A stretch of DNA of 34,375 nt. Source: a virus. Below the pieces are notes generated by a model, which was not told the origin of the DNA, ran no database searches, and saw nothing but the letters and a program-made list of their open reading frames with translations. This document shows positions 1-34,375 of the stretch, piece after piece; position 1 is the first letter of the stretch, and each line of letters opens with the position of its first letter. Where the stretch lies: positions 1-34,375 of IMG/VR virus record IMGVR_UViG_3300045922_001002. The stretch is one strand, 5' to 3'. The position numbers and the translations under genes were made by a program.

Positions 1-1
1 G

Positions 2-67
2 AGCCTGGAAGGCCTCGCCCGCGTCATGCATATTGAAAACGTCAGGCTGCCCGCCGTGGTCGCCTGA
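2..67 (+). CDS. Possible C-terminal end of a chromosomal gene (5' partial)
   Basis: An open frame runs in from the window edge and ends at TGA 65-67. It reads as 21 residues ending in RLPAVVA. It lies beyond the integrase on the side where a prophage normally meets the chromosome, so it may be the end of a host gene flanking the insertion. It is too short to assign a family, and the stop could be chance. Confidence 0.3.
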   Translation, partial: SLEGLARVMHIENVRLPAVVA

Positions 68-509
68 TCAGCTTCGAGCCTCTTCGAGGTTCAGCACTTT
101 TACACCACGCCAAGGGGCATGATCCCACGGTTTTCGCGTCGAGATTTCCGGCCATCGTCGCACCTCCGCAGGACGGGGAAAGGGGAAGCCATCGCCATCC
201 CCCACACTGACCCCCCAGAATCCCCCCCCATGCCTGAAAAAAGGGAACCCTAACCGCCATCCCCCACACTATCCCCCACACTCGGCGGCTGCAATGGCAT
301 GGTGGCGCATGGTGGTGCAGGGCGGATCAATCGGGCTGTGAGCCTAGAGATTCCTGGCGTTCCGCGCGGCGGGTTTGCGCCAGCCTGGAACGCCCTGAAA
401 CGCCTCTTTGGCGTCCGTACGGGACGCCACCCGCTTTCCCCGCCCCTTGCAATTCAAGCTCTTACGGGGCGGTTTGCCACTTCGCAGATGCGGGTTTGCC
501 AATTGCCGT
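68..509. other. Non-coding region between possible host gene and integrase; probable attachment-side region
   Basis: No convincing gene is seen in these 442 bases. Short frames on both strands have unlikely, Arg/Pro-rich or repeat-derived translations. The stretch holds a C-rich repeat cluster (197-282), an 8-bp inverted repeat at 356-363/387-394 and a 7-bp perfect hairpin at 410-428 without a T-run. Its place just past the 3' end of int fits an att site with integrase arm sites. No tRNA fragment or core site could be identified because the other prophage end is outside the window. Confidence 0.45.
197..282 (+). repeat. Three direct copies of ATCCCCCACACT
   Basis: The 12-mer ATCCCCCACACT occurs at 197-208, 259-270 and 271-282; the last two are in tandem with no gap. 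The first two are both preceded by GCC. Short spaced direct repeats beside a tyrosine integrase gene are typical of arm-type integrase or excisionase binding sites. The repeats are seen directly; the function is inferred. Confidence 0.6.
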
Positions 510-1559
510 TCACGATCCGCCCTTGCCGATCCGCGCGATCGCGGCCTCGGCCAGCCGTGCCTGATCGACCGCGCGCGTGTATCGCTCGACCTCGGCCAGG
601 GTCTTGTGCCCCGTCACGGCCGCGATCTGATGTGCGCTGCAGCCCGCTTCCGCGAGGCGACGGGCCGCGGCCTTCCGCAGCCCGTGCGGCGACCGCCCGG
701 CCGGGACGCCCGCCTCGGCCGACCAGTCCTTGAACCGCTGCGCGAAGCCGGCTGGCGTGAACGCCTTCCCCTGGCCGGTCAACAGGAAGGTAAGCTGCCC
801 CTCCGGCACGGCGGCCAAGGCCGCGCGCAGGTCCGGGTGGATGGGGATCACGAGCCGGGCGCCGGTCTTCACCTGCCGGACCTCGATCGCCTCGCCACGA
901 AGGTGCTGCCGACCCATCCGCACCACGTCGCTGCGCCGCTGGCCTGTGAAGAGCAGCAGCGCCAGGGCGAGGCGCTCCCGCGTGCCCACGGGCCACTTCG
1001 CCTCGAAGGCGGCAATGTCCGCCTCCGACCATGTGGGGATGCCTTCGCCCTTCTCCTTGAGCCGCCGCACGTCGCGGGTCGGATCATCCTGGCGCCACCC
1101 CTCCTCGATGGCGAAGCGCATCAGCAGCCGCATGATGCGGAGGACGTGGTTCGCGGCGGCCGGCGTCTCGGCCTTCTCGGCGACCAGGGCGCGGACATGG
1201 CGGGGTTCGAGCAGCCGGACGGGCTTGGTCCCGTGCTTCGCCCGCAGCCGGTCGAGGATGCCGCGATAGACGCCCTGGGTGGATGGGCCGAGTTGGCGGA
1301 AGGCGGCGCTGCGATACCACGCCACCGCCAGGGCATCGAGGCTACCGGAGACGGTGCGGTCGGCCCCGGCCTCGGGCTTCGCAGGCAGGGCCGCCAGGGC
1401 GGCGGTGTAGGCCTGCATGAACTCGGGGCTGCCGGGGGCGCCGGGAAGCGGCACGCGCTTCGTGGTGCCCGGGGCACGGAGGTAGTGCCGGACCTTCCCG
1501 AGTCGGTCGCGGAAGCGGTGAATGTAGCGGAGGCGGATGCTCGTCACGGGTCGTCCCAT
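510..1559 (-). CDS. int: Tyrosine-type site-specific integrase
   Basis: A 349-residue tyrosine recombinase that should integrate and excise the prophage. The catalytic set is visible: Arg in TGQRRSD (about residue 208), Lys in QVKTG (231), His-x-x-Arg in SPHGLRK (292, 295), His in VTGHKT (318) and the nucleophile Tyr in VERYTR (327). A SAM-like core-binding domain lies at about 70-165 and an Arg-rich arm-binding segment at the N-terminus. The frame is open 26 codons further upstream, but ATG 1557-1559 is chosen because it overlaps the end of the AlpA-like gene by 16 bases and because the extra N-terminus is low-complexity. It is the last gene of the leftward operon. Confidence 0.93.
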   Translation of the reverse strand: MGRPVTSIRLRYIHRFRDRLGKVRHYLRAPGTTKRVPLPGAPGSPEFMQAYTAALAALPAKPEAGADRTVSGSLDALAVAWYRSAAFRQLGPSTQGVYRGILDRLRAKHGTKPVRLLEPRHVRALVAEKAETPAAANHVLRIMRLLMRFAIEEGWRQDDPTRDVRRLKEKGEGIPTWSEADIAAFEAKWPVGTRERLALALLLFTGQRRSDVVRMGRQHLRGEAIEVRQVKTGARLVIPIHPDLRAALAAVPEGQLTFLLTGQGKAFTPAGFAQRFKDWSAEAGVPAGRSPHGLRKAAARRLAEAGCSAHQIAAVTGHKTLAEVERYTRAVDQARLAEAAIARIGKGGS

Positions 1560-1780
1560 GGGTTCGGTTCGCCCCCCGGTGTTGCCCCACGTCCGGCCCG
1601 ACGATCCAGCCAACGATCCAGATCCTCGCGCAGCCAAGCGACGCGCTTCTCGGTGAGCCGCACGGGCGGCACTTCCGGGGCCACAATCTCGCGGAAGGTC
1701 GTCTCGCCGAGGCCGACATAGGCGGCGGCAAGCTCGACCCGCAGCGCGCGCGGCCAGCCCGGGAGCGCGCCGTCAGGCAC
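1544..1780 (-). CDS. AlpA-like helix-turn-helix protein, putative excisionase
   Basis: A 78-residue protein with a GTG start. Its core has the MerR/AlpA-type winged helix pattern: a helix-turn-helix in ELAAAYVGLGETTFREIV, then a wing ending in RVAWLREDLDRWLDRR. Small proteins of this kind next to int act as excisionases or as regulators of int. Its 3' end overlaps the int start by 16 bases, so the two are probably translationally coupled. The C-terminal tail is Gly/Pro-rich. The role as Xis rather than regulator is inferred from position. Confidence 0.8.
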   Translation of the reverse strand: MPDGALPGWPRALRVELAAAYVGLGETTFREIVAPEVPPVRLTEKRVAWLREDLDRWLDRRAGRGATPGGEPNPWDDP

Positions 1781-1928
1781 GGCGCACCGCCCACCGGCTG
1801 GTGATGACCTTCCACCGGTCCTCGACGAACTCCACGAGGATGCTGTTCAGGCTGCCGCGCGCGAGCACGCGGCAGAATTGCCCATGGCGTTCGGGCAGCT
1901 TCGTGCGGATGCGCCAGCGGTAGAGCAT
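1773..1928 (-). CDS. Small conserved phage protein, 51 aa
   Basis: Starts at ATG 1926-1928, which overlaps the upstream stop as TGATG; its own end overlaps the AlpA-like gene by 8 bases. It has basic stretches (RWRIRTKLPERHGQ) and a strand-rich segment (NSILVEFVEDRWKVITSR). It resembles small uncharacterised proteins I recall from alphaproteobacterial prophages beside int. An alternative start 10 codons upstream is less likely because of the coupling. Function unknown. Confidence 0.7.
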   Translation of the reverse strand: MLYRWRIRTKLPERHGQFCRVLARGSLNSILVEFVEDRWKVITSRWAVRRA

Positions 1929-2356
1929 CAGCGCACCGCGACGCGCAGGGCGGCCCACGCTTCATCCACGCCCTCGATGTGATCCTGATGGCCCTGCGCG
2001 ACAGGACCGCGCGGCCAAAGCCGAGAAAGCCCCGCGTCCATCGCCAAGATCGCCTCGCGAAGCCGGGCGCGCTCGCCCAACAGCCAGACAACGAGATCGA
2101 CGTGATTGGGCCATACAAGATCGTCGCCGGGATGCGTTTCCTGCCAAAGCTGAATGGCTCGCATGTCGGCCTTCCAGCGCAGCTCAAAAGAGCTCTGGAA
2201 ATCGTCACGCTCCGCCTCGGCCTTTTCCGCGCGGATACGTAAGGCGTCACGCTGATCAACGAGCGCGATCAGCATGTTCGCCTCTTCAATCTGCCCTCGC
2301 CCCACGGCATACAGAGCAAGGCGCTCCACCGCCTGACGGCTCTTTTCGTTGGTCAT
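1928..2356 (-). CDS. Conserved phage hypothetical protein, 142 aa
   Basis: The ATG overlaps the upstream stop as ATGA. The first 60 residues are strongly helical and charged (QRDALRIRAEKAEAERDDFQ), probably a coiled coil. A motif follows around HPGDDLVWPNHVDLVVWLL that I recognise from many uncharacterised prophage proteins of this host group. No enzymatic motif is seen. Part of the leftward early operon, function unknown. Confidence 0.75.
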   Translation of the reverse strand: MTNEKSRQAVERLALYAVGRGQIEEANMLIALVDQRDALRIRAEKAEAERDDFQSSFELRWKADMRAIQLWQETHPGDDLVWPNHVDLVVWLLGERARLREAILAMDAGLSRLWPRGPVAQGHQDHIEGVDEAWAALRVAVR

Positions 2357-2565
2357 CGCCCCGCCTCCACCGCGAGCCGAACGTCGCTCGCCGCCGCGGC
2401 TTCGTGCATCCGGCGCACCGCCAAGCCTTCGGGCCAGCGCAGCGCCGCGCGTTGATGGGCGCGGGCGCGCTCCGCGTGCGCGTTATCGGGCACCATCCGA
2501 TGCCGGGCGCCGCCGAGTCCCGCGAGGAACTCCTTGAAGAAGTCCTCGAAGCCGTCGTCCTTCAT
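2353..2565 (-). CDS. Small phage hypothetical protein, 70 aa
   Basis: Starts at ATG 2563-2565 (MKDDGFEDFFKEFLAG), overlapping the stop of the 38-aa membrane protein as ATGA, and ends overlapping the next ATG the same way. The frame stays open upstream to 2733, but that extension is antisense-like, Arg/Pro-rich, and would run across the membrane protein gene. The product is acidic at the start and Ala/Arg-rich later; family not recognised. Confidence 0.6.
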   Translation of the reverse strand: MKDDGFEDFFKEFLAGLGGARHRMVPDNAHAERARAHQRAALRWPEGLAVRRMHEAAAASDVRLAVEAGR

Positions 2566-2678
2566 TGGACCGCCAGCCTCACGAAGACGCCCAACATGAA
2601 GCCCGTCGCCGCAGCGCAGAGCGCGACGACGAGGATCGCCCCAAGCACGCATCCGCGGCCCTCGTCGGCGCTGCCCAT
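2562..2678 (-). CDS. 38-aa single-pass membrane protein
   Basis: A short frame from ATG 2676-2678 to TGA 2562-2564. It encodes a charged N-terminus (MGSADEGRG), one hydrophobic segment of about 20 residues (LGAILVVALCAAATGFMLGV) and a short tail. The stop overlaps the next gene as ATGA, the rule throughout this operon, and this is the main reason to accept it. It could be a superinfection-exclusion or regulatory membrane peptide; no family recognised. Confidence 0.5.
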   Translation of the reverse strand: MGSADEGRGCVLGAILVVALCAAATGFMLGVFVRLAVQ

Positions 2679-2739
2679 GGGGGGGCAGCGCCGCCTCGGA
2701 CGGCTTCGGCGGCGGGTTCGCTACCTTCGCCACGGCCGG

Positions 2740-3657
2740 CTACTCCGGCTGACCGACGAAGATCGGCAGCCCCGTCTCGTCGCCCACTTTCTTCGTCGCG
2801 CGATCGAAGGCATCGAAGAAAACAAGGTCCGGCCGATAGCGGCGGAACGACCAGATGATCTTCCCCTCGATGCGGCGGTATTGCAGCTTCACCGGCAGGC
2901 GATAGGCGGCGTCGCCGTCAAAGACCGGCATCCCCACCACGAAGAGGTTCGGCACCTTGAGCGGCTGGCCCTGCGCGTTCTGGTGGGTGGTGCGATAGAC
3001 GACCTCGACCTCGCCCGACGCGAGGTTGATCGCGTTGGCGACCTCGGCGGCTTCTGTCATCCGCATACCGCGCGCGACCTCGAGCAGCCGCGTGGGACCG
3101 GCGACCTCGCCGCCGAGCATGTCGAGCAGGTCGAGCGTGAGCGCACCCGCCTCCGCGCGGCCGTCCTTGGGCGGCGGCAGCACGTCCATGATGCGGTCCT
3201 CGATGAAGGCGGCGAAGTCGCGCTGGTTCATCCCCTCGCCGTCCTTGTCGGCCCAGGCCGTCCACGCCTCGCTCAGCGGGAAGGTGTAGACGCCGCGATG
3301 GTTGCCGAAACACGCGTCCGCATTGTCTGGGCCGGCCGGATGGTAATCAAAGACGGACGTAAGCGCCGGGTTGTCTTCCTCGCGCTGGGCAAAGACGGCG
3401 CTGTTCTCCGCCTTGAAGCGGTTCGCATGCGCGATGAAGGACGCGAGATCACCCAGGCGCGCCACCCCAACGCGGCGCTCGGGCTTCTGGCGATACTCGT
3501 CGAAGAATGGCTTGAGGCTCTTGATCTCGACCCCCTTGGGCACCGCGAGGACGGCGAGGTCGAGGTCACGGTCAATGCTGACGATCCGCGGCTCGTGCAG
3601 TTCGCGCACCGTCTCGATGATCGCGCGGGCATCGTCCGCGCCGGTGGTCTGCGGCAT
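2740..3657 (-). CDS. DUF2303 family phage protein (YfdQ-like)
   Basis: A 305-residue protein that I recognise as DUF2303, the family of E. coli CPS-53 prophage YfdQ. Typical segments are the early strand pattern PRIVSIDRDLDLAVLAVPKG, RVGVARLGDLASFIAHANRFK, the TSVFDYHP motif and the C-terminal strand RIEGKIIWSFRRYRPDLVFFDAF. Length matches the family. The ATG is preceded by GGAAGG at a suitable distance. Family function is unestablished; it commonly sits in early or recombination operons with the protein encoded next to it here. Confidence 0.85.
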   Translation of the reverse strand: MPQTTGADDARAIIETVRELHEPRIVSIDRDLDLAVLAVPKGVEIKSLKPFFDEYRQKPERRVGVARLGDLASFIAHANRFKAENSAVFAQREEDNPALTSVFDYHPAGPDNADACFGNHRGVYTFPLSEAWTAWADKDGEGMNQRDFAAFIEDRIMDVLPPPKDGRAEAGALTLDLLDMLGGEVAGPTRLLEVARGMRMTEAAEVANAINLASGEVEVVYRTTHQNAQGQPLKVPNLFVVGMPVFDGDAAYRLPVKLQYRRIEGKIIWSFRRYRPDLVFFDAFDRATKKVGDETGLPIFVGQPE

Positions 3658-3677
3658 GATGGTTTTCCTTCCGGGGA

Positions 3678-4052
3678 TCAGGCGAGCGTGGACGCCGCGC
3701 GCGGGACGGAGACGTCCCGGAACGGCAGATCGGGCTGCGCGGGGTTGCGCTTCGTGAGGTTGTTGTCGGGCGTGGCCCAGAAGATGGTCCGGCCGCGCGC
3801 GAGCTTCGGCGCCTTCGCCTTGTAGTCGGCGACGACCTCGATAATGCCGTCGTCCATCTTGAAGGCGAGGTTGATGGTGAGGCTGCCCGACGACTTGCCG
3901 GCGCGGCCCTGCGCCTCGTGGAGGCTCGCAACCAGATCGCGCAGCGCATCCGTCAAGTCGCCATGCAGGCGGCCGTCCTCAATCTCGCCAAGGAAGACGC
4001 CGAAGCTGCGCGCAGTCGGCGGCGCGGCCGGCGGGGTGGGAGCGCCTTCCAT
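3678..4052 (-). CDS. Conserved phage hypothetical protein upstream of DUF2303, 124 aa
   Basis: Starts at ATG 4050-4052, sharing bases with the upstream stop as TGATG. After a Pro/Ala-rich start it has a conserved-looking core (RLHGDLTDALRDLVASLHEA, then alternating strands LTINLAFKMDDGIIEVVADYKAKAP) and an ending with RGRTIFWATPDNNLTKRNP. I recall similar proteins immediately before DUF2303 genes in prophages, suggesting a two-protein unit. Function unknown. Confidence 0.75.
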   Translation of the reverse strand: MEGAPTPPAAPPTARSFGVFLGEIEDGRLHGDLTDALRDLVASLHEAQGRAGKSSGSLTINLAFKMDDGIIEVVADYKAKAPKLARGRTIFWATPDNNLTKRNPAQPDLPFRDVSVPRAASTLA

Positions 4053-4369
4053 CACGAGGCCCCCTTCTGCTTCGTGCGAACGATCTGCACGCCCACCCGC
4101 GCGGCCGGATCGCCGGCCTTGAGCGCCTCGGTGAACGCCTCGATGGCCGAGTCCAGGCTCGCGACGATGCGCGACTGCGCGCGCTGGTCGCCTGCGGGGA
4201 GCGGCACAGCGGCAATGATGCGAAGCTCGTGCATCGTTGGTGCCGGAGGCGCGGGCGGCGTGGTGCCGGGCGACGAGGCCGTCTTCGGGATCGAGGGCGG
4301 CGGCGCGGCGCTCACCCCCGGCTCGGCCTTCGGCGTGAAGCCGGAGGGGTTGTAGGCGAAATCGTTCAC
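4052..4369 (-). CDS. Small phage hypothetical protein, 105 aa
   Basis: GTG start at 4367-4369 overlapping the upstream stop as GTGA. The first 45 residues are Pro/Ala/Thr-rich and probably disordered. The rest is a compact segment with an amphipathic helix (SRIVASLDSAIEAFTEALKAGDPA) and a strand (VGVQIVRTKQK). No family recognised; the case rests on coupling to both neighbours. Confidence 0.65.
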   Translation of the reverse strand: MNDFAYNPSGFTPKAEPGVSAAPPPSIPKTASSPGTTPPAPPAPTMHELRIIAAVPLPAGDQRAQSRIVASLDSAIEAFTEALKAGDPAARVGVQIVRTKQKGAS

Positions 4370-4605
4370 GGGATTTTCTCCATGCGGCGCTGGTCAAGGA
4401 CAGGCGGGGGCGACACGCGCGGCTGTGCGGACGCCTCCGGCCCCAGCAGGCCGCGCAGCGTCGCGAGCACGGCCTCCATTTCTGCGATCTCGCGGTCGGC
4501 GGTGCGCTTCGACATGCGCCCGGTCTCGACGATGTGGCCGTAGAAGCGGCGGCGGCGCTCGATCTCGCGCTCGACGCACGCGATCTGGACGCGAAGGGTG
4601 ATCAC
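4366..4605 (-). CDS. Small conserved coiled-coil phage protein, 79 aa
   Basis: GTG start at 4603-4605, GTGA overlap with the upstream gene. The N-terminal 55 residues form a helical pair (VQIACVEREIERRRRFYGHIVETGRMSKRTADREIAEMEAVLATL), a pattern I know from many short phage proteins in early operons. The C-terminal 20 residues are Pro-rich. Function unknown. Confidence 0.72.
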   Translation of the reverse strand: MITLRVQIACVEREIERRRRFYGHIVETGRMSKRTADREIAEMEAVLATLRGLLGPEASAQPRVSPPPVLDQRRMEKIP

Positions 4606-5222
4606 GCCGCGCCCCGCTTCTTCTCGAGGTTGCTGACGCGCGCGGCGATGGCGCCGATGCGCTCGTCGAGCTTCTTCTGATCCTCGCGAAGCCCGGTGAT
4701 TTCGGCGCGCAACGCGGCGACCTCGGGATCGACGCGGATCGGCCCGTAGGCCGCTTCGCGGATGCGGGCGACCCAGGACCAGGGGATGTTGAGTTCCTCC
4801 CCGATCTTCTGGTCGGACGCGCCGTCAAGATAGCAGCCGGCGTCGTCGTCGAAGGTCGCGTCGAGCTTCGCGCGGATCGCGAGGCGCTGCTTCGGCGTCG
4901 GCTCGCGGGCGGCCGGCGGTGCCGGCGCTGGCTTTGGGGTTTCGGGCATGATGCGGATGACCTTCTCTCCGGGGCTTTCGCCTGCGCGGTCCTTCGACAA
5001 GCACGCGGGGCATCGGGTGACGGACGCGCGCCATCCATCGGCCTGCCATCCGGTGGCGCGGGCGCGCTTTGCGATGAACTCGGGATTGATCTTCCGGCCG
5101 GCAGCCTCGGTCAGGACGAGCGCCTCGCCGCATCGGCAGGTGAAGGTGCAGGAAGAGCGCCAAGTGCCGCCGACCATCACCGAGCGGGTGACGAAGCCGA
5201 GGTCGTTCAGGGGCCGCTTCAC
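4602..5222 (-). CDS. Zinc-ribbon and helix-turn-helix protein, first gene of the leftward operon
   Basis: A 206-residue protein with three parts. Residues 20-75 contain paired cysteines (CTFTCRCG and CPACLSK), consistent with a zinc ribbon. Residues 105-160 hold a helix-turn-helix-like segment (SDQKIGEELNIPWSWVARIREAAYGPIR). Residues 165-200 form a heptad-patterned coiled coil (LREDQKKLDERIGAIAARVSNLEKK), suggesting oligomers. It is the first gene after the pL-like promoter, so it may regulate or act early in recombination. The start is GTG 5220-5222 with GGAAG six bases upstream; ATG at codon 16 is an alternative. DNA binding is inferred. Confidence 0.75.
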   Translation of the reverse strand: MKRPLNDLGFVTRSVMVGGTWRSSCTFTCRCGEALVLTEAAGRKINPEFIAKRARATGWQADGWRASVTRCPACLSKDRAGESPGEKVIRIMPETPKPAPAPPAAREPTPKQRLAIRAKLDATFDDDAGCYLDGASDQKIGEELNIPWSWVARIREAAYGPIRVDPEVAALRAEITGLREDQKKLDERIGAIAARVSNLEKKRGAA

Positions 5223-5272
5223 AGGCGGCTTCCAGCGACAGGACGAGACGACGGGTTTGACCGCATGCCCGA

Positions 5273-5302
5273 ACGATACACGAAAGCGAGATACAAAATC
5301 AA
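5273..5302 (-). promoter_or_regulatory. pL-like promoter/operator for the leftward operon
   Basis: On the minus strand TTGATT (5302-5297) and TATCGT (5278-5273) are separated by 18 bases, giving a transcription start near 5266 and a leader of about 43 bases before GTG 5222. The 34 bases 5271-5304 match the pR-like site 9416-9449 at 29 positions, with the same spacing. This indicates joint control by the CI-like repressor encoded between them. The sequence match is seen; repressor binding is inferred. Confidence 0.75.
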
Positions 5303-5359
5303 TCAGGCTTGTGGCGCGGTGCGGTGGAATGTAGCGCCAGGCCGACGCATCATCCCGCG

Positions 5360-5803
5360 ATGACCGATCGCCTCACCCCGTCAGCACGAAGCGCGCTCAT
5401 GTCGCGCATACGCGGAAAGGACACCGCGCCTGAGCTCTTGGTCCGGCGGCTACTGCACGCGATGGGCTACCGCTTCCGGCTGCATCGCCGCGACCTGCCG
5501 GGGAGGCCGGACATTGTGTTGCCGGGGCGACGAAAGGTGATCGAGGTTCGGGGCTGCTGGTGGCACCGCCATCCCGATCCGGCATGTCCCAACGTGGCGA
5601 CGCCGAAGACGCGGCCCGACTTCTGGGCCGCGAAGTTCGCAGGGAATGTGGAGCGCGATCAGCGCAACGAGGCAGCGCTCGCTGCGCGCGGCTGGGACGT
5701 GCTCGTGATATGGGAGTGCGAGGTCCGGCGAGGCGACGATCTGGCGCCCCGGCTGCGCGCCTTCCTGGGCGAAGTTTGCTATGGCCGGAATCGGCGAGCC
5801 TGA
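5360..5803 (+). CDS. vsr: Very short patch repair (Vsr) mismatch endonuclease
   Basis: A 147-residue Vsr protein, which nicks at T:G mismatches arising from deamination of 5-methylcytosine and so protects methylated sites from mutation. Family signatures are RSALMSRIRGKDTAPE (9-24), LPGRPDIVLPG with the metal-binding Asp 51, GCWWHRH with His 69, TRPDFWAAKFAGNVERD and IWEC near the end. The residue equivalent to His 64 of E. coli Vsr appears to be Arg. ATG 5360 is chosen because family proteins begin just before this motif; the frame is open 17 codons earlier. It is followed 92 bases later by the C5 methyltransferase gene, its usual partner. Confidence 0.93.
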   Translation: MTDRLTPSARSALMSRIRGKDTAPELLVRRLLHAMGYRFRLHRRDLPGRPDIVLPGRRKVIEVRGCWWHRHPDPACPNVATPKTRPDFWAAKFAGNVERDQRNEAALAARGWDVLVIWECEVRRGDDLAPRLRAFLGEVCYGRNRRA

Positions 5804-5855
5804 CGCAACCTCTCGCCTTGCGCCCGGGACGGACATGGGGCACCACCCCGCTTCG

Positions 5856-5876
5856 GGCGCCATCCGTAACGGCGCC
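5856..5876 (+). repeat. Inverted repeat between vsr and the methyltransferase gene
   Basis: GGCGCC at 5856-5861 and again at 5871-5876 can form a 6-bp stem with a 9-base loop, 20 bases before the methyltransferase start. No T-run follows, so a terminator is unlikely. It could be a binding site for autoregulation or simply a chance GC palindrome. Confidence 0.35.
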
Positions 5877-5895
5877 GCGTCGTGGGGAGAGCGGA

Positions 5896-7362
5896 ATGGA
5901 CGCACATGCCGGGACGCTGGTCGCCGATCCCGCCGTGCAGGCGAAGATCGAGCGCCTTGCTCGGGGCACCCGGCCGCGCGTCGTTGATCTCTTCTCCGGA
6001 TGCGGGGGCATCAGCCTCGGCTTCCACAGAGCAGGGTTCAGCATCACCGCGGCGATCGAGTCTGACGAACTTGCGGCGCGCTCCCATGCGCTGAACTTCC
6101 ACCGCGATGATCCAATGTTCGAAGTCCACGCGAAGGCGCGCGACATCACGCGGACCGATCCGGATGCGTTCTGCGCCGAGCTTGGCCTCGGCGGCAGCGA
6201 CGAGGCGGTGGACGTGCTTGTGGGCGGCCCGCCCTGCCAAGCCTACGCGCGCGTGGGCCGTGCCAAGCTGCGCGAGGTCGCGGAGCATCCCGAGGCCTTC
6301 AAGGTGGACCCGCGGGGCAACCTCTACCTGCGCTATCTTGAGTTCGTGCGGCAGATGAAGCCGCTGGCGCTGCTCATGGAGAACGTCCCCGACATTCTGC
6401 ACTACGGCGGCCACAACGTAGTCGAGGAAATGGTCGAGACGCTTGCGACCATGGGCTACGAAGCGCGATACAGCCTCATCAACAGCGTCTTTCATGGCGT
6501 GCCGCAGATGCGCGATCGCGTGTTCCTGGTGGCCTACCGGCGCGAACTTCGCATCCGACCGACCTTCCCAAAGGCGACGCACCACATGAAGCTGCCGCCG
6601 GGCTACGCCGGCACGCGCGCCGTGGCCCTGCGCTATGTGGACCTGCTTGGCGGCGCCGGCTACGTGCAGCCCGACCTGGGCGACGAAAGCCTTCCCGGTC
6701 CCGTCACGGCGCGGGAAGCCATCGACGACCTGCCGCCCATCCTGGGATCGTCGGTGAAGCGTGGGGCGCGCCGCTTCGGCGAGCACACCTGGGTTCCCTA
6801 CCGGAAGACCAACGAGATCAGCGCCTACGCGGCGATGATGCGCCAATGGCCGGGCTTTGTGAGCGACGGCGGGGTGGTGGACCACGCCATCCGCTACCTG
6901 CCGCGCGACGGCGCCATCTTCCGGGCGATGCCGGAGGGCGCGGAGTATCCGGAGGCGCACCGCGTCGCCACGCGCCTTTTCGAGAAGGAGGCGCGGCGCC
7001 GCGGCCTGACGCCCCGGATGAAGGCTTGGGCCGAGATTGAGCGGGAAATGGTGCCGCCGTATCCGGTGGGCACCTTCCCGAACCGCTGGTGGAAGCTGCG
7101 GCGTGACTTCCCCGTCCGTACGCTGATGGCGCACATCGGCAAGGACACGTATTCGCACATCCACTATGACGGCGCGCAGGCGCGGACGATCTCGGTGCGC
7201 GAGGCCGCGCGGTTGCAGAGCTTCCCGGATGCCTTCCGTTTCGAGGGGACGATGAACCCGAGCTTCCGGCAGATCGGGAACGCGGTGCCACCCCTGATGG
7301 CGTTCGCGCTGGCCGAAGTCATGCGCGACGCAATAGCAGGCGCGGTGAAGCGCCTCGCTTGA
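5896..7362 (+). CDS. dcm: DNA (cytosine-5) methyltransferase
   Basis: A 488-residue C5-cytosine methyltransferase that would transfer a methyl group from SAM to cytosine in a specific site. Visible motifs: I (VVDLFSGCGGISLGF, about 29-43), IV with catalytic Cys in VGGPPCQAY (about 114), VI (LLMENV), VIII (QMRDRVFLV), then a long target-recognition region, motif IX (ISVREAARLQSFPD) and motif X (IGNAVPP). It is longer than the smallest family members because of the insert between VIII and IX. ATG 5896 has GGGGAGAGCGG upstream; the 112-codon upstream open frame overlaps vsr out of frame and is discarded. It converges on the DUF3883 endonuclease gene, leaving one base between stops. Target unknown; the symbol is by family. 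Confidence 0.95.
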   Translation: MDAHAGTLVADPAVQAKIERLARGTRPRVVDLFSGCGGISLGFHRAGFSITAAIESDELAARSHALNFHRDDPMFEVHAKARDITRTDPDAFCAELGLGGSDEAVDVLVGGPPCQAYARVGRAKLREVAEHPEAFKVDPRGNLYLRYLEFVRQMKPLALLMENVPDILHYGGHNVVEEMVETLATMGYEARYSLINSVFHGVPQMRDRVFLVAYRRELRIRPTFPKATHHMKLPPGYAGTRAVALRYVDLLGGAGYVQPDLGDESLPGPVTAREAIDDLPPILGSSVKRGARRFGEHTWVPYRKTNEISAYAAMMRQWPGFVSDGGVVDHAIRYLPRDGAIFRAMPEGAEYPEAHRVATRLFEKEARRRGLTPRMKAWAEIEREMVPPYPVGTFPNRWWKLRRDFPVRTLMAHIGKDTYSHIHYDGAQARTISVREAARLQSFPDAFRFEGTMNPSFRQIGNAVPPLMAFALAEVMRDAIAGAVKRLA

Positions 7363-7363
7363 C

Positions 7364-8524
7364 CTACGCGGCGGCCACCCCGCCCAGGGCGACGGCCGCC
7401 CCCCAGGCAAGCCCATCAGCCTCCGGGTCCACGACGAAGCCATCCGCGCGTACGCCTTCGGGGAAGGCCCCGTCTCCGGCTTTCAGCAGGTCGCGCGCCC
7501 ATTCGTTGATCGGTTCGGAGATCCTCGCGCGGGGCGCGTCGCCATCGGCGCCGAAGACCCGGACGATGCGATACGGCCGATCCGCCTCCGCTGCGAAGGC
7601 GGCCTCACCCATGCTGATATGGAAGCGCGTGGCGAACCCGGCCTTGGTCGTCTTCACGTCGAGATAGGTCAGCCCCGGGCCGAGCGGCCCGCCTTCGGCC
7701 AGCATGTCGAAGGGCGAGAGCGGCTCGGCGTCGGCCACCCAGTCTAAATCGTCGCACTCCTGGCCGAGCCAGTCGGCGACCATTTCTTCGCCCGCGCGCC
7801 CGGTGGCCTCGGCGGCGGCGCGCGCCCGCAGCAACTGCTCAAGGGAGACGCCCCCGCCAGCGCGGCGACGGCGGCGGCGCACTTCTTCAAGCGCGGTCGT
7901 GTCGCCTTCCATGGCGCGCTCGACGGCGGCCTCCGCGTCGGCATCATCGGCGAGCCGCCAGACAGGATGCTCCCGGCTCACGCCCACGGCATCAAGGGCG
8001 GCGGCAAGCTCGTCCGGCCCGATCAGCACCATGCCGGTGTCGTCCATGTGGGGCATGAGGGCGCGGATGATCTCGTCCTCGCCGGTCGCAGCCGCCAGCA
8101 ACGCCATGACGACCGCGGCTGGCTGCGGCTCCCCGTCGAAGCGCAGCAGCGCGAGGTCGCCCTCCGCCAGCCGCGAGTAGCGCCCGGCCTCGCCCTCCGG
8201 CTCGTGGATCGTCTCGCCGTTCAGGCGCCAGTTCTTCGACCCCGGCGACCGCACCGCCTTGCGCGCGATCTCATGCGCGCCCGCGCCATTCGGCCCGTAG
8301 ATCGTCACCGAGAGCGGGATGCGCGTGAGCCCGGCCTGGGCCGCTTCGCGCACGCCAGGATAGAGCTTGTCGAGGAACTCCCGCGCGTTGAGGTTGATCG
8401 CCTTCTGCTTCGAGACGCGGTCGATCATTCCGCGGCGCAGCCAGTCGTTGTCGCGCTGCCAGATGGGATCGAACAGCGTGAGGTCGCTCTGGCGAAGCAG
8501 CTTCAGGGCAATCTGGTCAGGCAT
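7364..8524 (-). CDS. DUF3883-type putative restriction endonuclease
   Basis: A 386-residue protein whose C-terminal part matches the DUF3883 / PD-(D/E)XK nuclease pattern: AGEEMVADWL (Glu near 246), SPFDML (Asp 273), TYLDVKTTKAG (Asp 289, Lys 291) and HISMGEAAFAAE with PYRIVRVFG. The middle (about 110-160) has a strand-rich GDLALLRFDGEPQPAAVVMAL segment that may be a base- or effector-binding domain. It is tail-to-tail with the C5 methyltransferase and near Vsr, which suggests it is the restriction partner. It lies 50 bases behind the repressor gene in the same direction, so it is probably expressed in the lysogen. Cleavage activity and specificity are inferred. Confidence 0.75.
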   Translation of the reverse strand: MPDQIALKLLRQSDLTLFDPIWQRDNDWLRRGMIDRVSKQKAINLNAREFLDKLYPGVREAAQAGLTRIPLSVTIYGPNGAGAHEIARKAVRSPGSKNWRLNGETIHEPEGEAGRYSRLAEGDLALLRFDGEPQPAAVVMALLAAATGEDEIIRALMPHMDDTGMVLIGPDELAAALDAVGVSREHPVWRLADDADAEAAVERAMEGDTTALEEVRRRRRRAGGGVSLEQLLRARAAAEATGRAGEEMVADWLGQECDDLDWVADAEPLSPFDMLAEGGPLGPGLTYLDVKTTKAGFATRFHISMGEAAFAAEADRPYRIVRVFGADGDAPRARISEPINEWARDLLKAGDGAFPEGVRADGFVVDPEADGLAWGAAVALGGVAAA

Positions 8525-8527
8525 CGA

Positions 8528-8548
8528 ATCCTCGCGTGCGGCGAGGAT
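8528..8548 (-). promoter_or_regulatory. Hairpin enclosing the ribosome binding site of the endonuclease gene
   Basis: In the minus-strand transcript ATCCTCGC and GCGAGGAT form a perfect 8-bp stem with a 5-base loop, ending 3 bases before the ATG at 8522-8524. The 3' arm contains GAGG, the likely Shine-Dalgarno, 5-6 bases before the start. Folding would hide the ribosome site and restrain translation of a potentially toxic nuclease. There is no T-run, so it is not an evident terminator for the repressor gene. Confidence 0.55.
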
Positions 8549-8574
8549 GAAGGTAGCCGACGAAGGGGCGGCCG

Positions 8575-9321
8575 TCAGCTTCCGACCTGCCGCCCGAGCC
8601 AGACCACCCTGCCAATGACGTCCACATCGTCGGGGGCCAAGCCGTCGAACGCGGCATAGGCCGCGTTGTCGGAGCGGACGGAAAGGGTCTTGAGAGCGGG
8701 ATGCGCGGTCACGCGCTTGACCTGCAAGCCGCCATCCACACGGATGACGTAGATGCCTTCCCGCGCGGTCGGTCGCCGCTGGTCAAGGTCGATCAGCACC
8801 GTGTCGTCGTGCCGCAACGTTGGCTCCATGCTGTCGCCGTCCACCGTCAGCACGGCGAGCTTGTCCAACGGCGCGCGCGTGATCCGCCGCAGCCAATCCT
8901 CGCGGAAGGCGGTGCGGTGCGAGACACTGTCCGAGCCTTCGATCGGCGCACCCGCGGCGGCGCGCGCCTCGTAGACGGGAAGCAAGACGAACCGCTCACC
9001 GCCGAACTCGACCTCTTCCGATCGCAGGCTTGGCGGGGGCGGGATGGGCTTCCGCGGCACGCTCTGGCCGAGCAGGGCGGCGGCTTCCTCCAAGGTCGCG
9101 GGGACGCCCGCGCCGTCCTCGTGCCCAAAGAGGATGATCTGCCATGACACCTTGAGCGGCCGCGCGAGCATCTTCGCGGCACGCGGTGTGAGTGGACGCC
9201 CGCCGCCTTCATAGGCTCGGTAGGTCGCCTCCGGGATGCCGGCCGCACGCGCGAGCTCGGCCCCTGAGGAGAACCCCCGAAGCTGCCGGAGCGACTTCAA
9301 TCTTTCGGCGGCGGCGTTCAT
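8575..9321 (-). CDS. cI: CI/LexA-type phage repressor (HTH_3 + S24 peptidase)
   Basis: A 248-residue prophage repressor. The N-terminus (7-55) is an XRE-type helix-turn-helix (ELARAAGIPEATYRAYEGGGRPLTPRAAKMLA). The C-terminus is an S24 autoprotease with nucleophile Ser 164 in DGDSMEPTL and general base Lys 202 in LQVKRV. An Ala-Gly pair in the linker (RAAAGAPI, about 123-124) is a plausible self-cleavage site, so induction by RecA after DNA damage is expected. ATG 9321 is chosen because the HTH begins directly after it; the frame is open far upstream but antisense to the cro-side genes. It should bind the pL and pR sites. Confidence 0.93.
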   Translation of the reverse strand: MNAAAERLKSLRQLRGFSSGAELARAAGIPEATYRAYEGGGRPLTPRAAKMLARPLKVSWQIILFGHEDGAGVPATLEEAAALLGQSVPRKPIPPPPSLRSEEVEFGGERFVLLPVYEARAAAGAPIEGSDSVSHRTAFREDWLRRITRAPLDKLAVLTVDGDSMEPTLRHDDTVLIDLDQRRPTAREGIYVIRVDGGLQVKRVTAHPALKTLSVRSDNAAYAAFDGLAPDDVDVIGRVVWLGRQVGS

Positions 9322-9368
9322 GGCGATGCGTTTTGTAGCGCCATGCCGCGCGACGCGCCAGCGCAGAT

Positions 9369-9387
9369 AGGCTTCTACCAAAAGCCT
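9369..9387 (-). repeat. Inverted repeat in the repressor leader
   Basis: AGGCTT at 9369-9374 pairs with AAGCCT at 9382-9387 around a 7-base loop, within the intergenic region between repressor and cro-like gene. It may be an operator or a leader structure of the repressor mRNA. Nearby TTTTGTAGCGC (9331-9341) resembles TTTTGTAACGC inside the pR site (9422-9432) and may be a further operator half. Confidence 0.4.
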
Positions 9388-9402
9388 GCGCTCCGATTCG
9401 CG

Positions 9403-9429
9403 GCGATACATGAAGGATTGATTTTGTAA
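9403..9429 (-). promoter_or_regulatory. Possible repressor-maintenance promoter (pRM-like)
   Basis: On the minus strand TATCGC (9408-9403) resembles the TATCGT -10 elements of the two lytic promoters, and TTACAA (9429-9424) lies 15 bases before it, overlapping the pR spacer. This geometry would let the repressor regulate its own gene while blocking pR. The -35 and its spacing are poor, so this is tentative. Confidence 0.35.
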
Positions 9430-9447
9430 CGCTCGTTCGCGTATCGT
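9418..9447 (+). promoter_or_regulatory. pR-like promoter/operator for the rightward early operon
   Basis: TTGATT (9418-9423) and TATCGT (9442-9447) with an 18-base spacer, the same hexamers and spacing as the pL-like site. Only 7 bases separate the -10 from ATG 9455, so transcription should start at or next to the start codon, giving a leaderless or nearly leaderless cro mRNA. The spacer contains TTTTGTAACGC, a likely repressor recognition element. Confidence 0.75.
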
Positions 9448-9454
9448 TCCCGTC

Positions 9455-9658
9455 ATGCCCGACTGGAACAGCATCATATCGAAGTGGCCGAGCGCGGCGG
9501 CGCTCGCCGACGATCTCGGCATTTCGGTCGTGACGGTGCGCGCCTGGCGCGTGCGCGGCATCCCGGCCCGCCGATGGCCGGAGATCGTCCGGGCCGCGAA
9601 GGCGCGCCGACTGCGCAGCATCACGTTCAAAGCGCTCAGCGCGCTGGCGGTGCGCTGA
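9455..9658 (+). CDS. Cro-like helix-turn-helix regulator
   Basis: A 67-residue protein with a single HTH: SAAALADDLGISVVTVRAWRVRGIPARRWPEIVRAAK. The pattern, including the IPARRW motif after the recognition helix, is that of small Cro-like (carph-isopro type) regulators in alphaproteobacterial phages. It is divergent from the repressor, first behind pR, and its stop overlaps the next start as TGATG. No Shine-Dalgarno is present, in agreement with a leaderless message. Confidence 0.82.
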   Translation: MPDWNSIISKWPSAAALADDLGISVVTVRAWRVRGIPARRWPEIVRAAKARRLRSITFKALSALAVR

Positions 9659-10119
9659 TGCACACGGTCGGGATCGACCCCGGCATCGGCGGGGCCATCG
9701 CGTGGATCGACCCGGATTTCGGCGTCCGCATCCACGACATGCCGGTCATGGGCGCGAAGAGTCTGATCGACGCGCCCGAGCTTGCGCACATCCTCCTGCA
9801 CGCCCAAAGCCGGCTCAAGCCGCTGCACATCGTCATCGAGCGCGCGCAGGCCATGCCGAGACAGGGCATCGCCTCGGCGTTCAACTATGGCCGTGGCTTT
9901 GGGACGATCGAGGGCGTCGTCTTCGCGCTCGGCCTTCCCCACAGCTTCGTCACGCCGGCCGCTTGGAAGCGGGCTGCCGGCCTCGGCTCCGACAAGCGCG
10001 ATGCGATCGCACGCGCCATCCAACTGCGGCCCGATGCCGCGCCCCTCCTTCGCCGCGCGAAGGCCCATGGGCGCGCCGAGGCCCTGCTGATTGCCATCTA
10101 TGGAGCGGGGAAGACGTGA
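9658..10119 (+). CDS. RuvC-like Holliday junction resolvase
   Basis: A 153-residue RNase H-fold nuclease of the RuvC type. Visible acidic and fold motifs: VGIDPGIGGAIAWI (Asp 7 in strand 1), HIVIERAQAMPRQG (Glu 61), TPAAWKRAAGLGSDKRDAI (Lys 113 region) and HGRAEALLIAIYG with Glu 141 where Asp is common. Phage members resolve recombination or replication intermediates before packaging. ATG 9658 is set by the TGATG overlap with the cro-like gene; its 3' end overlaps the exonuclease start as GTGA. Confidence 0.85.
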   Translation: MHTVGIDPGIGGAIAWIDPDFGVRIHDMPVMGAKSLIDAPELAHILLHAQSRLKPLHIVIERAQAMPRQGIASAFNYGRGFGTIEGVVFALGLPHSFVTPAAWKRAAGLGSDKRDAIARAIQLRPDAAPLLRRAKAHGRAEALLIAIYGAGKT

Positions 10120-10877
10120 ACGCATTTGAACGACATGGGCTTGGGCACATTTCGGCCACGAGCCTCAACACCTGGGCGGCGGAACCCGCCTTGTGGGTGA
10201 TGGAGAAGCTGCTCGGGAAGCGCGCCCCGGCCGGTGCCGCCGCTGCGCGCGGGACGGCGGCGGAGGCCGGCGTGGCGCACGGTCTCTTCCAGCCCGAGGC
10301 TGAGGTCGTCGAGTGCCAGACGGCCGCGCTCGCGGCCTTCGACGCGGCGAGCGCCTTCCTCACCGACAGCAACCGCGACAAGGAGCGCGAAGCTGTCCCC
10401 GGCATCGTCGAGGTCGCGCTGCGCGAGCTGCGCCAATACGGGCGGCCCACGCCGGCCGGCATGATGGGCGAGCAGCACAAGGTCGAGGTCCGGCTGCCGG
10501 ATGTTCCCGTGCCGATCATCGGCTACATGGACTTCCTCTTCGCCGATCACGGCATTGTCGTCGATCTCAAGACACAGCTTGCGCTGAGCTCGAAGATCAA
10601 CCCGGCGCATGCGCGGCAGGGTGCGGTCTACATCGCGGGGACCAACCGCGAAATGCGGTTCTGCTACGCCACGCCGAAGAAGTGCGCGGTCTATCGGCTT
10701 GAAGACGCCGACGAGCATCTGGCGGTGCTGCGCGCCATCGCGCTCCGGCTCGAGCGCTTCCTTGCCGTCTCGTCCGATCCGCACGAACTCGCGGGCATCG
10801 TCTGCCCCAATTACGAGGCGTTCTACTGGAACAGCACCGCCGCGCGCTCGATGGGGCGCGAAGTTTTCGGGTTCTGA
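10116..10877 (+). CDS. RecB/Cas4-like PD-(D/E)XK exonuclease
   Basis: A 253-residue protein with a GTG start in GTGA overlap with the resolvase gene. The nuclease core is GEQHKVEVRLPDVPVPIIGYMDF (Glu 119, Asp 139), GIVVDLKTQ (Asp 150, Lys 152) and a downstream HARQGAVYIAG with the Gln typical of RecB motif III. This matches PD-(D/E)XK exonucleases that generate single strands for recombination. The N-terminal ISATSLNTWAAEPALWVMEKL fits the opening of such proteins. A single-strand annealing partner is not obvious; the SSB-like gene at 11341 is the best candidate. Confidence 0.85.
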   Translation: MNAFERHGLGHISATSLNTWAAEPALWVMEKLLGKRAPAGAAAARGTAAEAGVAHGLFQPEAEVVECQTAALAAFDAASAFLTDSNRDKEREAVPGIVEVALRELRQYGRPTPAGMMGEQHKVEVRLPDVPVPIIGYMDFLFADHGIVVDLKTQLALSSKINPAHARQGAVYIAGTNREMRFCYATPKKCAVYRLEDADEHLAVLRAIALRLERFLAVSSDPHELAGIVCPNYEAFYWNSTAARSMGREVFGF

Positions 10878-10879
10878 CC

Positions 10880-11140
10880 ATGGACGGCGCCAACACCCGC
10901 ACCATCGCCGCGCGCCGCGACGATGGCACCGGCTTCGCTGCCATCCGTGGCAAGCTCGTCAACCTCGGCATCCGCGACTACCGACCGGGCGACCATGTGG
11001 CCGGGTTCGCCGCGGACGGCTCCATTGAGCTCGTCATCATTGCGGGCGTCGGCGGCGGGCGCCGCGCCTGGTCGCTCGATGACGAGCCGATGCACATCGT
11101 CGGTCTCGTAGTCGGCGATGCGGACGGAAGCGCGTCATGA
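10880..11140 (+). CDS. Hypothetical protein, 86 aa
   Basis: Starts 2 bases after the exonuclease stop, so translation probably reinitiates. It is strand-rich (TGFAAIRGKLVNLGIRDYRPGDHVAGFAADGSIELVIIAG), compatible with a small beta-barrel. No family recognised. Its stop overlaps the next start as ATGA. Confidence 0.65.
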   Translation: MDGANTRTIAARRDDGTGFAAIRGKLVNLGIRDYRPGDHVAGFAADGSIELVIIAGVGGGRRAWSLDDEPMHIVGLVVGDADGSAS

Positions 11141-11271
11141 GCCCCTGCCGTCGCCGCGCGATCCGCCGCGCCTTCGATCTCATGCGCGTGGTGCTCGGCG
11201 GGGCCGCGTTCGCGCTCTGCATCTTCGGCATGCTGTGGGCAGTCGAACTGGTCTTCGTGCCGCCGGACTGA
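11137..11271 (+). CDS. 44-aa single-pass membrane protein
   Basis: ATG 11137 overlaps the previous stop as ATGA. The product has a basic N-terminus (CRRRAIRRAFDLMR) and one membrane segment (VVLGGAAFALCIFGMLWAVELVFV), predicted with the N-terminus inside. No family recognised. The coupling and a well-formed transmembrane pattern support it. Confidence 0.55.
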   Translation: MSPCRRRAIRRAFDLMRVVLGGAAFALCIFGMLWAVELVFVPPD

Positions 11272-11340
11272 CGGCACGCGGAGCGGCGACGCGCGCCCGC
11301 CGGAACCGGCGCGCATCATCACCAGCAGAAGGAGAGCCCA

Positions 11341-12015
11341 ATGGGCCTCGGATTGACCACCGGCGGCGGCGATATCGTCCCGCATGTCCGCTATGACGCA
11401 CGCGCCGGGCGCATGTTCCGCGCCGACCGCGTGCAGGGTGCGGGGGGGCAGTATGAGACGACCCTCGTCGATATCAGCCAACCCCCGCCGCAGTTCGCCA
11501 TGGACCTCGCCAACATCGAGGTCGGGTGGATCGCCTATCTGCAGACCGGCCCCGATGCGAAGATGGTCCGTGTCGGTCAGCCGATGCCGGCGCAGCCGAC
11601 GAAGGAGCACAAGCAAGGGTTCCGCGTCACCATCTTCGCGCCGAAGCTGCTCGGTGGGGTGCGGGAGTTCGCGAGCACCGCCGGGGCGGTCAAGGGCGCG
11701 ATGAACGCGCTCCACGACGCCTTCGAGGCGGCGCCGGAGGCGAAGCAGGGGCTGGTGCCGATCGTCGCCATGACCGGCACCACCCCGGTCGTCTCGAACG
11801 GCGGCGGGCAGAAGACCACCAACTATGCGCCCGTCTTCCAGATCGTGAAGTGGATCGAGCGCCCCGCCGAACTTGCGGCATCGGCCGCGCCTGCTTCGCC
11901 CCCGACGCCCGCCGCCCATGCGCCCACGCCCGCCCAGGCGGCGCATGTGCCTCCGCCCCCGCCGCCGCCGGCGGCGGCGGCTCCAGCGCCCGCCTCCGCC
12001 GACACCGAGTTTTGA
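11341..12015 (+). CDS. SSB-like phage protein with acidic C-terminal tip
   Basis: A 224-residue protein with a strong ribosome site (AAGGAGA, 7 bases from ATG) after a 69-base gap that contains a GCC-rich palindrome (11298-11311). The N-terminal 165 residues are strand-rich and compact (PQFAMDLANIEVGWIAYL, FRVTIFAPKLLGGVREF). A Pro/Ala-rich linker of about 45 residues follows, including a run of seven Pro, then the tip DTEF. A globular domain, disordered linker and acidic, Phe-ending tail is the layout of single-strand binding proteins. I do not recognise an OB-fold signature, so the role is inferred from layout and from position between exonuclease and primase. Confidence 0.65.
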   Translation: MGLGLTTGGGDIVPHVRYDARAGRMFRADRVQGAGGQYETTLVDISQPPPQFAMDLANIEVGWIAYLQTGPDAKMVRVGQPMPAQPTKEHKQGFRVTIFAPKLLGGVREFASTAGAVKGAMNALHDAFEAAPEAKQGLVPIVAMTGTTPVVSNGGGQKTTNYAPVFQIVKWIERPAELAASAAPASPPTPAAHAPTPAQAAHVPPPPPPPAAAAPAPASADTEF

Positions 12016-12016
12016 C

Positions 12017-12295
12017 GTGTCGGAGGCCGGGGAGCATCGTGGCGAACTTGTCGCCATGATGCGGCATTCCATCGAGGAGGGCGTCCGCGACGCCCTCCAT
12101 CCGGCCGATCCGCCGGTCGCCTTCGTGCTGGTCACATGGCACGAGAGCGGACGGACGGGCTGCTCATATTCGACTTTCCCGAAGCTCATCCCCGAGCAGA
12201 CGCTCGTGGATCAGGTTGCCTGCGTGCTGGTCGAGCGCGTGGTCATGGGCAAGCTCGACGAGATCGCCAAGCACAGCGCGGATCGGCCCGAATGA
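12017..12295 (+). CDS. Hypothetical protein, 92 aa
   Basis: GTG start one base after the SSB-like stop; an internal ATG at 12056 is an alternative. Helical N-terminus (VAMMRHSIEEGVRDAL), a strand segment (PVAFVLVTWHES) and a helical end (VDQVACVLVERVVMGKLDEI). No family recognised. The stop overlaps the primase start as ATGA. Confidence 0.6.
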   Translation: MSEAGEHRGELVAMMRHSIEEGVRDALHPADPPVAFVLVTWHESGRTGCSYSTFPKLIPEQTLVDQVACVLVERVVMGKLDEIAKHSADRPE

Positions 12296-14478
12296 TGGCG
12301 CCGCCCGCCGCCCTCGCGCCGCTCGTCGCGGCCCATCGCTGGATCAACTGGCGATGGGTCGAGCGCGCGGACGGCGGGAAGCCCGACAAGGTGCCGTTCA
12401 ATCCGCACCGCCCGGATCGGCACGCGAGCACCCAGGACCCGCGCACCTGGGGGCCGTTCCCGCTCTGCCGAGGTCTCGTCATCGAAAAGCGCGCCGATGG
12501 GCCGGGCTATGTCTTGCGCGACGATCCCGACCACATCTTCTTCGACCTCGACAACTGCCGCGATCCGGCCACCGGCGAGCTTGCCTCCTGGGCCGTGCGC
12601 CTCGTCGAGGCTGCCAACAGCTACACCGAGCTCACACCATCCGGACGCGGGCTGCGGATCATCGGGCGGAACGAGACGTTCGCGGTGTCCATCCATCGCA
12701 CCGTCCGCATGCCGGACGGCGGGAAGGTGGAAATCTTCCACCGCTGCGCCCGCTACGTCACCATGAGCTTCAACCGCTTGCCGGGCACGCCCGACCGCTT
12801 GGCTCCAATCTGCGACCTCGCCGCCGAGCTCCTCATGCTGGCCGGGCAAGGGGCAGCGCCCGAAGACATTCGGCCTGGCCGCGACGCCACCGCCTCGATA
12901 GAGGACATCCGCTCAGCCCTCGCCGCCATCCCGAACGACGACCTCCCCTGGGAGCAATGGTCACGGATTGGAATGGCCGCTTGGCGCGCCTCCGGCGGCG
13001 CCGAGGACGCCCTTGCCGCATGGAAGGCATGGTCGGCGAAGTCCCGGAAGCACAACGACGCGGCATGCGATGAGCGGTGGCGGCACTGGTTCCGCAGCCC
13101 GCCGTCGCGCCTGGGATTCGGGTCGCTTCATTTCCTGGCGTCGCACGCCAGCCCCCTATGGGTGCCCCCATCGCGGCGCGCGCCCGATCCTGGCCCGTTT
13201 TCCGGGGCGCTGGCGGCGCCGGGCGCATCCGCCGAACCCTGGGATGCCCCCGGCCCCGAAAAGCCGTCAGCGCCCGCCAGAACCGCCCAGGCGCCGGCCT
13301 TGTGGATCGACGGGGATCGGCCCGATGAGGTTTTCATTCCGGCACGCCCCTGGGTCGTCCCCGGCTACCTCATGCGCGGGGCCGTCTCGGTCCTCTCCGG
13401 CTCGGGCGGCGGCGGGAAGTCGTCCCTGGTCGTCGCATGGACCACCGCGCTTGCGGAAGGGCGCGCCCTGGGGGGCTTCGCCCCTCGCCAGCCGGAGATC
13501 GTGGTCAACTACAACGTCGAGGACGATCGGGACGAGCAGCGGCGACGCTATGCCGCGGCGCTGGTCGCGCAGCGCGCGTCGGGCGAGACGATCCAGCGGC
13601 GGGTCTTCCGCTGCGGCCCAATGGGCGTCGGAACCCTCTTCGAGCGCGATCCCATGACGGGGCGCGTGACGCCCACCATCGCCCTTGAAGCCCTCCGCGC
13701 GCTGATCGAGGAGAGCGGAGCGTCGGTGCTGGTCGCCGATCCCCTCGCGGAACTCCACAATGCCGAGGAGAACGACAACACCGCCATGCGCGCGGTCATC
13801 GCCGCCTTCCGGGCCATGGCGCGCGACCTCGACATTGCTGTCCTCGTCCTCCACCACAATCGGAAGGGCACCCAGGAAGCCGGATCGGCCGACATGATCC
13901 GGGGCGCCGGGGCCATCACCGGCGCCGTGCGCGTCGCGCTCACACTCAGCACCATGACGCCGGAGGAAGCCGACAAGCTTGGCGTCAAGCCGGAAGATCG
14001 GCGCGCGCACTTCCGAGTGGACGGGGCGAAATCGAACTACGCGCCGCCCGCCGAGGCGGAATGGTGGCGCCTCAAGGCGGTGGAAATCCACAACGGTGAG
14101 CAGATCGCCGCGGTCGTCCCCTGGGCACCGCCCAGCGCGTTCGGCACCCTGTCCATGGCCGATTGCGTCGCCATCCTCGAGGCCATCCGCGCCAAGACCG
14201 GCACGAACCACCGCGGCGAGCCGACCGGCTTCAAGGAAAGCCAGAAGGCGGGGCCAATGAACGCGACCAGCGTCCTGGAACGCTTCGGCGTGAGCCACGA
14301 ACGCGCCCGCGACCTCCTCGCCGCATGGGTCCGGATGGGGACGCTCGCCCTCGTCGAAGGCCGCGACTTCAAGCGCGAACCCGCCATGATCTACCGCGTC
14401 AACGACGCCGCCCTCGCCGAGATGCGCCTATCGGCGGGCGCCACGCAGGCGCCGGATTTTTCCGACGATGAGCCATAA
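12292..14478 (+). CDS. Phage primase-helicase (PriCT-2 domain + RecA-like ATPase)
   Basis: A 728-residue replication protein. Residues 1-180 resemble the primase-polymerase type N-terminus of NrS-1-like and prophage primases (WINWRWVERADGGKPDKVPFNP; HIFFDLDNCRDPATGELASWA with the acidic pair near 85-87). Residues 205-285 are PriCT-2-like (LPWEQWSRIGMAAWRASGG...WSAKSRKH). After a Pro-rich linker comes a RepA/AAA_25-type ATPase: Walker A GSGGGGKSS (370-378), NYNVEDDRDEQRRR, Walker B VLVADPLAELHNAEENDN and LVLHHNRKG. It should unwind and prime phage DNA. ATG 12292 overlaps the preceding stop; an adjacent ATG is equivalent. The candidate origin lies at its 3' end. Confidence 0.88.
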   Translation: MMAPPAALAPLVAAHRWINWRWVERADGGKPDKVPFNPHRPDRHASTQDPRTWGPFPLCRGLVIEKRADGPGYVLRDDPDHIFFDLDNCRDPATGELASWAVRLVEAANSYTELTPSGRGLRIIGRNETFAVSIHRTVRMPDGGKVEIFHRCARYVTMSFNRLPGTPDRLAPICDLAAELLMLAGQGAAPEDIRPGRDATASIEDIRSALAAIPNDDLPWEQWSRIGMAAWRASGGAEDALAAWKAWSAKSRKHNDAACDERWRHWFRSPPSRLGFGSLHFLASHASPLWVPPSRRAPDPGPFSGALAAPGASAEPWDAPGPEKPSAPARTAQAPALWIDGDRPDEVFIPARPWVVPGYLMRGAVSVLSGSGGGGKSSLVVAWTTALAEGRALGGFAPRQPEIVVNYNVEDDRDEQRRRYAAALVAQRASGETIQRRVFRCGPMGVGTLFERDPMTGRVTPTIALEALRALIEESGASVLVADPLAELHNAEENDNTAMRAVIAAFRAMARDLDIAVLVLHHNRKGTQEAGSADMIRGAGAITGAVRVALTLSTMTPEEADKLGVKPEDRRAHFRVDGAKSNYAPPAEAEWWRLKAVEIHNGEQIAAVVPWAPPSAFGTLSMADCVAILEAIRAKTGTNHRGEPTGFKESQKAGPMNATSVLERFGVSHERARDLLAAWVRMGTLALVEGRDFKREPAMIYRVNDAALAEMRLSAGATQAPDFSDDEP

Positions 14479-14509
14479 TCCGGCACCCAACCCCGCAAAA
14501 TCCGGCAAA

Positions 14510-14531
14510 AATCCGGCGCCGGATTATTTTT
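14510..14531 (+). terminator. Possible intrinsic terminator within the iteron cluster
   Basis: The palindrome AATCCGGCGCCGGATT (14510-14525) can fold as a 6-bp stem with a GCGC loop and is followed by A and five T residues (14527-14531). This is terminator-like for rightward transcription leaving the primase gene. The same bases are two adjacent iterons, so the hairpin may be a by-product. Confidence 0.4.
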
Positions 14532-14535
14532 ACTT

Positions 14536-14601
14536 GGTTGGGGGTATAACCCCCAACCCGGCAGCCGGATTTTCGCGCCGGATTCGGCGCGAAAAATCCG
14601 G
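14536..14601 (+). repeat. Two large adjacent hairpins in the iteron region
   Basis: GGTTGGGGG (14536-14544) and CCCCCAACC (14550-14558) form a perfect 9-bp stem with loop TATAA. Right after it, 14565-14580 and 14585-14601 pair over about 16 bases with one unpaired A and a GATT loop. The second includes iterons 6 to 8. The structures may extrude as single-strand initiation signals or regulate the next gene. Confidence 0.6.
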
Positions 14602-14632
14602 CAGCCGGAAGAAGCGGGAAGCGAAGGTCGGG

Positions 14633-14887
14633 ATGACCTTCGATGACCCGCCCACGTGGCTCGAAGCCCGAGAAGTCGACGGGCAACGGTTCGTCTGCAT
14701 AGACTGGTGGCCCTGGCTCAACGCATTCGGAGAGCCCTCGGCGCTGGCCGTCTGGGCAACCGAATGCGCCGTCTGCCGAAAGCCGATGATCGCAACGACG
14801 ATCATCGGGAAACGCTCCTACCCAAGCCGCCGCTGCACCGAGCACGCAAAGAAGGGGGCTCCGATGAAGGCGAACAAAGCCCCATGA
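14633..14887 (+). CDS. Small Cys-containing phage protein, 84 aa
   Basis: ATG 14633 is preceded by AAGG 5 bases upstream. The frame is open to 14468, but that 55-residue extension is encoded by the iteron and hairpin DNA and looks low-complexity. The product has an N-terminal segment with REVDGQRFVCIDWWPWLNAFG and a CAVC...RRCTEH arrangement that may bind zinc. Function unknown. The stop overlaps the next start as ATGA. Confidence 0.6.
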   Translation: MTFDDPPTWLEAREVDGQRFVCIDWWPWLNAFGEPSALAVWATECAVCRKPMIATTIIGKRSYPSRRCTEHAKKGAPMKANKAP

Positions 14888-15567
14888 CCTGGGACCGCGA
14901 AGCCGTCAGCACCGCCCAGATCATCCAGGGCTACGTCCAGGCGGTGGACGCCGTCACCGACGCCATGGAGCGGAAGTGGGGCGTCGGCCGCCTCCGGCTG
15001 CTCGTCACCGACGAACTCCGCGAGCGGTTCACCCGCCAATGGCAGAAGTGGCAACAGGCCTACGCCCGCCAGGACCTCGAAGCCGTCAAGACGCACTCGG
15101 ATGCCATGCGCCGCGCCTGGGCTGCCCTCGACGCCGCGGCAACCGCCGCCGGCCACCAGCCCATCAAGCCGGAGGTCTGGGAAACCCGCCTCGCCGACGG
15201 GACGGTCCTCGCCCTCGTCCGCACCTTTGAAGAAGCCCACGCCCTGGCCAAGTCCGAGGACTTCCGCGACCGCGAAGTCTGGACGCTGGAGGAGGTCGCT
15301 CGGATCATCGGCGCCTGGGCGGGCCGCCATTGGGTGGACGCCATCCACCAGCGCTTCCCAGGCACCCGCGTCGAGAAGGTCCGGCTCACACCAATCGGCG
15401 CGTCCTTCGACTGGTCCCGCGGCGACGCAATCCCCTTCGGCCACGACGACCCGCAAGGCGCCCACGCCCCGACGCCCATCCAGGCCCCGGTGCGCGTCCC
15501 CGAACACATCCCGCCCGCGCGACCTCCCCGCAGCACGAAGAGCAAGCACCATGGCCGCCAAGCCTAG
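14884..15567 (+). CDS. Conserved phage hypothetical protein, 227 aa
   Basis: ATG 14884 overlaps the previous stop. The helical N-terminus (ERKWGVGRLRLLVTDELRERFTRQWQKWQQAYARQDLEAVKTH) and the middle (WETRLADGTVLALVRTFEEAHAL, then VWTLEEVARIIG) match uncharacterised proteins I know from alphaproteobacterial prophages next to replication genes. The C-terminal 50 residues are Pro-rich. No enzymatic motif is visible. Confidence 0.75.
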   Translation: MTWDREAVSTAQIIQGYVQAVDAVTDAMERKWGVGRLRLLVTDELRERFTRQWQKWQQAYARQDLEAVKTHSDAMRRAWAALDAAATAAGHQPIKPEVWETRLADGTVLALVRTFEEAHALAKSEDFRDREVWTLEEVARIIGAWAGRHWVDAIHQRFPGTRVEKVRLTPIGASFDWSRGDAIPFGHDDPQGAHAPTPIQAPVRVPEHIPPARPPRSTKSKHHGRQA

Positions 15568-16111
15568 GCGACGGCGCACCCGCGCCATGAAGGAGCCCGC
15601 CCTTGCCAAGCCGTCGAAATGGCGGCTGCAGCATGGTGACTTCGCCGAGCCAGTGCGCTTGCCCGACCCCGAGACCGGAACGCCCGTCGCCCTGCGCCGG
15701 GCGCTCACCCTGCTCGACCGCATGGTCGAGGCCGGGACGATCTCGCCCCTCATGCGGCAGGCTGGCGACGACTTCCATCGCTCCTTCCGCATCGCCGCGC
15801 TCGACACCATCCGGCCCACACCCATCTTGCGCTCGCCCAAGGCCACGGGCGAGACGATGACCGAGCGCGTTGAAGCCGCCCGCCATCGGGTCGCCGCCGC
15901 CATGGCCGCCCTCGGGGGTGCCGACAGCCCTGCCGGCTCCTGCATCTGGCATGTCGTCGGGTGCGAGACTTCTATCCGCGAATGGGCCGTCCGATGTGGG
16001 TGGGGCGGCCGGGCAATGGGGCACAGCCAGGCGCAGGGCGTCCTCGTGTCGGCATTGGGCGTGCTTGCCGCCCATTACCGTCTCGTCCCTCGGCCGAAGC
16101 AGAAGGCTTGA
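15551..16111 (+). CDS. DUF6456-like domain protein
   Basis: A 186-residue protein starting at ATG 15551, overlapping the previous gene by 17 bases. Its C-terminal half follows the DUF6456 pattern seen in alphaproteobacterial regulators: AGDDFHRSFRIAALDT, ERVEAARHRVAAAMAALGG, WHVVGCETSIREWAVRCGWGGRAM and ALGVLAAHYRL. The domain is helical and probably DNA-related; function unestablished. The N-terminus is basic (KPRRRRTRAMKEP). It is the last gene before a regulatory gap. Confidence 0.72.
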   Translation: MAAKPRRRRTRAMKEPALAKPSKWRLQHGDFAEPVRLPDPETGTPVALRRALTLLDRMVEAGTISPLMRQAGDDFHRSFRIAALDTIRPTPILRSPKATGETMTERVEAARHRVAAAMAALGGADSPAGSCIWHVVGCETSIREWAVRCGWGGRAMGHSQAQGVLVSALGVLAAHYRLVPRPKQKA

Positions 16112-16137
16112 CAAGTGGAATCCAAACGATGCACGAT
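16108..16137 (+). promoter_or_regulatory. Candidate promoter for the ParB-methyltransferase-PLP operon
   Basis: A perfect -35 hexamer TTGACA (16108-16113) overlaps the end of the DUF6456-like gene. With the 18-base spacer used by pL and pR, the -10 would be CACGAT (16132-16137), which is weak. Transcription from here would leave a leader of roughly 245 bases before ATG 16389, in a gap (16112-16388) where no gene is supported. Confidence 0.4.
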
Positions 16138-16157
16138 GTCTCCATCATGTCGAGCTA

Positions 16158-16267
16158 CGTCCCGAGCGGGACGAAGCATCTGCGACCACCTTCCTCATTT
16201 TCAGGCTCAAGTCCGCACGTCTTCCGCGCGTCATCGACGCGTCGGACGTGCGCGCACGTCGATGACG
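16158..16267 (+). repeat. Overlapping palindromes in the leader before the first ParB-like gene
   Basis: CGTCCC/GGGACG form a small hairpin at 16158-16173. CGTCATCGACG (16229-16239) is the exact reverse complement of CGTCGATGACG (16257-16267), and a perfect 16-base palindrome lies at 16245-16260 overlapping the right arm. The two latter structures are mutually exclusive as RNA, a layout seen in switching leaders, or could be tandem operators. The palindromes are seen; the role is unknown. Confidence 0.5.
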
Positions 16268-16388
16268 TGGATGCGTGGGGCCTTCCCGGCGTCGGCCGTA
16301 TGCGGGGGGCCTAGGCGCGCAAGAAAGCTACCGTCAGGCCCCGAAATTGCGTTGCAGGGGGGCGCGTTGCGGGGTTGCGGGGGTGGCG

Positions 16389-17105
16389 ATGGACGATCCG
16401 GTGAACATGCCGCCGGGCGTGCCGCTTGTGCCGGTCGCCGAGCTTCGGCCCGATCCCGGCAATCCGCGCACCCACGATCCGGCCCAGATCGAGAAGCTCG
16501 CCGCCGCCATCCGCGTGGTCGGATGGACGAACCCGATCCTGGCTGACGATACCGGCCGCATCCTGGCCGGTCACGGACGCCTCATGGCCGCGCGGCTGCT
16601 TGGGTTGGCGGCTGTCCCCGTCCTGCGGCTGCGCGACCTCACCGACGAGCAGAAGGCGCTGATCCTCATCGGCGACAACCGGCTCGCCGAGGACGCGGGG
16701 TGGGACCGCGAGGCCCTGGCCGTGCTGCTGCACGAGCTCGAGGCGAGCGGCGCGGGCCTCGAAGCCACGGGTTTCGGCGACGACGAGATCGAGGCGATCC
16801 TGCGCGAGGCCGCCGGCCCGCAGGACGCCACCCCGGCGGCTGGGGATGGGGCCGCCGGGGAGGGCGCGGCGCCCGCCGCCCCGTCCGGCGCCGGCAGCCT
16901 CGCGGCGCGCTTCGGCATCCCGCCCTTCTCCGTGCTGAACGCGCGGGAAGGCTGGTGGCAGGAGCGCAAGCGGGCGTGGCTTGCGCTCGGCATCCGGAGC
17001 GAGGTCGGCCGTGGGGGCAACCTGCTGAACTTCTCCGAGACGCTGATCGAACCCGACCCGGCGAAGCGGGCCGCCATGCGGGCCGCCCGGGAGGCCGCGG
17101 CGTGA
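16389..17105 (+). CDS. ParB-like nuclease-domain protein of the DNA modification cassette
   Basis: A 238-residue protein with a ParB/sulfiredoxin-fold N-terminus: PVAELRPDPGNPRTHDPAQIEKLAAAI, then ILAGHGRLMAARLLGLAAVPVLRL and IGDNRLAEDAGWDREALA. The C-terminal part holds FGIPPFSVLNAREGWWQERKRAWLALGI, which I recognise from phage proteins where a ParB domain is joined to a DNA methylase. Here the methylase is the next gene, overlapping as GTGA, so the fusion appears split. The partner suggests a role in site selection or base modification. The start is supported only weakly by a G-rich upstream stretch. Confidence 0.85.
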   Translation: MDDPVNMPPGVPLVPVAELRPDPGNPRTHDPAQIEKLAAAIRVVGWTNPILADDTGRILAGHGRLMAARLLGLAAVPVLRLRDLTDEQKALILIGDNRLAEDAGWDREALAVLLHELEASGAGLEATGFGDDEIEAILREAAGPQDATPAAGDGAAGEGAAPAAPSGAGSLAARFGIPPFSVLNAREGWWQERKRAWLALGIRSEVGRGGNLLNFSETLIEPDPAKRAAMRAAREAAA

Positions 17106-17908
17106 CGAACCTGACCTTCGTTGGCGGTGACCGCGATCCGGACGACCTTGATCCTGTCTCGCGCCAAATCCTCGAAGCCGGGCCGGGCACGTCCGTCTTC
17201 GATCCGGTCGTCTGCGAACTCGCCTATCGCTGGTTCTGCCCGCCCGGTGGGACGATCCTCGATCCCTTCGCGGGCGGGTCGGTGCGCGGTGTGGTCGCGT
17301 CCAAGCTCGGCCGGCAGTATGTCGGCATCGAGCTTCGCCCCGAGCAGATCGCGGCGAACCGCGCCCAGGCCGACGACCTTTGTGGCGATCCGATGCCGGT
17401 CTGGATCGAAGGCGACGCGCGGGACGCGGCGCGCCTGGCCCGTGGCGTCGAGGCGGATTTCGTCTTCTCCTGCCCGCCCTACGCCGACCTCGAAGTCTAC
17501 AGCGACGATCCGCGCGACCTCTCGAACATGCCTTATGACGAGTTCCGCGCGGGCCTTGCCGAGGCGGTGCGGCAGGTCGTGGGGATGTTAAGGCCGCACC
17601 GCTTCGCGGCGATGGTCATCGGCGACGTGCGCGGTCCGGACGGCTTCTATCGCGGCCTGCCCTGGCATCTGATCCAGGTCTTCGAGGATGCCGGCGCGCG
17701 GCTGCTGAACGAGTTCATCCTCGTCACCGCGGTCGGTTCGCTGCCGATCCGCGCCGGCCGGGCCTTCGCGGCGACGCGGAAGGCGGGGAAGACTCACCAG
17801 CAGCTTCTCGTCTTCTGCAACGGCGATCCGGCGGAAGCCACGCGCGCGGTGGGCGAGGTCGAGTTCGGCGACGTGGCCGTCGCCGCGGCGGAAGGGGCGC
17901 CCGAGTGA
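17102..17908 (+). CDS. DNA methyltransferase (N4-cytosine/N6-adenine type), ParB-associated
   Basis: A 268-residue SAM-dependent methylase. SAM-binding motif I is GGTILDPFAGGSVRGVVASKLGRQYVGIEL and the catalytic motif IV is DFVFSCPPYADLEVYSDDPRDLSNM. The segment TSVFDPVVCELAYRWFCPPGG and the tail LVTAVGSLPIRAGRAF...GKTHQQLLVFCNGD are typical of the phage methylase group fused to ParB domains. CPPY in place of (D/N/S)PPY suggests an atypical amino-methyltransferase. GTG start overlaps the ParB stop; its stop overlaps the PLP enzyme start, so all three should be made together. The target base is unknown. Confidence 0.88.
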   Translation: MTNLTFVGGDRDPDDLDPVSRQILEAGPGTSVFDPVVCELAYRWFCPPGGTILDPFAGGSVRGVVASKLGRQYVGIELRPEQIAANRAQADDLCGDPMPVWIEGDARDAARLARGVEADFVFSCPPYADLEVYSDDPRDLSNMPYDEFRAGLAEAVRQVVGMLRPHRFAAMVIGDVRGPDGFYRGLPWHLIQVFEDAGARLLNEFILVTAVGSLPIRAGRAFAATRKAGKTHQQLLVFCNGDPAEATRAVGEVEFGDVAVAAAEGAPE

Positions 17909-18624
17909 ACCGGCCGGTGGTCGAGCGGCGCGACGGCATCTTCGTGGTCCGCGATGATCTCTTCCCCGGCGGGACCAAGGCGCGGTTCGTCCCAGAGCTT
18001 TTCCGTGACGTCGAAGAGGTCGTCTATGCGAGCCCGGCCGAGGGCGGCGCGCAGACCGCGCTGGCGACGGTCGCCGCGCGCCTGGGGAAGCGGGCGACGA
18101 TCTTCGTCGCGGCGCGGGCCGAGCGGCATCCCCGGACGGCGCATGCGGCGGCGCTCGGCGCGCGGATCGAGGAAGTCCGGCCCGGCTATCTGGGCGTGGT
18201 GCAGGCTCGCGCGGAAGCCTATTGCGCGGCGACGGGAGCGAAGCCGGCGCCCTTCGGCATGGACATGCCGGGCGCCCTGGCGGCGATCGCGGCGGCGGCA
18301 CGGGCGACCGAGGAGGACCCGGACGAGGTGTGGTGCGCGGCCGGGAGCGGCGTGCTGATGCGCGCCCTGGCCGCGGCGTGGCCCAGGGCGGCGCGCCATG
18401 CGGTGCAGGTCGGCCGGGCGCTCACGCCCGCCGAGGTCGCCGGAGCGCGCATCTGGCCGGCGGGACTGCCGTTCGGGAAGCCGGCGCGGATGCGCCCGCC
18501 CTTCCCGAGCGACCTGCACTATGACGCGAAGGCCTGGGCGCTTTGCGTGGCGAACGCGACGCCAGGGCGCCGCGTTCTCTTCTGGAATGTAGCGGGACCG
18601 CCAGCTAGTCCGGCGCCCCGATGA
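17905..18624 (+). CDS. PLP-dependent fold-type-II enzyme (ACC deaminase/tryptophan synthase beta-like)
   Basis: A 239-residue protein, shorter than the usual 300-400 residues. VVRDDLFPGGTKARF resembles the RDDL..GGNK.RK motif of ACC deaminase and D-cysteine desulfhydrase and supplies the Schiff-base Lys 25. SPAEGGAQTALATVAARLGKRATIFVAA matches the GG.QSNHA segment without the Asn, and CAAGSGVLMRAL (GSG 147-149) fits the phosphate loop. Phage relatives adjacent to DNA methylases end with a D.HYDAK segment, also present here. In this setting it may attach or alter a group on a base instead of doing amino-acid metabolism; that is inference. Its last 20 bases overlap a convergent gene. Confidence 0.78.
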   Translation: MNRPVVERRDGIFVVRDDLFPGGTKARFVPELFRDVEEVVYASPAEGGAQTALATVAARLGKRATIFVAARAERHPRTAHAAALGARIEEVRPGYLGVVQARAEAYCAATGAKPAPFGMDMPGALAAIAAAARATEEDPDEVWCAAGSGVLMRALAAAWPRAARHAVQVGRALTPAEVAGARIWPAGLPFGKPARMRPPFPSDLHYDAKAWALCVANATPGRRVLFWNVAGPPASPAPR

Positions 18625-18946
18625 AGGGAAGCTCGCCCCTCATGATCGCATCCCGCTGGGTGCGGCCCGAGAAGCGGATGATGGTGCCATTCTCGAAGTT
18701 GTAGGCACGGGCGCTACCAATGCGGTAGCCAATTGCTCCTTCGGGAATATTGCCGGCGCGCACGATTGGCGCCCAACGATCCCTGATCGCGCGGATGAGG
18801 CCGGAAATGCTCCGGCGGCTGGAATAGCAGACGAGCATTGCTGTGCCGTCCGGCTTGACCAACTCGATCTCATAGCGGGTCGAGTGGAACTTGATCCGCT
18901 CAAGCTTGCGGATCTGATCCGGAGTGAGCGAAGCGGCGGTGGTCAT
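18605..18946 (-). CDS. Hypothetical protein, 113 aa, with hairpin leader
   Basis: ATG 18944-18946 has GGAG 8 bases upstream. The product starts with a helix (LTPDQIRKLERIKFHSTRYE) and continues with strands (IELVKPDGTAMLVCYSSRRSI, NFENGTIIRFSGRTQRDAIM), ending in LPFIGAPD. No family recognised. It is a single minus-strand gene inserted between two plus-strand modification operons, with an AUGGR hairpin in its leader. Confidence 0.68.
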   Translation of the reverse strand: MTTAASLTPDQIRKLERIKFHSTRYEIELVKPDGTAMLVCYSSRRSISGLIRAIRDRWAPIVRAGNIPEGAIGYRIGSARAYNFENGTIIRFSGRTQRDAIMRGELPFIGAPD

Positions 18947-18963
18947 GTCGGGGTCTCCGATGC

Positions 18964-18984
18964 GCGGCCCGCCCATCGGGCCGC
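18964..18984 (-). promoter_or_regulatory. AUGGR leader hairpin, copy 1
   Basis: In the minus-strand transcript an 8-bp perfect stem (GCGGCCCG/CGGGCCGC) closes the 5-base loop ATGGG, 17 bases before the start codon of the 113-aa gene and just before its Shine-Dalgarno. Upstream lies CGATCCGAGGCT, also found in front of copy 3. One of four leaders of the same design. Confidence 0.6.
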
Positions 18985-19228
18985 TCTTCTCTTCGCCAAC
19001 AGCCTCGGATCGCCCATCGCAGGAGTTGCTTGCTGACCATGCCCATCATGGTCGGTGAGCATGGCGCCCCGGCCGGTCCGGGGCCGGCGGCTGGCCGGGG
19101 CGCCCCCGCATTCCGCCGCGCCAGCCCCACCGGCCGCGCGCTGGCGCCTTCCGGCCCGCCGCCGCCCCACCCCCAAGCCCCCGGCGCCCCGGCGCCGCTG
19201 GCCTCCGACAGGATCGCCCCACCGCCCC

Positions 19229-19912
19229 ATGGCCAGTCCCGCCGCCCCCGCCGCCGCCCCATGGGCTGCCGGCGCCATCGAGCAGCGCCCGGTCGCGAGC
19301 TTGATTCCGTGCGCGACCAATGCGCGCACCCATCCGCCCGAGCAGCTTCGGCAGCTTGTCGCCGCCATCGCCGAGTATGGCTTCGTCAACCCGGTGATCG
19401 TGGACGAGACTGGCGAGATCATTGCCGGGCACGGCCGCGTCATGGCTGCGAGCGCGATGGGCATGGAGGCGGTGCCCGTCATCGTCCGCGCCGGTCTGAC
19501 CGACGCGCAGAAGCGCGGCCTCCGGCTCGCCGACAACAAGATCGCGCTCAACTCGGGATGGGACGAGGCGCTTCTCGCCCAGGAGCTTCACGCGCTGCGC
19601 GCCGAAGGCGTCGAGGCCATCCTCACCGGCTTCGGCGACGCCGAGATCGACCTTCTCCTGCGCGCCGTCCGCACCGATTTCGACGAAGCGCCATCGCCGG
19701 CTGATGGCACGCCGGCCGAGGCCGATTCTGCGGCGAAGCCCGCTGCGAAGGCCGCTGCCAAGGGCGTGCGGGAGGTTGACGTCTCGGGCAGCCGCTTCTG
19801 GGTTTCGATTGAAGGGCCGTTCGAAGCCCAGGCGGATGTGCTGGCGGCGCTCAAGGGCATCGCCGCCATGCCGGGCGTGAAGGTCGCCTCGTCCCTGCGC
19901 GGCTATGCGTAG
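19229..19912 (+). CDS. Second ParB-like nuclease-domain protein
   Basis: A ParB/sulfiredoxin-fold protein: RPVASLIPCATNARTHPPEQLRQLVAAIAEYGFVNPVIV, EIIAGHGRVMAASAMGMEAVPVIV, RLADNKIALNSGWDEALL. An Ala/Lys-rich linker leads to a short C-terminal domain (REVDVSGSRFWVSIEGPFEAQADVLAALKGIAAM). The start is uncertain: ATG 19229 lacks a clear ribosome site and the frame is open to ATG 19061 or GTG 19055 through a Pro/Arg/Ala-rich stretch that may be disordered or non-coding. Its end overlaps the following methyltransferase-like gene by 8 bases, so this is a second ParB-methylase pair. Confidence 0.82.
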   Translation: MASPAAPAAAPWAAGAIEQRPVASLIPCATNARTHPPEQLRQLVAAIAEYGFVNPVIVDETGEIIAGHGRVMAASAMGMEAVPVIVRAGLTDAQKRGLRLADNKIALNSGWDEALLAQELHALRAEGVEAILTGFGDAEIDLLLRAVRTDFDEAPSPADGTPAEADSAAKPAAKAAAKGVREVDVSGSRFWVSIEGPFEAQADVLAALKGIAAMPGVKVASSLRGYA

Positions 19913-20915
19913 GAGCACCCTTGGCCCGGACATTCACGCCCGGCGCGCGTTCCCGAAGGACAATGACGGGAAGTATCTCGAAGCCAAGGTCGCGCTCCGG
20001 CGCCGCGCGCTGCGCGAGGCCCCGGGCGGCGTGCTGGACTGCTTCGCGGGGCGGGGCGCCCTCTGGCGGATCGTCTGGCACGAGGCGATGCACTACCGCG
20101 GCGTCGAGAAGGACATGCAGAAGGCGCTCGCCCATCCGGGCGTCTGCTTCCACTGCTCCGCGTCGGAAGCCCTTGGCGCGCTCGACCTGGGCGCCTTCAC
20201 CATTTTCGACATGGACGCCTACGGCAGCCCGTGGGCGGAGATCGAGATACTCGCTGCGCGCCGGAAGCTCGCGCCGGGCGAGCGAGTCGCCATCATCATC
20301 ACGGACGGCTCCGTCCGGCGCGCGCTGATGGGGCTGACGAACCATGCCCTCGCGCGCCTGGCTGACGTGCCGCCGGAAGCGCCCGGCGCGCATCATCGCT
20401 GGTCGTTGATCGCGCGCCGCGCTCTCGAAGAGGTCGCGGCGCGGATGGGCGGGCGGCTAATCGCCCTGGACGAAAGCGACGCCCCGCATCAGGGGCGCGG
20501 CATCTGGCACGGGCTGGCGATCCTCGAAGGGCATGTCCCGGTGCAGGACGCCATCGAGAAGGGCGCCGCCCTTGCCGTTCTCGGGCGGGTCGAGGACCCG
20601 GGCCTCGGCGATGGCCTTACCGCCTTCGGCGACGAGCGGGTTGCTCCGGTAGTCGCCCCATTGCTTGTGGAAGAAGGCGACGCCGCCGCGCGCGCAGGCG
20701 TCCCGGACCTCGCGCACCCAGGCGGGGGCGCAGAAGCGGGCGCGAGGGCCGCTTTCGCCCCCGGTGATCACCCAGGCGATGCCGCCGAGATCGACCGGGC
20801 CAAGTCGCCCGATCAGCGGCTCGACGGAGAGGAAGCGGACCCGCGCCGGCATGCGCGCGAGGATGGCGATGCGCTCCGCGACCCGCCTATCCTCGACGGT
20901 GCTGCCGAGCCATAG
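19905..20915 (+). CDS. SAM-dependent methyltransferase-like protein (Trm1-like motif)
   Basis: A Rossmann methyltransferase pattern: GGVLDCFAGRGALWRIVWHEAMHYRGVEKD (motif I and following), VCFHCSASEALGALDLGAFTIFDMDAYGSPWAEIEIL (motif IV region) and LAPGERVAIIITDGS. DMDAYGSPW resembles the D.DPYGSP motif of Trm1 guanine-N2 tRNA methyltransferases. Recognisable domain ends by about 20450. The remaining 460 bases of the frame run antisense to the DUF5131 gene and may be an open frame by GC bias; the true end could not be fixed. The start is set by an 8-base overlap with the ParB-like gene. Substrate (DNA, tRNA or nucleotide) unknown. Confidence 0.65.
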   Translation: MRRSTLGPDIHARRAFPKDNDGKYLEAKVALRRRALREAPGGVLDCFAGRGALWRIVWHEAMHYRGVEKDMQKALAHPGVCFHCSASEALGALDLGAFTIFDMDAYGSPWAEIEILAARRKLAPGERVAIIITDGSVRRALMGLTNHALARLADVPPEAPGAHHRWSLIARRALEEVAARMGGRLIALDESDAPHQGRGIWHGLAILEGHVPVQDAIEKGAALAVLGRVEDPGLGDGLTAFGDERVAPVVAPLLVEEGDAAARAGVPDLAHPGGGAEAGARAAFAPGDHPGDAAEIDRAKSPDQRLDGEEADPRRHAREDGDALRDPPILDGAAEP

Positions 20916-21326
20916 GTTGTCCGGGATCGTCTCGCCCATCCGCGCAAGGATGGGCGCGATGTTCTCGGGGCGCTTCGTCAGCACCTGGAAGCGATGCCGC
21001 GGATTGCGCCGCATGACGGCGAGGGCCTCGGCGCGCCATTCGTCCTCGGCTTTCTCATGCCAGAAGTCGGACATGGAGTTGACGAAGATCAGCGCACGCC
21101 CGGGGATGCGGTCGGGCTTCGCCATCTGGGCATCGCTGGCGCGGTTGATCCGGCCTGTCCATCGGCCCCGATCCGTGGTGCCGGCATAGGCCGGCTGCCC
21201 CATCGCATCGAGGCGGGCCGCCATCCGCATCGCATAGCAGTTCGCGCAGCCGGCGGACTTGATGGAGCACCCGACAAAGGGGTTCCACGTGTGCTCCGTC
21301 CATTCGATCCCGGTCGTGCGGGTCAT
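20457..21326 (-). CDS. Phage Gp37/Gp68 family protein (DUF5131)
   Basis: A 289-residue member of the Gp37/Gp68 (DUF5131) family. Signatures: IEWTEHTWNPFVGCSIKSAGCANCYAMRMA with a CX6CX2C cluster resembling a metal or Fe-S site, VNSMSDFWHEKAEDEW, RFQVLTKRPENI, NLWLGSTVEDRRVAERI, RFLSVEPLIG and WVITGGESGPRARF. The family is common in phages and mobile elements; its reaction is not established to my knowledge. ATG 21326 overlaps the previous stop as ATGA. It is the last gene of the leftward unit starting at 22091. Confidence 0.9.
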   Translation of the reverse strand: MTRTTGIEWTEHTWNPFVGCSIKSAGCANCYAMRMAARLDAMGQPAYAGTTDRGRWTGRINRASDAQMAKPDRIPGRALIFVNSMSDFWHEKAEDEWRAEALAVMRRNPRHRFQVLTKRPENIAPILARMGETIPDNLWLGSTVEDRRVAERIAILARMPARVRFLSVEPLIGRLGPVDLGGIAWVITGGESGPRARFCAPAWVREVRDACARGGVAFFHKQWGDYRSNPLVAEGGKAIAEARVLDPPENGKGGALLDGVLHRDMPFEDRQPVPDAAPLMRGVAFVQGD

Positions 21327-21565
21327 CGTGGCGCCTCCGGATCGAAGACCCACGCGAAGCTGCCGTCCGGCAGCCCGCCGCCGATCATCCGGCCGGTCCA
21401 GCCGAGGCGCGCGGCGAGGGCTTCGGCAGCCGCGCGGTGGTTGCCTTCCACGTCAAGGGCATACTTCCAATTGACGATGATCCGCCCGGCATCGGCCCGC
21501 GCGCTGACGCGCGAGCCCTTGCGGTCGGTCGGCGGGATGAAGCGGGTCTGGATGGCCTGCATCAT
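21323..21565 (-). CDS. Conserved small phage protein, 80 aa
   Basis: Starts at ATG 21563-21565 overlapping the upstream stop as ATGA; the next codon is also ATG. The sequence MQAIQTRFIPPTDRKGSRVSARADAGRIIVNWKYALDVEGNHRAAAEALAARLGW follows a pattern I know from many uncharacterised prophage proteins: a small strand-rich domain followed by a helix. Function unknown. Confidence 0.75.
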   Translation of the reverse strand: MMQAIQTRFIPPTDRKGSRVSARADAGRIIVNWKYALDVEGNHRAAAEALAARLGWTGRMIGGGLPDGSFAWVFDPEAPR

Positions 21566-21867
21566 GCCCGGCCCTCCGCTTCGGCGATGGCGGCGCGGAT
21601 GAGGCGCAGATGCTCCGCATCCATCGCCACGCCGCGCCCCTGCTGCTCGATGTGCCAAGCGAGCGAGTATTCGGCCTTCTTCAAGGCTGCCAGCATGGCC
21701 GGCGCCGCGCCGATCAGCGCCGCATCCGCCTCGCGCTGCGCGAGCTTCTTCTCGAGGAAGAGGCTGTCGTGGCCCGGGTGCTCAAGGACGGCGGGGCCGA
21801 CCACGATGCTGCCGAACAGCCCCTTGCAGCGCTGCCAGGGCGCGGGGGTGATCCCGGGGGCGCTCAT
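21562..21867 (-). CDS. Hypothetical protein, 101 aa
   Basis: ATGA overlaps at both ends. The sequence has AALIGAAPAMLAALKKAEYSLAWHIEQQ and a helical end (RLIRAAIAEAEGRA), a pattern seen in small uncharacterised phage proteins. No catalytic motif is visible. Confidence 0.68.
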   Translation of the reverse strand: MSAPGITPAPWQRCKGLFGSIVVGPAVLEHPGHDSLFLEKKLAQREADAALIGAAPAMLAALKKAEYSLAWHIEQQGRGVAMDAEHLRLIRAAIAEAEGRA

Positions 21868-22091
21868 CGGCCGGCGCTCCGGCTGAGCGGGATGGTGAAG
21901 CCCTCGGGCGTCACCGCATAGATCATGACGCGGGGGTTGCCGCCCGCCGCCTCGCGGGCGGCGTCCAGGGTCATGTGCTTCTCGGTCTCATACTGGCCCA
22001 TGCCGACGAAGCGGCAGGTGGTGAAATAGGACGCGCGCGCGATCTGGCGCTGCTCATGCAGGTCGGCCGGGTGCGGCTTCTTCTGCGGCAT
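21864..22091 (-). CDS. Hypothetical protein, 75 aa, with hairpin leader
   Basis: ATG 22089-22091 has GAGGAG 8 bases upstream; the 14-codon upstream extension encodes part of the leader hairpin and is discarded. Features include QRQIARASYFTTCRFVGMGQYETEKHMTLDAAREAAG and a strand PRVMIYAVTPEGFTIPL. No family recognised. First gene of a four-gene coupled unit ending with DUF5131. Confidence 0.7.
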   Translation of the reverse strand: MPQKKPHPADLHEQRQIARASYFTTCRFVGMGQYETEKHMTLDAAREAAGGNPRVMIYAVTPEGFTIPLSRSAGR

Positions 22092-22110
22092 CGGGGAAGC
22101 TCCTCGATCC

Positions 22111-22129
22111 GGCCCCGCCCATCGGGGCC
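22111..22129 (-). promoter_or_regulatory. AUGGR leader hairpin, copy 2
   Basis: In the minus-strand transcript GGCCCCG and CGGGGCC form a 7-bp perfect stem around loop ATGGG, 19 bases before the start of the 75-aa gene and just before its GAGGAG. Same design as the copies at 18964, 22399 and 23250. Confidence 0.6.
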
Positions 22130-22142
22130 TCACGTCGCCTGA

Positions 22143-22169
22143 AGCCCCGCCGGCAAGCCGGTCGGGGCT
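22143..22169 (-). terminator. Strong hairpin between two minus-strand genes, terminator-like
   Basis: AGCCCCG-CCGG-CAAG-CCGG-T-CGGGGCT (plus strand) folds as an 11-bp stem with one bulged base and a 4-base loop. It lies 18 bases past the stop of the 63-aa gene and before the next leader. No T-run follows on the minus strand, so termination would be inefficient or of another kind; it may also stabilise the upstream message. Confidence 0.4.
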
Positions 22170-22186
22170 GGCGCGGGGCGGGGCGG

Positions 22187-22378
22187 CTATTCTTCGAGGG
22201 CATCGCGCATCCGGTCGGCGATCTTCTCAAGCTGCCAGATGCGGAGGCCAAGTCGCGCGCCTTCTTTCACTTCGCGCTTCTGCATCGCGATATCGCGCCG
22301 GATGGCCGCATACGCCGCGAATAGGTCATCGCGGGTGTGGAAGATGCTCATCAGGGTCGGGGCGGCTTTGGTGGTCAT
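22187..22378 (-). CDS. Small helical protein, 63 aa, with hairpin leader
   Basis: ATG 22376-22378 is preceded by AAGGA 9 bases upstream; the frame is open 46 codons further but that part crosses the leader hairpin. The product is mostly helical (DDLFAAYAAIRRDIAMQKREVKEGARLGLRIWQLEKIADRMRDALEE). No family recognised. It seems to be a one-gene unit. Confidence 0.62.
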   Translation of the reverse strand: MTTKAAPTLMSIFHTRDDLFAAYAAIRRDIAMQKREVKEGARLGLRIWQLEKIADRMRDALEE

Positions 22379-22398
22379 CGGTGCGGTCCTTGCTTCCT

Positions 22399-22421
22399 GG
22401 CGGGGCGCCCATCGCCCCGCC
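22399..22421 (-). promoter_or_regulatory. AUGGR leader hairpin, copy 3
   Basis: In the minus-strand transcript GGCGGGGCG and CGCCCCGCC make a 9-bp perfect stem around loop ATGGG, 20 bases before the start of the 63-aa gene. CGATCCGAGGCT lies upstream (plus-strand complement at 22435-22446), as it does before copy 1 (19001-19012). Confidence 0.6.
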
Positions 22422-22512
22422 GGTGCGGAGACAGAGCCTCGGATCGGGCGGTGGGTGTCCTGCTCAGAGAGCGGGCCGCCATGCTGCGGGACCATGGCGG
22501 CGCCGGGCTGCA

Positions 22513-23235
22513 TCACCCGGCCCCCTTCGCGCGCGCCTCGATGGCCCGCACGGCGAGGTCGCGGTAGCGGATCAGGGCGCGGGGGCTGGTCGAGGTCGGA
22601 TTGATCGCTTCGGCCCGCAGCCCCGCCGCATCGCCGGCCTGGGCGAGTTCGACGAGCTTGGCGAGGCGCTTCCGGTAGGGCGCATGAGTCGCTGCGGAGA
22701 AGTCCGGCGGCTCGGGAAGCTCGCCGCGATCCGCCGCCGCCTCGGCTTCGATCTGGGCCTTGCGCTTGCGCGGGGCGCCATCGGCCGGGGCTTCCGGCTG
22801 CGCGGCCTTCTCCTTCGCGCGGGCGGCCCGGGTGGGCTTCGCCTCGGCGAGCGGCGCGGCCTGGGCAGGCTCATCCACCTGCTCGGCATCCGGCACGCCC
22901 AGGACGGGGACGCCATTCGGCCAGAGGGTCGGATCATGCTCCGGCTGGTGATGCTGGACGGCATCATCGGCGGCGGTGCTGTCCTCGGCCGGCTTGATGC
23001 CGATCGCGCGCAGCCCCGCATCGGTGATGCGATAGAAGCCGGTGCGGCCATTGCTGTGGCGCCACGCGAACTCGGCCGGGAAGCTGCCCTCGGCCTCTTC
23101 CATGAGATCGGCGTCGAGCAGCTTGCGCTCAATCTGGGCGCGCGGCGCGGGCGGGCATGCGGGCGGGGGCACGAGGCCCTGCGGGTGCCGCGATGCCTTC
23201 GAGAGCATCACGGCCTGGGTGTCGGAAAGCTTCAT
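22513..23235 (-). CDS. DUF3489-like winged-helix phage protein, 240 aa
   Basis: ATG 23233-23235 has GGAGG 6 bases upstream, which decides this start over the upstream in-frame ATG and the long upstream open frame. The N-terminus (MKLSDTQAVMLSKASRHPQG...RKLLDADLMEEAEG...GFYRITDAGLRAIGI) has the winged-helix pattern of DUF3489-like phage proteins. A long Ala/Pro/Lys-rich linker (about 85-165) leads to a C-terminal domain (HAPYRKRLAKLVELAQAGDAAGLRAEAIN...ALIRYRDLAVRAI). Probably DNA-binding; function unknown. It diverges from the terminase genes. Confidence 0.75.
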   Translation of the reverse strand: MKLSDTQAVMLSKASRHPQGLVPPPACPPAPRAQIERKLLDADLMEEAEGSFPAEFAWRHSNGRTGFYRITDAGLRAIGIKPAEDSTAADDAVQHHQPEHDPTLWPNGVPVLGVPDAEQVDEPAQAAPLAEAKPTRAARAKEKAAQPEAPADGAPRKRKAQIEAEAAADRGELPEPPDFSAATHAPYRKRLAKLVELAQAGDAAGLRAEAINPTSTSPRALIRYRDLAVRAIEARAKGAG

Positions 23236-23249
23236 CTGGTCCTCCATCG

Positions 23250-23268
23250 GCGCCGCTCCATGCGGCGC
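23250..23268 (-). promoter_or_regulatory. AUGGR leader hairpin, copy 4
   Basis: In the minus-strand transcript GCGCCGC and GCGGCGC form a 7-bp perfect stem around loop ATGGA, 14 bases before the start of the DUF3489-like gene. The loop differs from the other three only in its last base, and the stem sequence is different, so the loop seems to be the conserved part. Confidence 0.55.
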
Positions 23269-23320
23269 GCCGAGGGCCAGCAGCCCGAGAACCGGAGCCG
23301 GAGGGGACTGCTGAAACAGC

Positions 23321-23908
23321 ATGTCGGGAATGGTCAGTGAGCATTGGGCCGGGTTGTCAGGTCCCGTCTCGATCTCCGCCTTCGCCCGCGCCGTGGGCGT
23401 CACGCGCCAAGCCGTGCAGAACGCCGCCCGGTCGGGGCGCATCCAGCAGCGCCCGGACGGGCTGATCGACTTCGAGCAGGGCATGCGCGATTGGCACGAA
23501 GGCCGACGCGCACCGCCCATCACGCGCACCCAGGCGCCGCCGCCAAAGCCCGCCGCCACGCCGGCTGCACCAAGGGTTGCGGCGCCTCCGGCGCCCGCCG
23601 CCGCGCCGGAGCCGTCCAGCGGGCCGAGCATCGCGCGGCTGCATCAGGCCGATCTTGCGCTCAAGCTCGAAGAACGGAAGTTTCGGCTCGACAAAGCGAA
23701 GGGGAAGCTGATCGACCGCGCGAAGGCGACGGCGCTCGTCCGGCGGCTCGCTCAGGAGGAACGCGACGCCATCCTCAACTGGCCGGCGCGGTCGGCGCCG
23801 GTCCTCGCGTCCGAGCTTGGGGTGGACGCGCATCGGCTGCAGTCGCTTCTGGATGAGCATCTTCGTGCCCACCTGGCCGAACGCGCGCAGCAGGACGTCG
23901 AGCTATGA
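23321..23908 (+). CDS. terS: Terminase small subunit (Nu1-like)
   Basis: A 195-residue protein. After a short start (MSGMVSEHW) it has a winged-HTH (ISAFARAVGVTRQAVQNAARSGRIQQRPDGLIDFEQG, about 18-55) that recognises the packaging site. A Pro/Ala linker and a helical C-terminal region (LHQADLALKLEERKFRLDKAKGKLIDRAKATALVRRLAQEERDAILNWPARSAPVLASELG) follow, typical of phage terminase small subunits. The stop overlaps the large subunit start as ATGA. An in-frame ATG three codons on (23330) is an alternative start. Confidence 0.87.
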   Translation: MSGMVSEHWAGLSGPVSISAFARAVGVTRQAVQNAARSGRIQQRPDGLIDFEQGMRDWHEGRRAPPITRTQAPPPKPAATPAAPRVAAPPAPAAAPEPSSGPSIARLHQADLALKLEERKFRLDKAKGKLIDRAKATALVRRLAQEERDAILNWPARSAPVLASELGVDAHRLQSLLDEHLRAHLAERAQQDVEL

Positions 23909-25836
23909 GCGGCAGCGCCGAGGACTTCACCGGGGCTGACGCGATCCTCGACGCTTGGCGGAAAGGCATCCGGCCCGAGCCTTTCTTCACCGTCTCGAAA
24001 TGGGCCGACCGGCATCGCTTCCTCGGCACGCGCGGCTCGGCCGAGCCGGGCCGCTGGCGCACCGAACGCACGCCCTATCTGCGTGAGATCATGGACGCGC
24101 TCTCGCCGATGCACCCGGCGCGGCGTGTGGTGTTCATGAAGGGTGCGCAGGTCGGCGGGACCGAGGCCGGCAACAATTGGATCGGCTACGTCATCCACCA
24201 TGCGCCGGGGCCGATGCTCGCGGTGCAGCCGACGACTGAGACAGCGAAACGGTTTTCGGACCAGCGCATAGACCCGCTGCTCGACGAGACGCCCGTCCTG
24301 CGCGAGCGCGTCGCGCCCGCGCGATCGCGCGACAGCGGGAACAGGCAGCTTTCCAAGGAGTTCCCCGGCGGCGTGCTCGTCATGACGGGCGCCAACAGCG
24401 CGATTGGCCTACGGTCCATGTCGGCGCGCTTCCTCTTCCTCGACGAGATCGACGCCTATCCTGGCGACGTGGAGGAAGAGGGCGATCCGATCGACCTCGC
24501 CGAGGCACGCGCGCGCACCTTCGGCATCCGCCGCAAGACCTACCTCGTCTCGACGCCGACCATCGCTGGCCTCTCGCGCATCGAGCGGGAATATCTCGCC
24601 AGCGACCAGCGTCGCTTCTTCGTCCCGTGCCCGCATTGCGGCCACCGTCAGCATCTGCGCTTCGAGCGGCTCCGGTGGGAGAAGGGCAGCCCCGAGACGG
24701 CCACCTACTTCTGCGAGCATTGTGACGGGGCCATCGGCGAGCACCACAAGACCGACATGCTGGCCGAGGGCGAGTGGCGCCCTACCGCCGTGCCGGACGA
24801 TCCCGCGACGATTGGCTTCCACATTTCCGCGCTCTACTCGCCGGTCGGCTGGTTCTCGTGGGCCGAAGTCGCCCGCGCTTGGGAAGACGCGCAGGGCGAC
24901 GATCGGAAGATCAAGACCTTCAAGAACACCGTCCTTGGCGAGACGTGGCAGGAGACGGGCGAAGCGCCTGACTGGCAGCGCCTCTATGATCGGCGCGAGG
25001 AATGGCCGCCGGGGATCGTCCCGGCCGGCGCGCTGCTGCTCACCGCGGGCGTGGATGTGCAGCGAGATCGCCTTGAGGCGTCGGTGTGGGGATGGGGCCG
25101 CGACAAGCAGTCTTGGCTCATCGACCATCGCATCCTGCCGGGAAACCCCTTCGAGGCTGGCGTCTGGGCCGACCTGCGGAAGCTGCTTGACGATCGGTGG
25201 CGGCACGAAAGCGGGCATCTGCTGCCCATTGCGCGCGCGGCGATCGACAGCGGTGACGGCATGACGACCGCCGAGGTCTATGCCTTTGTTCGGGCCTACG
25301 GGCCGCGCGCCATTGCCATCAAGGGCCAGGACGCCCTTCGTGCGGCGATCGGGCAGCCTTCTCCCACGGAAATCCGGCGGAACGGCCAGAAGCTCGGTGG
25401 CGTGGGCGTCTGGCCGGTCGGCTCGTCCTATCTCAAGGCGGAAACCTACGGCTGGCTTCGCCTCGAGCGTCCCACTGAGGAAAGCGGCGATCCGTTCCCG
25501 CCAGGCTTCGTCCACCTGCCGGTGCACGCGGCCGGGGAAGAGTTCTGCCGGCAGCTTACGGCCGAGCAGCTTGTCATCCGGTCCACGCGCAACGGCTTCC
25601 GGCGGACCGAATGGGTCAAGGTGCGCGAGCGCAACGAGGCGCTCGACTGCCGCATCTACGCGCGCGCGGCGGCCGTTCGCGAAGGCATGGACGCCTGGGG
25701 CGAAGGTCGATGGGATCAGATGGCCGACGCGCTTTCCCTTCCCGCGCCGGACGCGGCACCACCCCGGGCAGCGCCCGCGTCCGACGCGCCACGCCCGCGC
25801 GGCTGGATCAACTCGCGCGGCGGCTGGCTGCGCTGA
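23905..25836 (+). CDS. terL: Terminase large subunit (lambda GpA family)
   Basis: A 643-residue packaging motor and headful/cos nuclease of the GpA family. The ATPase has an A-loop like MKGAQVGGTEAGNN (about 78-90) and Walker B with RFLFLDEIDAYP (about 175-186). A zinc-ribbon-like pair follows (CPHCGHRQH and CEHCDG, about 237-275). The nuclease half contains LLLTAGVDVQRDRLEASVWGWG and AAIDSGDGMTTAEVYAFV, with Asp residues at the expected places. Full length. It should pair with TerS and the portal to fill proheads; GpA relatives usually make cohesive ends. Confidence 0.95.
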   Translation: MSGSAEDFTGADAILDAWRKGIRPEPFFTVSKWADRHRFLGTRGSAEPGRWRTERTPYLREIMDALSPMHPARRVVFMKGAQVGGTEAGNNWIGYVIHHAPGPMLAVQPTTETAKRFSDQRIDPLLDETPVLRERVAPARSRDSGNRQLSKEFPGGVLVMTGANSAIGLRSMSARFLFLDEIDAYPGDVEEEGDPIDLAEARARTFGIRRKTYLVSTPTIAGLSRIEREYLASDQRRFFVPCPHCGHRQHLRFERLRWEKGSPETATYFCEHCDGAIGEHHKTDMLAEGEWRPTAVPDDPATIGFHISALYSPVGWFSWAEVARAWEDAQGDDRKIKTFKNTVLGETWQETGEAPDWQRLYDRREEWPPGIVPAGALLLTAGVDVQRDRLEASVWGWGRDKQSWLIDHRILPGNPFEAGVWADLRKLLDDRWRHESGHLLPIARAAIDSGDGMTTAEVYAFVRAYGPRAIAIKGQDALRAAIGQPSPTEIRRNGQKLGGVGVWPVGSSYLKAETYGWLRLERPTEESGDPFPPGFVHLPVHAAGEEFCRQLTAEQLVIRSTRNGFRRTEWVKVRERNEALDCRIYARAAAVREGMDAWGEGRWDQMADALSLPAPDAAPPRAAPASDAPRPRGWINSRGGWLR

Positions 25837-25848
25837 CAGGAGCCATTG

Positions 25849-26202
25849 ATGCCTGCCACAATCTTGGTGCGAAGCACCGTTGCCGCCGGCCAATCGTTGA
25901 GCACGCCCATCGCGACGATTGGATACGGTGTCTGTCTGATGGTTCTTCCGAGTGCCTGGACCGCAGCGCCCCTTACTGTGCAGGGGTCGCTTGATCCCGA
26001 GCAGCCGAGCCAATGGTCAGACATCTACGATCACCTCGGCAACGAAGTGGTGTTGACGGTCGCCGCTGCGCGCGCGCTGACCTTGCCGCCTACGATGCTG
26101 CTCGGGTGGCCTTGGCTCCGGCTTCGTTCCGGTCTCGCTTCGGCGCCGGTGAACCAAGCGGCCGAGCGCTCCATTTCTCTTGGCATTCGGGTTTTCGCAT
26201 GA
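25849..26202 (+). CDS. Conserved phage virion-region protein, 117 aa
   Basis: ATG 25849 follows AGGAG at 7 bases. The sequence is strand-rich with PSAWTAAPLTVQGSLDPEQPSQWSDIYDHLGNEVVLTV and WLRLRSGLASAPVNQAAERSI, a pattern I recall from small phage proteins near structural genes that describe a beta-sandwich. It may be a decoration or fibre-associated protein. The stop overlaps the next start as ATGA. Confidence 0.7.
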   Translation: MPATILVRSTVAAGQSLSTPIATIGYGVCLMVLPSAWTAAPLTVQGSLDPEQPSQWSDIYDHLGNEVVLTVAAARALTLPPTMLLGWPWLRLRSGLASAPVNQAAERSISLGIRVFA

Positions 26203-26804
26203 GCGCGCTCTTCCAGCATTACCTGCCGCCCAACATGACGATGCTGCCCTACGTGTCGGGGCGGTTCTATGCCTCGCAGCATGCGCGCGCAGTCGGGGGC
26301 AACGCCACGATGGTGCAAAACCGACTCTATTGCGTGCCCTATGTCTTGGTGCGGCCTGGCTTGTTCTCGGCCATGGCGGTGAACGTGACAACTGGCGCTG
26401 CCGGCCTCCTGCGGATGGCGCTGGCTGCGGACAACGGCGCGGGGCGGCCGGGGGTTGTGATCGAAGAGCCGCTGAACGACGCGGACACCACGTCGGCAGG
26501 TTCGGCAATTTGCGCCTTCGCGCAGCCGCGCTGGATTTCCGCTGGCATCTGGTGGCTCCTGTGCTGCTTCTCCGGCACGCCCGCGGTGCGTGGAACCGCG
26601 GGCCAAGCGTTCAGCGCCGGCAACACGTTACTGCTAGGGTCGTCCGTTGGAGACGGCGGCGCCGGCGGCGGATCGGGCAGCGAGAACGGGTTTTTCTTGG
26701 CACTGACGCATCAAGCGGGGGTGCCGATCATGCCGAACTCGCCTGGGGGGCTGTCGTATCTCGTCAACAATCCGACTCCGCTGCCGACCTTACAGGCCGC
26801 ATGA
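26199..26804 (+). CDS. Hypothetical protein in the head module, 201 aa
   Basis: ATGA overlaps at both ends. The sequence is rich in strands, Gly and aromatic residues (LPYVSGRFYASQHARAVGGNATM; VLVRPGLFSAMAVNVTTGAAGLLRMAL; GIWWLLCCFSG) and ends in a Gly/Ser-rich region, suggesting a beta-structured virion or receptor-interacting protein. Location between terminase and gpW is unusual for a fibre. Family not recognised. Confidence 0.65.
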   Translation: MSALFQHYLPPNMTMLPYVSGRFYASQHARAVGGNATMVQNRLYCVPYVLVRPGLFSAMAVNVTTGAAGLLRMALAADNGAGRPGVVIEEPLNDADTTSAGSAICAFAQPRWISAGIWWLLCCFSGTPAVRGTAGQAFSAGNTLLLGSSVGDGGAGGGSGSENGFFLALTHQAGVPIMPNSPGGLSYLVNNPTPLPTLQAA

Positions 26805-27031
26805 TGAGTCCTGTTGCCTTGGCTTGGGCGCGTGCTCAGCCCCTCGGCACCGAGGGGCGGGCGCTTGCCGCCGCCTACACGTCCGGCACCACCCGCGTGA
26901 CCTTCGAGGGACGCACGGTCGAGTATCGCTCGCTCGCCGAGATTGGCGCGGCCATCGTCGCGCTGCATGCCGCCGAGAACCCGACCGAGCGGCGCCCTTC
27001 CGTCACCTACGCGCGGTTTGAGCGAGGCTGA
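26801..27031 (+). CDS. gpW-like head-tail joining protein
   Basis: A 76-residue protein matching the gpW pattern: a helical N-terminus, then TTRVTFEGRTVEYRSLAEIGAAIVALHAAEN (strand pair and helix) and a basic C-terminus. Lambda gpW is 68 residues and sits between terminase and portal genes exactly as here. It plugs the portal after packaging. ATG 26801 overlaps the previous stop as ATGA; the next codon is also ATG. Confidence 0.85.
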   Translation: MMSPVALAWARAQPLGTEGRALAAAYTSGTTRVTFEGRTVEYRSLAEIGAAIVALHAAENPTERRPSVTYARFERG

Positions 27032-27032
27032 C

Positions 27033-28520
27033 ATGATTCAACGCCTTCGCCGCGCCTGGGAGGCCTTCCGCGGCTATGACGCGGCGAAGGACTGGCGCAG
27101 CAATCACGGATGGCGTCCGAGCGGCGGCTCGGCAAACACGGAAGTTCGTGGCGCTGCGGTCGAGGTCGCGCGGCGAGCTCGCGATGCTGTCCGCAACGAC
27201 CCCTACGCCGCACGCATCGTGGATCTCTGGGCCGCGAACGCGGTGGGCGCTGGCATCACCACGCGCTGGCCAGACACAGCCCACGCCGATGCATGGCGCC
27301 GCTGGGCAGACAGCACCGCATGCGATGCAGAGGGTATGCTGGACTTCGCCGGCATCCAGGCGCTCGTGATGCGCTCGGTCGTCGAAAGTGGCGAGGTCTT
27401 CGTCCGCCTCCTTGCTTCGCATCCCACCAACGCGAACCCGATTGGGTTGCAATTGCAGGTCTTGGAGAGCGACTTCCTCGACACTTCGCGCGAAAGCTTC
27501 ATCCTTGACGAGCCTGTCGTGCAGGGAATCGCGCTCACGGCGCGTGGGCAGCCACGGGGCTTCTGGCTTCATCGGCTTCATCCCGGCCAGACATGGTGGA
27601 TGCCAAACATCCCGCGCGCGAGCGAGTTCGTCCCGGCGAGCGACTGTCTGCACGTCTTCCGCAAGCGGCGCCCGGGGCAGCTTCGGGACGTGTCGTGGTT
27701 GGCGCCCGTGCTGCTGCGGTTGCGCGATCTGGCTGACTACGAGCAGGCGCTTCTCATCAAGGCCAAGGTCGAGGCTTGCTTGGCCCTTGTCTCGTCCGGA
27801 ACTGGCGAGGACGCATTGACGGGCGCGCCCTCGTCTCTTTTGAAGGACGCGACTGGACGCGCCGTCGAGTCGCTTGAACCGGGCATGATTCTTCACCGCG
27901 ATGCGGCGGGCAGCATCGAGGTCGTCAACCCATCGGGTGGGGGGTCTCACACGTCCTTCGCGCGGCGTGCCCTTGAAGCGGCGTCGGTAGGCACCGGCGT
28001 GACCTACGATCAGGTCTCTGGCGATCTCACCGCCGCGAACTACTCCTCGCTCCGTGCCGGCAAGATCGAGTTCCGCCGCCTCTGCGAGCAGGTGCAATAC
28101 GGGATGCTGATCCCGATGCTGGTGCGCCCGATCGCGGACCGCTTCCACGCCCAGGGCGCCCTGCTCGGGCTGTGGGGGGCGGAGATGCCGGATGGGGTGT
28201 CGCACGTCCCGCCAGCGCACGAGATGATCGACCCGCTGAAGGACACGGCCGCGCTGATCGCCCAGGTGCGCGCCGGCTTCGTGCCGCAGCCCGAGGCGGC
28301 CGGCGCCTTCGGCTACGACTTCCGCGCCGCGGTGGAGATGATCCGCGAGGCGAATGCGCTGCTCGACGAGGCCGGCATCTCGCTCGACACCGATCCGCGT
28401 CGCGTCGCGAAATCCGGCGCCGCCCAAGATGCCGGCCAGATGGCCGCGATCGAGATCGCGGCCACGGGCGCGGCCATGCCGCCCCGGTCTGACGTGCCGG
28501 CGCGCCAGCCCCAGGAGTAG
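27033..28520 (+). CDS. Portal protein (lambda gpB family)
   Basis: A 495-residue portal of the lambda family. Typical segments: an N-terminal DWRSNHGWRPSGGSANTEVRGAAVEVARRARDAVRNDPYAARIVDLWAANAVG, later LQVLESDFLD, VQGIALTARGQPRGFWLH, VPASDCLHVFRKRRPGQLRDVSWLAPVLLRLRDL, VESLEPGMILH and TYDQVSGDLTAANYSSLRAGKIEFRR. ATG 27033 lies 1 base after the gpW stop with GAGG 7 bases upstream. It forms the dodecameric DNA gate of the head. Confidence 0.95.
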   Translation: MIQRLRRAWEAFRGYDAAKDWRSNHGWRPSGGSANTEVRGAAVEVARRARDAVRNDPYAARIVDLWAANAVGAGITTRWPDTAHADAWRRWADSTACDAEGMLDFAGIQALVMRSVVESGEVFVRLLASHPTNANPIGLQLQVLESDFLDTSRESFILDEPVVQGIALTARGQPRGFWLHRLHPGQTWWMPNIPRASEFVPASDCLHVFRKRRPGQLRDVSWLAPVLLRLRDLADYEQALLIKAKVEACLALVSSGTGEDALTGAPSSLLKDATGRAVESLEPGMILHRDAAGSIEVVNPSGGGSHTSFARRALEAASVGTGVTYDQVSGDLTAANYSSLRAGKIEFRRLCEQVQYGMLIPMLVRPIADRFHAQGALLGLWGAEMPDGVSHVPPAHEMIDPLKDTAALIAQVRAGFVPQPEAAGAFGYDFRAAVEMIREANALLDEAGISLDTDPRRVAKSGAAQDAGQMAAIEIAATGAAMPPRSDVPARQPQE

Positions 28521-28522
28521 TC

Positions 28523-30577
28523 ATGCTCGAGAACGAAGTTGAAGCCTCCGGGGGCACGCCCCCGGCGGAAGGCGTCCCCATGCCCATCGTCGCCCGCCGC
28601 GCCCTGGCCGCGCCCGTCACGGTCAACCGCGAGGCGCGCACCGTCGAGGTCATCTGGGCGGCCGGTGCACGCGCGCCGAATTGGGTGTCGGGCCTGGGGT
28701 GCGTCATCGAAGAACTGGACATGTCGCCGAACGCCGTCCGGATGGAGACGCTTCGGTCGGGCCGCGCTCCGGTCCTCGATGCCCACAATTCATGGGGTGC
28801 GCGCTCGGTCCTCGGCGTCGTGGAAAATGCCCGCATTGAAGGCGGGAGGGGCCTCGCTACGCTCCGCTTTTCGACGGCGGATGACGTCAAAACCGTCTGG
28901 CAGCGCGTCCTTGATGGCACCCTGCGAAGCGTGAGCGTCGGCTACCGGATTCATCGCTACGAGCAGAAGACCGATCCGGCAACCGGGCAAATCATCCACC
29001 GCGCCGTGGATTGGGAGCCCTACGAAATCTCGGTCGTCCCGATCCCCGTGGATCAGGCGGCCGTAGTGCGCGGCGAGGCGGGTGGGGGCCGCCCCGTCGC
29101 CGCGATCGAACCCCCCATTCCTGAAGAGGACAACATCATGCCTGAGACGCCCGACGCGGCGGCCGACACGGCGCGGACGGCGCCCGCGGCCACCATCACC
29201 CCGGCGACGCACGCCGCCGACAGCCCTTCCACTCCGGCCTTCGAGGGGCAGCGCGCCCAGCAGCCTGACGCGGTGCAGGCCGCGTTGGTGGCCGAACGAA
29301 GCCGCGTGAATCAGCTCGACGAGGTGATCGTCGCGGCCCAGGGCCTTGTCCCGCCCGCCGAGATGACCGCGCTGCGTGCGCGTGCCGTCAGCGAGGGCTG
29401 GCAGCCCACCGCCTTGCGTGGAGCGCTGTTCGACGTCATTGCGGCGCGCGGCGCACCGCCCTCGCTCCCGGCCAGCCCGAACAGCGGTCCGGCTCAGGAC
29501 GACCCCGCCGTCATCCGCGACGCCATGGCCGAGGCGATCGCCGTCCGCGCCATGCCCGGCTATCAGCCGAAGGGGAATGGTCGTCATGTCGAGTTCCTGG
29601 GCTGGCGGCCCTCCGACATGATCCGCGAGCTTCTCGCCCGTAGCGGCGAACGCTCCCCGCCGCGCAACCCGACGCTCCTCGCCGAGCGCGCCTTCCACAC
29701 CACTTCGGATTTCCCGCTTCTTCTCTCGTCGGCAACGAACAAGATGCTGCTGGCGTCCTATGCGCAGGCGACCCCGACATACCGGGAGATCATGCTCCGG
29801 CGCGACTTCCGCGATTTCAAGCCGCACCGTTACCTGCGTGTTGGTGACTTCCCCAATCTCCTGGCCCTGAAGGAGAATGGGGAAATCCAGGTCGGCACGA
29901 TCGGCGAGAGCCGAGAGACGGTGACGCTCGGCACGTTCGGTCGCCGCGTTCGGGTGACGCGCCAGATGCTGGTGGACGACGATCTCGGCGCCTTCACCGA
30001 CTTCGCGTCCATGATCGGCCAACGCGTCACCGACTTCGAGAACGCCACTGCCTACGCTCAGGTCAACCTCGCCAACGGCGATGGCCCGACCCTGGAAACC
30101 CCGGGTGGCGCGGTCTTCGGGACGGGTGCGGCGCGTGCCAACAAGGCGAGCGCCGGCACGGCGATCGACGAGGTGACCATCGGCGCGGGGCGCGCGGCGA
30201 TGATGCGGCAGAAGACGTTGGATGGTATGCCCATCTCTCTCGGCCGCGACATGCGCGTTCTCGTCGGCCCGGCGCTCGAACTGGCCGTGCTCAAGCTGAC
30301 GACGGCGATCACGCCGTCCAGCTCTGGCAACGTGAACCCCTATGCCCGGCTGCTGCAGCCGGTGGTGGAGCCGCTGATCCCGGCGAACCGCTGGTATCTC
30401 TTCGCCAATCCGGTCTCGGCGCCGGTCTACACCTACGGCTACCTCAACGGAGCGGAGGGACCGCAGGTCACGACCGGGCCGGTGCAGGGTGCCGATGGCG
30501 TCGAGATCAGCGTGATTTTCGACTTCGGCGTCGGCGCCATCGACTTCCGCGGCGCCTGGTTCAACCCGGGCACCTGA
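28523..30577 (+). CDS. Prohead protease - major capsid fusion protein
   Basis: A 684-residue fusion. Residues 20-190 are a U35/S78-type prohead protease: conserved His in VLDAHNSWG (88), Ser in LRSVSVGY (136/138) and WEPYEISVVPIPVD. A Pro/Ala/Thr-rich and helical scaffold-like part spans about 190-330. The C-terminal 350 residues are a Mu-gpT-like major head protein: AFHTTSDFPLLLSSATNKMLL, RVGDFPNLLALKENGEIQVGTIGE, VRVTRQMLVDDDLGAFTDF. ATG follows AGGAG at 5 bases. An in-frame second start exists at Met 206. The fusion type is known from alphaproteobacterial prophages; cleavage probably separates the parts. Confidence 0.93.
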   Translation: MLENEVEASGGTPPAEGVPMPIVARRALAAPVTVNREARTVEVIWAAGARAPNWVSGLGCVIEELDMSPNAVRMETLRSGRAPVLDAHNSWGARSVLGVVENARIEGGRGLATLRFSTADDVKTVWQRVLDGTLRSVSVGYRIHRYEQKTDPATGQIIHRAVDWEPYEISVVPIPVDQAAVVRGEAGGGRPVAAIEPPIPEEDNIMPETPDAAADTARTAPAATITPATHAADSPSTPAFEGQRAQQPDAVQAALVAERSRVNQLDEVIVAAQGLVPPAEMTALRARAVSEGWQPTALRGALFDVIAARGAPPSLPASPNSGPAQDDPAVIRDAMAEAIAVRAMPGYQPKGNGRHVEFLGWRPSDMIRELLARSGERSPPRNPTLLAERAFHTTSDFPLLLSSATNKMLLASYAQATPTYREIMLRRDFRDFKPHRYLRVGDFPNLLALKENGEIQVGTIGESRETVTLGTFGRRVRVTRQMLVDDDLGAFTDFASMIGQRVTDFENATAYAQVNLANGDGPTLETPGGAVFGTGAARANKASAGTAIDEVTIGAGRAAMMRQKTLDGMPISLGRDMRVLVGPALELAVLKLTTAITPSSSGNVNPYARLLQPVVEPLIPANRWYLFANPVSAPVYTYGYLNGAEGPQVTTGPVQGADGVEISVIFDFGVGAIDFRGAWFNPGT
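29124..29140 (+). promoter_or_regulatory. Internal ribosome binding site and in-frame start in the protease-capsid gene
   Basis: AAGAGGA (29124-29130) stands 7 bases before ATG 29138-29140, in frame as Met 206, exactly where the protease domain ends and the scaffold-like part begins. Use of this start would give a 479-residue scaffold-capsid protein without protease, as lambda Nu3 arises within gene C. The sequence is seen; use is inferred. Confidence 0.55.
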
Positions 30578-30608
30578 TCCCGGCTCTTCCTGTCCATCGC
30601 AACCCCAT

Positions 30609-30638
30609 GCAGAGGGCGTCCTTCGGGGCGCCTTCTGC
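30609..30638 (+). terminator. 13-bp hairpin with UUCG tetraloop after the capsid gene
   Basis: 30609-30621 pairs with 30626-30638 over 13 base pairs (two G-U pairs) around a C(UUCG)G tetraloop, 31 bases after the capsid stop. Only TTT follows shortly after, so it looks like a partial terminator or an RNA-stabilising 3' end that lets capsid mRNA outnumber downstream messages. Confidence 0.7.
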
Positions 30639-30656
30639 GTTTCAGGAGACCCATCC

Positions 30657-31007
30657 ATGCGCAATTGCATCCGTCCCGACGCCCGCTCCATCCCCATGGT
30701 CGTTCCCTATGCCGGCGGCATCCTTTCCGGCCAGGGGATGCTGGTCGGCGCGTTCTTCGGCGTCGCCGCATCCGATGCCGGGCAGAACGAGTCCGTCGAG
30801 TGCGAGACGCGTGGCGAGTATGAACTGACCAAGGAGCCGTCGCTCGCCATCACTGCCGGCGCGCGGGTCTTCTGGGACAACACCAACCGCCGCATCACGA
30901 CCACCGCCACGGGCAACTTTCAGGTCGGCATCTGCACGGTCGCGGCCGCCGCTGCCGACACGAAGGTGCGCGTGATGCTCGCCCGCGTTCCGCCCTCGGG
31001 TTCGTAG
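30657..31007 (+). CDS. DUF2190 family capsid-associated protein
   Basis: A 116-residue protein with the DUF2190 pattern: DARSIPMVVPYAGGILSGQGMLVGAFFGVAASDAGQNESVECETRGEYELTK, then ITAGARVFWDNTNRRITTTATGNFQVGICTVAAAAADTKVRVML. The family gives small beta-rich proteins that follow the major capsid gene and are thought to decorate or stabilise the head. AGGAG precedes ATG by 8 bases. Confidence 0.88.
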   Translation: MRNCIRPDARSIPMVVPYAGGILSGQGMLVGAFFGVAASDAGQNESVECETRGEYELTKEPSLAITAGARVFWDNTNRRITTTATGNFQVGICTVAAAAADTKVRVMLARVPPSGS

Positions 31008-31534
31008 TGGGCGCGCGAGAGCGGTTTCTCGCGTGCGTCGCGGAGGTGTTGCGCCACGAAGGCGGCTACGTGGACCACCCGCGCGATCCGGGTGGCTGCA
31101 CCAACCGCGGCATCACCCGCCGCACGCTTGAAGCCTGGCGCCGCACGTCCGTCACCTGCGAGGACGTGCGCGCGCTCGACGAAGCCGAGGCGCGCGCCAT
31201 CTACCGCGCGCACTACTGGAACGCGGTGCACGGCGACGAATTGCTAGCCGGGCTCGATCTGGTGGCGTTCGATGCCGCCGTGAACAGCGGTCGGCGTCGG
31301 GCGGCGCTTTGGCTCCAGGAGGCGCTTGGCGTGCCTGCAGATGGGGTGATCGGCCCGCAGACGCTGCGCGCGGCGCGTGGGGCGAAAGACCGAGCGGCGG
31401 TGATCGCCCGCGCCTGCGAGTTGCGGCTGACCTTCCTGCGCAGCCTCGACACTTGGTCCGACTTCGGGCGCGGCTGGAGCCGGCGCGTGCGCGCGGTGCG
31501 GCAGGCGGCGCTGGCCATGGTCGATGAGGCATGA
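31007..31534 (+). CDS. Endolysin, glycoside hydrolase family 108
   Basis: A 175-residue muramidase. The catalytic Glu 18 lies in RHEGGYVDHPRDPGGCTNRGITRRTL, the GH108 signature. A C-terminal peptidoglycan-binding-type region contains VNSGRRRAALWLQEALGVPADGVIGPQTL. The GTG start at 31007 shares its G with the DUF2190 stop. There is no signal peptide, so export depends on a holin; holin-like genes follow at 31553 and 32221. Confidence 0.92.
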   Translation: MGARERFLACVAEVLRHEGGYVDHPRDPGGCTNRGITRRTLEAWRRTSVTCEDVRALDEAEARAIYRAHYWNAVHGDELLAGLDLVAFDAAVNSGRRRAALWLQEALGVPADGVIGPQTLRAARGAKDRAAVIARACELRLTFLRSLDTWSDFGRGWSRRVRAVRQAALAMVDEA

Positions 31535-31552
31535 GCATGCAAGGAGAACCAC

Positions 31553-31906
31553 ATGCTTCAGTTCATCGAGATCGTCGTCGCCGTCCTTGGGGCGCTGCTC
31601 GTGCCGGTTCTGGGCATTGCGGCCCGCGCCTTGGTCACCTTCTCCGAGGCGCAATCACAACGCGCGCTCGCCCTCGTGCAAGAGCGCCTCGGCGCAGCAG
31701 CAGCGCGCATCGCTGCGGAACTGGCGACCAATGCGAGGACGAGCCCCACCTTGCCCGGTGTGACCGAGGGCATGCTGGAACGCGGGACGGAACAACTGCG
31801 AGAACGGTTCTCTGACACCGCCGCTCGGCTCGGCATCCCGGATGAGACGCTCGCGGGCATGATCGCGGGCGAACTCGGTAAGCTCGGGGTGAGCGTCAAG
31901 CGATGA
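31553..31906 (+). CDS. Membrane-anchored holin-like protein, 117 aa
   Basis: Strong ribosome site (AAGGAG, 7 bases). One N-terminal membrane segment (MLQFIEIVVAVLGALLVPVLGIAARALVTF) is followed by a soluble helical domain (LVQERLGAAAARIAAELATNA) and a C-terminal GIPDETLAGMIAGELGKLGV. One transmembrane helix plus a coiled tail resembles the LL-H holin superfamily, and it lies next to the endolysin. It could alternatively be a spanin-like or tail-region membrane protein. Confidence 0.62.
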   Translation: MLQFIEIVVAVLGALLVPVLGIAARALVTFSEAQSQRALALVQERLGAAAARIAAELATNARTSPTLPGVTEGMLERGTEQLRERFSDTAARLGIPDETLAGMIAGELGKLGVSVKR

Positions 31907-32211
31907 CCGCTTTCGCCTCTGCGATGGCGACGCTCATCGCGGATCAGAACCTCGCGGTGGCAGCGGATTATCGCGTCGGAGGCAACGACCCCATCGTGCC
32001 GGTGCGCGTGCTGCGCTCCTCGCCCGATCGGGTCGCCGATGCCTTTGGCACCACCGTCCTCCAAGTCACCGATGTCTTGGTCGTATCCGTGGCCAATCTG
32101 GCGACGGTGAGCGCCGGAGACACCTTCACCATCGGCGCTGCCACCCTCATCGTCCAGCACGCCGAGCGCGATGCGACAGACACGGCCTGGCGCGTGATGT
32201 GCCGACGATAG
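31903..32211 (+). CDS. Head-tail joining protein (gpFII-like)
   Basis: A 102-residue strand-rich protein: TLIADQNLAVAADYRVGGNDPIVPVRVLRSSPDRVADAFGTTVLQVTDVLVVSVANLATVSAGDTFTIGAATLIVQHAERDATDTAWRVMC. The pattern of a small beta-barrel with GDTFTIG and a terminal WRV strand fits FII-type head-tail connectors. ATGA overlap with the preceding gene. Confidence 0.72.
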   Translation: MTAFASAMATLIADQNLAVAADYRVGGNDPIVPVRVLRSSPDRVADAFGTTVLQVTDVLVVSVANLATVSAGDTFTIGAATLIVQHAERDATDTAWRVMCRR

Positions 32212-32220
32212 GAGGCTGCC

Positions 32221-32547
32221 ATGCCGCAGAACAACGTGCCCTTGCTGGCCATCCTCCTGGAACTCGCTGCCGGTGCGGCGGCCGGCCTGGCGGGAGGCTT
32301 GGTGCGGTGGAACAACCCCGAGCGCCGTCGCATCGGCTGGTGCCTCGCCTGGGAGATTCCTTCGGCCGCGCTGGTGGGCACTGCCGGCTACTCGCTGGGA
32401 GGCCTGCTCGAGCTCAACGAGTACGGCCGTTTCCTCTTCGCCTTCGTGTTCGGATACCTCGGCCAGGCCGCGCTGCATGATCTCGCTGTGGCGCTCATCC
32501 GCTATCGCTTCAGGATCCCGCCGCGAGACCCGCCTTCGTCGCCATGA
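32221..32547 (+). CDS. LydA-like holin
   Basis: A 108-residue protein with about three hydrophobic segments: LLAILLELAAGAAAGLAGGLV, IPSAALVGTAGYSLGGLL and FLFAFVFGYLGQAALHDLAVALI. The spacing and motifs (GGLVRW, EIPSAALVG, GYLGQAALHDL) match LydA-like phage holins. TAGGAGG lies 6 bases before ATG. It should permeabilise the membrane for the GH108 endolysin. Confidence 0.78.
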   Translation: MPQNNVPLLAILLELAAGAAAGLAGGLVRWNNPERRRIGWCLAWEIPSAALVGTAGYSLGGLLELNEYGRFLFAFVFGYLGQAALHDLAVALIRYRFRIPPRDPPSSP

Positions 32548-33260
32548 AGCTTGTGGCAGCGATCGCCGGCGACCTGCGCCAGATGCTCGCCGCTGAAGTG
32601 CGCGCGGGCGAACGTGCGGCGATGGCAGCGATCCGCGCGGAGACGGAGCAGGTGAAGGCCGAGCTTCGTCAGCAGGTGACGAGTGCCTTCGGCGGCAACG
32701 CGCGCGGCGTGGCCAATGCCTGGCGCTCGCAGGTCTTCCCGACGTCGGGGGAGTCGCTTCGGCCGGCGGGTCTGGTCTTCACGAAGCTGCCTAACGTCAT
32801 TGACGCCTTTGAGCGGGGCGTGACCATCCGCCCCAAGGGCGACCGGAAGTTCCTGGCCATCCCGACCGGCTTCAACCGGCAGGGCGGGCGGCGCGGCGCC
32901 AAGCCGCGCGTCACCCCGGCGCAGATGGTCGCCTCGGGACAGGGGTTTCTCCGCCCGTTCAAGTCTGGCCGCGGCTTCGTCTGGTGCCTGCCTGTGCGAC
33001 AGGGCCAGCGCACGGGCCGCGGGCGCGCGCCGCTGATCGCAGGCGGCATCGCCGCGGTGGCCACCAGCCGACGCAAGGGGGCGGCGGCCTGGCAGCAATC
33101 GCTGCTCGCCCAGGGCTTCGTGCCGATGTTCCTGCTGCTGCCGCAGGTGACGCTCGCCAAGCGGCTGGATGTAAAGGGCGCCGCCGAGCGCGGGCTGCGC
33201 CGCCTGCCGCGACGCTTCGTGGCAGCCTGGGAGCGCGAAAGCGGGAGAGCCGCCGCATGA
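32544..33260 (+). CDS. DUF6441-like tail-assembly region protein
   Basis: A 238-residue protein, ATGA overlap with the holin gene. Helical N-terminus (AEVRAGERAAMAAIRAETEQVKAELRQQVTSAFGG), then LANAWRSQVFP-like and FTKLPNVIDAFERGVTIRPKGDRKFLAIPT, and a C-terminal FVPMFLLLPQVTLAKRLDVKGAAERGLRRLP. This follows the DUF6441 pattern found between head-tail joining and tail terminator genes. Probably a tail-completion protein by position. Confidence 0.75.
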   Translation: MKLVAAIAGDLRQMLAAEVRAGERAAMAAIRAETEQVKAELRQQVTSAFGGNARGVANAWRSQVFPTSGESLRPAGLVFTKLPNVIDAFERGVTIRPKGDRKFLAIPTGFNRQGGRRGAKPRVTPAQMVASGQGFLRPFKSGRGFVWCLPVRQGQRTGRGRAPLIAGGIAAVATSRRKGAAAWQQSLLAQGFVPMFLLLPQVTLAKRLDVKGAAERGLRRLPRRFVAAWERESGRAAA

Positions 33261-33451
33261 GGCCCACCATCGCCCCCGGCGACGCGATCGTACGGCAGCC
33301 CTCCTTCATGCGCCGCGCTGTCTTCGCCCTTGCGGTGATCCTGGCCGCTGTGCTCGGTATCGCCATCGCCGCGGTCGTGTTGTTCGTCGGCACGGGCCTG
33401 ACGGTTCTGCTCGGGCTGCATGCTTTGCGCTTCGTCGGGCTTCTCACATGA
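33257..33451 (+). CDS. Small membrane protein, 64 aa
   Basis: ATGA overlaps at both ends. After a polar start (MRPTIAPGDAIVRQPSFMRR) one or two hydrophobic segments follow (AVFALAVILAAVLGIAIAAVVLFVGTGLTVLLGLHAL). A membrane protein between tail-completion genes is odd; it may act in lysis or superinfection exclusion. Family not recognised. Confidence 0.6.
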   Translation: MRPTIAPGDAIVRQPSFMRRAVFALAVILAAVLGIAIAAVVLFVGTGLTVLLGLHALRFVGLLT

Positions 33452-33894
33452 GCGCGCGCGAAGCCGCCATCGTGGCGCTGCACAGCCGGCTGCAGACGCA
33501 GCTCGCACTTCGCAATCCGCCGCCGCTGGTGCTGCGCGGGGAGACGGTGCCGCAACGCCTGCCGAACGGCGGGCTGGTCGTGGTGCGTGACGGCGAGACC
33601 CTGGAAGAGACGCCGATCCTCTCCCCTCTGTCATGGGGGATCGAGCACCGCGCGGACGTCGAGGTCACCGTCGCCGGGACGACGCCCGCCGCACGCGCCA
33701 CTCTGCTCGACGCGATCCTGGTCGATCTCGCCGCCGCCATCACCACCGACCGCACCCTCAACGGCGCGGTGGAATGGGCGCAGCCCGGCGCCCCGGAGTT
33801 CGAGGACGTCGAGTTCGAAGGCGCCGCCGCCGCCCGCGCGGCCCGCGTGCCTGTGCTGCTGTTCTTCACCGTGGCCGGCTCGCCGCTGGCCTGA
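33448..33894 (+). CDS. Tail terminator-like protein
   Basis: A 148-residue protein with REAAIVALHSRLQTQLA at the start, ETVPQRLPNGGLVVVRDGE, HRADVEVTVAGTTPAARATLLDAILVDLAAAI and a closing VPVLLFFTVAGSPLA. The helix-then-strand arrangement matches phage tail-terminator proteins, and it lies directly before the tail tube gene. ATGA overlap with the preceding gene. Confidence 0.72.
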   Translation: MSAREAAIVALHSRLQTQLALRNPPPLVLRGETVPQRLPNGGLVVVRDGETLEETPILSPLSWGIEHRADVEVTVAGTTPAARATLLDAILVDLAAAITTDRTLNGAVEWAQPGAPEFEDVEFEGAAAARAARVPVLLFFTVAGSPLA

Positions 33895-33909
33895 TCTCGG
33901 AGACTTGCC

Positions 33910-34375
33910 ATGCCCCGTGCCATCGGCGCGAATTGCCGCGTCCACACCATCCCCGAGACGACCTACGGAACCCCGCCCGGCGGCAACTGGCGCCGCATGC
34001 CCTTCCTCTCCGTCGATCTCGGCGCCGAGCAGCCGCTGCTCGACAATGACGTCATCGGCGTGGGCGCCAACCGCGACCCAGGCGTGCCTTTCCTCGACAC
34101 CGTGACGGTGCGCGGCCAGGCGGTGGTGCCAGTCGATTTGGCCAACATCGGCCATTGGCTGCGGCTGCTCTTCGGCGCGCCGACCACGACTGGCACCAAC
34201 CCCAACTTCACCCACACCTTCGGCTCCGGCGCGGCGTCGCTGCCGTCGAACAGCATCGAGATCGCCTATCCCGACGTGCCGAGCTATGACGTCTGCGCCG
34301 GTGTGCGCGCCGACACGCTGGAGATCGACTTCTCCCCGACCGGACCCGCGACCGCGACTATCGGACTGATGGGAC
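33910..34375 (+). CDS. Tail tube protein (3' partial)
   Basis: ATG 33910 has GGAGA 6 bases upstream; the frame is open to the window end (155 residues). The sequence begins RAIGANCRVHTIPETTYGTPPGGNWRRMPFLSVDLGAEQPLLDNDVIG, then VRGQAVVPVDLANIGHWLRLLFG and TFGSGAASLPSNSIEIAYPDV. These segments are typical of phage tail tube proteins of long-tailed phages. It supports a siphovirus-type tail. Confidence 0.85.
   Translation, partial: MPRAIGANCRVHTIPETTYGTPPGGNWRRMPFLSVDLGAEQPLLDNDVIGVGANRDPGVPFLDTVTVRGQAVVPVDLANIGHWLRLLFGAPTTTGTNPNFTHTFGSGAASLPSNSIEIAYPDVPSYDVCAGVRADTLEIDFSPTGPATATIGLMG

Follow-up and report, generated by a model that had tools for sequence, protein, structure and literature searches.

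Amino acids joined to 5-hmdU are reportedly processed further by PLP-dependent decarboxylases and other enzymes (Lee et al. 2021, Pathways of thymidine hypermodification). A relative of the PLP enzyme described here occurs in Vi01-like phages, where it is one of the genes to which thymidine (5-hmdU) modification has been attributed (PMC6336734). Synechococcus phage S-B43 offers a recent precedent: its CmoX/CmoA/CmoY system pairs a DNA methyltransferase relative using a SAM derivative with a second enzyme (PMC12783734). ParB-methyltransferase fusions are also known in phages, where they are unexplained (PMC12704722).

The locus described here lies in virus record IMGVR_UViG_3300045922_001002, of which the whole stretch of 34,375 nucleotides (the window) was analysed, and it combines a ParB-like protein, a SAM-dependent transferase and a PLP enzyme. 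As proposed here for the trio, a relative of DNA methyltransferases in the carboxymethylcytosine system CmoX/CmoA/CmoY transfers a SAM-derived group that is bulkier than methyl, on which a second enzyme then builds, and ParB genes are often nearby; the system differs by its C5-methyltransferase class, the use of Cx-SAM, an amide ligase and the lack of a PLP enzyme (PMC12783734). No description of the ParB-transferase-PLP combination was found in the literature searched; the key hypermodification papers were outside this search and an earlier mention is possible. The reading favoured here is a two-step DNA base hypermodification, transfer of the 3-amino-3-carboxypropyl (acp) arm of SAM followed by PLP decarboxylation, to which we give slightly less than an even chance.

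Organization of the locus and phage context

The original prediction described three coupled genes overlapping by GTGA, and the trio is present as follows:

16389..17105, + strand: ParB/sulfiredoxin-like protein, 238 aa (Pfam ParB_N 2.5e-6; phrog_15396 1.8e-55)
17102..17105, + strand: GTGA overlap, ParB stop and transferase start (sequence)
17102..17908, + strand: SAM-dependent transferase, 268 aa (Pfam N6_N4_Mtase 8e-10; phrog_12517 2e-93; phrog_498 7e-70)
17905..17908, + strand: GTGA overlap, transferase stop and PLP start (sequence)
17905..18624, + strand: compact fold-type-II PLP enzyme, 239 aa (Pfam PALP 5e-9; phrog_7093; fold match)

All three ORFs are located on the + strand with 4-bp overlaps at both junctions, and GTG serves as the start codon of the transferase ORF (inside GTGA 17102-17105) as well as of the PLP ORF (inside GTGA 17905-17908). 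The window also encodes a CI-like repressor, a primase/helicase, terminase, portal and head genes, and therefore appears to represent a temperate tailed phage.

The ParB-like protein and the transferase

The ParB_N match of the ParB-like protein exceeds the Pfam cut-off, and its C-terminal end carries the linker of the transferase family, FGIPPFSVLNAREGWWQERKRAWLALGIRSE. This tail (residues ~163-204) matches positions 22-63 of phrog_12517, the N-terminal part of the methylase family, in agreement with the methylase-associated tail originally predicted for a ParB-fold protein. Since the C-terminal stretch of the ParB-like protein corresponds to the N-terminal part of phrog_12517, the ParB-like protein and the transferase of the window are a split form of the common ParB-transferase protein. 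All features of the ParB-methyltransferase family (PHROG 498/12517) are present, namely the ParB domain, the PPFSVL..GWW..RK linker and the CPPYxDLEVYSD transferase. ParB is fused to the transferase in Vincenzo, phiFL3A, B054, P2559S and other relatives. The fusions phiFL3A gp36 and B054 gp77 (PHROG 498) share the transferase family and the ParB linker with the window; unlike in the window, no PLP or SpeD partner was found in their records.

Some fold-II enzymes use O-phosphoserine, which counts for a highly improbable reading in which ParB is a free-serine kinase (SerK-like) and the PLP enzyme couples an O-phosphoserine-derived aminoacrylate to the base offered by the transferase domain. The ParB fold is common to SerK-like proteins, and ATP binding is known for some ParB-methyltransferase fusions (PMC12704722). 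However, transferases without a PLP partner still keep the ParB domain, so there is no special tie between ParB and the PLP enzyme, and the SAM site of the transferase would be left unexplained.

The transferase is of the N6/N4 amino-methyltransferase type (PF01555, above the cut-off) in a permuted form, motif I (D54PFAGGSVR62G) preceding motif IV (S123CPPY127). Its nearest profile matches are 2zie and CcrM, and the motif order is permuted relative to both. The atypical CPPY motif pointed out at first sight is a family trait: its first residue, Cys, departs from the D/N/S of this class and is invariant throughout the transferase family. Among the homologs with a PLP link (53, non-redundant) and those without a partner (16), G59 and R62 of motif I are invariant. 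In the alignment, R62 stands opposite the second Thr of the GxGTT loop found in N6/N4 methyltransferases; this loop is turned toward the methionine part of SAM. No convincing residues distinguishing PLP-linked from partnerless transferases were found by alignment comparison. Since both groups have identical motif-I residues, the sequence gives no sign of acp rather than methyl transfer.

Fold and active site of the PLP enzyme

A PDB search with the single sequence of the PLP protein gave nothing useful, and its PALP (PF00291) match lies just above the cut-off (36.3 bits versus 35). The AlphaFold (AF2) model, built with 64 relatives, reached a pLDDT of 96.3 and a pTM of 0.91 and displays the full fold-type-II architecture with Lys25 in place. 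Among solved structures, this model comes nearest to D-cysteine desulfhydrase and ACC deaminase (Z 21-23, rmsd 2.4-2.6 A, 231-235 residues), with D-cysteine desulfhydrase 4d9c as the best match (Z 23.2, rmsd 2.4 A, 231 of the 239 residues).

When compared with E. coli DcyD, Arg16-Asp17-Asp18 align with Arg39-Asp40-Asp41, Lys25, the predicted Schiff-base lysine in GGTKAR, with Lys51, and Gly147-Ser148 of the predicted phosphate loop with Gly194-Ser195, while Tyr206 and Lys209 correspond to Tyr287 and Lys290 in the residue map. The conserved features of the PLP protein are R16-D17-D18, G23, Lys25, GSG 147-149 and Y206-D207-A-K209. Lys25 was kept in 127 of 128 PLP sequences, the remaining one having a gap, GSG 147-149 is conserved at a level of at least 95% among the relatives, and the catalytic residues are retained even in relatives at 23-25% identity. 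The GGTKAR lysine and GSG loop given in the original prediction of a fold-type-II enzyme thus stand, at the same positions.

The likeness to D-cysteine desulfhydrase and ACC deaminase covers the whole fold, the Lys, the RDD, the GS loop and the Tyr and Lys of YxxK. In contrast, the SNH substrate loop of DcyD (Ser78-Asn79-His80) aligns with Gly47-Gly48-Ala49, the HTGG motif is not kept (His314-Thr315 align with Asn228-Val229), the protein is ~90 residues shorter than E. coli DcyD, and it is tied to a DNA transferase. A genuine D-cysteine desulfhydrase or ACC deaminase was ruled out on the ground that the substrate loop is not conserved. The protein looks as expected of an active enzyme whose substrate has changed, and PLP is presumably bound.

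Another reading, which seems unlikely, is that the PLP enzyme acts on an amino-acid group attached by the transferase through elimination, deamination, racemisation or replacement, the final base not being aminopropyl. The nearest solved folds are lyases or deaminases, and the reaction may differ from that of DcyD because the SNH loop is replaced by GGA. In addition, where DcyD has Thr288 beside its catalytic Tyr, the PLP protein has Asp207, and several relatives have Glu; ACC deaminase also has an acidic residue at the equivalent position. Fold-type-II PLP enzymes are mostly lyases or synthases and rarely decarboxylases, and this counts against decarboxylation. On the other side, related phage enzymes with chemistry assigned in the literature are reportedly described as decarboxylases, and the replacement of the PLP gene by SpeD in one phage group (see below) also points to decarboxylation.

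Linkage of the PLP gene and the transferase gene

Viral contigs were scanned with the PLP protein of the window, yielding 78 loci. A transferase is carried on the same contig in 77 of these, at a distance of at most 150 nt in 73, and the contig of the sole exception begins ~120 nt upstream of the PLP gene. The recurrence of the same pair at these distances places the ParB-transferase-PLP arrangement far beyond chance. In bacterial genomes, mostly alphaproteobacterial, a transferase was present at 29 of 37 PLP loci, and the remaining eight contained only incomplete or broken PLP copies. No plasmid copies were found.

The association is loose in the reverse direction. Among 76 newly found transferase loci, a PLP gene was present in 41 and none was found nearby in 35, so that the expected co-occurrence is near absolute from the PLP side but does not hold from the side of the transferase. 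For 23 records without a neighbouring PLP gene, several of which are fragments, no PLP gene was found elsewhere in the record by a whole-record search that had recovered the PLP gene in 10 of 10 positive records; these 23 include phiFL3A, B054, HCTV-2 and three members of the SpeD group. The slot beside partnerless transferases is mostly occupied by terminase genes and in a few cases by a second methyltransferase, and no recurrent alternative partner was found there. The PLP label changes 16 times along the transferase tree, which makes the PLP enzyme an accessory rather than a required second step. It is thus an add-on that is often gained or lost, and the transferase can stand on its own. 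The original view of the trio as a phage modification system holds in outline, by fold, linkage and fusions, but about half of the related transferases have no PLP gene nearby.

These many homologs without a partner favour a rather unlikely explanation, namely that the transferase is an ordinary promiscuous A/C methyltransferase guarding the phage DNA and that PLP or SpeD is a separate counter-defence factor lowering SAM or removing inhibitory products. The prophage ParB-methylase M.BceSVII, a possible homolog, is a promiscuous m6A enzyme (PMC3526280), and phage enzymes that lower SAM exist (PMC12783734). Left unexplained would be the recurrent PLP fusion at a single site of the transferase, the kinship with PLP enzymes of 5-hmdU systems and the motif-I change in the SpeD variant.

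Fusions and insertions

As originally noted for other phages, PLP genes were found adjacent to, fused to and inserted into such methylases. The PLP gene is placed after the transferase, between ParB and the transferase, fused or inserted: it is fused to the C-terminal end of the transferase in L099 and inserted as a module within it in ZS04, R6L, L089 and Pam4. The modules of ZS04 and Pam4 belong to different PLP clades in the tree and enter the same loop (residues 89-99 in the window transferase), so two separate insertions at one site are likely. This loop sits between helix B and strand 3, at the edge of the Rossmann fold opposite the SAM pocket, and consequently the insertion does not imply an active site common to both domains. 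The idea of an insertion at a place resembling a target-recognition domain was dropped, as the loop is not beside motif IV. A model of the fused transferase-PLP protein (pTM 0.54) was uninformative on domain placement. In the fold search with this fused model, the matches were filled by the PLP domain.

Relation to thymidine hypermodification

In Mycobacterium phage Vincenzo the ParB-transferase is gene 1 and the PLP partner gene 2, and the transferase/PLP pair of Mycobacterium phage AlanGrant likewise forms genes 1 and 2. Matching PLP proteins for Vincenzo gp2 occur in 342 phage records, most of them Vi01-like, and MONT_41 of phage Montesquieu is a further match. The gene for MONT_41 overlaps one for an alpha-glutamyl/putrescinyl thymine pyrophosphorylase (aGPT) and has a thymidylate kinase gene in its vicinity; the MONT_41 product matches Vi01 orf00226 at 8e-21.

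In the PLP tree, which has long branches, all phage PLP proteins stand apart from E. coli CysK, CysM, IlvA, YgeX and DcyD (87/84), a grouping with moderate, not strong, apparent support, and Vincenzo gp2 groups with the enzymes of 5-hmdU phages (82/86). The window-type PLP profile without Vincenzo gave Vi01 a score of 18 bits, which does not exceed those of E. coli YgeX, DcyD and IlvA, so that the suggested kinship of window-type PLP proteins to those of 5-hmdU systems runs through intermediates.

The window-type enzymes share the motifs GGxKxR, GYxSV, GSG/GSA, Y(D/E)xK and FWIVG with those of the Vi01-like phages (5-NeOmdU; aGPT-Pplase and PLP enzyme orf00226) and of the aGPT-PLP operon of Montesquieu, and in both settings the neighbour of the PLP gene encodes an enzyme that would be expected to link DNA to an amino-acid group. 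They differ in length, the window-type protein being ~60-190 residues shorter, and in the gene set, as the window has no aGPT or thymidylate synthase and the partner is a SAM-dependent, ParB-linked relative of amino-methyltransferases. An aGPT was found in 4 of 4 5-hmdU phages versus 0 of 11 transferase-PLP phages, and a thymidylate synthase in 3 of 3 versus 0 of 12 transferase-type phages, one of the 12 being a partnerless transferase phage. Neither an aGPT nor a thymidylate-synthase-type 5-hmdU gene was found in the window itself. The two settings are so far mutually exclusive. Thymidine (5-hmdU) hypermodification in transferase-type phages was ruled out by the absence of both genes, and the trio is not a system of this thymidine type, which had originally been cited as the established case of phage hypermodification. 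Without a 5-hmdU pathway, and with this type of partner, both the donor and the target base must differ from those of the Vi01-like phages.

Proposed mechanism

In 5-hmdU phages it is the aGPT route that provides DNA with the amino acid on which the PLP enzyme acts. With aGPT and thymidylate synthase absent from the transferase phages, the amino acid has to be attached by a different enzyme, and the transferase is proposed for this step since SAM, the donor of its fold, bears an amino acid. The acp arm of SAM is transferred to RNA bases by other enzymes. Probably the transferase makes a group on DNA that then serves the PLP enzyme as substrate. The scheme builds on the observed architecture, fold, conserved active site, linkage, kinship to the PLP enzymes of 5-hmdU systems, absence of the 5-hmdU route and SpeD replacement with its motif change, whereas acp transfer, decarboxylation, target base and protection are inferred. 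The ParB-linked CPPY transferase would bind flipped-out bases and move the acp arm, instead of or besides methyl, to the base, the target suggested by the fold being the exocyclic amine of A or C. Lys25 of the PLP enzyme could then form an aldimine with the amino-acid group attached to DNA, and decarboxylation, suggested by homology to the Vi01-like PLP enzyme, would leave a 3-aminopropyl base. The product may shield virion DNA from host nucleases and so, as originally suggested, help to evade restriction.

The linked PLP enzyme and transferase in many phages point to an undescribed amino-group decoration of viral DNA. If the proposal is true, a SAM-derived amino-alkyl route would join the known phage DNA hypermodifications, the common annotation 'threonine dehydratase/ACC deaminase' in phages would be accounted for, and enzymes placing a primary amine handle on natural DNA would be at hand. 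The proposal is directly testable in Vincenzo and AlanGrant, which carry the pair and grow on M. smegmatis mc2 155.

The SpeD variant of Croceibacter phage P2559S

In Croceibacter phage P2559S, the transferase gene runs at its end into an overlapping S-adenosylmethionine decarboxylase (SpeD) gene, whose product is a proven AdoMetDC (PMC9992855). The pair resembles that of the window in the transferase family and the coupled decarboxylase gene, and differs in that a pyruvoyl AdoMetDC replaces the PLP enzyme and P55, G59 and R62 of motif I are altered. No match to a spermidine synthase was found in P2559S. Motif I of the P2559S transferase group reads D(C/T)FAGDTVFG, with G59 changed to D, R62 to F and P55 also changed; the motif-I Arg is lost only in this group and invariant in the rest of the family. 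The loss of R62 beside SpeD, seen in one phage group, would fit a change of donor to decarboxylated SAM. Two scans for further SpeD-linked transferases gave the P2559S group alone, and this confinement counts against the reading.

In P2559S the order would be reversed: SpeD would make decarboxylated SAM, and the transferase without the motif-I Arg would transfer the aminopropyl group directly. A widespread chemistry, by which the ParB-linked transferase would load a base with SAM's amino-acid arm instead of the methyl group and the PLP enzyme would decarboxylate it on DNA, with the SpeD variant arriving at the same aminopropyl base in reverse order, is put forward tentatively, at somewhat below an even chance.

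SpeD and PLP genes fill the same slot beside the same transferase, and the final product would be identical if the PLP enzyme decarboxylated free SAM, replacing SpeD without being homologous to it, and the transferase moved aminopropyl from decarboxylated SAM to DNA. This is improbable, as the PLP kin of Vi01-like phages act in DNA modification pathways. PLP-linked transferases moreover keep G59 and R62, which are lost only in the SpeD-linked ones.

Additional genes in the window

Five further genes of the window were annotated by profile search and by inspection of the translated sequence:

5560-7362, + strand, C5 cytosine DNA methyltransferase of 600 aa (PF00145, 4e-55)
8575-10125, - strand, CI-like/UmuD-like repressor (phrog_4)
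19055-19912, + strand, second ParB-like gene (phrog_620, 3e-50)
19905-20915, + strand, 336-aa ORF whose start overlaps the second ParB-like gene; methyltransferase-like motifs by eye
20457-21353, - strand, DUF5131 protein (PF07505, 7e-82; phrog_2045)

Searches of Pfam and PHROG returned no match for the 336-aa ORF. By eye, its translation shows a methyltransferase-like motif I (VLDCFAGRGALW) as well as DMDAYGSPW, a motif similar to Trm1-type tRNA methyltransferases. The region 19055-20915 is possibly a second ParB-transferase pair, different from the main one. The DUF5131 gene is convergent to this ORF and overlaps its end, and its product contains a cysteine-rich stretch, CSIKSAGCANCYA.

With the C5 cytosine DNA methyltransferase, whose conserved parts are separated by extra sequence, the phage encodes at least two DNA methyltransferase-type genes. 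The repressor supports a temperate lifestyle.

Neighbouring genes in related loci

In halovirus HCTV-2 (L088:2239-4467), a second methyltransferase gene, of the N6/N4 type, comes after the ParB-transferase gene, and a few PLP-less contigs likewise carry a second methyltransferase-like gene downstream of the transferase. In the Erythrobacter phages R6L and ZS04 (L002/L003), a PAPS-reductase-like gene lies a few genes 5' of the fused ParB-transferase-PLP gene.

Gene 2 of the Mycobacterium phages Vincenzo and AlanGrant (L086:1406-2275) was deposited as 'nucleoside deaminase' or 'carboxylate deaminase'; it encodes a PLP protein of fold type II that is related to Vi01 orf00226. In IMGVR_UViG_3300010935_000116 (L171), a close relative of Croceibacter phage P2559S, the SpeD gene adjoining the transferase appears shortened, with an open frame of 86 aa and a profile match ending at position 57.
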